Part shown: positions 1 to 60,506 of the stretch, piece by piece | Numbering within the stretch: the stretch's first letter is position 1 | How the letters are laid out: every line of letters starts with the position of its first letter | From: Haloparvum sedimenti | GTDB taxonomy: Archaea > Halobacteriota > Halobacteria > Halobacteriales > Haloferacaceae | Length of the DNA: 60,506 nucleotides | Assembly: GCF_001462205.1 (NCBI RefSeq) | Contig: NZ_LKIR01000143.1 | Span: 13,891 to 74,396, forward strand | Reading direction: 5' to 3' | Position numbers and translations under genes: made by a program | Notes under the pieces: model-generated | Database searches by the model: none | Seen by the model: only the letters and a program-made list of their open reading frames with translations | What the model was told of the DNA's origin: nothing

Positions 1-77
1 CAGTCGTCACAGAATCGCATCTGTCCGAACGGTACGCGGGTGTCGGATAAATGTGTTAACGACGTCGCGGTGACGGA

Positions 78-2861
78 CTACCCGGTGTTCTTCATGCCGG
101 CCGCGATGCCGTTGACTGTCAGCCGGAGGGTGCGCTCCTCCGCGTCGGTGCGGTGGGTCTGGTCGAGTAGGTGCGCCTGCAGCACGTTCAGGGGGTCCAC
201 GTAGGGGTTCCGGCGGTCGAGGCTCTCGCCGAGCCACTCCCGGCGGACCAGCTCCTCGCGCCCGGAGATCTCGCGGACGAGCTCGACGCCGCGCTCGTAC
301 TCCCCTTTCAGCTCGGGGAAGAAGCGCTCGCGGAGGTCCTCGTCCGCGAGGTCGGCGTACTCGGCCGCGATCTCCATGTCGGTGCGCGCCATCGCCATCG
401 CGGCGTTGTCCAGCGTCGTGCGGAAGAACGGCCACTCCTCGTACATCTCGCGGAGGGTGTCGAGGTCGCCGCCGTCGTCGAGGTAGGCGTCGACGCCGGT
501 CGCGAGCGCGTACCACCCGGGCAGGATACACCGAGTCTGGGTCCACGAGAACACCCACGGGATCGCGCGGAGGTCCTCGACGCTGCGGTCCTCGGAGCGG
601 GAAGCCGGCCGCGAGCCGAGGTTGAGGTCCTCGATGACGGTGATCGGCGTCGCCTGCTCGAAGTAGGGGACGAAGCCGTCCGACTCCAGCAGGTCCCGGT
701 ACGTCTCGCGGGCGACCGGCGCCATCGTCTCCATCGCCTCGATCCACGCGTCGGGGATCGCCTCCTCCGGCTCCTCGGTGGCCTCGTGGCGGGCGCGGAT
801 CTGCGCGTCGAGCATCTGCTCCAGCTCGCGCTCGGCGATGCGCGGGTTGGCGTACTTCTCGGCGATGGCCTCGCCCTGCTCGGTGAACTTCACCTGCCCG
901 GTGACCGTCTCGTTGGGCAGCGCCAGAAGCGCCTCGTTCATCGGACCGCCGCCGCGGGAGATGGATCCGCCGCGGCCGTGGAACAGCCGGAGGGTCACGT
1001 CCTCGGCCTCACAGAAGCGCGCGAGCCGACGCTGGTTCTTGAACAGGTCCCAGTTGGCCGCGAGGAAGCCGTTCTCCTTGTTGGAGTCGGAGTAGCCGAG
1101 CATCACCTCCTGGACGCCGCCGCGCGTCTCGAGCGCCTCCGCGTACGCCTCGTTCTCGAACAGCGTCCCCATGATTCGCTCGGCGCCGTTGAGCGCGGAC
1201 TCCGTCTCCAGGAGGGGGACCACGTCGAGCCCGCAGTGGTCCGGCAGGGAGACGACGCCGGCCTGGTCGGCGAGGAACAGCACCTCCAGCACGTGACTCG
1301 GCTCCTCGGTCATCGAGATGCAGTAGGTGTCGATGGCCTCGACGCCGAACTCCGACTGCCACTCGCCGAGCGCCTCGAACCGCTCCAACACGCGCGCGGC
1401 GGTGTCGGACACCTCGCCCGGCTCGGCGGGGTCGACGACCGACTCCTCCTGCAGGATCGCCTCGGTGAGGAACTCGGCGCGCTCGTCCTCGTCCATGCCG
1501 GCGTAGTCGACCCCCTCCGCGGCGGCGGCCTCCGCGACCGCTTCGGTGTGGTTCTCGCGGTGGTCGCGCAGGTCCAGCGAGGCCAGCGAGAAGCCGAACG
1601 TGTCGATCCGGCGGCGGAGCGGGTCGAGGTACGTCTCCACGAGCTCCGCGTTGCGGTCCGCCGAGAGGCTGTCCGCGACGGCGTTCACGTCGTCGAGCAG
1701 CTCGTCGGGGCCCTCGTAGCCGCCGGGGCGCACGTCGCCGACGCGGTCGAGACGCTCGCGCATCAGCCGGAGCTTCTGGCGGTACGGCTCGTCAGGGTAG
1801 CGCTCGACCGCCTCCTCGGTGATCCGCGGGAAGCGGTCGCGGTCGGCCGCGAGCGAGCGCTCGAAGGCGGCGGTCGTCTCGTAGCGGTCGCCGTCCTGAC
1901 TGAACACCGCCGAGAGCCGCTTCAGCTCCTCGCGGTAGCGCTCGATGACGACCGCGCGCTGGCGTTCGAGGGTCTCAGTCGTCACCTCGGTGGTGACGAA
2001 GGGGTTGCCGTCGCGGTCGGAGCCGGCCCACGAACGGAACTCGAACAGCTTCGGCACGTCAAGGTCGGCCTCGTAGCCGGCGCTCCCGTCCCCGCCGTTC
2101 GCGCCGTCGGTCGCCCCGCCGTCCGCGGCGGCCGCGACCGCGTCGGGGAGGTCGTCGCCGTCGCCCGCGGTCAGCGCCTCGGCCACGTCGTCGTAGATGG
2201 TGCCGACCACGTCGTAAAGCGTGTTCTCGAGGTACCACTGAACGTTGCGGGCCTCGTCTTCCGGCTCCGGGCGGCGACCGCGGACCTGCCGGGTCCCCCA
2301 GAGGCTCGTCACCTCGGCGTCGATGTGGCGCCACACGTCAGCCCGTTCGCCGTCCGTGAGGTTGCGCTCGTCCAACTCCTCCAGGCGGCCCGCGATCGAC
2401 CGAAGCTTCGCCTTCACGGTGCCGCGGCGGGCCTCGGTCGGGTGGGCGGTGAACGTCGGCTCGATGAGCACGTCGTCGAGGAGGTCGCGCAGCTCGTCGG
2501 CGTCGACCCCCTCCTCGGCCAGGTCCGCGGCCGTCCGCGAGAGAGCGTCCGGTAGCGAGTCCTCCTGTCGGCCGTTCCGTACGGCGCGAACGCGCTCGCG
2601 CTCCTCGGCGAGGTTGATCAGCTCGAAGTAGGTCGTGAACGCGCGGGCGACGATGCTCTCCTCCGCCGGCGACAGCTCGTCCAGCTCCGCCCGAAGGGCC
2701 TCGCGGTCGTCGCGGTCCCCCTCTCGGTACGCGATCGCCGCGGTCCGAAGGTCCTCGACGGTCTCGAACGCCTCGGTCGAGGTCTGTTCCGACAGCACGT
2801 CGCCGAGCAGGGCGCCCAGCTCCCGAACGTCCTGCCGCACGCTCCTGTTGTGCAACTCCAT
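78..2861 (-). CDS. ppc: Phosphoenolpyruvate carboxylase
   Basis: This 927-residue protein carboxylates phosphoenolpyruvate with bicarbonate to give oxaloacetate, the anaplerotic feed of the citric acid cycle, in the cytoplasm. The length matches bacterial-type PEPC. The catalytic histidine motif FTAHPTEARR lies near residue 140. YSDSNKENG and the glycine-rich loop FHGRGGSISRGGGP lie around residues 590-640. The chain ends in the family signature GIAAGMKNTG. I chose the ATG at 2861 (MELHNRSVRQ) over one five codons upstream, because a TATA-like TTTTTAACC near 2888 would give an almost leaderless transcript from there. A low-complexity acidic, glycine-rich insert near residues 245-270 looks like a halophilic loop. 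The gene stands alone and converges on nothing visible at the window edge. Confidence 0.96.
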   Translation of the reverse strand: MELHNRSVRQDVRELGALLGDVLSEQTSTEAFETVEDLRTAAIAYREGDRDDREALRAELDELSPAEESIVARAFTTYFELINLAEERERVRAVRNGRQEDSLPDALSRTAADLAEEGVDADELRDLLDDVLIEPTFTAHPTEARRGTVKAKLRSIAGRLEELDERNLTDGERADVWRHIDAEVTSLWGTRQVRGRRPEPEDEARNVQWYLENTLYDVVGTIYDDVAEALTAGDGDDLPDAVAAAADGGATDGANGGDGSAGYEADLDVPKLFEFRSWAGSDRDGNPFVTTEVTTETLERQRAVVIERYREELKRLSAVFSQDGDRYETTAAFERSLAADRDRFPRITEEAVERYPDEPYRQKLRLMRERLDRVGDVRPGGYEGPDELLDDVNAVADSLSADRNAELVETYLDPLRRRIDTFGFSLASLDLRDHRENHTEAVAEAAAAEGVDYAGMDEDERAEFLTEAILQEESVVDPAEPGEVSDTAARVLERFEALGEWQSEFGVEAIDTYCISMTEEPSHVLEVLFLADQAGVVSLPDHCGLDVVPLLETESALNGAERIMGTLFENEAYAEALETRGGVQEVMLGYSDSNKENGFLAANWDLFKNQRRLARFCEAEDVTLRLFHGRGGSISRGGGPMNEALLALPNETVTGQVKFTEQGEAIAEKYANPRIAERELEQMLDAQIRARHEATEEPEEAIPDAWIEAMETMAPVARETYRDLLESDGFVPYFEQATPITVIEDLNLGSRPASRSEDRSVEDLRAIPWVFSWTQTRCILPGWYALATGVDAYLDDGGDLDTLREMYEEWPFFRTTLDNAAMAMARTDMEIAAEYADLADEDLRERFFPELKGEYERGVELVREISGREELVRREWLGESLDRRNPYVDPLNVLQAHLLDQTHRTDAEERTLRLTVNGIAAGMKNTG

Positions 2862-2948
2862 GCGAACGAGTATCACGCGAGCCCGGTTAAAAACACGTAT
2901 GAGGCGAAGAATTGCCTCGCTTCGAAGTTAATCATGAAGGATCGACCG

Positions 2949-4577
2949 TCACGCAGGCGTGCGTTTCTCGACCCGATAGGCCGCGCCGTCGAACGCGACC
3001 GTCAGCGCCTTCCGGTCGTAGCCGACCGCATTCGTCGCGACGCCGCGGCTCGTCCGGAGCCGGACCCGGTCGAAGCCCTCCCGTAGCTCCGACCGGAACG
3101 CGAGCGTGTTGCGGAAGCCGGCGTACCACGGCTGCATCACCTGCTCGGGGATGAGCCGGCGGTCGAGCTCCGCCTCGGCCGCGTCCGCGGCGACGCGCTC
3201 GGCGACCAGGTCCCGTGGGCGCTCGGCGTCCACGCGCGTCCGGTCCGTGACGACCAGTTCGTCCTCGCGACGCTCCGTCTCCGCGTCGGCGGTCGGGACG
3301 ACGGCCGTTTCGTCGCCGCCGAGCTCGAACAACGCGGCAGGGTCGCGGTCGTCGACGGAGATCCCGACGCGCGCCGCGTAGGTGCCGCCGCCGAGGTGCG
3401 CGACCCCGTCGCTCCCGCCGAACACCAGTGCTCCCCGTCGCTCCGTCTCCCCGGTGTCGAGCCCGTCGCCGCCGTAGAACGTCCGGTCCCACGTCTCGGT
3501 GTCGCCGGGCTGCACGAAGCCCATCGGCTGGTTGATCCCCCGCGGGGCGACGTGGAACCACTCGCCGTCGACCAGCTTGTGGAGGCTCCAGTCGTAGGGG
3601 TTCCCGCCCGCGATCTCCTCGCCGTGGTTGACGTACGTGAACCGGATCCGGCCGGGCGGCTCGACGCGCTCGGCGCTCGGGTACAGGTACGTCGGCGTGG
3701 ACGCGTCCGCCTCGTGGAACCAGCGCTCGCTCGTCCCGTCGCTCGCCCAGGTGCCCGCGAGGTCCGGCACCGTCCGGTCGGCGAACCGGGAGTCGGCGCT
3801 CGGTCCGGGCGCGCCGCGCTCCCACAGGGTGACCGCGAAGCCGCCCTCCGGGGCGGACTGCCGGTAGCGCGCGGGCTGGAGTTCGCCCTCGCCCTCCCGG
3901 TGGCCGACGACGACGTACTCGCCGTACAGCGTGTCTCCCGGTTCGAGCCGGAGCACGTCGGGCAGGTCCGGGTGCGTGACCCCCGCGGCGGGCCGCCAGA
4001 CGCCGGCGTCGGTGCGCTCGACCCTCGGGTCCGTCCCGATCAGGTCGCTCTCGGCGGTCGGGAGCAGCTGGAGGTCGCCGCGGTAGCTCGTGTCCCGCAG
4101 CTCCACGTCGGCGTACCCCGCCGCGTCGACCCGCAGCGGCGCGTGGAACGGCGGGATGTCGAGGAATCGGACGTGCTCCACGAACGGCGATTCGTTGGTC
4201 GCCGTTGCGGCGAGACGGACCGGCCCCTCCGCGCTCGCCGACGAGAGAACGCGGAGCCGAACCTCGACGCGCTCGTCGGTCCGGTAGCGGACCCCGGCCA
4301 GCGCGCCGGCGCGGTCGGCGCCGGGCATCGTCAGCGGCTCGAACTGTGCGAACCCGTCCCCCTCGGGGAGGTCGAGGCGGTCGTGCTGCTCGTCGGCCGG
4401 CGGGGGCGTCGCGACGCTCGGCGCCTCATCGGTCGGGGGCCGATCCGTCGCCGCGTCGGTCGCGGGGTCGGTCGTTCGGGTGGCGGGGTCGTTCCCGGTC
4501 GGGTCGTCGGGTGCGTTACAGCCGGCCAGGCCGGCGGTGCCGGCCGCGAGGAGGGCGAGGAGTCGGCGGCGCTGCAT
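2949..4577 (-). CDS. Haloarchaeal Tat-type lipoprotein of unknown function
   Basis: The 542-residue product starts MQRRRLLALLAAGTAGLAGC. The arginine run, hydrophobic stretch and lipobox LAGC with Cys20 indicate an exported, lipid-anchored protein facing the outside. A threonine/aspartate-rich linker follows the cysteine, as is usual for haloarchaeal lipoproteins. The rest looks like beta-rich extracellular domains, possibly two related halves, since both contain phrases of the type WSLHKL or GTWASDG flanked by PGRIRF-like strands. No enzyme motif is recognised. It is followed by ppc on the same strand with an 87-base gap, probably a separate unit. It is divergent from the Rieske gene. Function unknown. 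Confidence 0.85.
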   Translation of the reverse strand: MQRRRLLALLAAGTAGLAGCNAPDDPTGNDPATRTTDPATDAATDRPPTDEAPSVATPPPADEQHDRLDLPEGDGFAQFEPLTMPGADRAGALAGVRYRTDERVEVRLRVLSSASAEGPVRLAATATNESPFVEHVRFLDIPPFHAPLRVDAAGYADVELRDTSYRGDLQLLPTAESDLIGTDPRVERTDAGVWRPAAGVTHPDLPDVLRLEPGDTLYGEYVVVGHREGEGELQPARYRQSAPEGGFAVTLWERGAPGPSADSRFADRTVPDLAGTWASDGTSERWFHEADASTPTYLYPSAERVEPPGRIRFTYVNHGEEIAGGNPYDWSLHKLVDGEWFHVAPRGINQPMGFVQPGDTETWDRTFYGGDGLDTGETERRGALVFGGSDGVAHLGGGTYAARVGISVDDRDPAALFELGGDETAVVPTADAETERREDELVVTDRTRVDAERPRDLVAERVAADAAEAELDRRLIPEQVMQPWYAGFRNTLAFRSELREGFDRVRLRTSRGVATNAVGYDRKALTVAFDGAAYRVEKRTPA

Positions 4578-4771
4578 GGACGAGGGGTCGGCCGGGGACG
4601 ATAAATGCCTTCAGGAGGCACAAACGGTCGTTTGCGCCATCCCGTTCTCTCGGAGCCGTCCGCGGAGCGGCCCGGTCAACGCCGTCGACGGACGATGGCC
4701 GCCCCGACGGTGCGTTCCCACGTTGCCGGAGGCTTCGTCATGCTTTTTACCGGCCCGACCAAGGATCCTCC

Positions 4772-5608
4772 ATGAGCGAGGACGACAAGTATCCGGCCGA
4801 GTCCGGCCGGCGGCGGTTCGTGAAGGGCGTCGTCGGCGGCGGCGCGCTCGCGGGGGTCGGCGCCACCGGGTCGGCGACCATCAACTCCCTGACGACTTCC
4901 TCCGGGACCGGCGGGGGACAGACGACCGCGATGGCCATCGAGCGCGTCGGCGGTCCCGCCCCGCGGGGGATGCCCCAGATCCCGGTCGAGATCACCGACG
5001 ACGGGTTCATTCGCGGCAAGTGGCCCGAGACCGCCACGGAGACCCAGGAGGGTCAGGAGATCACCGTCGCGAAAGAGGAGATGCCCGGCGGGGTCACCTA
5101 CTCCGGCGAGTGGTTCCAGTACTGTGGGATCGAGAGCTACCAGGGGATCCAGCCCGAGTTCGAGTCGGACAACATCTTCAAGTCCGCGGCCGGCGGCTAC
5201 GACTGGCAGGCCGACGCCTACGAGAGCGGCGACCCGATCCACCGCGACGACTTCGCGGACTACGCCGAGTGGGGCAACGGCATCGGCGCCGACGGCGTCG
5301 GCAAGCCGGCGCTCGTCAGCTGGCGCTCCGAGGACACGGACAGTTCGATCACCGCGGTCGTGCTTCGGTCCCCGCGCATCGAGGAGGCGGCCCAGGACAA
5401 CGAGTGGCTCCAGGCGTCCACGCAGGACGGCTTCATGGCGTGGGTCAACGTCTGCACCCACTTCTGCTGTATCCCGGGCTACAAAAAGAACGAGGAGTCG
5501 GCCCGCTACGACGCCGCGGACGGCGTCTACTGCCAGTGCCACCAGTCGGTGTACGACCCCTTCAGCATCGTCGAGACGCTGTTCGTCGCCCGTCCCCGGA
5601 CGGACTAG
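4772..5608 (+). CDS. Rieske [2Fe-2S] protein, Tat-anchored
   Basis: The 278-residue protein has an N-terminal twin-arginine motif RRRFVKG (residues about 11-17) and a single hydrophobic segment with no obvious cleavage site. This fits a Tat-exported, membrane-anchored Rieske subunit. Cluster-binding motifs lie near the C-terminus: CTHFCC at about residue 228 and CQCHQS at about 254, supplying the Cys-His pairs. The family donates or accepts electrons in bc1-type quinol oxidising complexes. The start at 4772 puts the Tat motif at the usual distance; the open frame extends much further upstream but has no signal there. The gene sits alone: no cytochrome b or halocyanin gene is adjacent, which is unusual for a respiratory Rieske subunit. 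Confidence 0.88.
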   Translation: MSEDDKYPAESGRRRFVKGVVGGGALAGVGATGSATINSLTTSSGTGGGQTTAMAIERVGGPAPRGMPQIPVEITDDGFIRGKWPETATETQEGQEITVAKEEMPGGVTYSGEWFQYCGIESYQGIQPEFESDNIFKSAAGGYDWQADAYESGDPIHRDDFADYAEWGNGIGADGVGKPALVSWRSEDTDSSITAVVLRSPRIEEAAQDNEWLQASTQDGFMAWVNVCTHFCCIPGYKKNEESARYDAADGVYCQCHQSVYDPFSIVETLFVARPRTD

Positions 5609-5740
5609 TTCGGATCTCGCGGGGACCCCGATCGCGTCCCCCGTGCCACCTCGCTTTACTCCCGACGCCGACCGCGCACCCGTCGGTTCGCCGGTCGCCG
5701 ACCCGGGCGGTTTTTGGTTGCCGATCCCCCACGTGCGGAC

Positions 5741-6061
5741 ATGACCGAGGACCGCGCCGACGAGGCGGACGGAGAGTTTGCAGCGGAGATCGCCGCGGCT
5801 CGCGACCTGCTCGACGGCGAGGAGGTCGACGCGGCGTACGTCGGCGTGGTCCGCGACGGCGAGGTGGACACGACGTTTGCCCAACGCGCCGCGGACCCCG
5901 AGCGCGAGGGCCTGCGTGCGCTCGCGCTGGCGGCCGCTCACCTTCGGCTCGTCGCGGACGAGGCCGGCGTCGACGCGTCGACGGTGGCCGCCGACGCCGC
6001 GTCGCTGGCCGAGCGCGTCGAGGAGATCCCGGGGTCGACCGAGGCGCTTCCCGACGAGTAG
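5741..6061 (+). CDS. Small acidic conserved haloarchaeal protein
   Basis: The 106-residue protein starts at MTEDRADEADGEF. It is rich in Glu, Asp and Ala and predicted mostly helical, with no membrane segment or metal motif. The central part (DAAYVGVVRDGEVDTTF) looks like a short beta strand followed by long helices. A T-rich promoter-like tract (gcggtttttggttgcc) lies about 25 bases before the ATG, suggesting a leaderless transcript. I do not recognise the family. It lies 132 bases downstream of the Rieske gene in the same direction and probably has its own promoter. Confidence 0.7.
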   Translation: MTEDRADEADGEFAAEIAAARDLLDGEEVDAAYVGVVRDGEVDTTFAQRAADPEREGLRALALAAAHLRLVADEAGVDASTVAADAASLAERVEEIPGSTEALPDE

Positions 6062-6086
6062 GAGGACTCCGCGGTCGGCCCCGGCG

Positions 6087-6692
6087 TCACTCTTCGAGGG
6101 GCAGCCACGGGGTGACGAGGTCCGCCCCCTCGAGGTGCCACCGCTCCTGTGGCCCAGCCGCCACCCGCCGAAGCTCGACGACGGCGTCGAAATCAGCGGC
6201 GGCCGCGCGAGTCCGATCCGCGTCGAACGGCGCCGACAGGTGGTAGTGGCCGATCCCGCGTGCCTCCCGGACGGTCTCGCGAAGCGACGCGACCGTCTCC
6301 GCGCCACCGGGCGACTCGAGCAACGGGGCCAGCGCGGTGACGCCGAGCCGGAATCGCCCTGGCTCGTCGTCGCTTGTCGACGCAACGTCGTCGACCGCCT
6401 CCGGGACCGACCGCGACGGCGTGGACGGCGCAGTCAGGGCCGCAGCCGACCGCGTGTCCACCGCGGCGTCGATGACGCGGCCGCCGTCCGGCAACCACTC
6501 GTCCGAGTCGACGTTCCCGACCGTGATCAGGACGCGGTCCCGGTTCGCGCCCGGAGCGCCGAACAGCCGGCGGGTCGCGGCCCGGCGGGTCGCGGCGTCG
6601 GTCGCGCCGACGACCAGGAGGTTACAGCCCCGCCGCTTCAGCCGGGCCAGGTGCTGACGGACCCGCGCCCGGTCCCGCCGCGTGGACTCCAT
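6087..6692 (-). CDS. DUF7504-like haloarchaeal protein
   Basis: The 201-residue protein starts MESTRRDRARVRQHL. It has a Rossmann or P-loop-like layout: an early strand RGCNLLVVGATD without a complete Walker A lysine, an RRLFG segment, then a strand RVLITVGN. The C-terminal half ends with hydrophobic strand-helix units and GHYHLSAP. This resembles the haloarchaeal DUF7504 family, small proteins with a degenerate nucleotide-binding fold and no known function. It converges on the preceding small gene with a 25-base gap. The TATA-like run AAAACTAATG is just upstream of the start. The family assignment is from memory of its pattern and moderate only. Confidence 0.65.
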   Translation of the reverse strand: MESTRRDRARVRQHLARLKRRGCNLLVVGATDAATRRAATRRLFGAPGANRDRVLITVGNVDSDEWLPDGGRVIDAAVDTRSAAALTAPSTPSRSVPEAVDDVASTSDDEPGRFRLGVTALAPLLESPGGAETVASLRETVREARGIGHYHLSAPFDADRTRAAAADFDAVVELRRVAAGPQERWHLEGADLVTPWLPLEE

Positions 6693-6846
6693 ACGCGTCT
6701 CGTCTCGCCGAAACGGCATTAGTTTTTGGGACGAGACCGTCGAATATTCGCGAGACACGTCTCGACGACCGGTGATCGGGGCACTCGTCGTCCGCGGGTG
6801 CACGCGAGCGATACTCGAGAGGCGAGGACCGCATCCGGACGGCCGA

Positions 6847-7218
6847 TCAGTCCTCGCCGAGTCGGCGGAGCTGGACCGAGACGCCTGCGGCCGCGACGAA
6901 CAACAGCGCGAGGTTGAACGCGGCCAACACGATCGGTTGGTAGGCAGGATCGACCCACGTCCGGACGGTCGCGCCCGTGTACCGATAGAAGCCGATCGAC
7001 GTCACGAGCGCCACGAAGACGAACGCGCCGAGCGCCGCCTTGTCCAGAAGGCTCCGGAGGCGCCGCGTCCGTCCCTCGTCTTCTCTCTCCGAGCCGGCCA
7101 CCTCGTCCGGGGCCGCGGTCACCGCCGGCTCTCCGTCGGCGTCCGGTCGGTCGTTCGGCGTCGCGTCAGCGTCGGTCGGGGGCGATGCGTCAGCGTCGGC
7201 GTCTGGGGTGTCTGTCAT
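6847..7218 (-). CDS. Two-segment membrane protein coupled to a surface protein
   Basis: The 123-residue protein has an acidic, disordered N-terminal half of about 55 residues rich in Asp, Ala and Pro. Two predicted membrane segments follow: ALGAFVFVALVTSIGFYRYT and PIVLAAFNLALLFVAAAGV. It ends in a short basic then acidic tail. Its ATG overlaps the stop codon of the upstream PGF-CTERM gene (ATGA), so the two are translationally coupled and likely act together at the membrane. I do not know a function. A role as membrane partner of the surface protein is inference from the overlap. Confidence 0.75.
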   Translation of the reverse strand: MTDTPDADADASPPTDADATPNDRPDADGEPAVTAAPDEVAGSEREDEGRTRRLRSLLDKAALGAFVFVALVTSIGFYRYTGATVRTWVDPAYQPIVLAAFNLALLFVAAAGVSVQLRRLGED

Positions 7219-8243
7219 CGGGAGTCACCTCGGTCGGCTCCGCGGCGGCGCAGGCGGCCGGCCAGCATGAGCGACAGCAGCGCGAGGACGGCCGCGACCG
7301 CGCCGAAGCCGGGCGTCTCGCCGTCGGTCGCCCCCTCGGGCTCCTCCCGTGGGGCTTCGGCCTCGGACTCCTCCTCGGCGAAGTCCTCGGCGTTGAACGC
7401 GACCTCCTCCGTGGTCTCGTTCGCGCTGATCGTCTCCCGCGGGTTCAGGTTTGCGACGCTGCCGGCCTCGTCCACGACCACGCCGTCCGCGCGGACCATC
7501 GCGTCGACGTAGTAGTTGTAGTCGTCCGGCACGGTGACGGTCACGTCGACCGTCTCGGTGCGTCCCGGGCGGATCGCTTCCACGGTCGTCGTCGCGCGGT
7601 CGGCGACGACGTTCGAGTCGCTCTGTCTGAGCAGGACCGCCAGCTCCACGGCCTCGGAGGGGTCGTCGCCGCGGTTCGTCACGGACGCGGTGATCCGAAG
7701 CGTGGCGGTCTCGCCGTCCGCCTCGTCGACGGCGACCGCGAGCGTCGGCCAGACCCGGTGGTCGGGGAAGCCGACGCGGCGGTCGGCGTAGTCTGGCGTC
7801 AGCGCCGCGACGCCGCGGACGGTGCCGCTGTCGCTCGCCACGCGCTCGCCGTCGGCGAACACCGTCGTCTCGATCCGGTAGCCCCCCTCCCGCGGAACGA
7901 CGAGCGTCCCCGCCGCCGAGACCTCGCCGTCGCCGGTCACCTCGCCGAGTTCGACCCGCCGCTCGTCGACCAGCAGGCCGGACTCGGAGTCGACCGCGCG
8001 ATAGCGGACGCTGACGTTCTCGAGGGCGCCGCCGCGGTGACGCAGCCCGGTGTCGATCCGCAGCGCGGCGGTCTCGCCGGTTATCTCGCCCGGGGCGATC
8101 GCCGTCTCCGCGACGGCGAGGTGGCCGGGGGGTGCGTCCTCGGACCGCGGGTCGTCGAGCGCGTCGGGGGCGGCGAGCACCAACCCCGTGGCGCCGAGGA
8201 GGAGGAGGGCCGCGACGACCGCCAGCGTGGACTCTCGGTTCAC
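7215..8243 (-). CDS. PGF-CTERM surface protein with beta domains
   Basis: The 342-residue protein begins with a GTG codon (VNRESTLAVVAALLLLG), giving an N-terminal signal segment. Two to three immunoglobulin-like beta domains follow, with phrases such as VTNRGDDPSEAVELAVLL and RPGRTETVDVTV. The end is an acidic spacer, the motif TPGFGAVAAVLAL and a basic tail RLRRR. That tripartite tail is the archaeosortase substrate signal (PGF-CTERM), so the protein should be lipid-anchored at the cell surface after processing. The domain pattern resembles haloarchaeal DUF7490 proteins. The stop overlaps the start of the small membrane gene downstream. An upstream in-frame extension exists but lacks a signal sequence, so I prefer 8243. 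Confidence 0.8.
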   Translation of the reverse strand: MNRESTLAVVAALLLLGATGLVLAAPDALDDPRSEDAPPGHLAVAETAIAPGEITGETAALRIDTGLRHRGGALENVSVRYRAVDSESGLLVDERRVELGEVTGDGEVSAAGTLVVPREGGYRIETTVFADGERVASDSGTVRGVAALTPDYADRRVGFPDHRVWPTLAVAVDEADGETATLRITASVTNRGDDPSEAVELAVLLRQSDSNVVADRATTTVEAIRPGRTETVDVTVTVPDDYNYYVDAMVRADGVVVDEAGSVANLNPRETISANETTEEVAFNAEDFAEEESEAEAPREEPEGATDGETPGFGAVAAVLALLSLMLAGRLRRRGADRGDSR

Positions 8244-8348
8244 GCATCGAGCGTCCAACGCATCGGATAAGTGTCTTCTCCCCTCACGACGGCAACACGT
8301 GTGGCCGGCGCGGATACTTTTAGGGCGGCGGGGTTCGACGCGTCCACC

Positions 8349-8744
8349 ATGACGACGTACGTGCTCGCGACCGACTCCGTCGACGCCAGCGCCCGGATCT
8401 GTGACTACCTGCAGGACCGCCTCACGACGGACGACACCGTCCACGCGATCAACTCGAAGCGGGGCGGCGACGAGACGACCGCCGAGGCGATCAGGCTCGG
8501 CGAGGACGCGCTCAACGTCGTCTCGTCTCGACTCGGCGCCGCGGTGACCGTGGAGACGCACCAGTTCGTCCGCGGGAACGATCCGGCCGCGGACGTGCTG
8601 GAGTGTGCCGAGGAGGTCGAGGCGGACGAGGTGCTGATCGCCGTCCGGCACCGCACCCCCGCGGGGAAGGCGCTGTTCGGCAGCGTCGCGCAGACGATCC
8701 TGCTGGAGGCGGAGCGGCCGGTGGTCTCGATCCCGCGGGAGTAG
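8349..8744 (+). CDS. Universal stress protein family (UspA-like)
   Basis: The 131-residue single-domain protein starts MTTYVLATDSVDAS. It shows the Usp alpha/beta pattern: a first strand, then helices with ADVLECAEEVEADEVLIAV, then a modified nucleotide-loop region RTPAGKALFGSVAQTILL and the final strand RPVVSIP. The loop resembles the ATP-binding G-x2-G-x9-G(S/T) motif but is not exact. Usp proteins respond to stress and often bind ATP. A TATA-like box ATACTTTTAGG lies about 30 bases before the ATG, fitting a short-leader transcript. It is divergent from the PGF-CTERM gene. Confidence 0.85.
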   Translation: MTTYVLATDSVDASARICDYLQDRLTTDDTVHAINSKRGGDETTAEAIRLGEDALNVVSSRLGAAVTVETHQFVRGNDPAADVLECAEEVEADEVLIAVRHRTPAGKALFGSVAQTILLEAERPVVSIPRE

Positions 8745-8777
8745 CGGGAGCGACCGCGAAATCGCGACGCGTCCCGG

Positions 8778-9866
8778 CTACAGATCCCGCACGGCTTCGA
8801 CCGCCTCGCCGATCGGCGGCGCGTCGAACCGGTCGGTTCCCGTGTAGGCGTTCGCGCCGGCGGCGTACAGGTCCGCGACCGCGCCCAGCACGCCCTCGGG
8901 GAGCGTGCGCGGCTCGGCGTCACACAGCGTCCGCCAGTCGGCAACGTCGCGCTCGGCGACCGCCGCCTTCGCGTCCGCGACCGCGGCCACCCAGTCGGGG
9001 TCCTCGCGCTTGTACCACTGCCGGACGACCTCCTTGGACACCTGCTGGCCGTCGTAGGAGAACCGGTTCTCGTCGAACGTGCCGACCACGTCCGCGACCA
9101 GCAGGTCGCCCCCGTGGTACAGACACTCGATCTTGCCGTCCTCGTGGACGAACCCGGCCTCGTCGGCCCGCTCGGTCACGACGCGGTTCACCTCGCGCGC
9201 GAGGTCGGCGAGCGCGTCGACGTCGGCCGCCCCCGCGATCCGGTCCGCCTCCTCCCGTGTGAGGTAGCGGTCCTGTTCCTCGTACTTCGTGGAGAACTCC
9301 ACCACGGGCTCGGGGAGGTCGACGACCCCTTCGGGCCACTCGTCGCGGTCGAGGCCGACCTCGCGGGGGTGGCGCCGGCCGCGGAGGCTGGAGCCGACCG
9401 GCACGCGATTGCGGAAGACCACTTCGAGGGGGATCAGGTAGTTCTCGCCCGCCGCGTCGTGGTAGGCGTCGTAGTCGTAGCCGGAGTGGTCGGTATCGAC
9501 TTTTTCGCCCTTCCCGCCCACGTACGGCAGGTCGGGCACCTGCGTCAGCGCGATGACCATCTCGGTCGGCGCGCCGTCGGCCTCGGCGAGCGGGACGACC
9601 GCCGCCTCGGGGACCGAGTCCGCCGCCGGGTCGGTCCCCGCGGCCGGGTCCACGACGCCCCGGTAGTGGGTCGGGACCCCGGCCGCCTCCAGCAGCTCGA
9701 AGTTGTACGCGCCCATCGAACAGAGGCTCGCGCCCTTGCCGGGGATGGCGTCGGGCATCCGCCCCCAGTCGAAGACGGAGTAGGCGTCGGTGAACACGAA
9801 CCGGCCGCGGCCCAGGTCGGTCGCGGTCGCGGGCTCGGCGACCCGGAACTCCTTCACGCTCGTCAT
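8778..9866 (-). CDS. purC: Phosphoribosylaminoimidazole-succinocarboxamide synthase
   Basis: The 362-residue enzyme performs the ATP-dependent joining of aspartate to CAIR in purine synthesis. It starts [20 protein letters not shown], with the family opening [17 protein letters not shown]. The SAICAR synthetase signatures are present: [13 protein letters not shown] in the middle, then [12 protein letters not shown] and the switch-like [16 protein letters not shown]. It is longer than bacterial PurC (about 240 residues), as haloarchaeal versions are; the extra C-terminal tail ends in [11 protein letters not shown]. The open frame continues upstream for 66 codons. The start at 9866 is chosen because homologous sequence begins there. 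The gene is divergent from the TIGR00300 enzyme. Confidence 0.93.
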
Positions 9867-10023
9867 ACCCGAGAGCGTGCGCGCCCGCCCCATGAATCTT
9901 TCACTTCTGTGGTCACCCGGCCATGAATCTCCGCCCAGATATCCATAAATGCGGATCAGTCCGTGGTCGCCGAGAGTTCGCCCGGAGGGAAACCGACATA
10001 CCGGCCGCGACCGAGTGACGGGT

Positions 10024-11289
10024 ATGACGGTCACGCGCACGGTCGAGCTTGAGGGCCACATCATCGACTCGGGGACGATGCAGCGCGCGTTCGCGGCGGT
10101 GATGGATCTCGGCGGCTCCTTCGACGTGGAGCAGTTCGACGTGGGACGCCACGAGGACGAGGAGTCCTACTGCCGGATGGCGGTGTCGGCCGACGACGAG
10201 GCGACGCTGAAGGAGATCCTCCACGAGCTCCACCAGAACGGGGCGGTACTGGAGAACCCGCCGGACGCCACGCTCGTCGCGGCGCCCGACGACCGCGTCG
10301 TGCCGCCGAGCTTCTACTCCACGACGAACCACCCCACCGAGGTGCGCTACGAGGGCGAGTGGCTCCCGGTCGAGCACATCGAGATGGACTGCGCGCTCGT
10401 CGTCGACCCCGAGGGCGGTCCCGACGGCGGGCCGCGCGCGTACACGAAGGTCCTCAACGCGGTCGAGGAGGGGGACCTGATCGCCACCGACGAGGCGGGG
10501 ATCCGCGTCAACCCCCCCGAACGCCCTCGCGGCGGCGAGGGAGCGTTCGGCTTCATGCAGGGCGGCGTCTCCGCGGAGCGCCCCTCCGAGTCGACCATCC
10601 GCGAGGTGGCCGAGGAGATCCGCGAGGTGAAGGCGAACGACGGGAACGTGCTCGTCGTCGCGGGCCCGGCGGTGATCCACTCCGGCGCCGGCGACGACCT
10701 CGCGCGACTGGTCGAGGCCGGCTTCGTCGACGCGCTCTCGGTCGGCAACGGCTTCGCGACCCACGACATGGAGCGGTCCATCTACGGCACCTCGCTCGGG
10801 ATGAACGTCGAGACGCTCGAACACCCCCGGAAGGGCCACAAACACCACATCTGGGCGATAAGTGAGGTGATCCGCGCGGGGGGCATTGAGCCGGCCGTGG
10901 AGGAGGGACTCGTCACTGAGGGCGTGATGTACCAGTGCGTCCAGCAGGACGTTCCCTACGTGGTCGCGGGGTCGATCCGCGACGACGGCCCGCTGCCGGA
11001 CACGATCACCGACGCGGTCGCGGCCCAGGACGCCATCCGCGAACAGGCCCGCGAGGCCGACATCGTCCTGATGCTCGCGACGCTGCTGCACTCGGTCGCG
11101 GTCGGGAACTGCCTCCCCTCCACGACGAAGACCGTCTGCGTGGACATCAACCCCGCCACGGTCACGCAGCTGCTCGACCGCGGCTCCGCGCAAGCGGTCG
11201 GGATGGTCACCGACATCGGCACCTTCGTCCCCACGCTCGCGGAGTACGTGATCGAAGGCGAGTCCGACCTCGGCGTCGCCGACGACTGA
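10024..11289 (+). CDS. TIGR00300 family enzyme (ornithine cyclodeaminase/LOR-SDH-like)
   Basis: The 421-residue protein begins [17 protein letters not shown]. Its N-terminal domain (about residues 1-110) contains [14 protein letters not shown] and matches the LOR/SDH bifunctional enzyme conserved region. The C-terminal part has a Rossmann-like arrangement with [13 protein letters not shown] and [12 protein letters not shown]. The family includes archaeal ornithine cyclodeaminase, which makes proline from ornithine, and the related domain of cyanobacterial AgrE/ArgZ. Substrate is not certain from sequence alone. The ATG at 10024 follows a GACGGGT leader; the frame is open further upstream but without family similarity. 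Apparently a single-gene unit. Confidence 0.87.
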
Positions 11290-11312
11290 GCCGAATCCGC
11301 CTCGATTCCGGT

Positions 11313-11747
11313 TCAGTCCCGGACGTGGATCGAGGAGCCGAGGTACTTGTGAAGGGCCTCGTCGACGCTCTCGGCGCGGAAGTCGTCGAGGTGCGCGGCG
11401 ACCGACTCCCGGAGCGCGTCGAGGTACGCCTCGTCGGTGCGCAGTTCTCGAAACGTGACCGCGGTCACCTCGACGCCGAGCCGGTCGCTCGCGACCGACC
11501 GGAACCGCTCCGGAGCGCCGAGTTCGCCGCGCCAGAGCCGGTCGCGGAAGAACCGCCAGTCGGACGCCGCGGCGTCGGCGCCCGCGGACGCGCCGTCGGA
11601 GCCGCCCCCCGACTCGAGGCCGGATTCGGAGGCCGTCGGCGGCGTCGGCGCGGGGATCTCCATCGTCGTCTCGAAGCGGTTCGGCGACACGCGGACCCCG
11701 TCCGGCTCCAGGCGGAACTCGACGGTGAAGACGTAGGCGGCGTTCAT
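11313..11747 (-). CDS. LWR-salt protein
   Basis: The 144-residue protein starts MNAAYVFTVEFRLEPDGVRV. It carries the family motif FFRDRLWRGEL and ends with the highly conserved VDEALHKYLGSSIHV. These features match the haloarchaeal LWR-salt family, whose function is unknown. A low-complexity Ala/Gly/Ser/Asp insert at about residues 40-60 separates two conserved halves. It is a soluble, acidic protein without membrane segments. The gene sits 24 bases before the pterin dehydratase stop on the same strand, so the two probably form a pair transcribed from upstream. Confidence 0.82.
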   Translation of the reverse strand: MNAAYVFTVEFRLEPDGVRVSPNRFETTMEIPAPTPPTASESGLESGGGSDGASAGADAAASDWRFFRDRLWRGELGAPERFRSVASDRLGVEVTAVTFRELRTDEAYLDALRESVAAHLDDFRAESVDEALHKYLGSSIHVRD

Positions 11748-11771
11748 CGGCGGGACACGGCGTGAGACGAG

Positions 11772-12047
11772 TCAGTACTCGTCGTTGCAGCGCCCGGCGA
11801 GGCGGAGGTCCTTCTCGGTGATGCCGTCGGCCTCGTGGGTGGTAAAGCGCACCTCGACCTCCCCGTACCGGATGACGATCTCGGGGTGGTGAAACGCCTC
11901 CTCGGCAATCTCGCCGACGGTGCCGGCGAAGGAGACGCCGTCGAGGTAATCGTCGAACTCGTAGACGCGGACGATCTCGTCCCCGTCCCGCTCCCAGCCG
12001 TCCGGGACCTTCCGGTCGACAGCGTCGTCGTCGAGTCGTTCGGGCAT
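11772..12047 (-). CDS. 4a-hydroxytetrahydrobiopterin dehydratase (PCD/DCoH)
   Basis: The 91-residue protein has the pterin dehydratase layout. A strand EIVRVYEFDDYLDGVSF is followed by the helix GTVGEIAEEAFHHPEIVIRY, which carries the paired histidines, then VEVRFTTHEADGITEKD. The family removes water from 4a-hydroxytetrahydropterins and recycles cofactor for aromatic hydroxylases; archaeal versions are often of unknown partner. The ATG at 12047 (MPERLDDDAV) is preceded by a T- and A-containing promoter region and gives the usual length. It is likely co-transcribed with the LWR-salt gene and divergent from the polyprenyl synthase gene. Confidence 0.92.
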   Translation of the reverse strand: MPERLDDDAVDRKVPDGWERDGDEIVRVYEFDDYLDGVSFAGTVGEIAEEAFHHPEIVIRYGEVEVRFTTHEADGITEKDLRLAGRCNDEY

Positions 12048-12172
12048 GATCGTGGCGTTCGTTCGCGTTCGGTTAAGCGTTCGGGCGACCCTCGCGTTCC
12101 GAGCGCGATCACGGGCCAAGAGATCCCCTGACACACAAGGCATATCCTGACAGCGCGTCTTCGAGTGGACGA

Positions 12173-13114
12173 ATGCTCTCCCGGCTCCGCGGCGGCTTCG
12201 AGCGCGCCTACGAGCGGCTGCTCCGCCGGGAGATCGGCGAGACACCCACGCACGTCGCCATCATCCAGGATGGAAACCGGCGCTACGCCCGCGAGCAGGG
12301 CGAAAACGCGCCCGAGGGCTACCGGGCGGGCGCCTCCACCACCGAGCAGGTGCTGGACTGGTGTGCCGACCTCGGCGTGGCCGAGCTGACGCTGTACGCC
12401 TTCTCAACGGAGAACTTCGACCGTCCCGACGAGGAGCTGGAGCCCCTGTTCGACCTCCTGGAGGACAAGCTCCGCCAGTTCGCGGACGCCGACCGCGTCC
12501 ACGAGCGGGAGGTCTGCATCCGCGCCATCGGCGACGTGGACCGGCTCCCCGACCGCGTGCGCGAGGCGGTCGCGTACGCCGAGGACCGGACCGCGGGCTA
12601 CGAGCAGTTCCGGCTCAACATCGCGCTCGCGTACGGCGGCCGAAACGAGCTGCTGTGTGCGGCCCGCGACGTGGCGAGCGACGTGGCGAGCGGCGAGCTC
12701 GACCCCGCGGACGTGGACCTCGCGGAGGTCGAGAACCGCCTCTACCGCCGCCCCGTTCGGGACGTGGACCTGATCGTCCGGACCGGGGGCGACGAGCGCA
12801 CCTCGAACTTCCTGCCGTGGCACGCCAACGGCAACGAGGCCGCGGTGTTCTTCTGTGCCCCCTACTGGCCGGAGTTCTCGCGGATCGACTTCCTGCGGGC
12901 GGTCCGTACCTACGAGTCGCGCGAGGAGTCGTGGCAGCGCGCGCGCACCGACCGTGCGGTGGCGCTCGTGCGCGCGGTCGGGGAGGCGGAGCTATCGGAG
13001 GTCCGGTCGGTCGCCGGGCGGCTCCGCGAGCAGCTCCCGAGCGCCGCGGCCGAGCGGCTGGCCGACGAGGTGGCGCGCCACGACGCCGCCGCGGGCGAGG
13101 AGGCCCCGGAGTAA
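12173..13114 (+). CDS. uppS: Polyprenyl (undecaprenyl-type) diphosphate synthase
   Basis: The 313-residue cis-prenyltransferase elongates allylic diphosphates with isopentenyl diphosphate to make the lipid carrier for surface glycans. The conserved blocks are in order: THVAIIQDGNRRYA (catalytic Asp, near residue 35), AELTLYAFSTENFDRP, FRLNIALAYGGRNELL and LIVRTGGDERTSNFLPW, the last with the RTGGxxRxSNF diphosphate motif. ATG at 12173 lies just after a leader with the TATA-like ACAAGGCATATCC. It is the first gene after the divergent pterin dehydratase. The C-terminal tail of about 50 residues is longer than in bacterial UppS. Confidence 0.95.
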   Translation: MLSRLRGGFERAYERLLRREIGETPTHVAIIQDGNRRYAREQGENAPEGYRAGASTTEQVLDWCADLGVAELTLYAFSTENFDRPDEELEPLFDLLEDKLRQFADADRVHEREVCIRAIGDVDRLPDRVREAVAYAEDRTAGYEQFRLNIALAYGGRNELLCAARDVASDVASGELDPADVDLAEVENRLYRRPVRDVDLIVRTGGDERTSNFLPWHANGNEAAVFFCAPYWPEFSRIDFLRAVRTYESREESWQRARTDRAVALVRAVGEAELSEVRSVAGRLREQLPSAAAERLADEVARHDAAAGEEAPE

Positions 13115-13156
13115 GACCGGCCCGAGCGGCCGGCCGCGGCGAGGCGAGCGCGTTTC

Positions 13157-13999
13157 TCAGAACCGGTCGGACGCGGGCGCCGGCGGCATCGCGCGCTTGT
13201 GGGCGGTCGCCTGTACCTGCTCGACGACCGCGTCGACCTGTTCCGGCTCGACGCCGAGCTCGCGGACCGTGGCGGCCTTCGAGAGCGGGCCGTCGACGTG
13301 ACACGCGAGGATCGCGTCCAGCGTGTCGTAGTCGATCCCGAGCTCCGCCTCATCCGTCTGGCCGGCCCACATCCCCGCGGTCGGGGTCTGCATCACCAGA
13401 TCGTGGGGAACGCCGACGTGGGCGGCCAGCTGGCGCACCTGCATCTTGTAGAGGTTCCCGATGGGGTTGCAGTCGACCGCCTGGTCGCCGTACTTCGTGA
13501 AGTAGCCCGTCATCGCCTCCGAGCGGTTGCCCGTCCCGAGGACGATCCGGTCCTCGGCGTTGGCGACGAAGTAGTTGAGCACCGCCCGCGTGCGGACGAA
13601 GACGTTCCCCTTCGCAGTGCGGTCGGCGGCCGCCTCCGGGACGGCCTCAAAGAACCCGTCCGCGATGGGCCCGATCTCGATCACGTCGTACTCGATGCCG
13701 AGGTTCGCGGCGACCCGCCCCGCGTCGCTCATCACGTCCGGGTCGTTCACCTCGGAGGGCATCGTGATCCCGTGAAGCGCCTCCTCGCCGAGCGCCTCGA
13801 CCGCGAGGTAGGCCGTGAGCGTGGAGTCGATCCCGCCCGAGAGCCCGAGCACCGCGCCCTCGGCGTCCGCGTCCTCGACCGTCTCCGCGATGAACGAGAC
13901 GATCCGGTCGCGGGTCGCCGCCAGTTCCTCATCCGAGAGCCGTAGGTCGAGCGGCGGCTCCGCCGACAGCAACACCGACTGGTCCGAGCGCTGAGTCAT
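13157..13999 (-). CDS. nadE: NAD+ synthase
   Basis: The 280-residue enzyme converts nicotinic acid adenine dinucleotide to NAD+ using ATP and ammonia. The PP-loop motif GLSGGIDSTLTAYL lies near residue 50. Further signatures are VFVRTRAVLNYFVAN, LGTGNRSEAMTGYFTKYGDQ and the late segment PTAGMWAGQTDEAELGIDY. No glutaminase domain is present, so ammonia is the likely donor. Start MTQRSDQSVLL at 13999 is preferred over a codon 12 positions upstream because the shorter form has the expected N-terminus. It converges on the polyprenyl synthase gene with a 42-base gap. Confidence 0.95.
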   Translation of the reverse strand: MTQRSDQSVLLSAEPPLDLRLSDEELAATRDRIVSFIAETVEDADAEGAVLGLSGGIDSTLTAYLAVEALGEEALHGITMPSEVNDPDVMSDAGRVAANLGIEYDVIEIGPIADGFFEAVPEAAADRTAKGNVFVRTRAVLNYFVANAEDRIVLGTGNRSEAMTGYFTKYGDQAVDCNPIGNLYKMQVRQLAAHVGVPHDLVMQTPTAGMWAGQTDEAELGIDYDTLDAILACHVDGPLSKAATVRELGVEPEQVDAVVEQVQATAHKRAMPPAPASDRF

Positions 14000-14125
14000 C
14001 GGGCGACGGTTCGGCGCGCGGCGACTAATAAGCACTCGCCGGCGAGTCGGACGTGGACGAACGTCCGGTTTCGGAGGCGAGGGGAGACGGCTCCGGCCCG
14101 GCGCTACCTAAATCAAGGAGAGAGT

Positions 14126-14143
14126 CCCGCCGTTCACGGCGGG
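14126..14143. repeat. Left-end hairpin of the tnpB element
   Basis: A perfect seven-base-pair inverted repeat, CCCGCCG and CGGCGGG, encloses the loop TTCA. It resembles the right-end hairpin of the same element in stem and loop. In IS200/IS605 elements such imperfect palindromes near the ends are the sites bound by the HUH transposase, here absent. It also sits just beyond the stop of the small minus-strand gene, where it may serve as its terminator. Confidence 0.7.
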
Positions 14144-14181
14144 CGTGAATTCGACAACTGCCGAACAACCGACGACGACAC

Positions 14182-14316
14182 TCAGTCCGGGGTATCCAAG
14201 TTCTCCTCCGCGTGGAGCAACATCCCCTTCCACGTCAGGCCGTTGTGCCGCTTAATCGCCCGTAACCGCTCGTACTGTTCGTCATCCTCTATCTCGATTT
14301 GGACCGTCGTTGCCAT
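14182..14316 (-). CDS. Small tnpB-associated ribbon-helix-helix-like protein
   Basis: This 44-residue gene is read divergently from tnpB. The protein begins MATTVQIEIEDDEQYERLRA and continues with KRHNGLTWKGMLLHAEENLD. A first beta strand followed by two short helices fits a ribbon-helix-helix (CopG/Arc-type) DNA-binding fold. Such tiny genes commonly accompany haloarchaeal IS1341-type tnpB genes. The start and stop are both clear (ATG at 14316, TGA ending at 14182), and codon use is coherent. A role as repressor of the divergent tnpB promoter, or as an element-maintenance factor, is inference. The AT-rich spacer between it and tnpB (CTAACCATATGTTTATC) would hold both promoters. Confidence 0.78.
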   Translation of the reverse strand: MATTVQIEIEDDEQYERLRAIKRHNGLTWKGMLLHAEENLDTPD

Positions 14317-14369
14317 GCATCCATTGACTAACCATATGTTTATCAATGTGCCGCACGACCCAGTAGTTG

Positions 14370-15644
<1,275 letters not shown>

Positions 15645-15667
15645 GCGATACCCCCAGCGCGAGGAAA

Positions 15668-15687
15668 CCTCGCCGTTTACGGCGAGG
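15668..15687. repeat. Right-end hairpin of the tnpB element / candidate end of guide-RNA scaffold
   Basis: A perfect eight-base-pair stem CCTCGCCG and CGGCGAGG has the loop TTTA. It sits 24 bases after the tnpB stop and is followed by AGGATGTCA. In studied TnpB systems the guide RNA scaffold covers the 3' end of tnpB and the right end, and the guide is the sequence immediately beyond the element. Here that would be the bases after about 15696, namely the end of the Nudix gene. Confidence 0.65.
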
Positions 15688-15693
15688 AGGATG

Positions 15694-16302
15694 TCATAGT
15701 AGCCCCTCGTGGTCGGCCAGCAGCAACCCCTCGAGGGTGGCGTCGTTCGTCGGCGGCTCGCGGGCGACCTCGACCGCCTCCTCAACCGGCACCGTCCGCG
15801 GGGTCAGGAACTCGTTCGTGTCGAGCGCGCGCTCGACCGGCTCCAGGTCCGTCGCGAAGACGTACCCGCGCTCGTGTCTGAGCGCGCCGGTCGAACACCA
15901 CGTCTCCTGCAGCAGGCTCGTCGACCCGGGCGCGAAGCCGGTCTCCTCGGCCAGCTCGCGCTCGGCCGCGGCGGTGAACGACTCCCCCCGCTCGACGATG
16001 CCCGCGGGGAGTTCGAGGTGGGTCTCCCGGACCGTGGGCCGGTACTGCTCGACGAACAGCACCTCGCCCTCGGCGACCGCGACCACGACGGTCGCCGGCG
16101 GCAGCTCCGCCCAGTAGTAGTCCTTCAGGCTGCCGTCCGGCTGCTCGACGCGGTCGTAGCCCGCGGTGATCCAGCCGGTCTCGTACTCGACGACGACCTC
16201 CTCGACCGGCCACTCCGGCTCGCCCGGGAGGGAGTGCTGCCGCCCGTCCGCGAACGCGGGGTGCTCGCGGAGGTCGGCGGTCCTGTCGCGGTCGTCGCTC
16301 AT
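15694..16302 (-). CDS. Nudix hydrolase, ADP-ribose pyrophosphatase-like
   Basis: The 202-residue protein contains a complete Nudix box, GIVERGESFTAAAERELAEE followed by TGF, at roughly residues 100-122. Strands such as YYWAELPPATVVVAVAEGEV and VLFVEQYRP precede it. The arrangement and the E-Q-Y-R-P segment resemble ADP-ribose pyrophosphatases (NudF type), which split ADP-ribose or related nucleotide sugars. Start MSDDRDRTADL at 16302. Its TGA stop lies in the TGTCA end of the neighbouring tnpB element, so the final codons may have been altered by the insertion. It is translationally coupled to the small membrane-anchored gene upstream (ATGA overlap at 16299-16302). Confidence 0.88.
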   Translation of the reverse strand: MSDDRDRTADLREHPAFADGRQHSLPGEPEWPVEEVVVEYETGWITAGYDRVEQPDGSLKDYYWAELPPATVVVAVAEGEVLFVEQYRPTVRETHLELPAGIVERGESFTAAAERELAEETGFAPGSTSLLQETWCSTGALRHERGYVFATDLEPVERALDTNEFLTPRTVPVEEAVEVAREPPTNDATLEGLLLADHEGLL

Positions 16303-16691
16303 GCGGACTCCTGTCTGACGGTCGCGTAATAGCGGGTCCCCTCGTACTCGATCCGGACGCGCCCCTCCGCGACGACCGCCTCGGGCACGCGCTGTGAGAG
16401 CGCGTCCACCTCGTTGAACGGCGTGTGCGTGAACGACTCCTTCAGGCCGTAGGGGCCGGTCTGGTACCCCTCCGACCGGCCGTCCTCGCTCGCGAGCGCA
16501 CCCGTGAGGTAGGGGTAGCGGCGCTCGGAGACGCCCGTGACGTTGACCGCCGGCCCCTCCTCGTCGGTCGGCTCGACGACGAGGTGGTAGGGCTCGCCGG
16601 TGCCGAGGTACCCCGGAAGCGCCCCGAGCGCGAGCAGGCCGACGACGACCAGCGCGATGACGACGATCAGGTTCCGCGTGACCCGGCGCAT
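16299..16691 (-). CDS. Membrane-anchored small protein coupled to Nudix gene
   Basis: The 130-residue protein starts MRRVTRNLIVVIALVVVGLL. A single N-terminal membrane segment (residues about 7-27) is followed by an outward domain of about 100 residues with YHLVVEPTDEEGPAVNVTGV and a C-terminal EYEGTRYYATVRQES. I recognise no catalytic motif. Its last codons overlap the Nudix start, so the two are probably one operon. A small beta-rich extracellular domain is the most that can be said. The longer open frame upstream (13 codons) lacks a promoter context. Confidence 0.75.
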   Translation of the reverse strand: MRRVTRNLIVVIALVVVGLLALGALPGYLGTGEPYHLVVEPTDEEGPAVNVTGVSERRYPYLTGALASEDGRSEGYQTGPYGLKESFTHTPFNEVDALSQRVPEAVVAEGRVRIEYEGTRYYATVRQESA

Positions 16692-16770
16692 GGCCGCGCT
16701 TGGGCGGGCGGGCGAATACGGGTTTCGCAACGCCGACGCGCTTTAGCCGGTCCGCGCCCGTCCCCCATTC

Positions 16771-17730
16771 GTGGAGTACCGGTTCGAACTGGCGCTGTGT
16801 TCGGCCCTGGAGTCGACCGACCGCGTCGTCGCGCGCCAGCTCGGCGCCGCGGTCGCCGCGCCCGGGTCGCGCGTCGTCGACGTCTGCCTGCTGGAGCCCG
16901 GGCCGGGGTTCGACGAGCGCGCCGCCATCGCGTCCGACACCATCCCGCCCGCGGCGGTCGAGGCGCCCGTCGGCCCCGGCACGGCCGTCCCGGTCCGCGA
17001 CGCCTTCGAGACGGACCCCGGACGCGCGGCGGGGATCGTGGACGCGGCCGTCGAGGCGGGCTACCTCGAACGCGAGCGGCGCGACGGGGTCGACTGCGTC
17101 CGCGCGACCGCGCGCTACCCCGACGACTGGGTGGGGTCGCTGACCGCGGTCGAGAACAAACCCGACCTCGGCCGGCCGGGCGATCTGGAGGCGCAGCTCC
17201 GGTTCGACGTCGCGCTCGGCCTGTTCGACGAGGTGGTGCTCGCGACCGCCTCCTACGTCACCCGCGCGCACCTCAACCGGATCCCCGACCCGGTCGGCGT
17301 CTGGCGCTTCGACCCCGAGACGGACGAGCGCGAGGTGGTTCGGGAGGCGACGCCGCTTGCCCCGACCGATCCGGGCGTGGAGATCCGCGATGAGCGCGGC
17401 CTCCGGACCGACGTGGCGCTCGTCGACGCCGCCGCGAAGGCCCGCAAGCGCCGTCGGATCGCCGAGCGCGCCTACGGCAAGGGGTGGCGGCCGGCGCCGC
17501 CGGCGTGTGCCCGCGCCGCGGTCACCGCGGACGGCCGCCCCCGTTGCGAGCACTTCGACCGCGTGGTCCACCCGGGCGGCGAGTGCGGCGAGGGCTGTCC
17601 GGCGTTCGAGGCGGACGAGGGACCGGATGCGGACCTCGAGTCGCTCCGCGACGCCCGGAGCGCGTGGGTCGCGGACCCCGACGGCGGCGGGCCGCGACGA
17701 CAGACGGGGTTGGGGCGGTTCGGCGAGTGA
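16771..17730 (+). CDS. DUF5787 family protein, nuclease-like
   Basis: The 319-residue protein starts at a GTG (VEYRFELALCSALESTD). The N-terminal two thirds contain SLTAVENKPDLGRPGD followed by LEAQLRFDVALGLFDEVVLAT. A strand with E-x-K (ENK) followed by a helix is the pattern of the PD-(D/E)xK nuclease-like fold. The C-terminal part contains CARAAVTADGRPRCEHFDRV, then GGECGEGCPAFE, a cysteine-rich segment that could bind zinc. The match to DUF5787 is by pattern and haloarchaeal context. A DNA-related role is inference. The gene is divergent from the Nudix operon, with a 79-base gap. Confidence 0.72.
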   Translation: MEYRFELALCSALESTDRVVARQLGAAVAAPGSRVVDVCLLEPGPGFDERAAIASDTIPPAAVEAPVGPGTAVPVRDAFETDPGRAAGIVDAAVEAGYLERERRDGVDCVRATARYPDDWVGSLTAVENKPDLGRPGDLEAQLRFDVALGLFDEVVLATASYVTRAHLNRIPDPVGVWRFDPETDEREVVREATPLAPTDPGVEIRDERGLRTDVALVDAAAKARKRRRIAERAYGKGWRPAPPACARAAVTADGRPRCEHFDRVVHPGGECGEGCPAFEADEGPDADLESLRDARSAWVADPDGGGPRRQTGLGRFGE

Positions 17731-17760
17731 GGGTGTCCGAGGACGACCCCGCCGGACCGG

Positions 17761-18267
17761 TCAGCCGTGAAGCCGCCGGTGGGCCGCCGCGATGGCGGCC
17801 GCGGCGAGAAGCGGCGGAACGACCGCGAGCGCGGAGGGGGCCGCATAGAGCGCGCCGACGACGGCGGAGTTCGTCGGCTCGCGGAGCTCGGCGGGCGCGG
17901 AGATCAGCAGCGCGAGGTAGATCGACGCGAGGAAGCCGAACCCGGCGAGCGCGAGCGCGGCGTCGTAGCGGTCGTCCACCGACTCCTCGCGGCGGTGGCG
18001 TCTGGCGACCAAAAGCGTCGGCGCCAGCAGCGGCCCGGCCGTCAGAAACCCGGCGAGAACGAACAGCGTGCGCGTGAACGACGCGAGCCCGCCGGTCGTC
18101 AGGTCCTCGGTGTTGCCCATCTCCACGACGAGCGCGAGCGTCATCACGACGGCGATGAGCGCCGCCGCGGCAGTCCCGACGAGGACGTAGAGCCGGAAGA
18201 GCCACGACCGGCTCGCGAACAGCGCGTAGGGGATCGCCCCGAGGGCGCCCCGGTAGCTGTCGAGCAT
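17761..18267 (-). CDS. Four-helix haloarchaeal membrane protein
   Basis: The 168-residue protein has four predicted membrane segments. The first is YVLVGTAAAALIAVVMTLAL and the second is RTLFVLAGFLTAGPLLAPTL. The third is in FGFLASIYLALLISA and the fourth in AVVPPLLAAAAIAAA. The loop between the second and third is charged (RRHRREESVDDRYD). No known motif is seen. It starts MLDSYRGALGAIPYAL at 18267; the longer frame upstream is not supported. It converges on the DUF5787 gene with 30 bases between. Confidence 0.72.
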   Translation of the reverse strand: MLDSYRGALGAIPYALFASRSWLFRLYVLVGTAAAALIAVVMTLALVVEMGNTEDLTTGGLASFTRTLFVLAGFLTAGPLLAPTLLVARRHRREESVDDRYDAALALAGFGFLASIYLALLISAPAELREPTNSAVVGALYAAPSALAVVPPLLAAAAIAAAHRRLHG

Positions 18268-18419
18268 CGCCCCGGAGTAGGACCCTCCGCGGCTTAACCC
18301 CCGCGGGACGGGGTCGTCGGCTTCCTCGCGCCGCGGCGTCCGGAGGTCGCCCCTCGCCGCGAGTCCGCCCTCTCGCCGCGAGCCGGTCTTATAAGGCCGG
18401 GCGGGCCGACGCTCCGGAC

Positions 18420-19463
18420 ATGCACACCGCACAGGAGCTCACGCTCGCGCGGCTCCCCTCCGGAGTCCCGATCCGCACGACGGTTCACGTCTACGGCGAG
18501 GCGGTCTCGGAGCACGGCGAGGACGCGACCGATCCCGCCCGGATCGCGGACGCCGACGGTCCGGTCGTCTACGCGCAGGCGGCCCAGCACGGCCGCGAGG
18601 TGAACGGCGCGGAGGTGCTCCGTCGGCTCCACGAACGACTCTCCGACGGCGAGGGAGAGGAGAGGGGGGACGAGTTCTCCGGAACGCTGGTCGCCGTGCC
18701 GGTCGCGGACCCGCTGACGTTCGACCGCGTCTCCTACACGACGCCGGAGGCGCTCGACTCCGTCAACGGGAACATGAACCGGTGCTGGCCGGGCGACGCC
18801 GACGGGACGATCCACGAGCGCATGGCCGCGAAGCTGTGGGCGTACGCGGGCGGGGCGGACGCCATCGTCGACCTCCACACCGGCTCGCCGACGATGCTGA
18901 CCCACACCGTCTACATGCGCGGCGACGAGGAGTGTCGGGCGCTCGCGGAGGCGTTCGGCACGGACCTCCTGCTCGCGGAGGCCGCGGGCGACGACGCCGA
19001 CACGGAGTGGGCCGAGCGCGACTTCGGGGGCAAACTCCGCGTCGCCGCCACCCGCGAGGGGATCCCCACGATAACGCCCGAACTCGCCCACAGCCGGGAG
19101 GTCGTCGAGGACGCGGTCGAGGTGGGAGTCGCGGGAACCCTCAGCGCGCTGCGACACGCCGGCGTGCTCGCGGGCGAGGCGGCCGAATGGTCCGGAACGG
19201 TCGCGAAGAACCACCTCGGGCGCGTCCGGGCGACCGACTCGGGGCTGTTCGTCCCCCGCGAGGACCTCTCCACCGGCGACGCCGTCGCCGCGGACGAGCG
19301 CGTGGGGACGCTGTACGACCCCACGACCTACGAGACGCTGCAGGTCGCTCGCACCGACCGCGCGGGGATCGCCTACTCGGTCGCCCGCGAGGCGACCGTC
19401 ACCGCGGGCGGTACCCTCGTCGGCGTCGCCGAGGTGCTGGAGCGCGCGGACGGTAGCGTTTAG
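18420..19463 (+). CDS. Succinylglutamate desuccinylase/aspartoacylase-like M14 protein
   Basis: The 347-residue protein belongs to the AstE/AspA branch of the carboxypeptidase fold. Metal ligands are expected in VYAQAAQHGREVNGAEVL (His and Glu near residues 55-65) and in AIVDLHTGSP (His near 145). NMNRCWPGDADG is the substrate-side motif and TPELAHSREVVEDAV carries the late glutamate. Such enzymes remove acyl groups from amino acids. The exact substrate is not determined; haloarchaea annotate these as succinylglutamate desuccinylases. ATG at 18420 follows a TTATAAGGCCGG TATA-like box about 27 bases upstream, fitting a leaderless message. Confidence 0.88.
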   Translation: MHTAQELTLARLPSGVPIRTTVHVYGEAVSEHGEDATDPARIADADGPVVYAQAAQHGREVNGAEVLRRLHERLSDGEGEERGDEFSGTLVAVPVADPLTFDRVSYTTPEALDSVNGNMNRCWPGDADGTIHERMAAKLWAYAGGADAIVDLHTGSPTMLTHTVYMRGDEECRALAEAFGTDLLLAEAAGDDADTEWAERDFGGKLRVAATREGIPTITPELAHSREVVEDAVEVGVAGTLSALRHAGVLAGEAAEWSGTVAKNHLGRVRATDSGLFVPREDLSTGDAVAADERVGTLYDPTTYETLQVARTDRAGIAYSVAREATVTAGGTLVGVAEVLERADGSV

Positions 19464-19475
19464 GGTGACCAAAAA

Positions 19476-19508
19476 CAGAAACGCTTATGTAGATTAGGCC
19501 CACCTAAA
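19476..19508 (+). promoter_or_regulatory. Promoter with DtxR/IdeR-like palindrome
   Basis: A haloarchaeal-type promoter (CAGAAACGCTTATGTAG, with BRE-like and TATA-like parts) is followed immediately by ATTAGGCCCACCTAAA. The latter is a palindrome TTAGG-n4-CCTAA at 19494-19507. Operators of this form, located just downstream of the TATA element, are typical of iron-responsive DtxR/IdeR-like repressors in archaea and bacteria. It lies immediately before a short GTG-initiated open frame and a hairpin-rich stretch. The regulator assignment is inference from the motif. Confidence 0.45.
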
Positions 19509-19513
19509 CCAGT

Positions 19514-19678
19514 GTGAACACCACGGTCGATCGGCGACGCCCCGTCGTCGAGCGCGTCGACGTTCACCCTGTCGGGCCGTCCGAGCGGTGCCGTCCCGCC
19601 GAGCGCCACGTGCAGCGTGACGAGCCGTACGTCCGGGGAGGGGGTGGTCGGAACGCGCGGACGCTCACACACGACTGA
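19514..19678 (+). CDS. Candidate 54-residue leaderless small protein
   Basis: A GTG codon lies about 30 bases downstream of the TATA-like element and six bases after the TTAGG/CCTAA palindrome. It opens a frame of 54 codons beginning VNTTVDRRRPVVERVDVH and ending VRGGGGRNARTLTHD. The product is arginine-rich, unlike typical acidic haloarchaeal proteins, which weakens the case. The spacing to the promoter fits a leaderless gene. I recognise no family. If the transcript is real it may instead be a non-coding RNA, since seven hairpins follow directly. Confidence 0.3.
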   Translation: MNTTVDRRRPVVERVDVHPVGPSERCRPAERHVQRDEPYVRGGGGRNARTLTHD

Positions 19679-19690
19679 CCACCTTCGGGC

Positions 19691-19946
19691 CCGGCCGACC
19701 GTCTCCGTCGGTCCGGCCGCGGCCCGCTCCCGAACGCCGCGTGGCTGCTGCCGTTCGGGACGCCGGCGTCGATAGTCGCCGGCTGCGGGACGGTCTCCGC
19801 GTCCCGCACTCGGCCGACGCACGTCGGCCGCCGGGGAACGCCGTGGGCATCACCCGTTCCCCACCGGACGCGCCCATTCGCGACCGCGCTCGCCCGCGGC
19901 CGCGGCGGCGCGTCCCCCAGCCGCCCCGACCCCCGCCCGGGGCGGC
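19691..19946. other. Hairpin-rich stretch without a recognisable gene (candidate structured RNA)
   Basis: Between the AspA-like gene and tRNA-His there is no convincing long coding region. The stretch holds seven consecutive, non-overlapping inverted repeats. These are 19692-19719 (with one bulge), 19729-19736 with 19752-19759, and 19762-19768 with 19777-19783. The next are 19785-19792 with 19800-19807, 19811-19819 with 19822-19830, 19833-19840 with 19855-19862, and 19920-19927 with 19939-19946. Arms are 7-9 bases and perfect in six of them. High GC makes single hairpins cheap, but seven in series is notable. It could be a structured transcript from the promoter at 19476. Confidence 0.4.
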
Positions 19947-20075
19947 CGTCTGTCCTTTCGTCCATCGTCACTCGGAGCGGCGCCGCCGACCACCCGCCCG
20001 TCCCGTGGTCGCGCTTCGCACGCGCCCCCCGATTCGTAACGTATATCCGTCACAGCGCGGTACGCAGAAATGCGC

Positions 20076-20149
20076 GTCCGGGTTAGGGTAGTGGACTATC
20101 CTTCAGCCTTGTGGAGGCTGAGACGCGGGTTCGATTCTCGCACCCGGAC
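20076..20149 (+). tRNA. tRNA-His (GTG anticodon)
   Basis: The cloverleaf folds fully. The anticodon stem CAGCC/GGCTG encloses the loop TTGTGGA, so the anticodon is GTG (His). The acceptor stem is extended to eight pairs (GTCCGGGT with ACCCGGAC). The first base is the extra G at position -1, paired to the C discriminator, a hallmark of tRNA-His. The T-arm has GGTTCGATTC. A TATA-like sequence AACGTATATCC lies about 30 bases upstream. No 3' CCA is encoded. No 3'-end duplicate follows it, unlike the other two tRNAs in the window. Confidence 0.95.
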
Positions 20150-20248
20150 CTTCTCCAAGCGACCGACCGCGGAGCGGCGGCGCGTTCCGCGCTGATCCCC
20201 GTGTGAACTACCCACATAGGTAAGTGGTCACAAGTCGTCAGCACGGAC

Positions 20249-21511
20249 ATGTCAGGGTCAGATCCATCCGGAGCGCTCGCGGAGCTGTACGAGGACCGTA
20301 TCGGGACCGCGCGGACTGACGACGAGGTCCGCGGCTACTGGCTGTTCGCGCTGGGGGTACTGTGCGGCGCCCTCGGGGTGATCGTCTTCGGCTTCACGGC
20401 CCCCGGAACCGGGACGCGGGCGCTCGGATACGCGCTGGTCGCGCTCTCGCCGCCGCTTGCGATGCTCGGGGCGGTCGTCCGGTTCCCGTTGCGCCGGTCC
20501 GCGACGACGCTCGCGGCGCTCGGGACGCTTCTGACCGCGTTCGCCGTGCTCTACTTCCTCGTCGTCTTCCCCGACGGCTGGTCGCGAAGCGGCGGCAACG
20601 GCGTCGTCAACGCGCTCTACGCCGCTGGGATCGTCCTGATCGGACTGGCCGGCGCGGTCGTCCCAATGGTCACCGACCCGGTGTACGAGGAGGTCGAGAC
20701 GCTCCGCGAGGAGTCGGCCGGCACCGCCACGGAGATGGAGGGGACCGCCGCGGAGCTCGACGAAACGACCGCGGAGCTGGAGGAGACGCAGACGCGCGTC
20801 CGCGAGCTGGAGGAGGAGCTGGCCGCCGCCAGCGCCGAGCTGGAGACGCTCCGGACCAGCCGCGCGCGCTTCGAGCTCTACGAGGACCGCGCGGGCGAGA
20901 CGCGCTGGCGGCTGCGCCACCGGAACGGCAACGTCGTCGCCGACTCCGGACAGGGGTACAGCAGCCGACAGAAGGCCCAGCAGGGGATGCACAGCGTGAT
21001 GCGGAACGCGCTCGGCGCGGGCGTCCTCCGGATCGATCCCGAGGCGGATGAGGCGGACGAAGTGGACGCCGGCGAGGGGAAGGACGCCGACCCGGTGCCC
21101 GCCGACGCGGACGACCCCGACGTGGCGGTCCCCACGGAGGACGAGGACGTGGCGAGCCGGGCCACCTTCGAGCTGTTCGAGGACGCAGAAGGGGACTGGC
21201 GCTGGCGGCTCCGCCACGAGAACGGCAACGTCATCGGCGACTCCGGTGAGGGGTACGCCTCGAAATCGAACGCGAAGCGCGCGACCGCCCGCGTCCGCGA
21301 GCACGTCGCGGGCGCCGACTACCTCCGGATCGACCCCGCCGCCTTCGAGATCTACCGCGACGCGGCCGGCGACCACCGCTGGCGGCTCGTCCACGAGAAC
21401 GGCAACGTGCTGGCGGACTCCGGCGAGGGCTACTCCTCGCGCACGAAGGCCCGGCAGGGGCTCGACAGCGTCCGGTCGAACGCCCCCGACGCCGCCGTCG
21501 AGAACGTCTGA
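20249..21511 (+). CDS. Membrane-anchored coiled-coil protein with three YegP/HVO_2922-type repeats
   Basis: The 420-residue protein has four predicted membrane segments in residues about 25-145 (for example WLFALGVLCGALGVIVFGF). A Glu-rich coiled coil of about 70 residues follows (EELDETTAELEETQ type). Then come three copies of a small repeat with the pattern FELYEDRAGETRWRLRHRNG followed by NVVADSGQGYSSR. Those repeats match YegP/UPF0339 (DUF1508) domains, small beta-alpha units of unknown ligand found in HVO_2922-type proteins. Repeats start near residues 209, 306 and 367. It is followed in the same direction by a free two-repeat version of the same domain. Confidence 0.85.
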   Translation: MSGSDPSGALAELYEDRIGTARTDDEVRGYWLFALGVLCGALGVIVFGFTAPGTGTRALGYALVALSPPLAMLGAVVRFPLRRSATTLAALGTLLTAFAVLYFLVVFPDGWSRSGGNGVVNALYAAGIVLIGLAGAVVPMVTDPVYEEVETLREESAGTATEMEGTAAELDETTAELEETQTRVRELEEELAAASAELETLRTSRARFELYEDRAGETRWRLRHRNGNVVADSGQGYSSRQKAQQGMHSVMRNALGAGVLRIDPEADEADEVDAGEGKDADPVPADADDPDVAVPTEDEDVASRATFELFEDAEGDWRWRLRHENGNVIGDSGEGYASKSNAKRATARVREHVAGADYLRIDPAAFEIYRDAAGDHRWRLVHENGNVLADSGEGYSSRTKARQGLDSVRSNAPDAAVENV

Positions 21512-21616
21512 ACCGGCGTCCGGCGGCTCGGGGGTCCGACGGTCCGGTGGTCCGGCGGTCGCTCCCGACGCCGGCGCACAGGTTTATGTGGCCATCGAGA
21601 CATGGTAACATGTTCC

Positions 21617-21979
21617 ATGAGTGCTACATTCGAGGTTTTCGAGGACAAACGCGGGAAGTACCGCTGGCGGCTCCGACACGAGAACGGGAACATCATCGCC
21701 GACTCGGGGCAGGGATACGCCGACGAGCGCGGCGCGCGCGAGGCGGTCGACCGCGTCCGCGACTACGCGCCCGAGGCCGACGTGCTCGACGTCGAGGACG
21801 CCGCCTTCGAGGTGTACGAGGACCAGGGCGGCGAATGGCGCTGGCGGCTCCGCCACCGCAACGGCAACATCCTCGCGGACTCGGGCGAGGGGTACGCCTC
21901 GCGGTCGGCCGCGGAGGACGCGGTCGACGGCGTCAAGCGCAACGCGCCCGGCGCCGACCAGGAGGAGACGGAGGACTGA
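21617..21979 (+). CDS. HVO_2922/YegP family protein with two repeats
   Basis: The 120-residue soluble protein consists of two YegP/DUF1508 repeats. Each has the core RWRLRHENGN or RWRLRHRNGN followed by DSG[EQ]GY. Start MSATFEVFEDKRGKYRW at 21617 is the family beginning; an in-frame ATG five codons earlier is also possible. The promoter GGTTTATGTGGCC lies about 40 bases upstream. It follows the larger membrane-anchored paralog by about 105 bases. Function of the fold is unknown; some related proteins are stress-associated. Confidence 0.9.
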   Translation: MSATFEVFEDKRGKYRWRLRHENGNIIADSGQGYADERGAREAVDRVRDYAPEADVLDVEDAAFEVYEDQGGEWRWRLRHRNGNILADSGEGYASRSAAEDAVDGVKRNAPGADQEETED

Positions 21980-22006
21980 CCGCGGCGCTGCTCGTCGGCG
22001 CGCGCC

Positions 22007-23206
22007 TCACCGCAGCGGACCGGCGTCGTCGGAGCCGGCGGCGCCCTCGCTCGGAAGCACGCGCTGCCGGAGCGACGCCGGGCGACCGCCGGTCTGGATC
22101 ACGTTGAACGCGGTCATCAGGTCCGTCCGCGAGACGAGTCCGACGAGGTTGCCGTTCGCGTCGATGACCGGCAGGCGCCCCACGCCGTGCTCCTGAAGCA
22201 GTCGGAGCGCCTCCATCGCGTCGGTGTCGGGCGTGACGCTCTTGATGTCCCGCTCCATGATCTCGGCCACCTCGTAGGCGTCCCGCTCCACCTCGCGGAC
22301 CTCGCGGGCGTCCTCGAGCGTGACGAGGCCGACGAGGTCGTCGCCGTCCAGCACCGGGTAGCCGGTGTGGCGCTCGCGGAACATCCGGTCGACCAGCTCC
22401 GCGACGGTCGTCTCCTCGGAGACCACGTCCAGGTCCTCGCGGGGCGTCATCACGTCCGCGACCTGCACGTCCTGGAAGGCCGCCTTCAGCGTCGTCTGCT
22501 GGGCCTCGCCGGAGGCCGCGATGTAGATGAAGAAGGCCAGAAGCACCAGGAACAGGTTCGAGAACAGCCCGATGATGCCGAGCAGGAACGCGAACACCTT
22601 GCCGACCTCCGCGGCCTGCTGGGTCGCCTTCGCGTGCGGCTTGCCGCGCGCGAGCAGCGCGCGGAGCACGCGGCCGCCGTCCATCGGGAACGCCGGCAGC
22701 ATGTTGAAGACGGCCAGCACCACGTTCAGGACGGCGAGGTAACCGAACACGAAGACCAAGGGGTCGAGCCCAGCGGGCGTCGCGAGGAACAGGCCGTAAC
22801 AGATCACGCCGACGCCGACGCTGGTTATCGGGCCGGCGACCGCGATCCAGAACTCCTGTTTCCAGTCCTCGGGGAGTTCGGCGAAGTTGGCCATTCCGCC
22901 GAGGAGCCAGAGCGTGATGGAGTCGATGTCGTAGCCGTAGCGCATCGCGACCAGCGAGTGACCGAACTCGTGGACGAGCACGCCCGCGAACAGCCCCAGC
23001 GCGGACGCGAGCCCGATCAGCCACGGGGTCGTCCCCGCCTCCAGCGACGCGACGTCGATCCCCGCGCCCATCGTCTCGTTGACGACCGTCGCGATGGCCG
23101 CCACGTCCGAGCCGATCAGGTACGCGAACAGCGGCAACACGAGCAGGAACGTCCAGTTGAGCTTGATCGGAATGTCGAACAGGCGCCCGATCGTGATTCC
23201 TCGCAT
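22007..23206 (-). CDS. Site-2 protease family (M50) metalloprotease with CBS domains
   Basis: The 399-residue membrane protein starts MRGITIGRLFDIPIKLNW. The zinc motif HEFGH lies in VLVHEFGHSLVAMRYGYD, near residue 75. The third ligand is the Asp in PAFPMDGGRVLRALLA. Around six membrane segments form the protease core. Two CBS domains in the C-terminal third (about residues 250-385) include VADVMTPREDLDVV and GHTGYPVLDGDDLVGLVT-type strands. Intramembrane cutting of regulators is the family role, and CBS pairs often sense adenine nucleotides. The open frame continues upstream but family similarity starts at this ATG. It converges on the YegP gene. Confidence 0.93.
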   Translation of the reverse strand: MRGITIGRLFDIPIKLNWTFLLVLPLFAYLIGSDVAAIATVVNETMGAGIDVASLEAGTTPWLIGLASALGLFAGVLVHEFGHSLVAMRYGYDIDSITLWLLGGMANFAELPEDWKQEFWIAVAGPITSVGVGVICYGLFLATPAGLDPLVFVFGYLAVLNVVLAVFNMLPAFPMDGGRVLRALLARGKPHAKATQQAAEVGKVFAFLLGIIGLFSNLFLVLLAFFIYIAASGEAQQTTLKAAFQDVQVADVMTPREDLDVVSEETTVAELVDRMFRERHTGYPVLDGDDLVGLVTLEDAREVREVERDAYEVAEIMERDIKSVTPDTDAMEALRLLQEHGVGRLPVIDANGNLVGLVSRTDLMTAFNVIQTGGRPASLRQRVLPSEGAAGSDDAGPLR

Positions 23207-23336
23207 GCCGTTCCATTGGCGGGCCGCGCTCATAAAGGCGGGGCGAGCGGTGCCGCGGCCGGCCGAAAAACCGTTCGCCGACGCGCCGCGGACCGGCGAA
23301 CCGGCCTTATAAGTCCCGCCGGCCGCGAGGGGAGGT

Positions 23337-23759
23337 ATGAGCGACACCGACGGCGACACCGACCCCGACGGCGACACCGACGGCGGCGCGGCACCGGAAC
23401 CCGTCATCCGACGCGACGGCGAGATCGAGTACGAAGTGGTCGGCGCGGCCGACGGCATGGGGAAGGGCGTCCTGATCGGCGAGGAGCACGGCGCGCCGAA
23501 CTTCGCGCTCCGGAAGTTCCTGATCGAACCGGACGGCACCGTCCCGCGCCACACCAACGAGGTCGAGCACGTCCAGTACGTGCTGGCGGGCGACTACGTG
23601 GTGGGCATCGGCGACGAGGAGCACCGCGTCGGCCCGGGCGACTCCCTGCTGATCCCCGCGGGCGTCGAGCACTGGTACGAGAACGACGGCACGACGCGGG
23701 CCGCGTTCCTCTGTACGGTCCCCCACGGCGACGACGCCATCGAACTCGTCGAGGAGTGA
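23337..23759 (+). CDS. Cupin-domain protein
   Basis: The 140-residue protein has an acidic Asp/Thr/Gly-rich start of about 20 residues and then one cupin barrel. Motif 1 is PRHTNEVEHVQYVLAGDYVV, giving His and Glu metal ligands. Motif 2 is GDSLLIPAGVEHWYEND, with His. Single cupins of this type bind a metal and act as small enzymes or sensors; substrate unknown. The start is just 25 bases after a TATA-like CCTTATAAGTCC. The next gene follows in the same direction after 48 bases, so they may be co-transcribed. Confidence 0.88.
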   Translation: MSDTDGDTDPDGDTDGGAAPEPVIRRDGEIEYEVVGAADGMGKGVLIGEEHGAPNFALRKFLIEPDGTVPRHTNEVEHVQYVLAGDYVVGIGDEEHRVGPGDSLLIPAGVEHWYENDGTTRAAFLCTVPHGDDAIELVEE

Positions 23760-23807
23760 GCGGAGGACCGCGATGACGGGGGAGACGAGGACGCGCGGGA
23801 CGCGACC

Positions 23808-24155
23808 GTGACCCCGACCGACGCCGAGGCGAAGGCACGGGCGTACTACGACGCCATCGACAGCGGCGACTACGACCGCCTTGCGGCCCTGCTGCGCCCG
23901 GAGTTCGTCCACTACCGACCGGACCGCACGCTGGAGGGCCGCGACGCCTTCGTCCGGTTCATGCGCGACGAGCGTCCGATGACCGACACCACGCACGCGG
24001 TCGACGGCGTCTACCCCGAGGGGATCGGCGTCGCGGTACGGGGGCGCCTCCGCGGCCCCGACGGCGAGGACCTGTTCGCCTTCGTCGACGTGTTCGGCTT
24101 CGAGGACGGCGCGGTCGCGGCGCTGGAGACGTACACCGAGACGCTCGACGACTGA
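23808..24155 (+). CDS. SnoaL-like/NTF2-fold protein
   Basis: The 115-residue protein begins at a GTG (VTPTDAEAKARAYYDAIDSG). Typical SnoaL-like features are seen: DSGDYDRLAALLRPEFVHYR, then LEGRDAFVRFMRDERPMTD, then paired strands GIGVAVRGRLRGPDGEDLFAF. The NTF2-like cone fold binds small hydrophobic molecules and in some members catalyses isomerisation or hydrolysis. Nothing points to a substrate here. It follows the cupin gene closely. The end lies 50 bases before the first dispersed repeat. Confidence 0.83.
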   Translation: MTPTDAEAKARAYYDAIDSGDYDRLAALLRPEFVHYRPDRTLEGRDAFVRFMRDERPMTDTTHAVDGVYPEGIGVAVRGRLRGPDGEDLFAFVDVFGFEDGAVAALETYTETLDD

Positions 24156-24209
24156 CGGTTGTGCAGCCACCCTTCGAGACCGGAAGCGCTGCTGTACAGC
24201 ACGTACCTG

Positions 24210-24608
24210 GCGGTCGGCGCGCGCGAGGAACGCGCGCGAGGGAGGCGGCGGCGCGGCCGCATGCGGTGCGGTTTCGCGGCCGCGCCGTCGCCGAGGCTGG
24301 GGAGGCGTGAGGCTGCTGTGCGGTCGCGGCGCGGTTGCGGTGCGGGGCGGGGCGGAGCGGGGCGAGGTGGGACTGAAAGGGGCAGCCGGCTCGATCCGGC
24401 CCCGGCGCCGCAAGCACCGCAGCGGGCTGTGCGGAGAGCGAGGAGCGCAGCGCGTGCCGCGGCCGGTCGAGCCGGCTGGGGCTTTCTGGGTGTTGCTGTC
24501 CCGAACAGCAGGATCGACGGTAGTACCAGATCAGTAGTACGGAGAGCCGGCTGGGGCTTTCTGGGTGTTGCGGACCAGCACAGCAGGATCGACAGCAGTC
24601 ACAGAAAA
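24210..24608 (+). repeat. Dispersed structured repeat, copy A
   Basis: This intergenic element lies between the SnoaL-like gene and tgtA. Module order: a 5' hairpin GCGCGCG-AGGAA-CGCGCGC (24219-24237); a 17-bp stem with arms 24244-24260 and 24276-24292 and loop ATGCGGTGCGGTTTC; a G-rich core GAGGCTGGGGAGG with CTGCTGTGCGG and GTGGGACTGAAAGGGGC; then two tandem 3' units of 75 bases starting GAGCCGGCTGGGGCTTTCTG (24469 and 24544). The first unit contains a TGCTGT-CCCGA-ACAGCA hairpin. It ends near ACAGAAAACTC. No frame in it looks coding. Three further copies are in this window. Confidence 0.75.
24469..24608 (+). repeat. Tandem 75-bp units at the 3' end of repeat copy A
   Basis: Two units begin with the identical GAGCCGGCTGGGGCTTTCTG, at 24469 and 24544, and then carry CAGCAGGATCGAC. 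The first unit ends AGATCAGTAGTACGGA; the second is degenerate after the hairpin region. The unit is related to the 69-base units of copy D at 54656-54853. Confidence 0.8.
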
Positions 24609-24705
24609 CTCGCCGTCCAAAGAGCCAGTAACCGAGGCGGAGATCTCCCCAACCCCGTCCACGCCCGAACGCAATCCTTACCGCCGCCCCTCACCGACTG
24701 CGTCC

Positions 24706-26187
24706 ATGCGCGAGCAGTTCGAAATCCGGAACCACGACGGGATGGCCCGGCTCGGCCGGCTGGAGGTCCCGCGGGCGGACCGGACCGTCGAGACGCCCGC
24801 CCTCCTGCCCGTCGTCAATCCGAACGTGCTCACGATCGAACCGCGGCGGCTCCGCGAGGAGTTCGGCGCGGAGATCCTCATCACCAACTCCTACATCATT
24901 CACAACACCGACCGCGTTCGCGAGCGTGCGCTGGAGGAGGGGCTCCACGAACTGCTCGGCTTCGACGGCGCGATCATGACCGACTCCGGCTCCTTCCAGC
25001 TGGCGGAGTACGGCGACATCGACGTGACGACCGAGGAGATCCTCGAGTTCCAGCGCGCCATCGGCTCCGACATCGGCACCCCGGTGGACATCCCGACGCC
25101 GCCGGACGTCGACCGCGAGACCGCCGTCTCGGATCTGGCGGAGACGAAGGACGCGCTCGCGGAAGCGGAGACGGCCGACACCGGCGAGATGCTGGTCAAC
25201 GCGCCCGTGCAGGGGTCGACGTATCCCGACCTGCGCGAGGAGGCGGGCAACCACGCGGCCGCGACCGACCTGGACGTGTTCCCGGTCGGCGCGGTCGTGC
25301 CGATGATGAACGGCTACCGCTACGCGGAGATGGTCGAGGCGGTCATGGGCGCGAAGCGCGGGCTCGGCCCCGCCGCGCCGGTCCACCTGTTCGGCGCCGG
25401 CCACCCGATGATGCTGGCGCTGGCGGTCGCCTGTGGCTGCGACCTGTTCGACTCCGCGGCGTACGCGCTGATGGCCCGCGACGGCCGGTACCTCACCGTC
25501 TCCGGCACCGAGCAGCTGGAGGACCTCCGCCACTTCCCCTGCTCGTGTCCGGTCTGTGCCGAGCACACGCCCGCGGACGTGCGCGGCGCGCCGGACGAGG
25601 AGACGGAGCGCCTGCTCGCCGAGCACAACCTCCACGTCACCTTCGAGGAGATGCGGCGGATCAAGCAGGCGATCGCGTCCGGGAACCTCATGGAACTCGT
25701 GGAGCGGCGGGCGCGCGGGCACCCCCGGATGCTCGACGGCTACCGGACGCTTCTGGACCACGCCGAGCAGGTCGAGGCGCACGACCCCGTCTCGAAGGGG
25801 AGCTTCTTCTACCTCTCGCGGGAGTCGGCCCGCCGGCCCGAGGTCGCGCGCTACCACGACCGGATCGAGCGCCTGCCCGTCCCCGACAGCCTGCTGCTCA
25901 CGCAGTCGAAGGCGCCTTCGAAGCACGAGTTCGACGACGCGTGGCGCGTGTGGCCGCCGTTCGGGCCCGCGCCCGCCGCGCTCTCGGAGACGTACCCCCT
26001 CACCGCGACCGTGCCCGAGCGCTCGGACCCGGACCTCCAGCGCGCGGCCGCGGAGGGGGTCGCGCGGCTCGCCGCCGCCAATCCCGGGACCGACGTGACG
26101 CTCGCGCACGACGACTGGGACGAGCGCGCGCTCGCGGCCGTCCCGGATGCGGTGACGCTGGAGAACCTCGCCGAGTTGCACCGATAG
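24706..26187 (+). CDS. tgtA: tRNA-guanine(15) transglycosylase (archaeosine pathway)
   Basis: The 493-residue enzyme swaps guanine-15 of tRNA for preQ0, the first step to archaeosine. It starts [17 protein letters not shown]. The catalytic region is [20 protein letters not shown], with the base-recognition Asp in TDSGSFQ near residue 90; a second acid is expected in [16 protein letters not shown]. The zinc motif is [12 protein letters not shown] with a later His. The length is that of the catalytic-domain archaeal form, and no PUA domain is present. ATG at 24706 follows CGCAATCCTTACC, a TATA-like sequence. It is followed by arcS at 47 bases, so the two pathway genes form an operon. Confidence 0.95.
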
Positions 26188-26234
26188 CGAAGCGCGAACG
26201 CAACGCAATTGTCCGTCCGCCGTCGAGAACGGGT

Positions 26235-28004
26235 ATGACCGACCACTTCGAGGTCCACGAGCGCGACGGCGCCGCCCGGCTGGGCGAGCTCCGTCTCGCG
26301 GACCCGGTGACGACGCCGGCGCTCGCGGACCCCTTCCTCGAGGACGCGGGCAGCCTCTGGGCCGCCGAACAGGAGGTCCCCGACGGCGACGACGACGCGC
26401 TGACCGTCCTCCCGCACCGCGCGTTCCCCGCGGGCACCCGCGACCCAGTCAAGGAGTCGTTCCGGGTCGACGGGCCGGACGTGGACTACCCCAGCGCCGT
26501 GGTCGTGGCCGCGGACGACGCCCGCGACGTGGGCGCGGACGCCTACCTCCTCTCGGACGCCGAGGGGTTCGTCGGCCACGCCGCGGCGTTCGTCGAGGCG
26601 ATCGTCGAGGTGCGCGAGACGCTCCCCACCGACACCGCCGTCTTTCTGTCAGGCGTCGCCACGCCGCGCAACGCCGCGACGCTCGTCTACGCGGGCGTCG
26701 ACCTGCTGGACGCGACGAAGGCCCGCGCGAGGGGGTTAGAGGGGATGTACCTCACCGACGAGGGCGAGTACTTCCTGGAAGACCTCGAGGAACTCCCCTG
26801 TGCCTGTCCGGCCTGCGCGACGCCACGCGAAGAGTTCGACCGCGCCGACTGCGCCGCGCACAACGTCAACGCCCTGAAGGCCGAACTGCGCCGGATCAGA
26901 CACCGGATCCGCGAGGGGCGGCTCCGCGACTACGTCGAGGGACAGGCCCGCCACGACCAGTGGCTCACCGCGACGATGCGCCGGCTGGACGACCAGTGGG
27001 CGTACCTGGAGGAGCGGACGCCGCTCATCCGCGATTCGGAGCTGACGGCCGCGACCGAGGACACCCTCTCCCGCGTCGAGATCCAGCGCTTCGCGGACCG
27101 CGTCACCAGCCGCTATCGCAGCCGGCTCACGGACCACCCGCTCGTCCTCGTCCCCTGCTCGGCGACGAAGCCCTACTCCGACTCCCAGAGCCACCGCCAG
27201 TTCCACGACGCCATCCAGTGGCGCGGCCACGTCGCCTCCATGACCTCGCCCATCGGCGTCGTGCCGCAGGAGCTGGAGACCACCTACCCGGCCCAGCACT
27301 ACGACAGCGTCGTCACGGGCGACTGGTCCGGCGACGAGATCGAGTTCGTCGCGGAGGTGCTCCGGCGCTACCTCGAGCGCAACGACTACCCGCGCGTGAT
27401 CGCGCACGTCCCGGAGGACGGCTACCGCGAGATCTGCGAGCGCGTCGCCGCCGAAGTGGACACCCCCTTCGAGTACACCTGCGTCGACCACCCCACGACG
27501 GACGAGTCGCTCGGCGAGCTCAACGCCGCGCTGCAGGGCGAGGACGCCTACCGCAAGCGCGAGCGCGAGCACGCCACCGTCCGCGCGCTGGCGGACTACC
27601 AGCTCGGCGACGGCGCCGGCGACGCGCTGTTCCCCGAGGACCTCCGGACGACCGGCCGCTACCCCAAGATCCAGTCGTGGACCGACGGCGTCGGCGACGA
27701 CGGCACCCAGCTGGCCACCATGGTCCCGCAGTACGGCGTCCACTCGTTCACGCTCGCGGGCGGGAAGCGCTGGGTCGAGAGCGACGCCCCCACCAAGCGC
27801 GTCGAGATCGACGGCTTCGTCCCCCGCGGCTCGGTGCTCGCGCCCGGCGTTCTCGACGCGAGCGACGACATCAGGCCCGGCGACGAGGTCGTGATCGAGG
27901 GCCCGAAGGCGTTCGCGGTCGGCCGCGCCGCCATGAGCGGCCCCGAGATGGTCGACTCCTCGCGCGGCATCGCGGTCGAGATCCGGCACTCCGAGGAGAA
28001 GTAA
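26235..28004 (+). CDS. arcS: Archaeosine synthase
   Basis: The 589-residue enzyme converts preQ0-modified tRNA to archaeosine. It starts MTDHFEVHERDGAARLGELR and has the TGT-like N-terminal half without the catalytic DSGSF motif. The ArcS signature VLVPCSATKPYSDSQSHRQF lies near residue 305. A cysteine cluster LPCACPACATPREEF is at about residue 190. The C-terminal PUA domain has GVLDASDDIRPGDEVVIEG and VGRAAMSGPEM. Proximity to tgtA (47 bases) supports a shared transcript. The pair would make tRNA archaeosine in the cytoplasm. Confidence 0.95.
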   Translation: MTDHFEVHERDGAARLGELRLADPVTTPALADPFLEDAGSLWAAEQEVPDGDDDALTVLPHRAFPAGTRDPVKESFRVDGPDVDYPSAVVVAADDARDVGADAYLLSDAEGFVGHAAAFVEAIVEVRETLPTDTAVFLSGVATPRNAATLVYAGVDLLDATKARARGLEGMYLTDEGEYFLEDLEELPCACPACATPREEFDRADCAAHNVNALKAELRRIRHRIREGRLRDYVEGQARHDQWLTATMRRLDDQWAYLEERTPLIRDSELTAATEDTLSRVEIQRFADRVTSRYRSRLTDHPLVLVPCSATKPYSDSQSHRQFHDAIQWRGHVASMTSPIGVVPQELETTYPAQHYDSVVTGDWSGDEIEFVAEVLRRYLERNDYPRVIAHVPEDGYREICERVAAEVDTPFEYTCVDHPTTDESLGELNAALQGEDAYRKREREHATVRALADYQLGDGAGDALFPEDLRTTGRYPKIQSWTDGVGDDGTQLATMVPQYGVHSFTLAGGKRWVESDAPTKRVEIDGFVPRGSVLAPGVLDASDDIRPGDEVVIEGPKAFAVGRAAMSGPEMVDSSRGIAVEIRHSEEK

Positions 28005-28079
28005 GGGAGCGCAGTCGACCGGATTTCTGTCCTCGCTATCGGTTAAGAACGTCCGCAACGCTGTCCCTCAGGTTTATGA

Positions 28080-28100
28080 CTGTTGCAGTATTAACAACAG
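28080..28100 (+). promoter_or_regulatory. Inverted repeat at promoter of HTH regulator
   Basis: A perfect inverted repeat, CTGTTG and CAACAG, with a nine-base spacer lies 15 bases before the start codon at 28115. It is just downstream of the TATA-like GGTTTATGAC. This placement would let a dimeric regulator block transcription, perhaps the encoded protein itself. Confidence 0.5.
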
Positions 28101-28114
28101 TCGAGGAGAGATCA

Positions 28115-28501
28115 ATGCCCGCATTCGACGAGGAACCGGCCCCGGCTCCGGATCCAAACGAGTTCGACGCGGCGGACGCGGACGTCGACGACCGCCTGGA
28201 GTTCCGCGCCGCGTTCTCCGAGACGCTCGCACAGCACGGCTTCCCGGATACGCTCGTGCTCGCGCGGGAACGCGCCGCGGACGTCTTTCACGAGCGCCGG
28301 TTGGAGATTCTCGACCACCTGAAGGAGCAGAACCCGGCGTCGGTGCGCGCGCTCGCCGAGCAGTTGGGCTACGACAAGGGCGTGGTGAGTCGCGACCTGC
28401 AGCGACTCGCCCGGATCGACGTGATCGAGTACGAGGACGCCGGACGGTCGAAGGCGCCGCGTCTCAAGCACGAGCATGTCGTCGTCGAACCGATAGTCTG
28501 A
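28115..28501 (+). CDS. Winged-helix transcriptional regulator
   Basis: The 128-residue protein starts MPAFDEEPAPAPDPNEF with an acidic tail, then a helix-turn-helix region. That region includes RRLEILDHLKEQNPASVRAL and AEQLGYDKGVVSRDLQRLAR, followed by a wing IDVIEYEDAGRSKAPRLKHE. It resembles HVO_A0114-type putative DNA-binding proteins. I prefer this start to an ATG 13 codons upstream because a purine-rich GAGGAGAG site precedes it, although the upstream codon also fits a leaderless message. It is 110 bases downstream of arcS with its own promoter. Confidence 0.8.
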   Translation: MPAFDEEPAPAPDPNEFDAADADVDDRLEFRAAFSETLAQHGFPDTLVLARERAADVFHERRLEILDHLKEQNPASVRALAEQLGYDKGVVSRDLQRLARIDVIEYEDAGRSKAPRLKHEHVVVEPIV

Positions 28502-28601
28502 CCGCGTCCGCGGCGCGGGATAGTGGTCAGCTGTTTCGAAGGAAGCCGAAAAATCGGAGTGGCGAACGCCTTTCGCAAAAGACTCGGCCCTCTGTCGTCG
28601 A

Positions 28602-29516
28602 TTACTGTTCCTGCCGCGCCACCTCGTGCCGCCCGAAGCCGTACCGCAGGCGGTTCGCGAGCCGGCGCGAGAAGCGGCCGTCGTTCCGCGAGTCGAAGCG
28701 CTCCGCGAGCGCCTGATAGATGAGCGGCACGGGGACCTCCTGTTCGAGCGCCTCCTCGACGGTCCAGGTGCCGGTGGAGCCGCCCGCGACGTGGTCGGCC
28801 ACGTCGCCGAGGTCGGAGCCCTCCTCCGCGAACGCCTCCTCGCAAAGCTCGAGGAGCCACGACCGGATGACCGCGCCGTTGTTCCACGTCCGCGCGACCG
28901 ACTCCATGTCGAGGTCGTAGCGCCCGTCGTGGAGCAGTTCGAACCCCTCGCCGTACGCCTGCATCAGCGCGTACTCGACGCCGTTGTGGACCATCTTCAC
29001 GTAGTGGCCCGCGCCCGACGCACCCATGCGGTCGTGGCCGTCCGGGCCGGTCGCGACCGCGTCGAAGACGGGCGTCATGGCCTCGTAGGCCCACTCCGGG
29101 CCGCCGATCATCAGCGAGAACCCCGCCTCGGCGCTGGCCGGGCCGCCGGAGGTGCCGCAGTCGAGGTAGGCGGCGTCGGTCGCCTCGGCGCGGCGGACCG
29201 ATTCCTCGAAGTGGGAGTTGCCGCCGTCGACGACCACGTCCGCGTCCGTGAGGTGCGGATCCAGGTCCGCGAGCGTCCCGTCTACGGGGTCGCCCGCGGG
29301 GACCATCAGCCAGATGCGCTTGCCGTCCGGGCCGCTCCCCTCGTCCAGCCGGTCACACAGATCCTCGACCGAGTCGGCCGGGTCCGCGCCGGCCTCGGCC
29401 GCTTCCGCGGTCGCCTCCGCGGAGAGGTCGAACGCGACGACCTCGTGGCCGGCGTCCAGCGAGCGGTTCACCACGATCTGGCCCATGCGGCCGAGTCCGA
29501 TGACGCCCAGGTGCAT
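28602..29516 (-). CDS. gnd: 6-phosphogluconate dehydrogenase, decarboxylating (short type)
   Basis: The 304-residue enzyme oxidises and decarboxylates 6-phosphogluconate to ribulose 5-phosphate, in the oxidative pentose phosphate route known in Haloferax. The NAD(P) motif GVIGLGRMGQ is at the N-terminus. DGGNSHFEESV and DCGTSGGPASAEAGF are the substrate loops, and the active-site Lys is in YVKMVHNGVEYALMQAYGE. The length is that of the short, GndA/YqeC-like class. Downstream it faces the HTH regulator in convergent orientation. Upstream, pstA is read in the same direction across a 126-base gap. Confidence 0.93.
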   Translation of the reverse strand: MHLGVIGLGRMGQIVVNRSLDAGHEVVAFDLSAEATAEAAEAGADPADSVEDLCDRLDEGSGPDGKRIWLMVPAGDPVDGTLADLDPHLTDADVVVDGGNSHFEESVRRAEATDAAYLDCGTSGGPASAEAGFSLMIGGPEWAYEAMTPVFDAVATGPDGHDRMGASGAGHYVKMVHNGVEYALMQAYGEGFELLHDGRYDLDMESVARTWNNGAVIRSWLLELCEEAFAEEGSDLGDVADHVAGGSTGTWTVEEALEQEVPVPLIYQALAERFDSRNDGRFSRRLANRLRYGFGRHEVARQEQ

Positions 29517-29642
29517 ACGCGAGCGGTCGGCGTGGCCCGAGGTAGTGGTTCCGGTTCGGGAGACACGGCGCGCCGCTCGGGTCCTCGGAGCGGTCGCTTT
29601 GCGGGGGACGACTCCGTCGACAGAAATCGCTCCGCGAAGAGC

Positions 29643-31451
29643 TTATCCGCTCCGCTCGTAGCGGTTGCGGACGACGATCGCGGTCGCGTTCATCGTCAGC
29701 AGGACGACGAGCAGCGTCACCACGCCGGCCGCGACGACGCCGTACCGGAACTCGGCCTGCGGAAAGTTCGCCCACGCGTAGATCTGCATCGGCATCGCGC
29801 TGAACTTGCTGAACAGGCTGTCCGGCGCGCTGAACACGGTGGTCGCGGCCCCGACCATGATCAGCGGCGCGGTCTCGCCGATGGCGCGCCCGAGCGCGAG
29901 GATGGTCCCCGTCAGGATGCCCGGCAGCGCCTCCGGCAGCACGACGTTCTTCGTCGTCTGCCACCGCGTCGCGCCCATCGCGTCCGACCCCTGTCGGAGC
30001 TCGTCGGGCACGGCGCGGATCGCCTCCTGTGCGGAGATGACGGTGATCGGGAGGATCAGGAGCGACAGCGTGAGCGACACCGTCACCGCCGTCCCGTACC
30101 CGAGCCCGAGCGTGTTCGCGAACAGCCCCAGCCCGAGCAGGCCGTAGACGACGGAGGGGACCGCCGCGAGGTTGGCGATGTTGACCTGGATCACGCGCGT
30201 CAGGACGCCGACGACGCCGGTCTCGGCGGTGTACTCCTCGAGGAACACCGCGGTCCCCACGCCGAGCGCGAACGACATGAGCGCGACGAGCGCGATGAGG
30301 ATGATGGAGCCGACGATTGCGGGGTAGAGCCCGGCTTCCTCGGGCGTCCGCGAGGGGGCCTCGGTGACGTACGTCGGGTCGAGCCAGGGGTCGGGGGCGG
30401 CGATCCCGAACGTCTGGACGACGAACGCGCCGACGAGCGCGCCGCCGACGAGGACCGCCGGGAGGACCAGTCCCGAGAGACCCTCCCCGTCGTCGAGCTG
30501 CCGGTCGAGGAACGCCAGCGTCGGTACGCCGGCCGCGACCGTGACGAGCAGCGTGTAGACGGGATCGACGCCGACGAGGCCGAGGAAGCCGGCGCTGCCC
30601 GCGGCGACGCCGGCCAGAAGGGGGACGACGCCCACCGCGACGGCGGCCCGGCGGCGGCCGCGCCGCGCGACCAGCAACGCTCCGACGGCCGCGATCGGAA
30701 CCGCGATCGACCACACGTACAGCGGGAAGTCCGTCGGGTAGGTGTCGACGACGGAACGCACCAGCACGGCGGCGAAGACGCCGAGCGCCGCGAGCGGGAC
30801 CGCCGCGCCCTCGAGCCGGGGGCGGTCGTAGCGTCGCCCCGCGGCGTACAGCCCGACGCCCGGCACGACGCCGAGGGTGTACGCGAGGAAGTAGAGGCGG
30901 GCGTCGAACACCAGAAAGAGGACGCCGACGACGACCCCGAGCGCGGCCCCGCCGACGACACGACTGATCAGGCCGAACCCGACCGTGCCGACCGGGTTCC
31001 GGCTCGCGGCGAGCGTCGCGTACGCCGTAACCGGCGTCACCACCGCGAACAGGTACGCGACCTGCCACGAGAGACGGGGAATCGGTCGGACGAGCGCCTC
31101 GAAGGCGGTGAACGCGACCGCCGTCGCGACGAGCCCGCCGCTCAGCGTGACCGCCGCGTTTCGCGACAGCTTGCGGTCGTCGGCCGCGTACAGACAGAAG
31201 CCGAGGAAGGGGAGCACGAGCGTCAGGAAGTAGACCAGCAGCCACGCCGGGCTGGCGTTCGCCAGGTCGAACGCGTCGACCGAGACGTACACCAGAAGCA
31301 CCGCGAGCGCGACGAGCCCGACCACGGAGGCCCCCAGCGAGAGGTACTCGAACAGGACCCCCTTGATCCGACTCACCTCGCCGAAGTCGACCCCGTCGTC
31401 GGTCGCGGCGTCGCCCGCCGTGCCGGCGGTCGTCGCGTCGTCGGTCGCCAT
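29643..31451 (-). CDS. pstA: Phosphate ABC transporter permease PstA, extended
   Basis: The 602-residue protein combines a long hydrophobic N-terminal region with a C-terminal permease domain. The N-terminal region has about ten predicted membrane segments in residues 30-370, e.g. SVVGLVALAVLLVYVSV. The permease domain of about 260 residues carries the ABC-permease EAA-like loop QGSDAMGATRWQTTKN, then VLPEALPGILTGTILALGRA and IGETAPLIMVG. Typical bacterial PstA has about 290 residues; haloarchaeal ones are often longer. It starts at the base after the pstC stop codon. No pstB follows. Confidence 0.9.
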   Translation of the reverse strand: MATDDATTAGTAGDAATDDGVDFGEVSRIKGVLFEYLSLGASVVGLVALAVLLVYVSVDAFDLANASPAWLLVYFLTLVLPFLGFCLYAADDRKLSRNAAVTLSGGLVATAVAFTAFEALVRPIPRLSWQVAYLFAVVTPVTAYATLAASRNPVGTVGFGLISRVVGGAALGVVVGVLFLVFDARLYFLAYTLGVVPGVGLYAAGRRYDRPRLEGAAVPLAALGVFAAVLVRSVVDTYPTDFPLYVWSIAVPIAAVGALLVARRGRRRAAVAVGVVPLLAGVAAGSAGFLGLVGVDPVYTLLVTVAAGVPTLAFLDRQLDDGEGLSGLVLPAVLVGGALVGAFVVQTFGIAAPDPWLDPTYVTEAPSRTPEEAGLYPAIVGSIILIALVALMSFALGVGTAVFLEEYTAETGVVGVLTRVIQVNIANLAAVPSVVYGLLGLGLFANTLGLGYGTAVTVSLTLSLLILPITVISAQEAIRAVPDELRQGSDAMGATRWQTTKNVVLPEALPGILTGTILALGRAIGETAPLIMVGAATTVFSAPDSLFSKFSAMPMQIYAWANFPQAEFRYGVVAAGVVTLLVVLLTMNATAIVVRNRYERSG

Positions 31452-32426
31452 TCAGTACTCCTCCCGGTAGCGGTTAGCGATCCTGTCGCTGATGACGTTC
31501 ATGGTGAGCGTGAGTGCGAACAGCGCGAGACCGAGCGCGAACATCGAGCGGTACGGGAGCGAGCCGCCGACGAGGTCCCCGCCCGCGATCTGGACCATCG
31601 CGACGGTGATCGTCATCCCCGGCTCCAGCAGCACGTCGGCGGGGTGGACGTAGGGGATCCCGCCGGCGATCTCTCGGACATCGGGGAGGTTCGCCTGCGC
31701 ACCCATCGCGACCACGACGACCATCGTCTCGCCGATGGCTCGCGAGACCGCGAGGATGTACGAGGAGGCGATCCCGGAGACGGACGCGGGGACGACGATG
31801 CCGGTCGAAACCTCGTACTTCGTCGCGCCGAGGCCGTAGCCGGCCTGTCTGAGCTCGTCGGGGACGGCGCTCATGGCGTCCTCGCTGATCGACGAGACCA
31901 TCGGGATCGTCATGATGCCGACCATCAGCGACGCCGACAGCGCGTTGAAGGTGCTGATCTCGGGGAAGATCGTCGCCTTCAGCGCCGGCGTGACGTAGAC
32001 GAGCGCGAAGTAACCGTAGACGACCGTCGGGACGCCCGCGAGCACCTCCAGCAGCGGCTTCAGGATCGAGCGCACGCGCGGGGTCGCGTACTCGCTGAGG
32101 TAGATGGCGGTCAGCGTCCCGATGGGGATCGCGACGAACGCCGCCGTGATCGTCACGACCAGCGTGCCGACGAACAGCGGGATGAGGCCGAACGCCTGCT
32201 CGCCGCCGCGGGGGTTCGGCGTCCAGTCGAACCCGGTGAGGAAGTCGACCACCGGCACCTCCGCGAAGAACACGACGGCGTCTGACAGCAGCGTCGCGAA
32301 GATCGCGACCGTCGTCAACAGCGTGGCGACCGCACACACCGCGAAGACGCCGCCGTAGGCGTTCTCACGGAGCCGCGTCGCGCCGCTGGCGCGGGACAGG
32401 TCCGGCGCGTCCGCGTCGCCGCTCAC
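31452..32426 (-). CDS. pstC: Phosphate ABC transporter permease PstC
   Basis: The 324-residue permease starts at a GTG (VSGDADAPDLSRASGA). It has six predicted membrane segments and the loop ELRQAGYGLGATKYEV, the EAA-like contact for an ATPase. A conserved IGETMVVVVAMGAQANLP follows. It forms the channel with PstA. The gap to pstS is about 100 bases. The stop is immediately followed by the pstA start, so translation is likely coupled. Confidence 0.93.
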   Translation of the reverse strand: MSGDADAPDLSRASGATRLRENAYGGVFAVCAVATLLTTVAIFATLLSDAVVFFAEVPVVDFLTGFDWTPNPRGGEQAFGLIPLFVGTLVVTITAAFVAIPIGTLTAIYLSEYATPRVRSILKPLLEVLAGVPTVVYGYFALVYVTPALKATIFPEISTFNALSASLMVGIMTIPMVSSISEDAMSAVPDELRQAGYGLGATKYEVSTGIVVPASVSGIASSYILAVSRAIGETMVVVVAMGAQANLPDVREIAGGIPYVHPADVLLEPGMTITVAMVQIAGGDLVGGSLPYRSMFALGLALFALTLTMNVISDRIANRYREEY

Positions 32427-32528
32427 GCCGGATCACTCCGCGAGGGCGGTCGGGGCCCCGAGGGGGCTGTTCTCGGCGTCGACTCCGGGTCCGTCGTCGG
32501 CCGGTGCGTCGGTCGGCACATGGGGCTC

Positions 32529-33527
32529 TCAGTTGTTCGCTTGTTCGATGGCGGACTCAAGCTTTTCCATCTGCTGTTCCTTCGTCTCCTGCGTGCTCGG
32601 CACGTAGCCCACGTCGCCGGCGACGAGTTCCTCGTTGGTCGTCTGCTCGAGGAAGTAGCGCGCGAACTCCGCGACGTGCTCGTTCCCCAGTGACTCCACG
32701 GAGGGGTAGGTGTAGAGGTTCCGTGCGAGCGGCTGGTACTCGCCCGAGGAGGCCGTCTCCAGGCTCGGCTCGACGCAGCCGTCGCCGTTGTCGATACCGA
32801 TCGCCTTCACCTGATCCGGGTTCTGGTAGTAGTACGAGAAGCCGAAGTAACCGATGGCGTACTCGCTGCCCTGCACGCCCTGCACGATGGTGTTGTCCTG
32901 CTCGGTCGCCTGATAATCGTCGGTGTGGCCGCGCTCCTCGCCCTGCACGTTCTCGACGAAGTAGTCGAACGTCCCGGAGGTGTCGGCCGCGCCGTAGCGC
33001 TCGATCTCTTCGTTCGGGAACTCGTCGCGGACCTCGTCCCACGTCTCGGCCGCGTCGGACTCCCATATCTGGGCGAGCTCCTCGACGGTCAGACAGTCGA
33101 CGAAGTCCGCCTCGTTGTTGACCACGACCGTCAGCGCGTCCGTCGCCGCGACCAGTTCGATGTACTCGACGCCGTTGTCGGCACACAGCTCCTCCTCCTC
33201 CTCGGCGATCTCGCGGCTCGCGTTGTTGAAGTCGGTCTCGCCGACACAGAAGTGGTTCTGGAAGCCGCCGCCGGAGCCGGTCGAGCTGATGTCGACGCTG
33301 ACCCCGTCGTGCTCGGCCGCGAAGTCCTCCGCGATGGCGCTCATCAGCGGGAAGACGGTGCTCGAGCCCGCAATGTTGATGTCGCCCGAAAGCCCGTCGC
33401 CGCCGTTGCCGTCTTCTTCGGTCGTACAGCCCGCAAGTCCCACGGTCGCGGCCGCGCCGGCCGCCGCGACGAAGTTCCGCCGGGTTCCCCACGTCCGCTT
33501 CGTGTCGTCGGTGTTCTCGGGCATCAT
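32529..33527 (-). CDS. pstS: Phosphate-binding lipoprotein PstS
   Basis: The 332-residue protein begins MPENTDDTKRTWGTRRNFVA after a doubled ATG. A Tat motif RRNFVAAAG and lipobox VGLAGCTT (Cys near residue 34) indicate export and a lipid anchor. The mature part starts with ISGSST-like phosphate-binding strands: DINIAGSSTVFPLMSAI, then DISSTGSGGGFQNHFCVGE and NNASREIAEEEEEL. It is the extracellular phosphate receptor that feeds PstC/PstA. The gene is first in the operon. Its AT-rich promoter at 33589-33607 is flanked by inverted repeats. Confidence 0.95.
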   Translation of the reverse strand: MMPENTDDTKRTWGTRRNFVAAAGAAATVGLAGCTTEEDGNGGDGLSGDINIAGSSTVFPLMSAIAEDFAAEHDGVSVDISSTGSGGGFQNHFCVGETDFNNASREIAEEEEELCADNGVEYIELVAATDALTVVVNNEADFVDCLTVEELAQIWESDAAETWDEVRDEFPNEEIERYGAADTSGTFDYFVENVQGEERGHTDDYQATEQDNTIVQGVQGSEYAIGYFGFSYYYQNPDQVKAIGIDNGDGCVEPSLETASSGEYQPLARNLYTYPSVESLGNEHVAEFARYFLEQTTNEELVAGDVGYVPSTQETKEQQMEKLESAIEQANN

Positions 33528-33588
33528 CTGTACGGAGCGCCGTGTTGCGTATGAACCCTGCTATGACCTCTACCGACGAATCAGACCA

Positions 33589-33607
33589 ATATATAGCAGT
33601 ATATAGC
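33589..33607 (-). promoter_or_regulatory. AT-rich TATA-like promoter of pstS
   Basis: The stretch contains two copies of ATATAGC in tandem (33591-33597 and 33601-33607), part of ATATATAGCAGTATATAGC. Read on the minus strand it places TATA boxes about 65 bases before the pstS start. Such AT-rich tracts stand out strongly from the surrounding GC-rich DNA. The duplication may give two start sites or a bound regulator. Confidence 0.5.
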
Positions 33608-33673
33608 TTACTCACATTCGTCCGTTTCGAGCAGGCAACCCACCAAACCCGCCGAAAAGCCGCCGTAGAAGCC

Positions 33674-33711
33674 CGAATATGGTGTTGATAATTTCCACCA
33701 CACAATATTCG
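33674..33711. promoter_or_regulatory. Long inverted repeat in pstS-usp intergenic region
   Basis: Arms CGAATATGGTGT (33674-33685) and ACACAATATTCG (33700-33711) are complementary at 11 of 12 positions, with a 14-base spacer. It lies between the divergent pstS and universal stress genes. The position suggests a regulator site for either or both. A role in phosphate control is an inference from the neighbouring pst operon. Confidence 0.5.
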
Positions 33712-33844
33712 CGAAGTATGACCAGACTTGACAGGAAGAACGAGACCGGTCGGACGGACTATATATTGCTCTCGGCAGCGGTCGCGGCCGCGACCACGAC
33801 GCGGTGCCGTCGGGACTAAGACGACCGGCGCACGTCGGTTCACC

Positions 33845-34276
33845 ATGATCGAGACCGTGCTGGTCGCCGTGGACGACTCGCCGCTCGCGGAGTCGGCGGT
33901 CGCGTACGCCGCCGAGGTGTTCGCGGACGCCGACCTCGAAGCGGTCCACGTGGCCGACGTGGAGTACGACATGAACTACGACATGGAAGAGGTCGAGCGG
34001 GCATCCCTCGACGGACTCGAGGGAGCCGGCGACGAGCTCGCGCAGTCGGTGTTCGCGACCGTTCGAGAGGTCCTCGCCGACCGCGACGTGGACGCCAGCG
34101 CGACGCTGCTCGTCGGCGATCCGGGCGACCGGCTCGTCGAGTACGCGGCGGAGCGCAACGTCGACCAGATCGTGATGGGGACGCACGCGCGAGCCGGCCT
34201 CTCCCGGCACCTCATCGGCAGCGTCGCGGAGCAGGTCGCGCGCCGGACGGACGCGCCCACCACGCTCGTCAAGTAG
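33845..34276 (+). CDS. Universal stress protein
   Basis: The 143-residue protein starts MIETVLVAVDDSPLAESAVA. The full Usp fold is present: VDDSP first loop, strand LEAVHVADV, then DQIVMGTHARAGLSRHLIGS (the G-x2-G-x9-G(S/T)-like ATP loop) and final APTTLVK. The leader of the [17 protein letters not shown] ACTATATATTGC, a TATA box about 80 bases upstream. It is divergent from pstS and shares the intergenic repeats with it. Its role in stress is by family. Confidence 0.92.
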   Translation: MIETVLVAVDDSPLAESAVAYAAEVFADADLEAVHVADVEYDMNYDMEEVERASLDGLEGAGDELAQSVFATVREVLADRDVDASATLLVGDPGDRLVEYAAERNVDQIVMGTHARAGLSRHLIGSVAEQVARRTDAPTTLVK

Positions 34277-34357
34277 TGCCGTCGGGCCTCCCAGCCGGAG
34301 CCCCCAATCGGCAGCGGTCCGGCGGGATTTAGGTCCCGGGCGCGTCCACCGGGTGCC

Positions 34358-35491
34358 ATGGACGAACGCGTACGCGAGCACGCGAGAGTGCTGGTCGACT
34401 GGAGCGCGCGGGTCGAGACGGGCGACGACGTGGTGCTGGACGTGGCCGAGGACGCCCACGAGCTCGGCGTCGCGGTCGCGGAGAAACTGGGCGAGCGCGG
34501 GGCCAACGTCGTTCCCACCTACGGCTCCGACGAGGTGACGCGGGCGTACCTCCGCGGGCACGACGGCGAGTTCGACGACGATCCGGACCACGAGCTCGCG
34601 CTGTACGAGCAGGCGGATTCGGTACTCCGGATCGGCGGCGGCAGGAACACGACCGCGACCGCGGACGTACCGAGCGAGACGCGCCGCGCCTATCGGACCG
34701 CCCGGCAGGGCGTCCGCGAGGCCCGGATGGACACCGACTGGGTCTCGACGATCCACCCGACTCGGAGCCTCGCCCAGCAGGCCGGCATGTCCTACGAGGA
34801 GTATCAGGACTTCGTCTACGACGCCGTCCTCCGCGACTGGGAAGCACTGGCCGACGAGATGGCGAACATGAAGGAGGTCCTCGACGACGGCGAGGAGGTC
34901 CGGATCGTCGTCGACCGCGACGACCGCCCGAAGACGGACGTGACGATGTCGATCGCCGGCCGCACCGCGGTCAACTCCGCGGCGTCGGTCGCGTACGACT
35001 CCCACAACCTCCCCTCCGGCGAGGTGTTCACCGCGCCGTACGCCACGGAGGGGCAGGCGTTCTTCGACGTGCCGATGACGATCAACGCGACGCGCGTCCG
35101 GAACGTCCGCCTCGACTTCGCGGACGGCGAAGTGGTCGACTTCGCGGCCGAGACCGGCGAGGACGAACTCGCGGCCATCCTCGACACCGACGCGGGCGCG
35201 CGACGCCTCGGCGAGCTCGGCATCGGGATGAACCGCGGCATCGACCGGTTCACGGACTCGATCCTCTTCGACGAGAAGATGGGCGACACCGTCCACCTCG
35301 CGGTCGGCCGCGCCTACGACGCCTGCCTACCCGCGGGTGAGTCGGGCAACGACTCCGCGGTCCACGTCGACATGATCGCGGACGTGAGCGAGGACTCGTT
35401 CATCGCGGTCGACGGCGAGATCGTCCAGCGGAACGGCACGTTCCGGTGGGAGGACGGGTTCGGAGGAGAGGGATCGCGACGCACCGTGTGA
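34358..35491 (+). CDS. Aminopeptidase, M29 (AmpS/thermophilic) family
   Basis: The 377-residue protein starts MDERVREHARVLVDWSARVE. The M29 pattern is present: GGGRNTTATADVPSE, then STIHPTRSLAQQAGMSYEEY, and ligands in TAPYATEGQAFFDVPMTI (Glu), IGMNRGIDRFTDSILFDEKM and DTVHLAVGRAY followed by HVDMIADV. These enzymes use two metal ions to cut N-terminal residues from peptides. The family acts in the cytoplasm. It follows the stress-protein gene by 82 bases and ends near the small zinc-protein gene. Confidence 0.93.
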   Translation: MDERVREHARVLVDWSARVETGDDVVLDVAEDAHELGVAVAEKLGERGANVVPTYGSDEVTRAYLRGHDGEFDDDPDHELALYEQADSVLRIGGGRNTTATADVPSETRRAYRTARQGVREARMDTDWVSTIHPTRSLAQQAGMSYEEYQDFVYDAVLRDWEALADEMANMKEVLDDGEEVRIVVDRDDRPKTDVTMSIAGRTAVNSAASVAYDSHNLPSGEVFTAPYATEGQAFFDVPMTINATRVRNVRLDFADGEVVDFAAETGEDELAAILDTDAGARRLGELGIGMNRGIDRFTDSILFDEKMGDTVHLAVGRAYDACLPAGESGNDSAVHVDMIADVSEDSFIAVDGEIVQRNGTFRWEDGFGGEGSRRTV

Positions 35492-35532
35492 CGCGAGCGC
35501 CGAGCCGCGATCAGGACACGGGTCAGAACGGG

Positions 35533-35697
35533 TCAGCTGCCACCGTCCAGAAAGCGTCTGAGTGCGGCCGCACAGTCGGGACACAGAAGCACTTCGAGGT
35601 CGCCGTCGGGATCGAGCACGTCGACCGCGCCGAACTCCTCGCCGGGCTGAATCGTCACACCGCAGCGGACGCAGTCGTGTGGGCGAACCAGCGTCAC
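35533..35697 (-). CDS. Small CxxC zinc-ribbon-like protein
   Basis: The 54-residue protein starts at a GTG (VTLVRPHDCVRCGVTI) and has CVRCG near residue 9-13 and CPDCA near residue 41. Two CxxC pairs can bind one zinc. The start overlaps the stop of the upstream regulator gene (GTGA), so they are translationally coupled. It ends LRRFLDGGS. A role with the regulator, perhaps binding nucleic acid, is inference. Confidence 0.75.
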   Translation of the reverse strand: MTLVRPHDCVRCGVTIQPGEEFGAVDVLDPDGDLEVLLCPDCAAALRRFLDGGS

Positions 35698-36572
35698 GCC
35701 GGCACCTCGATCGACTCGACCTCGAGTTCGGGGCCGAGGACCACGTCGCGCGTGACGCCCTCCACGCGGATCCGAACGTTGATCTTCAGCGGGTCCCGAC
35801 TCAGCACCACCTCCTCGCGGTCGACGCGGGCGTCCCAGTGAGGCCATTCGAACAGGTCGACGCCCTCGCTCGCGAACGCCGCGACTACCCGCGGGAGCAC
35901 CAGCGCGGCGCGGGACGCTCGCGTCCGCATCCACCAGTGACACCGCGTGCAGTCGTGGCGGAACACGTCCGTGGACTCGGACCACCGAAAGCTCCGAGTC
36001 GGACCGAGCGCTCGGAACTCGACGGAGCCGGCACAGTAGGGACAGTAGCCCTGGTGGAGCGACAGCATGTCCCGTTTGATCCGCTTGCTTGCGGTTTCAA
36101 GCAGGTTCGCGGGGAGGTCCTCGCCGAAGCATCCCGCGACCAGCACGTAGTGGACGAGCACTTCCTCGCAGCCGCCACACCAGAGGCGGAAGCGGTCGTC
36201 CGCGTACTCACACCGCAGCGTGCCCTCGCAGTCGTCGCCCAGACAGGAAAAGTCGGTGTCGAACGGACCGAGGTCCTCGCGGACGCTGTACGCGCCCGCG
36301 AGAATGGCCTGATAGATGTCGATCCCCGGTCGCGTCAGGTGATACCCCTCCTCGGTCCGCTCGACGAACGTGCCCCGGAGCTTCCCGAGGTGGTAGGCGA
36401 ACCGCCCGTTGTCCTCGACGCCCACCCGGTCCTGAAGCGCGGAGAACGGCACCGTCACGTAGCCGTCCCCGTCCTCGGCGGGCCCCCCGAGCTCGCGCAC
36501 GATGGCGAGGCGCGTCTCGTGGGCCAGCGACGCGAACCGCTCGGATGGCGTCGCCGGGGGGTCGTCGGTCAT
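35694..36572 (-). CDS. Winged-helix protein with zinc-ribbon (DUF7351-like), copy 1
   Basis: The 292-residue protein has an ArsR-like winged-helix start: SERFASLAHETRLAIVREL, then FSALQDRVGVEDNGRFAYHL and GYHLTRPGIDIYQAI. The middle contains several cysteine pairs: CLGDDCEGTLRCEYAD, LWCGGCEEV and YCPYCAGSVEF, then DCTRCHWWM. These form likely zinc-binding ribbons. A C-terminal beta domain contains DREEVVLSRDPLKINV. It is paralogous to the next gene upstream. Haloarchaeal DUF7351-type proteins match this layout. The GTGA overlap with the small zinc protein links the two. Confidence 0.82.
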   Translation of the reverse strand: MTDDPPATPSERFASLAHETRLAIVRELGGPAEDGDGYVTVPFSALQDRVGVEDNGRFAYHLGKLRGTFVERTEEGYHLTRPGIDIYQAILAGAYSVREDLGPFDTDFSCLGDDCEGTLRCEYADDRFRLWCGGCEEVLVHYVLVAGCFGEDLPANLLETASKRIKRDMLSLHQGYCPYCAGSVEFRALGPTRSFRWSESTDVFRHDCTRCHWWMRTRASRAALVLPRVVAAFASEGVDLFEWPHWDARVDREEVVLSRDPLKINVRIRVEGVTRDVVLGPELEVESIEVPA

Positions 36573-36596
36573 GGTTCGTTCTTGGTGTCACGAAAG

Positions 36597-37520
36597 TTAT
36601 GACTGACGACCGCGGAGGATGTCGTTCTCGACCGGCTCGTCCGGATGCTGCACCGCCAGCACGTCGAGTTCGCCGTCGAACGCCACGATGCGGGTGACGC
36701 CCTCGACGGTCATCGTCAGCTCCACGCGGAGCGGGTCCTCCGAGAGCACCGTCTCCTCCCACTCGTAGGCGCCGCTCCACTGCGGCACCGCGAAGGTGTC
36801 GACGCCCGCGGCCGCGAACTCGCCCGCGACGGCCGGCTTGATCAGCGCCACCACGGAGGTGCGGAAGTCGATGAACCAGTGGCAGCGCCGACAGGTCCGG
36901 CGGCTGGCCACGGGGTTCCCCGCCTCCGTCGGCTCCCGAAGCCGGCGGCGTTGACCGCGGTACTCGATGTCGACGGGGCCGGCACAGTAGGGGCAAAAGC
37001 CCAGTTCCATCGAGAAGGTGTCGCGCTTGAGTCGGCGGTCGGCCGCCCGCAGGAGGTCCGCGGGCAGGTCGTCGCCGAACGAGTGCGGGTCGACGGGGTA
37101 GCGCACGCGGAACGCCTCGCAGTCGGCACACTCGAGGTGGAACCGGAAGTCCTCGTAGCGACAGACGCAGTCGGCGCCGCACTCCTCCGGACAGGGGATG
37201 TCGGTCTCCAGCGGGCCGATGTCCTCGTGGTCCGCGTAGACGCCCGCCTGTATCGCCTGATACACCTGGATCCCGGGGACTCGGAGGCGGTAGCCGCGGT
37301 CGGTCCGCTCGACGAACCGCCCGACGAGCCTGTCGAGATGGTAGCTGAACCGGCCGCTGTCGTCGACGCCGACCCGGTCGCGGAGCTCCGAGAAGGGAAG
37401 CGCGTCGAACGAACCCGTCCCCCCGGCGTCGCCCAGCACCCGGATCACGTCCAGCCGAGTCTCGTCGCTCAACACGGCGAAGGCGTCCGAGACCGCGTCC
37501 ACCGGAGGCTCGGTGGTCAT
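36597..37520 (-). CDS. Winged-helix protein with zinc-ribbon (DUF7351-like), copy 2
   Basis: The 307-residue protein starts MTTEPPVDAVSDAFAVLSDE. The same layout as its neighbour is seen: FAVLSDETRLDVIRVLGD, then PFSELRDRVGVDDSGRFSYH and GIQVYQAIQAGVYADHED. Cysteine pairs are in CPEECGADCVCRYE, LECADCEAF, FCPYCAGPV and TCRRCHWFI. The C-terminal part has EETVLSEDPLRVELTMTVEG. The two genes are 24 bases apart and read the same way, as a tandem duplication would leave. The longer frame upstream extends 102 codons with no family similarity. Confidence 0.82.
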   Translation of the reverse strand: MTTEPPVDAVSDAFAVLSDETRLDVIRVLGDAGGTGSFDALPFSELRDRVGVDDSGRFSYHLDRLVGRFVERTDRGYRLRVPGIQVYQAIQAGVYADHEDIGPLETDIPCPEECGADCVCRYEDFRFHLECADCEAFRVRYPVDPHSFGDDLPADLLRAADRRLKRDTFSMELGFCPYCAGPVDIEYRGQRRRLREPTEAGNPVASRRTCRRCHWFIDFRTSVVALIKPAVAGEFAAAGVDTFAVPQWSGAYEWEETVLSEDPLRVELTMTVEGVTRIVAFDGELDVLAVQHPDEPVENDILRGRQS

Positions 37521-37827
37521 CTTCCAGATACTGTCAGCCGAAACGGAAAAACGTACCGTGTGGATCTGGGTCACGGAGCCGGGAAAACTTGTCTGGCCCG
37601 AAACACGAAGTGAAGGGAGTTTCACCGAGAGGTTATAATCCCGGCTTCGAAAGCAGGATACGCCGCGCGGGTACCGAATCGTGTGCCTCTGACATCCCGA
37701 CTCGCCCCTCGGGCGAGTCCCCGCCCGCGGCATTTCTGTCCCGCCGAGCGACTGCGCCGGTCGGCGGCGCCGCGCCGTCACGCCCGCGAGCGGTAGCAAT
37801 TTACCGTCGGCGCCCGCCACTTCGAGC
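37521..37827. other. Intergenic region between regulator and repeat-tailed gene
   Basis: This 307-base stretch holds promoters for the divergent genes on either side. On the minus strand a T-rich CGTTTTTCCG lies about 30 bases before the regulator start. An inverted repeat GTGAA/TTCAC at about 37612-37627 and a TATA-like GGTTATAATCC at 37633-37643 are visible. I see no convincing gene. Confidence 0.4.
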
Positions 37828-38286
37828 ATGACCGCGGACGAGCACGACGGCGAGCGGCCGCCCGTTGCGGACGAGCTCCGGAGCCACGGCGTCAGCGTCG
37901 AGTCCGTCGACTCGCGGGACCCGCTGACGGTTACCTACCTGACGGCGTTTCCCGCCAACGAGGTCCACCGCCGCGAGGTGGGCCGCGCCTGCAACGCCCT
38001 GCTTGACCTGGCGGCGGGCGGCGCGTGGGCGCCGACGCGCGTCGAGGCGACCGTCGTCCGTTCGCCGGGCGACGTGCTCGGAACGTGGCACGCGGAGCCG
38101 GAGTGGTTCCGCGCGCTGCTCGCGGACGAGATCACCGAGACGGAGTTCTCGGTGCGCGTCGTCGAGACGATATCGAACGCGGACGACCCCGACGCCAACG
38201 GCCCCGACGCCAACGGCCCCGACGCCGACGGCCCCGACGCCAACGGCCCCGACGCCGACGGCCCCGACGCGGAGGGCGGCGCGTGA
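37828..38286 (+). CDS. Haloarchaeal protein with Asp-Ala-Gly-Pro repeat tail
   Basis: The 152-residue protein starts MTADEHDGERPPVADELRSH. The body has EVHRREVGRACNALLDLAAG and VEATVVRSPGDVLGTWHAEP, a conserved-looking helix-strand domain of about 120 residues. The C-terminus consists of pentapeptides DANGP and DADGP encoded by 15-base repeats (38191-38265). Function is unknown. It overlaps the start of the following hydrolase gene (GTGA), so the two are translationally coupled. Confidence 0.75.
   Translation: MTADEHDGERPPVADELRSHGVSVESVDSRDPLTVTYLTAFPANEVHRREVGRACNALLDLAAGGAWAPTRVEATVVRSPGDVLGTWHAEPEWFRALLADEITETEFSVRVVETISNADDPDANGPDANGPDADGPDANGPDADGPDAEGGA
38191..38265 (+). repeat. 15-bp coding minisatellite
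   Basis: Five units of GACGCC[AG]ACGGCCCC encode DANGP or DADGP pentapeptides at the end of the protein. A sixth, degenerate unit follows. All units keep the reading frame, so copy number could vary without frameshift. Confidence 0.9.
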
Positions 38287-39221
38287 CCCGCCGCGACCCG
38301 ATCAACCGCGCACAGCGGGCCCTCGACCGCCCCGCCCGCGAGCGGTACGCGACGCGACGGCTCGCGTTCGAGAGCGGTGGCGCCACCTGCCGCGGTGTCC
38401 TCCACCTCCCCGCCTCGACCGACGAGCCCCCGCTCGTCGTGCTCGCGCCGGACGTGGGTGCCGAGCGCACCGCCGGGCTCCCGGCGGTCGCGGAGCGGCT
38501 GGCGGCCGCGGGCTACGCCGCGTTCACCTTCGACTACCGCGGGTTCGGCGGGAGCGACGGGACCGACCGCCGGATCGCGCCCGCCCGCCAGCGCGCCGAC
38601 CTCGCCGCCGCGGCGGACCGTGCACAGCGCGTCGACGCCGTCGGGCGTGAGACGGTCCTCTGGGGCGCGGGACTCGGTGCGGCCAACGCGTTCCGGCTCG
38701 CGGGCGAGCGCACCGACGTGGACGCGGCGATGGCGGTCACGCCGATCCTCGACGGACGCGCCTTCCTCCGGCGGAACCGCGGGACGAAACAGTTTCTCCG
38801 CGCGGTGGCGGCGGGCGTCCGCGACCGCGTCGGCGGCTGGGCGGGCGCGGGCGTCGAGGTCCCGATCGTCGGCGACCCGGAGGCGAACGCCGTCGTGACC
38901 GGTCCGGGCGCGAAGCGCGCGTACCTCGACTTAGTCGACCGCGAGTCGGACTGGCGGAACGCCACGCCCGCCCGGTCGCTGCTCGCGCTCGCCCGCTTCG
39001 GCGTCGGCGACGCGCTCGACGGAGTGCGGGTTCCCGCGCTGCTGCTCGCGGGAACCGACGACGCGCAGGCCCCCGCAAGCGAGGCCGAGCGCGCCGCCGA
39101 CGCCCTCCCGAACGCCACGCTCGTCCGCATGCCCGCCGACCACTGGTCGCCGTACGCGGTCGACTTCGAGCCCGCGATCGGTCATCAGCTGGCGTTTCTC
39201 CGTGATGCGCTCGAGCACTGA
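38283..39221 (+). CDS. Alpha/beta hydrolase-fold protein lacking the nucleophile
   Basis: The 312-residue protein starts at a GTG overlapping the previous stop. The fold is clear: PPLVVLAPDVG (strand and oxyanion loop), AAFTFDYRGFGGSDG, then the nucleophile elbow LWGAGLGAANAFRL. There Gly130 stands where a Ser is expected in GxSxG. The later acid and base are kept: LLAGTDDAQAP (Asp) and MPADHWSPYAVDF (His). So catalysis by the usual triad is unlikely; the protein may bind rather than cut, or use another residue. It ends just before repeat copy B. Confidence 0.85.
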   Translation: MTRRDPINRAQRALDRPARERYATRRLAFESGGATCRGVLHLPASTDEPPLVVLAPDVGAERTAGLPAVAERLAAAGYAAFTFDYRGFGGSDGTDRRIAPARQRADLAAAADRAQRVDAVGRETVLWGAGLGAANAFRLAGERTDVDAAMAVTPILDGRAFLRRNRGTKQFLRAVAAGVRDRVGGWAGAGVEVPIVGDPEANAVVTGPGAKRAYLDLVDRESDWRNATPARSLLALARFGVGDALDGVRVPALLLAGTDDAQAPASEAERAADALPNATLVRMPADHWSPYAVDFEPAIGHQLAFLRDALEH

Positions 39222-39260
39222 TCGGTTGGGTGAGCCGCTCGTCGGGCGAGGTCCGACGCG

Positions 39261-39750
39261 CTTTCTGTCTCGGTTGCAGAACCTGGTGATCGGGACGGCA
39301 ACGTCCAGAGGTCCCCAGCCGGCACTCTGTACGATGTTTCTGAGTTTTCTTTTTTGTTGCAGCCTGCTGCTTGGACCAGCACCACCTCGAAAACCCAGCC
39401 GGCTGCCCCGTCCAGTCCTACCCACAGCCCCGCGACCGCACAGCCCCGCGACCGCACAGCCCCGCGACCGCACAGCAGCCTCGTCCCTCCCCAGCCTCGG
39501 CCGCGGGCCGGGCGCGGAACCGCAGCGCGGGACAAACCGCGTCCCGCTGGCCTCCAGCGTGCAGTAGCGCGCTGGAGACACCGCATCGCGGCCGGCCCGC
39601 GCCCTCCACCGAAAATCGGAGATTTTCGAGCAGCCGGCGTGCAGTCGCGCGCCGGAAATCGGAGATTTCCGAGCCGCCGTTCGCTCCGCACCGCGCTCCC
39701 GGCGACGCCGGCGACCTCGCGCGGTCGCGGCGACACAGGGTCGCCGCGGC
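39261..39750 (-). repeat. Dispersed structured repeat, copy B
   Basis: This copy lies on the minus strand between the hydrolase and a small membrane gene. Read on the minus strand it starts with a GCGGCGAC-CCTGT-GTCGCCGC hairpin (39727-39747). The extra hairpins of copy C follow: stems CCGGCG/CGCCGG (39634-39655), CGAAAATC/GATTTTCG (39610-39628) and CTCCAGCG/CGCTGGAG (39552-39577). Then comes the G-rich core GAGGCTGGGGAGG and three tandem 16-base units of TGTGCGGTCGCGGGGC. The 3' end has GCCGGCTGG units and CCGAGACAGAAAG (39261-39273). Confidence 0.75.
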
Positions 39751-39858
39751 GCGCGCCACCGCCGCGATCACTGCGGACGGCCGTGGCCGCCGATCTCTCG
39801 GTCCGGCAACGACTTCCGATGCGGGTCCGCTATCCCGCCCGCTCGTGGCGCGGCCGCC

Positions 39859-40086
39859 TCACTCGGTCAGCGGCATCACGATCCCGAAGACGACCACCGA
39901 GATCAGCGCGATCACCGGGCCGAGGAACTCCATGGTCAGGAACACGGTGTTCAGCGTCTCCGTCGCGCCGCCGGTCGCGTGGAGGCCGTACTCCGCGAGC
40001 GTGCCGGCCACGAACAGCGCGCCGCCGAGCAGCGCGCCGCCCTTCGTCATGCGTCCGTAGTCCGCGTCGCCGTATCTGCCGGGCAT
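39859..40086 (-). CDS. Small two-helix membrane protein (haloarchaeal)
   Basis: The 75-residue protein starts MPGRYGDADYGRMTKGG and has two membrane segments: ALLGGALFVAGTLAEYGLHA and MEFLGPVIALISVVVFGIVM. It has no other motif. It is near-identical in form to small haloarchaeal membrane proteins of unknown function (DUF7860-type pattern, from memory). It is divergent from the next small membrane gene. The stop lies about 110 bases from repeat copy B. Confidence 0.78.
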   Translation of the reverse strand: MPGRYGDADYGRMTKGGALLGGALFVAGTLAEYGLHATGGATETLNTVFLTMEFLGPVIALISVVVFGIVMPLTE

Positions 40087-40180
40087 GGTCGCGACCGAAC
40101 CGTTCGCCTCAAAAATTCGTTTCGGTCCGGCTCACGACCTACTCGAAAGGTTGACAAGCACCGCTCCCCCGGAGACGGTC

Positions 40181-40435
40181 ATGGAAAAGCCGCTTGCGGA
40201 GTTCGCGACCGAACTCGTCGAACTCCTCGCGCTGGTGCTCGGGACGGGGGCGCTCTCGTCGGTCGGCGTCTACCTCGAACAGCTCGGGATCGCCGCGCTG
40301 TCGGCCGGCGACGTGGTCGTCGGTGCGTGGATGCTCGGCATGGGCGCCGTGCTCCTCTACGGCGGGGGCTGGATGCTCGGCTACGAGACGCTCGTCCCCC
40401 GGGCGAAGCGACTGCTGACGAGTTCGGCGGAGTAG
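40181..40435 (+). CDS. Small two-helix membrane protein
   Basis: The 84-residue protein starts MEKPLAEFATELVELLALVL. Two hydrophobic segments are in VELLALVLGTGALSSVGVYL and VVVGAWMLGMGAVLLYGGGW. A short basic tail LVPRAKRLLTS follows. The longer frame upstream begins before the divergent gene's start, so I use the ATG with the family-like start at 40181. It is divergent from the other small membrane gene. Function unknown. Confidence 0.75.
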   Translation: MEKPLAEFATELVELLALVLGTGALSSVGVYLEQLGIAALSAGDVVVGAWMLGMGAVLLYGGGWMLGYETLVPRAKRLLTSSAE

Positions 40436-40480
40436 ACGCTCGAAAACGGCGCGATAGACGACCGCTGCGCGAACTTTCGA

Positions 40481-41329
40481 CTACAGCTCTTTCGCGACGA
40501 CCGGCGCGACCGACACCGCGGAGCAGGCGCGCTCGAGCGTGTCGGTGCCGATCACGCGCTCGACGCCCGCGCGTCGGAGCTTCGTGACCGCATTGCTCGC
40601 GAGCATTGGGTGGACGCAGGCGGCGAGCACGCGGGCGGCGCCGCGCTCGACGAGCACCTCGACCGCCTCGCTCATCGTCGACCCGGTGGCGACGATGTCG
40701 TCGACGACGACCACGTCCCGGTCCGCGACCGGCGCGTCCGACGGGGAGATCTCGATCTCGCCGGTGTCGCGGTCGCGGTGCTTCTCGAAGAAGTCCGTCT
40801 CGCCGGCGCCGTGGGCGTCGCGGACGGTCTCCGCGATGTCGGTCGCACCCTCGTCGGGCGCCAGAAAGAGCGGGTCATCGAGGTCGGGGAGCGGCGCCGC
40901 GAGGACGCCCGCGGCGTCGACGACGGTCGTCGGCACGTCGTAGTAGTCGGCGACGCTCGGCTCGTGGGGGTTCACGAGGACGACGCGGTCGGTCCCGGTC
41001 GCGACCGCGCGCGCCATCGCGCGGGCCGACACGGGCTGCCCGCGCTTGAACGCCTGGTCCTGCCGGGCGTAGCCCATGTACGGGACGACGGTGGTCACGT
41101 CCGTCGCCCCCGCCTCGCGGACCGCGTCCTGCAGCTGGAGCAGTTCCACCCACGCCTCGTCGCTGTCGGTGCTGGCGACGACGACCGCGGCGTCTCCGGC
41201 GAACTCCGGGACCGACGCGAGCCCCTCCCCGTCCGGAAACCGCTCGTAGGTCGGCGTCACGAGCGAGCGTCCCGTCTCCGCGGCCAGCGCGGCCGCGAGC
41301 GTCTGGGCGCTCGACCCGGGTACGATCAT
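40481..41329 (-). CDS. prs: Ribose-phosphate pyrophosphokinase
   Basis: The 282-residue enzyme makes PRPP from ribose 5-phosphate and ATP. It starts MIVPGSSAQTLAAALAAETG. The domain pattern is standard: YERFPDGEGLASVPEF, VTTVVPYMGYARQDQAFKRG (substrate and metal), then the PRPP-binding VVVVDDIVATGSTMSEAVEV. The length is that of archaeal PRS. It serves purine, pyrimidine, histidine and NAD synthesis; purC and nadE are elsewhere in the window. It is upstream of the tRNA-Gly region. Confidence 0.95.
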   Translation of the reverse strand: MIVPGSSAQTLAAALAAETGRSLVTPTYERFPDGEGLASVPEFAGDAAVVVASTDSDEAWVELLQLQDAVREAGATDVTTVVPYMGYARQDQAFKRGQPVSARAMARAVATGTDRVVLVNPHEPSVADYYDVPTTVVDAAGVLAAPLPDLDDPLFLAPDEGATDIAETVRDAHGAGETDFFEKHRDRDTGEIEISPSDAPVADRDVVVVDDIVATGSTMSEAVEVLVERGAARVLAACVHPMLASNAVTKLRRAGVERVIGTDTLERACSAVSVAPVVAKEL

Positions 41330-41427
41330 GGCTACCGGTTCCGCGGACGCGCTTAAACCGGTTTCCTTACTCGCGCGACCGCCGCGACCACCGATCGCCG
41401 CGGCTCGGCAGTCGAGAACTGGAGAAC

Positions 41428-41607
41428 GCACCGGCCGAGATTTGAACCGGAGAAAGACGGTCCGGGCGTTCCGTTGCGCCTCGCGGCGCCGGCCGCGGCC
41501 GGCGCTCCGCTCGCCGGACGGGTCCGGGCATGCGACTTTCAGGATTCAAATCTCTCTGGGAGATTTTTCTCACGTCGTTCGAAAAATGCACCGGCCGAGA
41601 TTTGAAC
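41428..41607 (-). repeat. tRNA-Gly trailing element with duplicated tRNA 3' end
   Basis: The 20 bases GCACCGGCCGAGATTTGAAC (the tRNA-Gly 3' end, read on the plus strand) occur in the tRNA at 41588-41607 and again at 41428-41447, spaced 160 bases apart. The segment between them is homologous to the corresponding segment of the tRNA-Lys element. In particular GCAACGGAA, CCGGA and CGTCT appear in the same order, at about 41449-41482 and 45200-45232. The layout is tRNA, linker, copy of tRNA 3' end, both times on the tRNA strand. Confidence 0.8.
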
Positions 41608-41657
41608 TCGGGTTGCAACCATGGCAAGGTTGCGTGATACCACTACACTACCGGTGC
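41587..41657 (-). tRNA. tRNA-Gly (GCC anticodon)
   Basis: Read on the minus strand the cloverleaf starts GCACCGG and ends CCGGTGC followed by the discriminator A. The anticodon stem CAACC/GGTTG encloses TTGCCAT, giving anticodon GCC (Gly). The T-loop is GGTTCAAATC-like. No CCA is encoded. The 3' end is duplicated 160 bases downstream. Confidence 0.95.
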
Positions 41658-41759
41658 GCTTCCTGTACCTGTACGTGGGTCGGTGTTCTACTTAAACCTG
41701 TCACATTCGGACGACGGCGTGGGGGACCGCCAGTCCGTTTCGATCACCGGGACGACGAC

Positions 41760-42740
41760 TCAACGACCGTCAGCAGCCGGAACCGCCGTGAGCCCGCGGA
41801 CCTCGCGGACGCCGACGGTGCGGTGGCGCCAGCCGTCCCCGGCGTCGACGCAGAGCGTCCCGGCGTCGGTCGCCGCGAGCGCCAGCCCGGGACCGTAGCC
41901 GACCGCCGCGACCGGGTCGGCGACCGGCAGCGACGCGGCGTCCCACTCGTCGGTCGAGAATTCCCCGCGCCGGCCCCGGTGAATCGAGAGATCCCCGCCG
42001 TCGTCGACCGCGAGCGCGTGGCCATCGCCGTCGGCCGCGACCGCCCGGAACCCCCCGTCGAGCGCGTCCATCCAGCCGTTACCGAGCCAGTAGAGCCCCG
42101 TCGCCGTCGCCGCGAGCGGGACGCCCGTCCCGGCCACGTCCCGGACCTTCGAGAGGCCGACGCGCTCCAGCGTGTCGCCCACGACGCGGTGGACGCCGTC
42201 CGCCGCGGCGACGAGGGGGCCGTCGACCGCGGTCGGCTCCTCGACGCGTCCGAGCCTCGTCCCGGCGGCGGTCTCCGCGACGTGGTCCGCCTCGGTCCCG
42301 ACCGCTGCTTCGGGGTCGACTCGGCGGACATCGCCGTCCGCGGTCGCCGCGACGAACGCCCCGTCGTGGACGCCGACCGCGGCCGTCGGACCGAGCCCCG
42401 TCGACGTGAACTCGAGGGAGGCGTCGGCGCGGCTCCTCGCGGGTGCGTCGGGGGCCTCCGCGCTCGACGGGAGTCGTGCGACCAGCAGGTCCTCCGCCGT
42501 CGCGAGCGCGAGGCGTCTCCGGGGTCGCTCGTTCGCGTCGGCGTCCGCCTTCGCGGGACCGCCGGCGACCGCCACGTCCCGCGCGTCCGCGCGCTCGGCG
42601 ATCCCGAACTCGCCGATCTTGTCGGCGGAGACGGCGACCCGGACGAGCCCCATCCCTGACGCGAGGTAGACGTCGGTCCGGCCGGCCGACCCGGCGTACA
42701 CGCGCTTCTCGGCCAGCGAGATGTCGTCCTCGGCGGGCAT
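41760..42740 (-). CDS. HVO_0234-type beta-propeller protein
   Basis: The 326-residue protein starts MPAEDDISLAEKRVYAGSAG. It consists of repeated strands of the propeller kind: RTDVYLASGMGLVRVAVS, LALATAEDLLVARLPSS, GAFVAATADGDVRRVD, GPLVAAADGVHRVVGD and GVPLAATATGLYWLGNGW. Aspartate-glycine turns close each blade. The name follows the haloarchaeal family pattern. A ligand or partner is not known. It is divergent from the DUF7119-type gene. Confidence 0.82.
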   Translation of the reverse strand: MPAEDDISLAEKRVYAGSAGRTDVYLASGMGLVRVAVSADKIGEFGIAERADARDVAVAGGPAKADADANERPRRRLALATAEDLLVARLPSSAEAPDAPARSRADASLEFTSTGLGPTAAVGVHDGAFVAATADGDVRRVDPEAAVGTEADHVAETAAGTRLGRVEEPTAVDGPLVAAADGVHRVVGDTLERVGLSKVRDVAGTGVPLAATATGLYWLGNGWMDALDGGFRAVAADGDGHALAVDDGGDLSIHRGRRGEFSTDEWDAASLPVADPVAAVGYGPGLALAATDAGTLCVDAGDGWRHRTVGVREVRGLTAVPAADGR

Positions 42741-42888
42741 CGTCGGCAGTGGGGCGGCGCCGGCCGAGAAGGTGTCGGTCGGCGACGGGAGCGCGGAGAG
42801 GTCGGTCCCTCGCGCGGGTCCGTCCGCGCAAGGGCCAGTACTTGCCCCCGTGCGAGGGACTTTTGCCGGCCGGCGTGCAGGTCGAGGT

Positions 42889-43545
42889 ATGAGCGAGGAG
42901 CCACCGTCGGAGCGGCACTCCCCGGTCGGCGAGCCGGTCGTCCGCGCCGACCCCGAGGTGACGGGCGAGCGTGCCGCCGAGGCGGTGGGGTTCGACCCGA
43001 CCGACCCCGACAGCGTCTCGGAGGCCGCCGACACCGTCGCCCGGTTCGCTGCGGGCGCCGTCGGCGGCGACGACCACGTCCTGATGCTCCGGGGCGCGGC
43101 CGCCTGCGCGGCGCTGGTCCGCGGCGAGGGGTCGTACAAGGCGGCCGCCGAGCGCGCGGGCGAGGCCGTCTCCGTCTCCTTCATCCGCAAGTGGGCGCGC
43201 GTCCACGACCTCCCACAGGCGATCCGTCGACACGTCGCCCGCGGTCACATCCCGCCAACCGCCGCCAAGCACATCGCGCGCGTCGGCGGCGACGACCGCT
43301 ACCTGCTCGCGTGGGCGGTGCTGGACGGCGACCTTACGGTTCGGGAGATCCGCTCCGCCGCCTCCGCCGTCAACGACGGCGCCGACGCCGAGGACGCGCT
43401 CCGCGAGGCGGGCGTCGTCCCCGGTCGGCTGACGCTGGACCTGCCGATCGCGGAGTACGTCGAACTCCGGCGCCGCGCCTCCATGCGGAACGAGGAGCCC
43501 GGCGCGGTCGTCGCCGACGCGCTGCGCGAGTACTTCTCCGAGTAG
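42889..43545 (+). CDS. DUF7119-like haloarchaeal protein with HTH-type core
   Basis: The 218-residue protein starts MSEEPPSERHSPVGEPVVRA. Its middle has LRGAAACAALVRGEGSYKAA, then RAGEAVSVSFIRKWARVHDL and HIPPTAAKHIARVGGDDRYL, a helix-rich region with the look of a ParB- or HTH-like domain. The C-terminal RLTLDLPIAEYVELRRRASM is ribbon-helix-helix-like. Assignment to DUF7119 is by pattern. Regulation or DNA binding is inference. The ATG follows a TATA-like TTTTGCCGG. Confidence 0.72.
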   Translation: MSEEPPSERHSPVGEPVVRADPEVTGERAAEAVGFDPTDPDSVSEAADTVARFAAGAVGGDDHVLMLRGAAACAALVRGEGSYKAAAERAGEAVSVSFIRKWARVHDLPQAIRRHVARGHIPPTAAKHIARVGGDDRYLLAWAVLDGDLTVREIRSAASAVNDGADAEDALREAGVVPGRLTLDLPIAEYVELRRRASMRNEEPGAVVADALREYFSE

Positions 43546-43574
43546 CGGAGCCGGAGCGGGATACCGGACCCGGG

Positions 43575-44870
43575 CTACGCGCTCAGGAATCGCCGCGCCG
43601 TCGCCCCGATCGTCTCGCGTGCCTTCTCGACTTCGACCCACGCGACCGTCTCGTTGGGGAAGTGCGCCTCCGCGATCGTCCCCGGCCCGAACAGCACGGT
43701 CGGGATCCCCTCGGCCACGTAATGGCGCGAATCGGCGCCGTAGGTCGCTCCCCGCGGCTCCGTCTCCGGGAGCCCGGTTTCTTCCATCGCGGCCCGCAGA
43801 TCCGCGACGACCGGCTCGTCGGGGTCGACCTCGGCCGGCTCGAACTGGACCGAGAACCGCTCGAACCGCGGCGGATGCTCGTCGAGCCACGGGTCGTCCG
43901 CGGTCGCGGCCGCCAGCCGCTCGCGGAACCGCTCCTCGACCGCCGCGACCGTCTCGCCGGGCGCGACGCCGATCCGGAACTCCGCGGACAGCGTTGCCGG
44001 GACCGTCGACGCCCACGACCCCGCCTCGACGCGCCCGCAGACCACGGGCCACGCGACCGGGAACCGGTCGTAGAGGGGGTGGGTCACCGTCCGGTTGCGT
44101 TCGGCCTCGAGGTCCATGAAGGACTCCCGGACCGCCTCGAAGCGCGGGAGCACGTCCTCGCCGACCCACCGCGTCGCGGCGTGGGCGCTCCGCCCGTCGA
44201 GTTCCAGTCGGGCCATCAGGCTCCCCTCCGTGGCCACCACCGGCCGGAGGTCCGTCGGCTCCGCGACCACCGCGGCGTCGCGCTCGAAGGGGTACGGGTT
44301 CGCGAGCGCCGCGGTCGCGGCGCCGTAGCCGCCGTCCTCCTCGCCGGCGACGGCCTCGACCACGACCCGGCCGTCGAGGTCGGCCTCATCCGCCTCCGCC
44401 GCCGCGCGGAGGTCGAGCGCGGCGCCCACGCAGGCCGCGAGTCCCGACTTCATGTCGGCCGCGCCGCGGGCGGTCAGCGTCTCCTCCCCGGAGCGCGCTC
44501 CGTCCCCGTCCGGCCCGCCGCGTCTCACAGCCTCGAACGGCTCCGTCTCCCACTCCGACCGCTCGACGGGCACCACGTCGAGGTGGCCGTTCAACAGGAG
44601 CGTGGGATACGCGTCGTCGCCGTCGAGGGTCGCGTCGCCGAACGCCAGCGCGCCCGCCACGCTCCGGCGCCCCTCGGCGTCGAGCGCGTCGGGGTCGTCC
44701 GGGAACGAGGGGTGGTCGGCGAGCAGCGCCGGGTCGGCGTCCCACGCGTACGTCTCGAACCCGAGCGCGTCGAACCGCTCGCGGACCCACGCGGCCGCGG
44801 GGGCCTCCGCACCCGCGGTCGTCGCGAAGCCGCAGAGTCGGTCGGTGAACGCCCGCAGATCGAACTCCAT
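43575..44870 (-). CDS. M20 family peptidase/deacylase (ArgE/DapE type)
   Basis: The 431-residue protein starts MEFDLRAFTDRLCGFATTAG. Metal-binding motifs are in NGHLDVVPVERSEWETEPFE (His and Asp), TARGAADMKSGLAACVG (Asp), VVEAVAGEEDGGYGAAT (Glu-Glu) and the late ADSRHYVAEGIPTVLFGP (His). These give a two-zinc amidohydrolase. The fold has a lid insertion near residues 200-310. Typical substrates are N-acyl amino acids; ArgE/DapE-type specificity is not resolved by sequence. It converges on the DUF7119-like gene with 29 bases between. Confidence 0.9.
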   Translation of the reverse strand: MEFDLRAFTDRLCGFATTAGAEAPAAAWVRERFDALGFETYAWDADPALLADHPSFPDDPDALDAEGRRSVAGALAFGDATLDGDDAYPTLLLNGHLDVVPVERSEWETEPFEAVRRGGPDGDGARSGEETLTARGAADMKSGLAACVGAALDLRAAAEADEADLDGRVVVEAVAGEEDGGYGAATAALANPYPFERDAAVVAEPTDLRPVVATEGSLMARLELDGRSAHAATRWVGEDVLPRFEAVRESFMDLEAERNRTVTHPLYDRFPVAWPVVCGRVEAGSWASTVPATLSAEFRIGVAPGETVAAVEERFRERLAAATADDPWLDEHPPRFERFSVQFEPAEVDPDEPVVADLRAAMEETGLPETEPRGATYGADSRHYVAEGIPTVLFGPGTIAEAHFPNETVAWVEVEKARETIGATARRFLSA

Positions 44871-45025
44871 AATCGAGGGTCTCGGGAGGGGCGAATAACG
44901 GTTGGGGTCGGCGGTTCGGAACCGAGCAACATCACCGGGTTGGACGATGGGCGGTCCGGTGCCGAGGCCGGCGCCGGCCGGGTTTTGTAAACGCTTATGC
45001 GTGCGCTGACGCAACCGAGAGGTGA

Positions 45026-45099
45026 GGGCCGGTAGCTCAGTTAGGGAGAGCGTCCGGCTTTTAACCGGACGGTCGGGGGTTCGAATCCCTCCCGGCCCG
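45026..45099 (+). tRNA. tRNA-Lys (TTT anticodon)
   Basis: The cloverleaf starts GGGCCGG and ends CCGGCCC with discriminator G. The anticodon stem TCCGG/CCGGA encloses CTTTTAA, giving TTT (Lys). The T-arm is GGTTCGAATCC. A TATA-like AAACGCTTATGCG lies about 30 bases upstream. No CCA is encoded. Its 3' end is repeated 155 bases downstream. Confidence 0.95.
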
Positions 45100-45256
45100 T
45101 GCAGCGAGACGATCAGCACCGCTGAGCGTCGAGCGAACCGGCAGGAAGGGTTCGAGCCCGGAGAGTCGCAGCCGGAAACCGTCCGTCGAGCTGTGCGGGG
45201 AGACGCAACGGAAGTCCGGAACGTCTCTCCTCGGTTCGAATCCCTCCCGGCCCGTG
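45078..45256 (+). repeat. tRNA-Lys trailing element with duplicated tRNA 3' end
   Basis: Twenty-four bases, from GGTTCGAATCCC through CCCGTG, occur at 45078-45101 (T-arm, acceptor and two following bases of the tRNA) and again at 45233-45256. The 131-base linker contains AGTCGCA, CCGTCCG-CGAGC and CGCAACGGAA...CGTCT in the order seen at the tRNA-Gly element. The rest of the gap to 45369 holds no other feature that I can see. Confidence 0.8.
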
Positions 45257-45369
45257 ACCACGTCTTGTATCGCTACGTTCTCTCCGCGCCGAGACCCGTC
45301 TGCCGGCTCGAGTCACGTCGCGTGACGGACCCCGTTCCGAGCAACGTCACGACCCAGTTTTCGACCGGC

Positions 45370-47751
45370 TCACTCCACCCTGACCGTCCGCGTCGCGCGA
45401 ACCGGCATCAGGGGCAGGTCGGGGAACGTCGTCTCCACGACGAACTCCAGTTCGTCCGCGGTCGGGGTGCCGAACACGCCGACGGGGACCGCCGTCCGCC
45501 CGTCGAGGTACATCGTCGTCTCGTTCATCTCCACGTCGTTGACCGTCACGCGGACGCCGACGCGCGCGCCGCCGCCGCGGTTCCGCACCGTCACCTCGAG
45601 CATCTCGTTCTCGCCGACGGCGACGGTCTCCGGGAACTCCCCCCAGTCCACGTCGATCCGGGGGAGTTCCGCCGCGGCCTCGACGATCCGGCTCGCGACG
45701 CCCTCGGCCATTCCCGCGGCCTCCAGCGCGTCGGCGCCCGCGTCCGCGACCGCGGCGGGCGAGGCGAAGCCGGCGTCGGCCAGCGTCTCCGCGCGCCCGG
45801 CACCCACGCCGTCGATGGCGGTGAGCGCGACCGCGTTTCGGGAGACGCCGTGCTCGACGCGCGCCTCGACGCGCGTCCCGAGGTTGGCGGCGCGGGGGCC
45901 GGCGAAGGCGTCGAGGAACTCCCGGAGCGCGGCGAGCAGGCGGAGCGCGTTCTGCCGGATCACCCACGCGTCCGATCGGAGGTCCGAGGGGACCGAGTCG
46001 ACCGTCGACGCGTGGAGGATGGCCAGCACCTTGCGGTGACCGTTCTCCAGGTCGGTGTCGACGCCCGCGGCCGAGAGCGCGCGGTCGACCGCGTCCGCCT
46101 CGGACGACCGGGCGGAGACGGAGTCGAACTCGTCGGCGGCCGCGACCGCCTCCAGGATCGCGTCGGCCGTGACGGCGTCGCGGTCGGCCAGTTCGCGGAA
46201 CCGCTCGGCGGTGTCGAGCCGGAGGTAGTACTTCGAGGCGAGCCGACCGAGCTTCGAGGGGGAGATCCCGAGGTTCTCGTCGGTCTCCGCGAAGCCGGCG
46301 TCGACCAGCGCCTCGACCGTCTCGCGCACGCGCTCGCGGACGGCCTCGAAGTCGTACGCCTCGGGTTCCGATCGCGCGCGAACGTAGTAGAAGGTGGTCT
46401 CCAGCCACGCCATCACGTCGTCGAGCCCGCGGATCGTCCCCATCGCGATCTCCGCGTTGAGGTGCGCGTCGAGCTCCTCGGCGAGCCGCGACTCGATCTC
46501 CTTCCCCTCCGAGAGCAGGCTCCGGTACTTGTCGGCGTCCGCGTGGTCACACACCACCCAGCCGTACCCCACGTCGTCGTAGCCGGGGCGGCCGGCGCGG
46601 CCGAGCATCTGCACCACGTCGATTGGGGAAATGTCCGTCTCGCCCTCCAGCGGGTCGTGGTACTTCGTGTCGCGGATCACCACGCAGCGCGCGGGGAGGT
46701 TGACGCCCCACGCCAGCGTCGAGGTCGAGAACAGGATGTCGATCTTCCCCTGCTTGAACCACTCCTCGACGCGGTCGCGGTCCTCCTTGCCCAGCCCGGC
46801 GTGGTGGAAGCCGACGCCGTCGAGCACCGACTGCCGGAGCGTGTCGTTCGACAGCTCCTTCGCGTCGTTGTGAAAGTCGTAGTCGCCGCGGGCGCCGATC
46901 GGCACGTCGCGTTCAGTTAACTCGTCGCGGGTCTTCTTGGCCGCCTGCACCGTGTCCTGTCGCGAAGAGACGAACACGAGCGCCTGCCCATCCTCGCGGA
47001 CGTGGGGGATCGCGAGGTCGAGCGCGCGGTAGAGCCGGCGGTACTTGTCCGCGAACGCGTTCGCGCCGTGGCTGTACGTTTTTACGCCGGTCTCCAGGTC
47101 CACGGGCCGGTACTCGTCGCCGAAGGCGTAGGTCGTCTCGGGCGGCGCGTCGAGCCACTCCGCCACGTCCTCGATGTTCGGCATCGTCGCGGAGAGCGCG
47201 ACGATGCGGGGGTCACGGAGCCGGCGGAGCCGCGAGACGACGACCTCCAGCACCGCGCCGCGGCGGTCGGAGTCGAGCAGGTGGACCTCGTCGATGACGA
47301 CGCAGTCGACCGCGTTGATGAAGTCGTAGCGCGCGGAGTCGTGCTTCCGCGTCGCGGAGTCGGCCTTCTCGGGCGTCATCACGAGGATGTCCGCGCGCTC
47401 GGCGCGGCGGGGATTGAGGTCCCGCTCGCCGGTCACGACGTACACCGAGTAGCCGAGCTCCTCGAAGCGGTCCCACTCCGCCTCCTTCTCGTTCGTGAGC
47501 GCGCGCATCGGCGCGATAAACAGCGCCGTGCCCCCCTCCGAGAGCGTCTTGCAGATCGCCAGCTCCGCGAGCGCGGTCTTGCCGGCGCCGGTCGGCGCGG
47601 CCGCGACCACGTTGCCGTCCGTCTCGAGGATGCCGGGCAGCGCCTCGCGCTGCATCTCGTTGAACGCCTCGAAGCCGAACGCGTCCGCGAACTCGGGCAG
47701 CGCCTCGGCTACCCGCGTCGGCACCTCGCCCTCCGGGGACCTGCCATGCAT
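45370..47751 (-). CDS. Ski2-like superfamily 2 helicase
   Basis: The 793-residue protein starts MHGRSPEGEVPTRVAEALPE. Helicase motifs are in order: Q-like FNEMQREALPGIL, Walker A AAAPTGAGKTALAEL (I), FIAPMRALTNEKE (Ia), VDCVVIDEVHLLDSDRRGAV (II, DEVH), ALSATMPNIEDVAEWL (III), then GVGFHHAGLGKEDRDRVEEW, TSTLAWGVNLPARCVVI and QMLGRAGRPGYDD (IV-VI). A winged-helix and a Sec63-like domain follow, with helix-hairpin-helix GVGAGRAETLADAGF and an Ig-like end. Such Ski2 helicases act on DNA or RNA. It is distinct from the typical Hel308 N-terminus. The frame is open further upstream, past the dispersed repeat. Confidence 0.92.
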   Translation of the reverse strand: MHGRSPEGEVPTRVAEALPEFADAFGFEAFNEMQREALPGILETDGNVVAAAPTGAGKTALAELAICKTLSEGGTALFIAPMRALTNEKEAEWDRFEELGYSVYVVTGERDLNPRRAERADILVMTPEKADSATRKHDSARYDFINAVDCVVIDEVHLLDSDRRGAVLEVVVSRLRRLRDPRIVALSATMPNIEDVAEWLDAPPETTYAFGDEYRPVDLETGVKTYSHGANAFADKYRRLYRALDLAIPHVREDGQALVFVSSRQDTVQAAKKTRDELTERDVPIGARGDYDFHNDAKELSNDTLRQSVLDGVGFHHAGLGKEDRDRVEEWFKQGKIDILFSTSTLAWGVNLPARCVVIRDTKYHDPLEGETDISPIDVVQMLGRAGRPGYDDVGYGWVVCDHADADKYRSLLSEGKEIESRLAEELDAHLNAEIAMGTIRGLDDVMAWLETTFYYVRARSEPEAYDFEAVRERVRETVEALVDAGFAETDENLGISPSKLGRLASKYYLRLDTAERFRELADRDAVTADAILEAVAAADEFDSVSARSSEADAVDRALSAAGVDTDLENGHRKVLAILHASTVDSVPSDLRSDAWVIRQNALRLLAALREFLDAFAGPRAANLGTRVEARVEHGVSRNAVALTAIDGVGAGRAETLADAGFASPAAVADAGADALEAAGMAEGVASRIVEAAAELPRIDVDWGEFPETVAVGENEMLEVTVRNRGGGARVGVRVTVNDVEMNETTMYLDGRTAVPVGVFGTPTADELEFVVETTFPDLPLMPVRATRTVRVE

Positions 47752-47811
47752 TACCACAAACCGAGCGCCTCGGGGGGAAAGGCGTTTCTCAATCGGTCGC
47801 CAAGCCGGCGC

Positions 47812-48105
47812 ATGCCCAGGTGGCTCCACAGCGGACGCCGGCGCGACATCTGCGCGCTGGTCCACGAGGCGGGCGAGATCCGCGCGCAAGCGCTCAAGAG
47901 TCGCCTCGCTGAGCACGCCGACGAGCGCGTGGACCCGCGGACGTTCAGGCAGACGCTGGACGCGCTGGAGAACAAGGGGTTCCTCGCCGCGCGCGTCGAC
48001 GGCATCGCGGACGTGTACCGCCTCACCGACGAGGGAGAAAAGCGGCTGCTCGACCACTACGAGTGGCTGACGGAACGGATCGAGAACGCGGCAGTCGAGG
48101 ACTGA
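47812..48105 (+). CDS. PadR-like winged-helix protein
   Basis: The 97-residue protein starts MPRWLHSGRRRDICALVHEA. A winged-helix core is seen: RDICALVHEAGEIRAQALKS, then ERVDPRTFRQTLDALENKGF and the wing LAARVDGIADVYRLTDEGEK. The end is a helix LLDHYEWLTERIENA for dimerisation. This resembles PadR-type regulators. It is divergent from the helicase gene with 60 bases between. The target is unknown. Confidence 0.82.
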   Translation: MPRWLHSGRRRDICALVHEAGEIRAQALKSRLAEHADERVDPRTFRQTLDALENKGFLAARVDGIADVYRLTDEGEKRLLDHYEWLTERIENAAVED

Positions 48106-48169
48106 GCGCCATCCACAACCGCAGTAATGGACCGACCCAGCGTCGACGGCTGTCCGTTCAGTGATCGGT

Positions 48170-48412
48170 GCGGTCGGCGCGCGCGAGGAACGCGCGCGAG
48201 GTCGCCGGCACGCTACTGCACGCCGGCTGCTCGAAAATCTCCGATTTTCGGTGGAGGCGGCGGGCGCGGCCGCCTGCTGTGCGGTTTCGCGGCCGCGCCG
48301 CCGCCGAGGCTGGGGAGGTGCGAGGCTGCGGTGCGGTTGCGGTGGGTGGGACTGAACGTGGCTTTCGAGGTGGTGCTGTCCCGAACAGCAGCGTCCGCGG
48401 CAGACACGGAAC
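48170..48412 (+). repeat. Dispersed structured repeat, copy C
   Basis: The copy lies between the PadR-like gene and the DJ-1 gene. It has the 5' hairpin GCGCGCG-AGGAA-CGCGCGC, a GCCGGC/GCCGGC hairpin with CGCTACTGCA in the loop (48204-48227), and CGAAAATC/GATTTTCG (48232-48250). A 17-bp stem follows, with arms 48256-48273 (one bulged G) and 48289-48305, then the core GAGGCTGGGGAGG and GTGGGACTGAA. A single 3' unit has TGCTGT-CCCGA-ACAGCA. No tandem 3' units are present. Confidence 0.75.
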
Positions 48413-48523
48413 ACCCGCAAGAGGGAGCCGACTGGAACGCCTGAACCGAACGACGCCCCCGCGACCGGACCGCCCTGGTCACCCCGCCCTACCAAAAGTC
48501 CCGCGAGCGGCCGCGAGAAACGG

Positions 48524-49117
48524 TCAATCGTCCGCGGCGACCGCGGGGTCGCCGTGGGTGATCTCGTCGCCGAGCAGGTCCATGAACGCCGCGAGCCACT
48601 CGGGGTGGTCGGGCCACGCCTGTCCCGTGACGAGGTTCCGGTCGCGGACGACGCCGTCGACCCACGAGCAGCCGGCGGCCTCAACCTCCGCGCGCACCGC
48701 CGGATACGCGGTCATCTCGTACCCCTCCAGCACGCCCGCGGCCGCGAGGATCTGCGGGCCGTGACACAGCGACGCGACGGGCTTGTCGGCCTCGAAGAAG
48801 TGCCGGACCGCGTCGAGCACCGCGTCGTACGTCCGGAGGTACTCCGGCGCGCGCCCGCCCGGGACGACGAGCGCGTCGTAGTCCGCCGGGTCGACCTCGG
48901 CCATCGTCGCGGTCAACTCGAAGTCGTGGCCGCGCTCCTCGAGGTACGTCTGGTCGCCCCGGAAGTCGTGGACCGCGGTCTTGACCGTCTCGCCCGCCTC
49001 CTTCTCGGGACAGACCGCGTCGACGCTGTGGCCCACCGCTTCGAGGGTCTGGTACGGGACCATGATCTCGTAGTCCTCGCCGAAGTCGCCGACGATCATC
49101 AGGATCTGCTTGGACAT
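48524..49117 (-). CDS. DJ-1/PfpI family protein
   Basis: The 197-residue protein starts MSKQILMIVGDFGEDYEIMV. The acid of the site is in GDFGEDYE. The nucleophile Cys is in VASLCHGPQILAAAG and a strand VVPGGRAPEYLR precedes it. The length and GDFGEDYE start fit PfpI/DJ-1 family members, deglycase- or chaperone-like proteins, often linked to stress. The substrate is not known. The stop lies 111 bases from repeat copy C. It is divergent from a lipoprotein gene. Confidence 0.92.
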   Translation of the reverse strand: MSKQILMIVGDFGEDYEIMVPYQTLEAVGHSVDAVCPEKEAGETVKTAVHDFRGDQTYLEERGHDFELTATMAEVDPADYDALVVPGGRAPEYLRTYDAVLDAVRHFFEADKPVASLCHGPQILAAAGVLEGYEMTAYPAVRAEVEAAGCSWVDGVVRDRNLVTGQAWPDHPEWLAAFMDLLGDEITHGDPAVAADD

Positions 49118-49250
49118 GGTAACACCGATCACACCTACGCGGAGCAGCGAGATAAAGTTTAGATTCAGAATCACTTCTGGATGATGCACTTTTCGGGTGT
49201 GGCGACGCGTCGCGAGAAAGCACTTATACGGGACGGGAGAGGGTCCAACC

Positions 49251-49949
49251 ATGCAACGTCGCCGAGTCCTCCTCGGAGCGAGCGCGTTGCTCGGTGGACT
49301 GGCCGGCTGTTCGGCGAGCGACGGTAATCCCTCGCGCGATGACGAGACGCCGACGACCGACGGAAACGGGTCCGCGGACGACGACGGACCGGCGGTGGAG
49401 GTTCGCGCGACCGTCGTCGACCAGCCCGCCGAGACCGGCCCCGCGGCCGCGGATCTGGAGGTCAAAAACGTCAGTCGGAACACGATAACGGTTCAGCCGG
49501 GTGGACACGGCGGAGAACCGTTGGAGTGGGTCGGCGAATCGCTCCCGGGAGCGGCCGGCGAGGCCGTGTTCCACCCGGTCGGGACTCGTGGCGTGACCGT
49601 CATCGACGGGAGCTTTCCGTCCGAGCGGAACGGCGGCTGTTGGCGGGCGGACGCGGCTGCGGACGGCGGCCCGGAACGAGCGCTCGTGAGCGCGCCGCTC
49701 AACGCCGAGTTAGCACCTGAGGAGGCACACACGGTCAGACAGCGGATCTACTATCGAGGTCCCCCGGACACCTGCTTTTCGGCGTCCGAATACCGAACGA
49801 GCGTGAGCGTGGACGTCTACCGAGACGGGAGTCGGACGGAGGCTCCGGATCCACAGGAAACCGAACGGACGAGACGGACCTACGACCTCGTGTTCAATAC
49901 GGGAGACGAGTTCACGGTCACGATGAATCCCGAGGAAGACGACCGGTAG
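49251..49949 (+). CDS. Tat-type lipoprotein of unknown function
   Basis: The 232-residue protein starts MQRRRVLLGASALLGGLAGC, with a Tat-like RRRVLLG and lipobox LAGC (Cys20). An Asp/Thr-rich linker follows and then a beta domain with ADLEVKNVSRNTITVQPGG and EEAHTVRQRIYYRG. One such domain may bind a small ligand outside the cell. A TATA-like GCACTTATACGGG is about 30 bases before the ATG. It is divergent from the DJ-1 gene. The family is not recognised. Confidence 0.82.
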   Translation: MQRRRVLLGASALLGGLAGCSASDGNPSRDDETPTTDGNGSADDDGPAVEVRATVVDQPAETGPAAADLEVKNVSRNTITVQPGGHGGEPLEWVGESLPGAAGEAVFHPVGTRGVTVIDGSFPSERNGGCWRADAAADGGPERALVSAPLNAELAPEEAHTVRQRIYYRGPPDTCFSASEYRTSVSVDVYRDGSRTEAPDPQETERTRRTYDLVFNTGDEFTVTMNPEEDDR

Positions 49950-50012
49950 TCACCGGAGTAGTGACATCACGGGAGTTGCGAGAACGACGCTTCCGTGTGC
50001 GTACGCCATTCG

Positions 50013-50366
50013 TTACGCGTTCTCTCCGAGGTCCGGTACCGACTCGGCCCACTCATCGTCGTCGCCGTACGCGTCGTCGCCGTACTCCGCTTCGATCTCC
50101 CGGAGACTCACCGCGTTGGCGACCCGTGAGGCCGCGACGTCGTCGGCGACCGCCCAGTACGAGTCGACCTTCCGAACGAGACCCTTCTCCCGGAGCCGGG
50201 CAAGCGTCTTGTGGACGCTCGAATGCGGAACGCTGGTCATCTCGGCCAATTCCTTGGGGGAAAACCCCATGTCCGGGTGGTCCAGCAGGACCGAGAGGAG
50301 CTCGTGCGCGTTCGTCTCCGGTTTGACCGGCGGCGTCTCGTCCGCCGGGTCGAGTTTGATCGGCAT
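50013..50366 (-). CDS. MarR-like winged-helix protein (orphan, antitoxin-like)
   Basis: The 117-residue protein starts MPIKLDPADETPPVKPETNA. The DNA-binding core is HELLSVLLDHPDMGFSPKEL, then AEMTSVPHSSVHKTLARLRE and KGLVRKVDSYWAVADD. The C-terminal acidic tail is EYGDDAYGDDDEWAESV. In haloarchaea, similar proteins precede a PemK/MazF-type toxin gene. No such gene is on this strand here, so the copy looks like an orphan. It converges on the lipoprotein gene. Confidence 0.78.
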   Translation of the reverse strand: MPIKLDPADETPPVKPETNAHELLSVLLDHPDMGFSPKELAEMTSVPHSSVHKTLARLREKGLVRKVDSYWAVADDVAASRVANAVSLREIEAEYGDDAYGDDDEWAESVPDLGENA

Positions 50367-50475
50367 GATGTCCGTGTCTGTCAGAGTACGTCAGAGATTG
50401 TCATAAACGTTGGCCGTCAGGACGGAGGCGGATGTCGCTACCGCCGATCCGAGGACTCGAAATGGGGTGGGCCGG

Positions 50476-53241
50476 TCACTCAAGCTTCTCCTGCCACTCC
50501 TGCACCTTCGCCAGCAGCTCGACCGGCGGCGTCTCGTTGACGTCCACGTCCGCGAGCGCGTCGAGGACCGCGGCCGTCTCCGGGTCGAGCGCGGGGTCGC
50601 CGCCGTCCGCGGCGCTGGCGGTGGCAGGGCCGGTGTCGGCGGCTTCCGTCCCCGCCTTCACCGCGTCCGCGTCACCGTCCGCGGAGGCGAAGGAGCCGGA
50701 GGAGAGGTCGAAGACGACCTGTTCGGTGTCTCCGCCGGATCCACCGGTCTCCGCGCCGCCGCGGCCGCCCGCGGAGCCGCCCCTCGCCTCGATGGCCTTC
50801 TCCTGCCGGAGGCGGTCGAGGACCTCGCCGGCGCGGTCGACGACGGGGTTCGGAACGCCCGCGAGGTCCGCGACGTGGATGCCGTAGGAGCGGTCCGTCG
50901 GGCCGTCCCGAACCGTGCGGAGGAACGTCACCTCGCCGTCGCGCTCGTCGGCGGCGACGTGGACGTTGTGGACGCGCGGGAGGTGGTCCGCGAGCGTGGT
51001 GAGCTCGTGGTAGTGCGTGGCGAACAGCGTCTTCGCGCGCACCTCGTTGTGGAGGTACTCGGTGGCGGCCCACGCGATGGAGATGCCGTCGTAGGTGGCG
51101 GTGCCGCGGCCCACCTCGTCGAGGATGACCAGCGAGTCCTCGGTCGCGGAGTGGAGGATGTTCGACAGCTCCTGCATCTCGACCATGAACGTCGACCGCC
51201 CCTGCGCGAGCTCGTCGAGCGCGCCGACGCGCGTGTAGACGCCGTCGACGAGCCCGATCCGGGCCGACCGCGCGGGGACGAACGACCCCACCTGCGCCAG
51301 CAGGGTGATAAGCGCCGCCTGCCGCATGTAGGTGGACTTCCCGCTCATGTTCGGCCCCGTGACGATCAGGAAGCCGCGCTCGCGGTCCATGTGGAGGTCG
51401 TTCGGCACGAAGTCGGTCGTGCGCTCCACGACCGGGTGCCGACCCGCCTCCACGTCGAGCGGTCCCGGCTCCGCGAGCGCCGGCCGCGTCCAGTCGTTGG
51501 CGGCGGCGTGCTCCGCGAACGACGCCAACGCGTCCAGCTCCGCGACGGTTCGTCCCACGTCCTGCAGGAGAGAGGCGCGGTCGGCGACGCGGTCGCGCAG
51601 CGCCTCGAAGAGCTCGTACTCCAGGTCCCCGCGGGCCTCTTCCAGCCGCATGACCTCCCGCTCGCGCTCCTCCAGCTCGTCGGTGACGAACCGCTTGGAG
51701 TTCTTCAGCGTCTTGATCTCGCGGTAGTGGTCGGGCACCTCGTCGGCGACGGACTTGCCCACCTGGATGTAGTAGCCGTCCGTCTTGTTGCGGTCCACGG
51801 TGACGTGCGAGAGGCCGTACTGGCGCTTCTCCCGGTCCGCGAGCGTGTCGAGCCACTCCTTGGCCGCCTCGTGCTCCTCGATGATCGCGTCGAGCTCCTC
51901 GTCGTAGCCGCGCTGAAACAGCCCGCCCTGCGTGACGGTGCTCGGGGGGTCCTCGGCGAGCGCGTCGGCGAGTTCGTCGTGGAGCGCGCGGGCGGCCTCG
52001 CGGTCGGGCCGGTCGAGCACCGCGGCCACGGGCGAGTCGGCGAGCGGCGTGTCCGAGACGGCGTCCGCGAGCGCGGGCAGGAGCCCGAGCGTGTCCCGGA
52101 CGGACAGCAGTTGGCGCGCGCCGGCGCTCCCGCTCGTGGCGCGGGCGGCGAGCCGTTCGAGGTCGTAGGCGCCGTCCAGCACCTCACGGAGCCGGTCGCG
52201 GGCGAGCGCCGCCGACGCCAGCGCCTCCACGGCGTCGAGCCGGCGGTCCAGCTCCTCGCGCTCGCGGCGCGGGCGGGTGATCCACTCCCGGAGGAGCCGC
52301 CCGCCGGGGCTGGTGACGGTGTGGTCGACGGCGTCGACCAGCGACCCCTCGCCGTCGCCGCTCATCGTCTCGGTGAGTTCGAGGTTGCGCTGGGTGGTGG
52401 CGTCGAGCTCGACGTGGTCGTCCGCGCCGTAGGCGGTGAGTCTGGTCATCGACGCCAGCACGCCCGCGCCGGTCTCCTCGACGTACGCGAGGGCCGCGCC
52501 CGCCGCGCGGAGCGCCGGCTCGGAGTCGAGGCCGACCGCGTCCGCGGTCTCGTCGCCGAACTGCTCGCGGACGGCGTGTTTCGCGCGGCCGGGCGCGAAC
52601 GCCTCCGCGTCGTGGACCGAGAGCGCGGCGTCGACCGCCTCGCGGATCGCCGACAGCGTCGCGTCGTCGTTTCTGACGGCCGGCCCGGGCAGCACCTCGA
52701 CCGGGTCGAAGCGGTAGAGTTCGGCACGCGCCTCGCCGCGGTCCGCGACCTCCGTCACCAGAAATCGGCCCGTCGTCACGTCGGCGAAGGCCAGTCCGTA
52801 GGGGCCGTCCGCGTCGGTGTCCGCGCCCGTGTCGGGGCCGGCGCTGGAGCGATCTCGACCGCCGGACCCGGCGCGCACCACCGCGGCGAGGTACTGTGCG
52901 TCGGCGTCGGTCGTCTCCAGTAGCGTTCCGGGGGTGACGATCCGCGTTATCTCGCGGGCGTGGCCGCCATCCTCCGTGTCGTACTGGTCGGCAACCGCGA
53001 CCCGGTAGCCGCGCTCGACGAGCGCCTTCAGGTAGGGGGTCAGCTCCGAGAGCGGGACGCCCGCCATCGGGTACGAGGAGCCGTGCGAGGACTTCTGGGA
53101 CACCTTCAGGTCGAGCTCCTCGCCGACCGTCTCGGCGTCGTCCGCGAAGAACTCGTAGAAGTCGCCGCACTGCATCGCGAGGAGGTCCGCGTCGGCCTCC
53201 GCCTTCAGCGAGAGGAACTCCCCGACGATCCCTTGAGCCAT
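50476..53241 (-). CDS. mutS: DNA mismatch repair protein MutS
   Basis: The 921-residue protein starts MAQGIVGEFLSLKAEADADL. The mismatch-binding Phe-x-Glu motif is in QCGDFYEFFADDAE. Connector, lever and clamp domains follow. The ATPase has Walker A VTGPNMSGKSTYMRQAALIT, then FMVEMQELSNILHSA and Walker B LVILDEVGRGTATYDG, then FATHYHELTTLADHL. The C-terminal tail is low in complexity (Gly, Ala, Asp) and ends with a helix LLAKVQEWQEKLE. It is the MutS1 type. mutL is not seen next to it. Confidence 0.95.
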   Translation of the reverse strand: MAQGIVGEFLSLKAEADADLLAMQCGDFYEFFADDAETVGEELDLKVSQKSSHGSSYPMAGVPLSELTPYLKALVERGYRVAVADQYDTEDGGHAREITRIVTPGTLLETTDADAQYLAAVVRAGSGGRDRSSAGPDTGADTDADGPYGLAFADVTTGRFLVTEVADRGEARAELYRFDPVEVLPGPAVRNDDATLSAIREAVDAALSVHDAEAFAPGRAKHAVREQFGDETADAVGLDSEPALRAAGAALAYVEETGAGVLASMTRLTAYGADDHVELDATTQRNLELTETMSGDGEGSLVDAVDHTVTSPGGRLLREWITRPRREREELDRRLDAVEALASAALARDRLREVLDGAYDLERLAARATSGSAGARQLLSVRDTLGLLPALADAVSDTPLADSPVAAVLDRPDREAARALHDELADALAEDPPSTVTQGGLFQRGYDEELDAIIEEHEAAKEWLDTLADREKRQYGLSHVTVDRNKTDGYYIQVGKSVADEVPDHYREIKTLKNSKRFVTDELEEREREVMRLEEARGDLEYELFEALRDRVADRASLLQDVGRTVAELDALASFAEHAAANDWTRPALAEPGPLDVEAGRHPVVERTTDFVPNDLHMDRERGFLIVTGPNMSGKSTYMRQAALITLLAQVGSFVPARSARIGLVDGVYTRVGALDELAQGRSTFMVEMQELSNILHSATEDSLVILDEVGRGTATYDGISIAWAATEYLHNEVRAKTLFATHYHELTTLADHLPRVHNVHVAADERDGEVTFLRTVRDGPTDRSYGIHVADLAGVPNPVVDRAGEVLDRLRQEKAIEARGGSAGGRGGAETGGSGGDTEQVVFDLSSGSFASADGDADAVKAGTEAADTGPATASAADGGDPALDPETAAVLDALADVDVNETPPVELLAKVQEWQEKLE

Positions 53242-53478
53242 ACCCGTACTCCCGCCGTGGCGCGCTAAAACCCTGCGGGTCGGCGCTGGTGTGGGGACCG
53301 GTCCGCCGCGGCGCGTGTTGGCGGGACGGCACCGCCGCTCTGCGGCTCGGCGGCTGCCGCGTCGTTGACCCGCCCCTACCCGGTGGGTCCCCGACGCGAC
53401 GTGTCGGATCCCCTCGCCCGGCTTTGAAGCTTTTCCGTTCCGTGACGGGGGGAGACGGCCGGGAGCGCCGGCGCGCGG

Positions 53479-54318
53479 CTACCGGTCCAGCGCCGTCGGG
53501 TTCACCGCGCCCGGTCCCTCGCCCACGTCGTAGCCGCGGCGGAGCGCCTCGCCCATCTCCTCGACGCTCGCCTCGACCGCGGCCCGGAGCGGTTCCCCCC
53601 GGGCGAGCCGGGACGCGACCGCGCTCGAGAGCGTGCAGCCGGAGCCGTGCGTCGCGCGTGTCTCGACGCGAGGCGACTCGATGCGGAGGGTCCGCGGAGC
53701 GTCGCCCTGTCCGTCGGCGTCCGCCTCGCTCGACAGCGCCAGCACGTCCACGACGGTCTCGCCCGGCAGGTGGCCGCCCGTCACCAGCGCGGCCTCCGCG
53801 CCCGCCGCCACGAGGTCCCGCGCCGCGGCCGCCGCCGCGTCGGCGTCGATCACCTCGCGGTCGGTCAGCACCGCGGCCTCGTCGGCGTTGGGGGTGACGA
53901 GCGTCGCCGCCGCGACCAACTCCTCGTAGGCGGCCTCCGCCTCGGGGGCCAGCAGGCGGTCCCCCGTGGCGGCCACCATCACGGGGTCGACGACGAGCGG
54001 GACTGCGGCGTCAGAAAAGGCCGCCGTCACCGCCTCGACCGTCTCCGCGGTCGCCAGCATCCCGGTCTTGACCGCCCGCACATCGAAGTCCTCGCGGACC
54101 GCCGCGATCTGCGCCGCGACGTGGTCGGTCGGGACCGGATGCACGTCCGTCACCCCCTGCGTGTTCTGTGCTGTCGTCGCCGCGACCGCCGACGTGCCGA
54201 AGACGCCGTGAGCGGTCATCGTCTTCAGGTCCGCCTGTATCCCCGCCCCGCCGCCGCTGTCGCTGCCCGCGACGGTCAGCGCCACCGGCCGCGAGACCGG
54301 GTCGTACGCGTCGGTCAT
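53479..54318 (-). CDS. thiD: Hydroxymethylpyrimidine/phosphomethylpyrimidine kinase
   Basis: The 279-residue kinase phosphorylates the pyrimidine moiety in thiamine synthesis. It starts MTDAYDPVSRPVALTVAGSD. The family signs are VAGSDSGGGAGIQADLKTMT, GVFGTSAVAATTAQNTQGV, VDPVMVAATGDRLL, then TLVTPNADEAAVLTDREV and HGSGCTLSSAVASRLARG (phosphate and base sites). No ThiN domain is fused, unlike some archaeal ThiD. The start is 100 bases from repeat copy D. Upstream on the minus strand the TATA-like CAGCTAATACAACC is visible. Confidence 0.94.
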   Translation of the reverse strand: MTDAYDPVSRPVALTVAGSDSGGGAGIQADLKTMTAHGVFGTSAVAATTAQNTQGVTDVHPVPTDHVAAQIAAVREDFDVRAVKTGMLATAETVEAVTAAFSDAAVPLVVDPVMVAATGDRLLAPEAEAAYEELVAAATLVTPNADEAAVLTDREVIDADAAAAAARDLVAAGAEAALVTGGHLPGETVVDVLALSSEADADGQGDAPRTLRIESPRVETRATHGSGCTLSSAVASRLARGEPLRAAVEASVEEMGEALRRGYDVGEGPGAVNPTALDR

Positions 54319-54419
54319 GTTCGCCCGATGGTTATCTCTCGGTTGTATTAGCTGGTTGTGGTTCGGCGTCACGACACGGCCGCGATTCGGTCGCGGTGCG
54401 GTTGTGGTGCGGTTGTGGT

Positions 54420-54866
54420 GCGGTCGGCGCGCGCGAGAAACGCGCGCGAGGGAGCCCACAGCCGCGGTCGCGCCGCGGTGCAGTGCGGTCGCGCGACCGC
54501 GGCTGTGGCGAGGTTGGGGAGGCGAGAGGCTGCTGTGCGGTTGCGGTGCGGGGTGGGACTGAAAGGGGCAGCCGGCTCGGTCCGGCCCCGACGACGCAAG
54601 CACTCGCGCCGGGCGGTGTTGAGAGGCGCGAGCGCGCAGCGAGGCGCGGCCGGTCGAGCCGGCTGGGGCTTTCTGGACGTTGCTGTCACGATCAGCAGGA
54701 TCAGCACTAGATCAGTAGTACGGAGAGCCGGCTGGGGCTTTCTGGACGTTGCTGTCACGATCAGCAGGATCAGCACTAGATCAGTAGTACGGAGAGCCGG
54801 CTGGGGCTTTCTGGACGTTTCTGACCCACGTAGCAGGGTCCATAGCCGAGACAGAAATTTCGAGAC
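54420..54866 (+). repeat. Dispersed structured repeat, copy D
   Basis: The copy lies between thiD and nurA. The 5' hairpin is GCGCGCG-AGAAA-CGCGCGC. A 17-bp stem has arms CACAGCCGCGGTCGCGC (54457-54473) and GCGCGACCGCGGCTGTG (54491-54507), with a 17-base loop. The core is GAGGTTGGGGAGG, then CTGCTGTGCGG and GGTGGGACTGAAAGGGGC. Three 3' units start GAGCCGGCTGGGGCTTTCTG at 54656, 54725 and 54794. The end has GAGACAGAAATTTCGAGAC. Confidence 0.78.
54656..54853 (+). repeat. Tandem 69-bp units at the 3' end of repeat copy D
   Basis: Two units are identical over 69 bases, each beginning GAGCCGGCTGGGGCTTTCTG and including TGCTGTCACGATCAGCAGGA and ending AGATCAGTAGTACGGA. A third unit, starting at 54794, diverges after GGACGTT. 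The units are related to those of copy A at 24469 and 24544, though 6 bases shorter. Confidence 0.88.
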
Positions 54867-54933
54867 GGGGTCCTCACAGCCGACAGAAAAGCCCAACAGG
54901 AACACCGTCTCCCCCGACGTATCCCACGTCCAC

Positions 54934-56178
54934 TCAGTATTCCGCGGCGTCCCAGCGCACGTCGTCGTACGTCCGCAGGCGTTCGGCGTCGAACCCCTGC
55001 TCGAACTTCCGGCGGAGGGAGGCCTTCTCCGCGGCGCCGATCCGGGCGAGTTCGTCGGCCTTCGCGACCGCTTCGGGCGGGCCGCGGGCGGCGGCCACGT
55101 CCGCGAGCGCCTGCGTCGTGAGCGCGTCGCGGACCTCGGGGTCGCGGGTGAACGCGTACGGCGCCTCGACCTTGTAGGGCACGTCGGTCCGCGGGTCGTA
55201 GACCACCATGAACGTCGTCTCGTACGCCTCGGGGTCGAGTTCGCGGTCGATCCCGAGCGCGTCGCCGTCGGCGGCCATGTGCCTGTCCGTGCCGCCGCGG
55301 GCGCGGAACCACGTCGTGCAGGTGAGCTCGTCGGTCTGGAGCTCACCGTCGTCGTCCCGGCGCTCCAGCAGGCGGGTGAAAAGCGCCGCGTCGTCGGGCC
55401 ACGGCGCCTCGATGCCCTTCGCGTTCAGGACCCGGACGACCGCGCGCCCGGAGGGGTTCTTGACGAACCCGGCGAGGGGCACGTCCGCCTCGACGGCGCG
55501 CTCGACGAGCCGGACGTAGTTCTCGATGACGGCGCTCGGCTTCGCCTCGCGGGCCAGATCGCCGAGTTCGGGGTCGCGGTCGACCCAGGTGAACAGCTCC
55601 TTGGGGTAGATGGGGCCGTCGAGCACCAGCAGGTCCGCGACCGCGTCGAAGTGCTCCAGGGCGTGGCTGCTCTCGGCGAGGTAGAGCGCGAGCGCGTGGA
55701 CGACGCTCTCGGCGTAGCGGTTCACGGTCGGGACGTGGAGCACGCGCTGGCGGGTGTGGCCCTCGTCGCGCGGGAACCACTCGGTGTCGTGGTCGGTGGT
55801 CGTGTCCGCGGAGTGGACCGTCGCGACGATGGTCCGCGAGCGGTGGAGGCCGAGATCGGTCGGCTCGGAGGCCATCGCGGCGTGGGCCACGTCGACGACC
55901 AGCCCGTTCTTGAACGTCGTGGGGTTGATCGTCCCCGAGTCGAGCCCGTGGGTCGTCGGGAAGGGGCGCTCCGTCAGCGCCACGTCGTCGACCGCGACCC
56001 GGCGCTTCGCGTGGTCCGCGACCGGTTCGAGGACGGTCCGCCCGTCGCGGCGCAGGTCCGGGAGGAAATCGCTCCAGACCCGGCTCGCGAGGTCCTCGTG
56101 GTCGGTCGTGTCGACGTTGCCCGCGATGGAGCGGGCCAGCCGCGCGATGTTGTCGACGTGGATCGGGTCGAGCGTCAC
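54934..56178 (-). CDS. nurA: NurA-domain nuclease
   Basis: The 414-residue protein starts MTLDPIHVDNIARLARSIAG. NurA-type signatures are NGLVVDVAHAAMASEPTDLG (first Asp), then TIVATVHSADTTTDHDTEW, ADLLVLDGPIYPKELF (second acid) and AGFVKNPSGRAVVRVLN. The C-terminal part has RRKFEQGFDAERLRTYDDVR. NurA processes DNA ends together with HerA and Mre11-Rad50; no herA gene is beside it here. The family length fits. The gene is 68 bases from repeat copy D. Confidence 0.85.
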   Translation of the reverse strand: MTLDPIHVDNIARLARSIAGNVDTTDHEDLASRVWSDFLPDLRRDGRTVLEPVADHAKRRVAVDDVALTERPFPTTHGLDSGTINPTTFKNGLVVDVAHAAMASEPTDLGLHRSRTIVATVHSADTTTDHDTEWFPRDEGHTRQRVLHVPTVNRYAESVVHALALYLAESSHALEHFDAVADLLVLDGPIYPKELFTWVDRDPELGDLAREAKPSAVIENYVRLVERAVEADVPLAGFVKNPSGRAVVRVLNAKGIEAPWPDDAALFTRLLERRDDDGELQTDELTCTTWFRARGGTDRHMAADGDALGIDRELDPEAYETTFMVVYDPRTDVPYKVEAPYAFTRDPEVRDALTTQALADVAAARGPPEAVAKADELARIGAAEKASLRRKFEQGFDAERLRTYDDVRWDAAEY

Positions 56179-56528
56179 GTCCGCTCACGCGGGCGTCGGC
56201 GACTAAAAGGGGTCGGTCGCGGGGCCGACCGTCCCGCGAACGTGTCAGAAAAGCGCTCGAAACCGACCGCGAACCCGACCGCAGTCGGCTCCTTCGGCTC
56301 CTGCCGACGCGCCGATCCTTCCCGTTTGTCCATTACTATTTGTGAAAATCAGTATCTTCCAAGAAATGACCGCTCGAAATCGGGTTTCGGTAATCGACCG
56401 TCATATTCTGGCCGGAGCGAGTGGACGGTTTGCGAACGGTTGGCAGAATTTCTGACTATAGTAAATTATTTACGAAAACCCTATTAGCCGGGCGTCGGAC
56501 TTCCGGGTATGCACAGGAGGGTTCGCGG
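56179..56528. other. Promoter region of the oxoacid dehydrogenase operon
   Basis: This 350-base gap has no gene. It becomes distinctly AT-rich over its last 150 bases. It includes GTAAATTATTTAC, a perfect palindrome around a central T at 56461-56473, about 55 bases before the start. A short inverted repeat CGAAA-TCGGG-TTTCG is seen near 56373-56387. An AGGAGGG ribosome site (56515-56521) is placed eight bases before the ATG. Confidence 0.5.
56461..56473 (+). promoter_or_regulatory. Palindrome GTAAATTATTTAC upstream of pdh operon
   Basis: A perfect inverted repeat of six bases on each side of a central T lies about 55 bases before the operon start. It probably overlaps the TATA region. Lrp- or GlpR-like regulators are plausible binders, but nothing in the sequence singles out one. 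Confidence 0.45.
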
Positions 56529-57632
56529 ATGAGCGTGCTCGAGACGGATCCCGAGGACATGATTCGCGTGATCGACGAGGACGGCGAGGTCGTCGGCGAC
56601 GTGCCCGACCTCTCCGAGGAGGAGTTCGTGGCGATGTACCGCTACATGAAGCTGGCCCGCCACTTCGACGAGCGGGCGGTGAGCCTCCAGCGACAGGGGC
56701 GGATGGGGACCTACCCGCCGCTGTCGGGACAGGAGGGCGCCCAGATCGGCTCCGCGCTCGCGCTCGCGGAGAACGACTGGATCGTTCCCTCGTACCGCGA
56801 ACACGGCGCGGCGCTGGTTCGCGGCGTCCCGCTGAAACAGACCCTGCTCTACTGGATGGGTCACGAGGACGGCAACCGGATGCCCGAGGGCGTCAACGTC
56901 TTCCCCGTCGCGGTGCCCATCGCCTCGCAGATCCCGCACGCCACCGGCGCGGCGTGGGCCAGAAAGCTGCAGGGCGACGACGACGTGTTCCTCTGTTACT
57001 TCGGCGACGGCGCCACCAGCGAGGGCGACTTCCACGAGGGGCTCAACTTCGCGGGCGTCTTCGACACGCCGACGGTCTTCTTCTGTAACAACAACCAGTG
57101 GGCCATCTCGGTGCCGCGCGAGCGCCAGACCGCCTCCGCGACGCTGGCTCAGAAGGCCGACGCCTACGGCTTCGAGGGCGTCCGCGTCGACGGGATGGAC
57201 CCGCTCGCGGTGTACAAGGCGACGACCGCGGCCGTCGAGAAGGCCCGCGACCCCGACGAGGACCAGCTCCGACCGACGATGATCGAGGCGGTCCAGTATC
57301 GCTTCGGCGCGCACACGACCGCGGACGATCCGACCGTCTACCGCGACGAGGACGAGGTCGAGAAGTGGAAAGCGAAGGACCCGATCCCGAGACTGGAGAA
57401 CTACCTCCGCGCGGAGGAGATCCTGAACGACGAGCGCGTCGCGGAGATCGAGGCGTCGGTCAAGGAGGAGGTCGCCGGGGCCATCGACGAGGCCGAGTCG
57501 GTGCCGCGACCGGAGCCGCGCGAGATGTTCGAGCACGCCTACGCCGAGCTCCCACCTGAACTGGAGCGGCAGTACGAGGAGTTCGCGGCCGTGCGCGAGG
57601 AGTACGGCGACGACGCGTTCCTGGAGGACTGA
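56529..57632 (+). CDS. pdhA: 2-oxoacid dehydrogenase E1 alpha subunit
   Basis: The 367-residue subunit starts MSVLETDPEDMIRVIDEDGE. TPP-binding signs are in CYFGDGATSEGDFHEGLNFA and VFFCNNNQWAIS. HxTGAAWA-type contacts and the flexible loop YRFGAHTTADDPTVYR are present. It carries out decarboxylation of a 2-oxoacid with E1 beta. In haloarchaea pyruvate is oxidised mainly by a ferredoxin oxidoreductase. The dehydrogenase complex may act on branched-chain oxoacids. The ATG is preceded by AGGAGGG. E1 beta starts one base after the stop. Confidence 0.92.
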   Translation: MSVLETDPEDMIRVIDEDGEVVGDVPDLSEEEFVAMYRYMKLARHFDERAVSLQRQGRMGTYPPLSGQEGAQIGSALALAENDWIVPSYREHGAALVRGVPLKQTLLYWMGHEDGNRMPEGVNVFPVAVPIASQIPHATGAAWARKLQGDDDVFLCYFGDGATSEGDFHEGLNFAGVFDTPTVFFCNNNQWAISVPRERQTASATLAQKADAYGFEGVRVDGMDPLAVYKATTAAVEKARDPDEDQLRPTMIEAVQYRFGAHTTADDPTVYRDEDEVEKWKAKDPIPRLENYLRAEEILNDERVAEIEASVKEEVAGAIDEAESVPRPEPREMFEHAYAELPPELERQYEEFAAVREEYGDDAFLED

Positions 57633-57633
57633 G

Positions 57634-58619
57634 ATGACGGAGACACAGAACCTCACGCTGGTGCAGGCGGTACGGGACGGACTGTTCACCGAGATGAGCG
57701 CGGACGAGGACGTGGTCGTCCTCGGCGAGGACGTCGGCAAGAACGGCGGCGTCTTCCGCGCCACCGAGGGCCTCTACGACGAGTTCGGCGGCGACCGCGT
57801 CATCGACACGCCGCTGGCGGAGTCGGGCATCATCGGCGCCGCGGTCGGCATGGCGGCGATGGGGATGCGGCCGGTGCCGGAGTGCCAGTTCTCCGGCTTC
57901 ATGTACCCCGGCTTCGACCAGATCGTCTCCCACATGTCGCGGTTCCGCACCCGGAGCCGGAGCCGGTTCACGCTCCCCATGACGCTGCGGGCCCCCTACG
58001 GCGGCGGGATTCGCGCGCCGGAGCACCACTCGGAGTCGAAGGAGGCCTTCTACGCCCACGAGGCCGGGCTGAAGGTCGCCATCCCCTCGACGCCGTACGA
58101 CGCGAAGGGGATGCTCATCTCGGCCATCCGCGACCCCGACCCGGTCGTCTTCCTCGAACCGAAGCTGATCTACCGCGCGTTCCGCGGCGAGGTGCCCGAA
58201 GAGGACTACGAGGTGCCGCTCGGCGAGGCGATCACGCGCCGCGAGGGCGACGACATCGCCGTGTTCACGTGGGGCGCGATGACTCGGCCGACGATGGAGG
58301 CCGCCGAGAGCCTCGCCGAGGAGGGGATCGAGTGCGAGGTCGTCGACCTGCGCACCGTCTCCCCCCTCGACCGCGAGGCTATCGTCGAGGCGTTCGAGAA
58401 GACGGGCCGCGCGGCCGTGGTCCACGAGGCGCCCAAGTCGGGCGGGCTCGGCGCCGAGATCACCGCGACCATCCAGGAGGAGGCGCTGCTGTACCAGGAG
58501 GCGCCGGTCAAGCGGATCACCGGCTTCGACGTGCCGTTCCCGCTGTACGCGCTCGAGGACTACTACCTGCCGAGCGCCGCGCGCGTCGAGGCGGGCGTCA
58601 AGGAGGCGGTGAACTTCCC

Positions 58620-58623
<4 letters not shown>
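57634..58623 (+). CDS. pdhB: 2-oxoacid dehydrogenase E1 beta subunit
   Basis: The 329-residue subunit starts MTETQNLTLVQAVRDGLFTE. Family signs are VVLGEDVGKNGGVFRATEGL, DTPLAESGIIGAAVGMAAMG, QFSGFMYPGFDQIVSHMSRF and the C-terminal CEVVDLRTVSPLDREAIVEA. It completes the alpha2beta2 E1 heterotetramer. The stop overlaps the E2 start (ATGA). It is the middle gene of a tightly packed operon. Confidence 0.95.

Positions 58624-60506
<1,883 letters not shown>

Follow-up and report, generated by a model that had tools for sequence, protein, structure and literature searches.

In the 60,506-nt stretch of the Haloparvum sedimenti genome that was analysed (the window), the genes for tRNA-Gly(GCC) and tRNA-Lys(TTT) are each followed on their 3′ side by a unit of ~140–160 nt. 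From 5′ to 3′, each unit consists of a spacer hairpin, an inverted copy of the tRNA T-arm, a core hairpin (AGTCGCAGCCCGG..CCCGGACCGTCT) and a copy of the tRNA 3′ end that spans the T-loop to the discriminator base. The parts are located as follows:

41587..41657, minus strand: tRNA-Gly(GCC), anchor gene of the first unit (ARAGORN; Rfam tRNA 65 bits)
41555..41586, minus strand: spacer of the Gly unit, with a T-rich start and a small hairpin (sequence)
41542..41554, minus strand: left arm of the Gly unit, an inverted copy of the tRNA T-arm, GAGATTTGAATCC (sequence)
41455..41537, minus strand: core hairpin of the Gly unit, AGTCGCA..CGTCT family, long-loop variant (R1 61.6 bits; covariation)
41428..41447, minus strand: copy of the tRNA-Gly 3′ end, GTTCAAATCTCGGCCGGTGC (20/20 identical to the tRNA)
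45026..45099, plus strand: tRNA-Lys(TTT), anchor gene of the second unit (ARAGORN; Rfam tRNA 71 bits)
45100..45147, plus strand: spacer of the Lys unit (sequence)
45148..45158, plus strand: left arm of the Lys unit, an inverted copy of the tRNA T-arm, GGGTTCGAGCC (sequence; an RNA fold pairs the arm with the right copy)
45164..45226, plus strand: core hairpin of the Lys unit, AGTCGCA..CGTCT family (R1 79.9 bits)
45233..45256, plus strand: copy of the tRNA-Lys 3′ end, GGTTCGAATCCCTCCCGGCCCGTG (24/24 identical to the tRNA gene plus the next two bases)

Both tail copies, which had been noticed in a sequence-only reading of this DNA, are exact over the 20 nt and 24 nt claimed. The similarity it had described between the two linkers was borne out as well: the pattern AGTCGCA..CCGTCCG occurs window-wide only in these linkers (0.17 expected), and the 24-nt pattern of the right half, with up to 3 mismatches, has 15 matches in the genome against 0 for the reversed control. 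The covariance model R1 scored the Gly linker at 61.6 bits and the Lys linker at 79.9 bits, both being part of its training set (Gly trimmed). In both linkers the left arm is a reverse complement of the T-arm, a feature which that reading had missed, so that each whole unit makes one long hairpin. For comparison with the tRNA-Gly unit, 29 other genomes of the family were inspected, and none has a tRNA in front of prs.

The arrangement seen in the window is real and far larger in extent than had been noted. Among 141 distinct core copies, 115 are located just downstream of a tRNA gene, on the tRNA strand and carrying the tail of that very tRNA, and together they cover 27 isoacceptors. In a census of three genomes, a downstream tail copy was found for 6 of 44, 15 of 45 and 14 of 46 tRNAs, with none upstream, while a control with the tails of other tRNAs gave 3 hits in 1139 trials. 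The catalogued units (n = 191) have bodies of mostly 65–172 nt, and in 127 of them the tail copy agrees fully with the tRNA; the left arm matches at no fewer than 8 of 11 positions in 175 of 189 units, compared with 17 of 189 after shuffling. The core of the first unit begins about 33–104 nt behind the tRNA, units are arranged in arrays of five or more, and good folding was obtained for the spacer hairpins elsewhere in the catalogue (median z −3.0). An eroded or tiny coding part, suggested earlier for the linkers, was dropped as a reading: the lengths of the units fall evenly into the three frames (61/60/55), and in 40 of the 176 no frame stays open from end to end.

The core forms a structured family with strong covariation. 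Paired cells amount to 98.0% and 99.6%, double-change cells number 98, where shuffles gave 25–29 and slid controls no more than 12, and the outer helix AGTCG/CGTCT contains an invariant T-T mismatch. G-T or A-C cells make up ~1 percent or less in both core alignments. GNA triloop tips occur in 162 of 175 units versus 82 after shuffling, a count partly due to the conserved core CCGGAACGG, whereas GNRA tetraloops stay at chance level and UNCG is not enriched either. The rarity of G-T or A-C cells and the GNA tips count towards a reading at the DNA level, though G-T set against A-C gave no clear preference for RNA or DNA. The core was present in 185 of 392 Halobacteria genomes and 55 of 86 genera, and in none of the genomes outside this class among the more distant ones of a phylum-wide sample. 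An Rfam 15 search with the window region and nine loci returned no family, only tRNAs, chance-level matches and an unrelated S15 leader. With distant blastn, plasmid collections had no match and phage collections gave only chance-like matches to Streptomyces phages; among viral contigs, 0 had the strict pattern and 12 the loose one, with a model score never above 23.1 bits. No recombinase or transposase could be tied to the units, and these plasmids, phages and viral contigs yielded no convincing circular or mobile form. In comparison with MITEs, the stretch duplicated here runs from the T-loop to the tRNA end, and the plasmid, phage and viral scans revealed no partner.

Occupied, empty, swapped and inverted states all occur at orthologous sites. 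Locus L299 is empty where L300, L304, L309 and L290 are occupied, L284/L282 and L268/L267 differ by having one or two units, L267 and L268 hold a different core between the same spacer and flank, and the cores of L266 and L283 are inverted; at one site, unrelated cores have been swapped rapidly. Sharing of spacers between different tRNAs of one genome is no more frequent than between different genomes, and recent transfer from tRNA to tRNA within a genome is therefore without support. Turnover is mostly observed where one and the same tRNA is compared across related species, and much of it could be ordinary recombination at one tRNA among related strains.

Furthermore, the same core is contained in an insertion of ~101 nt that sits cleanly between GACGACGC and AAGCACCGCAG of a dispersed palindromic repeat, without target duplication and with an inverted match at its ends of only about 7/9. 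Two copies of this repeat in the window are free of the core, while related copies elsewhere in the genome contain it:

24369..24486, plus strand: dispersed palindromic repeat GGGACTGAAAGGGGC..GGGGCTTTC without core insertion (alignment)
54555..54673, plus strand: second copy of the same palindromic repeat, also without core insertion (alignment)

It had been proposed that a single element adopts the tail of each tRNA that it joins. This stands insofar as one kind of unit is found behind many tRNAs with their own tails; an element confined to tRNA genes does not, since the core in non-tRNA palindromic repeats shows that the family is not tRNA-only. The occurrence of the linker away from tRNA genes, named beforehand as an argument against the proposal, was indeed observed in part, as most core copies in this genome belong to the dispersed repeats.

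The nearest known system is, in our best reading, that of the small mobile repeats of Haloquadratum. SMR-A and SMR-B of Haloquadratum walsbyi are gene-less, ~80–110 bp long, have inverted ends and insert in palindromes without target duplication, and they have been described inside IS605-type transposons and palindrome-associated elements (PMC3119063). The units likewise are short and without coding capacity, and their core enters a palindromic repeat without target duplication, although the units at tRNAs duplicate the tRNA tail and have inverted arms that match the tRNA. The "SwitchRepeats", sites occupied either by two different repeats or by a single repeat in its two orientations, have counterparts here at tRNA-Leu and tRNA-Gly; however, compared by description, no small mobile repeat was reported behind tRNA genes, with tail copying or with tRNA-matching arms (PMC3119063). 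Integron cassettes resemble the units in their arrays at a fixed anchor and a boundary at a conserved short site, and attC in folding to an imperfect hairpin that has two paired boxes, spacers left unpaired and a tip that varies, but the outer boxes differ (AGTCG/CGTCT here, GTTRRRY/RYYYAAC in attC), the units have no cassette genes, their arms copy the anchor, and a tRNA gene takes the place of attI as that anchor (archaeal integrons, PMC9668308). REP palindromes tagged by GTAG or CGTC are also short dispersed hairpins, possibly mobilised as ssDNA, and the unit core ends in CGTC, yet this motif is within the paired outer helix, whereas REPs have an unpaired tag, measure 20–40 bp, are reported in bacteria and show no tRNA link or tail copy (PMC3733652). 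No description of such tRNA-tail hairpin units was found in the literature searched.

The units have the appearance of a poorly known kind of mobile DNA, one that adopts the tail of whichever tRNA gene it has joined. That they constitute a family of mobile hairpin cassettes in haloarchaea, gene-less and transposase-free, at tRNA gene 3′ flanks is an assignment for which we judge the chances to be evenly balanced. Weighing against it are the negative scans of plasmids, phages and viral contigs, the missing excess of shared spacers within a genome, the strong orientation of the cores and the better sense-strand folding of the spacer hairpins. One unit extends from T-loop to T-loop, with the spacer hairpin, the inverted T-arm and the core hairpin set in this order between two tail copies. 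The conserved T-loop sequence TTCRAAT might serve as the exchange point and the folded hairpin might be recognised by an enzyme supplied in trans; a junction inside the T-loop of the target would place the target's own tail behind the core, and the left arm may either be adjusted when the near-palindrome undergoes repair or derive from the target by copying. More tentatively, and in our view rather doubtfully, the units may form a tRNA-anchored cassette system, an integron-like platform throughout haloarchaea, in which a trans recombinase acting on folded ssDNA captures, excises, swaps and inverts cassettes at tRNA T-loops, each insertion gaining the tail of its target.

Several observations would fit an element working as RNA, transcribed with the tRNA, whose hairpin and tRNA 3′ half act in trailer processing, in termination, as a small RNA or as a substrate of tRNase Z or CCA addition; the match of the arms to the tRNA would then follow from a need of the RNA to pair with the tail or to imitate it. 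The tRNA-linked copies are all on the tRNA strand, the arm-core-arm fold is far above shuffles (median z −4.2), for spacer hairpins the sense strand gives the better fold (121 versus 32, clearest with RNA energies) and G-T exceeds A-C in the unit arms (74 versus 36). The strong orientation of the cores (68 forward, 2 inverted) would be explained by an RNA function too. Nevertheless, we consider this account unlikely, as the core is nearly devoid of G-U intermediates, GNRA and UNCG loops are not enriched, for the main hairpin it is the antisense strand that folds a little better, unrelated cores are exchanged fast at one site, most tRNA genes have no unit and the same core resides in non-tRNA repeats. 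A guide-RNA reading (scaffold plus 20-nt guide, resembling TnpB omega RNA) was not retained, since the guide would be masked by the left arm.

The T-arm palindromes could also provoke template switching and hairpin repair, with the repeats shuffled by homologous recombination between strains, so that no dedicated enzyme would be involved. Quasi-palindromes are known to give rise to inversion between their inverted arms and to arm correction. Tandem units frequently are duplicates of almost identical sequence, and the concentration of turnover at the same tRNA between related species agrees with such a passive origin. We think it quite improbable all the same, since the core is conserved and covaries across many genera, recurs at 27 isoacceptors and inserts cleanly in unrelated repeats, and repeated import of the same hairpin is not expected from random template switching. 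More doubtful still is that the units are scars of a provirus or plasmid that once used the tRNA, although the 3′ ends of tRNAs are classic sites of integration and partial copies of tRNAs are left by integrase elements in haloarchaea (PMC3119063, PMC8371274). Like the units, tRNA-targeting integrative elements and proviruses that use tyrosine recombinases make a second copy of the 3′ end of their target gene, but they encode an integrase and kilobases of genes (PMC8371274). Integrase-like reading frames are located behind the same tRNA-Gly(TCC) in L294 and L297, the latter matching PF00589. However, in the one integrase element whose junctions were compared (G118, 8.1 kb, at that tRNA), the att of ~48 nt reaches into the anticodon arm and is longer than a unit tail, the junctions have no hairpin core, and the array lies beyond the element, pushed aside. 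The closeness of the first core to the tRNA, the narrow size range of the unit bodies and the service of many tRNAs by one conserved core likewise argue against remnants of a larger integrase element, which the sequence-only reading had envisaged.

If the units move as DNA, they belong to a mobile class that has its ends rewritten after the target, and this would bear on the rise of tRNA genes as common integration sites and on target switching by integrases. If they act as RNA, a widespread and so far undescribed RNA is attached to tRNA transcripts. The commonest core occurs in about half of the sampled Halobacteria genomes. Tail-bearing tRNA genes account for about 14 to 33 percent in the three counted genomes, and the tail copies mimic provirus attachment sites, which poses a hazard for annotation.

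In the window, which is haloarchaeal DNA from contig C50 of the H. sedimenti genome (G000), two tRNA genes are each followed by a gene-less cassette, here termed a unit, that comprises a spacer hairpin, an inverted T-arm (left arm), a conserved core hairpin (AGTCGCA..CGTCT) and a tail copy, i.e., a copy of the tRNA 3′ end. Duplication of the own 3′ end behind each gene, 20 nt for tRNA-Gly and 24 nt for tRNA-Lys, had been proposed in the sequence-only reading and was confirmed:

41428-41447, minus strand, tail copy of tRNA-Gly(GCC), 20 nt (sequence)
41542-41554, reverse complement of the tRNA-Gly T-arm, left of the linkers' common part (sequence)
41587-41657, minus strand, tRNA-Gly(GCC) (ARAGORN)
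45026-45099, plus strand, tRNA-Lys(TTT) (ARAGORN)
45148-45158, reverse complement of the tRNA-Lys T-arm, left of the linkers' common part (sequence)
45233-45256, plus strand, tail copy of tRNA-Lys(TTT), 24 nt (sequence)

The resemblance claimed for the two linkers was also borne out, with AGTCGCA..CCGTCCG occurring in both and at no other site in the window (0.17 occurrences expected). In each linker the inverted T-arm lies left of the core, so that inverted arm, core and tail copy make up one long hairpin, and the predicted fold of the Lys unit pairs its inverted arm with the tail copy in this way. A unit is present behind the window's tRNA-Gly(GCC) gene but absent from another gene of this isoacceptor in G000 (locus L107); for the window's Gly site, in front of prs, there was no tRNA counterpart among 29 other genomes of the host's taxonomic family.

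The core has a short outer helix (AGTCG/CGTCT) bearing a fixed T-T mismatch and a CCGG/CCGG helix, which are separated by an asymmetric internal loop; another internal loop lies between the CCGG/CCGG helix and the variable tip. In alignments of 63 and 84 copies, standard pairs filled 98.0 and 99.6 percent of cells and double-sided changes 98 cells each; shuffling left 29 and 25 such cells, and slid controls had no more than 12. These figures are biased in favor of the structure because both alignments were fitted to it. The variable pairs beside the core (A-T, G-C, C-G, T-A) are plain in the raw sequences, too. Rfam held no family corresponding to the core. A first covariance model, made from core copies, matched 84 of the 171 genomes searched from the host's taxonomic family, its top-scoring loci lying nearly all directly 3′ of tRNA genes. 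Scanning named genomes for an exact pattern yielded 33 loci, mostly with matching tRNA tail, in Halorubrum, Halobellus, Haloplanus, Halostagnicola, Halorientalis, Salinarchaeum, Haloglomus, Halorussus and other genera. With a second model (E ≤ 1e-5), 185 of 392 Halobacteria genomes (55 of 86 genera) had matches, and those listed from a phylum-wide sample were from Halobacteria only.

Among 141 distinct core copies, 115 are located 3′ of a same-strand tRNA gene whose own tail is matched (at least 16 of its last 20 nt), covering 27 isoacceptors; 7 have a T-arm-like right arm but no tail match at this threshold, and 19, mostly within dispersed repeats, fall in neither class. Since these loci had been picked by covariance model, we took all tRNA genes of three genomes as a census free of that bias. 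The own tail was copied within 900 nt downstream for 6 of 44 genes in G000, 15 of 45 in G283 and 14 of 46 in G118, the independent counts being slightly lower as a tandem Asp gene pair uses one common unit in G000 and in G118. No upstream copy occurred in these genomes, and tails of other tRNAs scored in 0 of 369, 1 of 385 and 2 of 385 control trials, respectively. The copies and the census together uphold the proposal of one kind of element carrying each tRNA's own tail.

The 191 units extracted from the loci have bodies of nearly always 65-172 nt, a tail copy identical to the tRNA tail in 127 cases, and arrays of up to at least five (e.g., L169). An inverted left arm (at least 8 of 11 positions) was found in 175 of 189 units versus 17 of 189 after shuffling, and alternative core types occupy equivalent places, e.g., GGTCGCGCGCAGCG..GCACGTCC and GGGAGCGGGAGG... 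At tRNA-Leu(TAA), 23 of 30 Halorubrum loci contain one or more exact tail copies, and unit sets differ between most species. Loci whose flanks are orthologous on one side or both were aligned with each other: at tRNA-Gly(TCC), the empty site L299 stands against the occupied L300, L304, L309 and L290; one versus two units are present in L284/L282 and L268/L267; L267 and L268 share spacer and flank but differ in the core; and cores are reversed in L266 and L283. Units at different tRNAs of one genome showed no excess of spacer sharing. Downstream of the regular unit, L300, L304, L309 and L290 also carry a shorter repeat class, in which just the final ~13 nt of the tRNA (CCCGGCCGGCGCA) come after a hairpin. 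In L080 (Halorubrum halodurans), a tRNA-Gly(CCC) unit has a ~1-kb insertion in its spacer, and a reading frame in this insertion, no more than ~1.5 kb ahead of the core, is transposase-like by eye.

The sequence-only reading had suggested looking for an intact larger element with integrase between such repeats. In G118 (L318), an integrase-like reading frame lies on an element of 8.1 kb that resides in tRNA-Gly(TCC); a similar protein at this tRNA in another genome matches PF00589. The right junction of the G118 element lacks a hairpin core and repeats the tRNA from its anticodon arm onward (~48 nt), and a displaced hairpin array follows beyond it. Judged by this one element, the units are thus of another kind than an ordinary attachment site, and we consider it unlikely that they are integrase scars. 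In Halorubrum sp. CSM-61 (L090/L045), a core copy at ~1781 of L090 is fused to the stretch of tRNA-Gly(TCC) that runs from anticodon to T-loop. The adjoining DNA is AT-rich and has small reading frames that by eye resemble HTH and PemK-like proteins; the arrangement probably reflects a deletion or inversion where an integrated element ended.

The units may act as RNA or as DNA. Action as RNA would fit their uniform core orientation (68 forward and 2 reversed among cores with an oriented motif), the sense-strand preference of the spacer hairpin in folding and the higher frequency of G-T than A-C in the arms. For the main hairpin, the antisense strand is slightly favored. Against action as RNA, wobble intermediates are nearly absent from the core, where G-T and A-C cells are both rare, unrelated cores have been swapped at one site, and the tips are GNA triloops rather than GNRA or UNCG tetraloops (162 of 175 units versus 82 after shuffling, a count partly due to the conserved CCGGAACGG of the core). 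GNA triloops are known from very stable DNA mini-hairpins. What is established is how the units are built, that their structure is conserved, that arms and tails match the tRNA, that units form arrays and that orthologous sites differ by whole units. For their spread, we envisage that the hairpin would be recognized by a putative enzyme supplied in trans and that the T-loop heptamer would serve as exchange point; with the junction falling within the target's T-loop, the target's tail would be acquired.

The supposed tie of the core to tRNA genes holds for most family copies but only for a minority within G000, where searching with 24 nt of the linker's right half (up to 3 mismatches) gave 15 matches (reversed control, 0), the majority in dispersed non-tRNA repeats and often two or three in tandem. 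There, the core also lies inside a larger palindromic repeat, which exists without it at 24369-24486 and 54555-54673 of the window and in L010 and L012. In L011, the core is a clean ~101-nt insertion between GACGACGC and AAGCACCGCAG of this repeat, and alignment of the repeat copies revealed no target duplication. The behavior of this insertion matches that reported for small mobile repeats in Haloquadratum walsbyi, which are ~110 bp long, cause no target duplication, are mobilized in an unknown manner, insert into palindromes of other elements and form "switch" sites with different or inverted repeats at one place (PMC3119063). The large dispersed palindromic repeat, GAGGCTGGGGAGG..GTGGGACTGAAAGGGGC..GGGGCTTTC, is represented in the window as follows:

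24293-24560, copy
54420-54840, copy
near 39423-39690, fragment
near 48213-48330, fragment

It occupies many sites in G000, its inner part is modular, and its ends, GTGGGACTGAA..GGGGCTTTC, recur in another genus (L052); the copies scanned had no Rfam match. One end, GGAGAGCCGGCTGGGGCTTTCTGGACG.., is repeated three times in tandem with a period of 69 at 54665-54815, and at 39423-39476 a fragment is adjoined by a tandem 16-bp unit, with 22-nt copies of CACAGCCCCGCGACCGCACAGC in register at 39423, 39439 and 39455.
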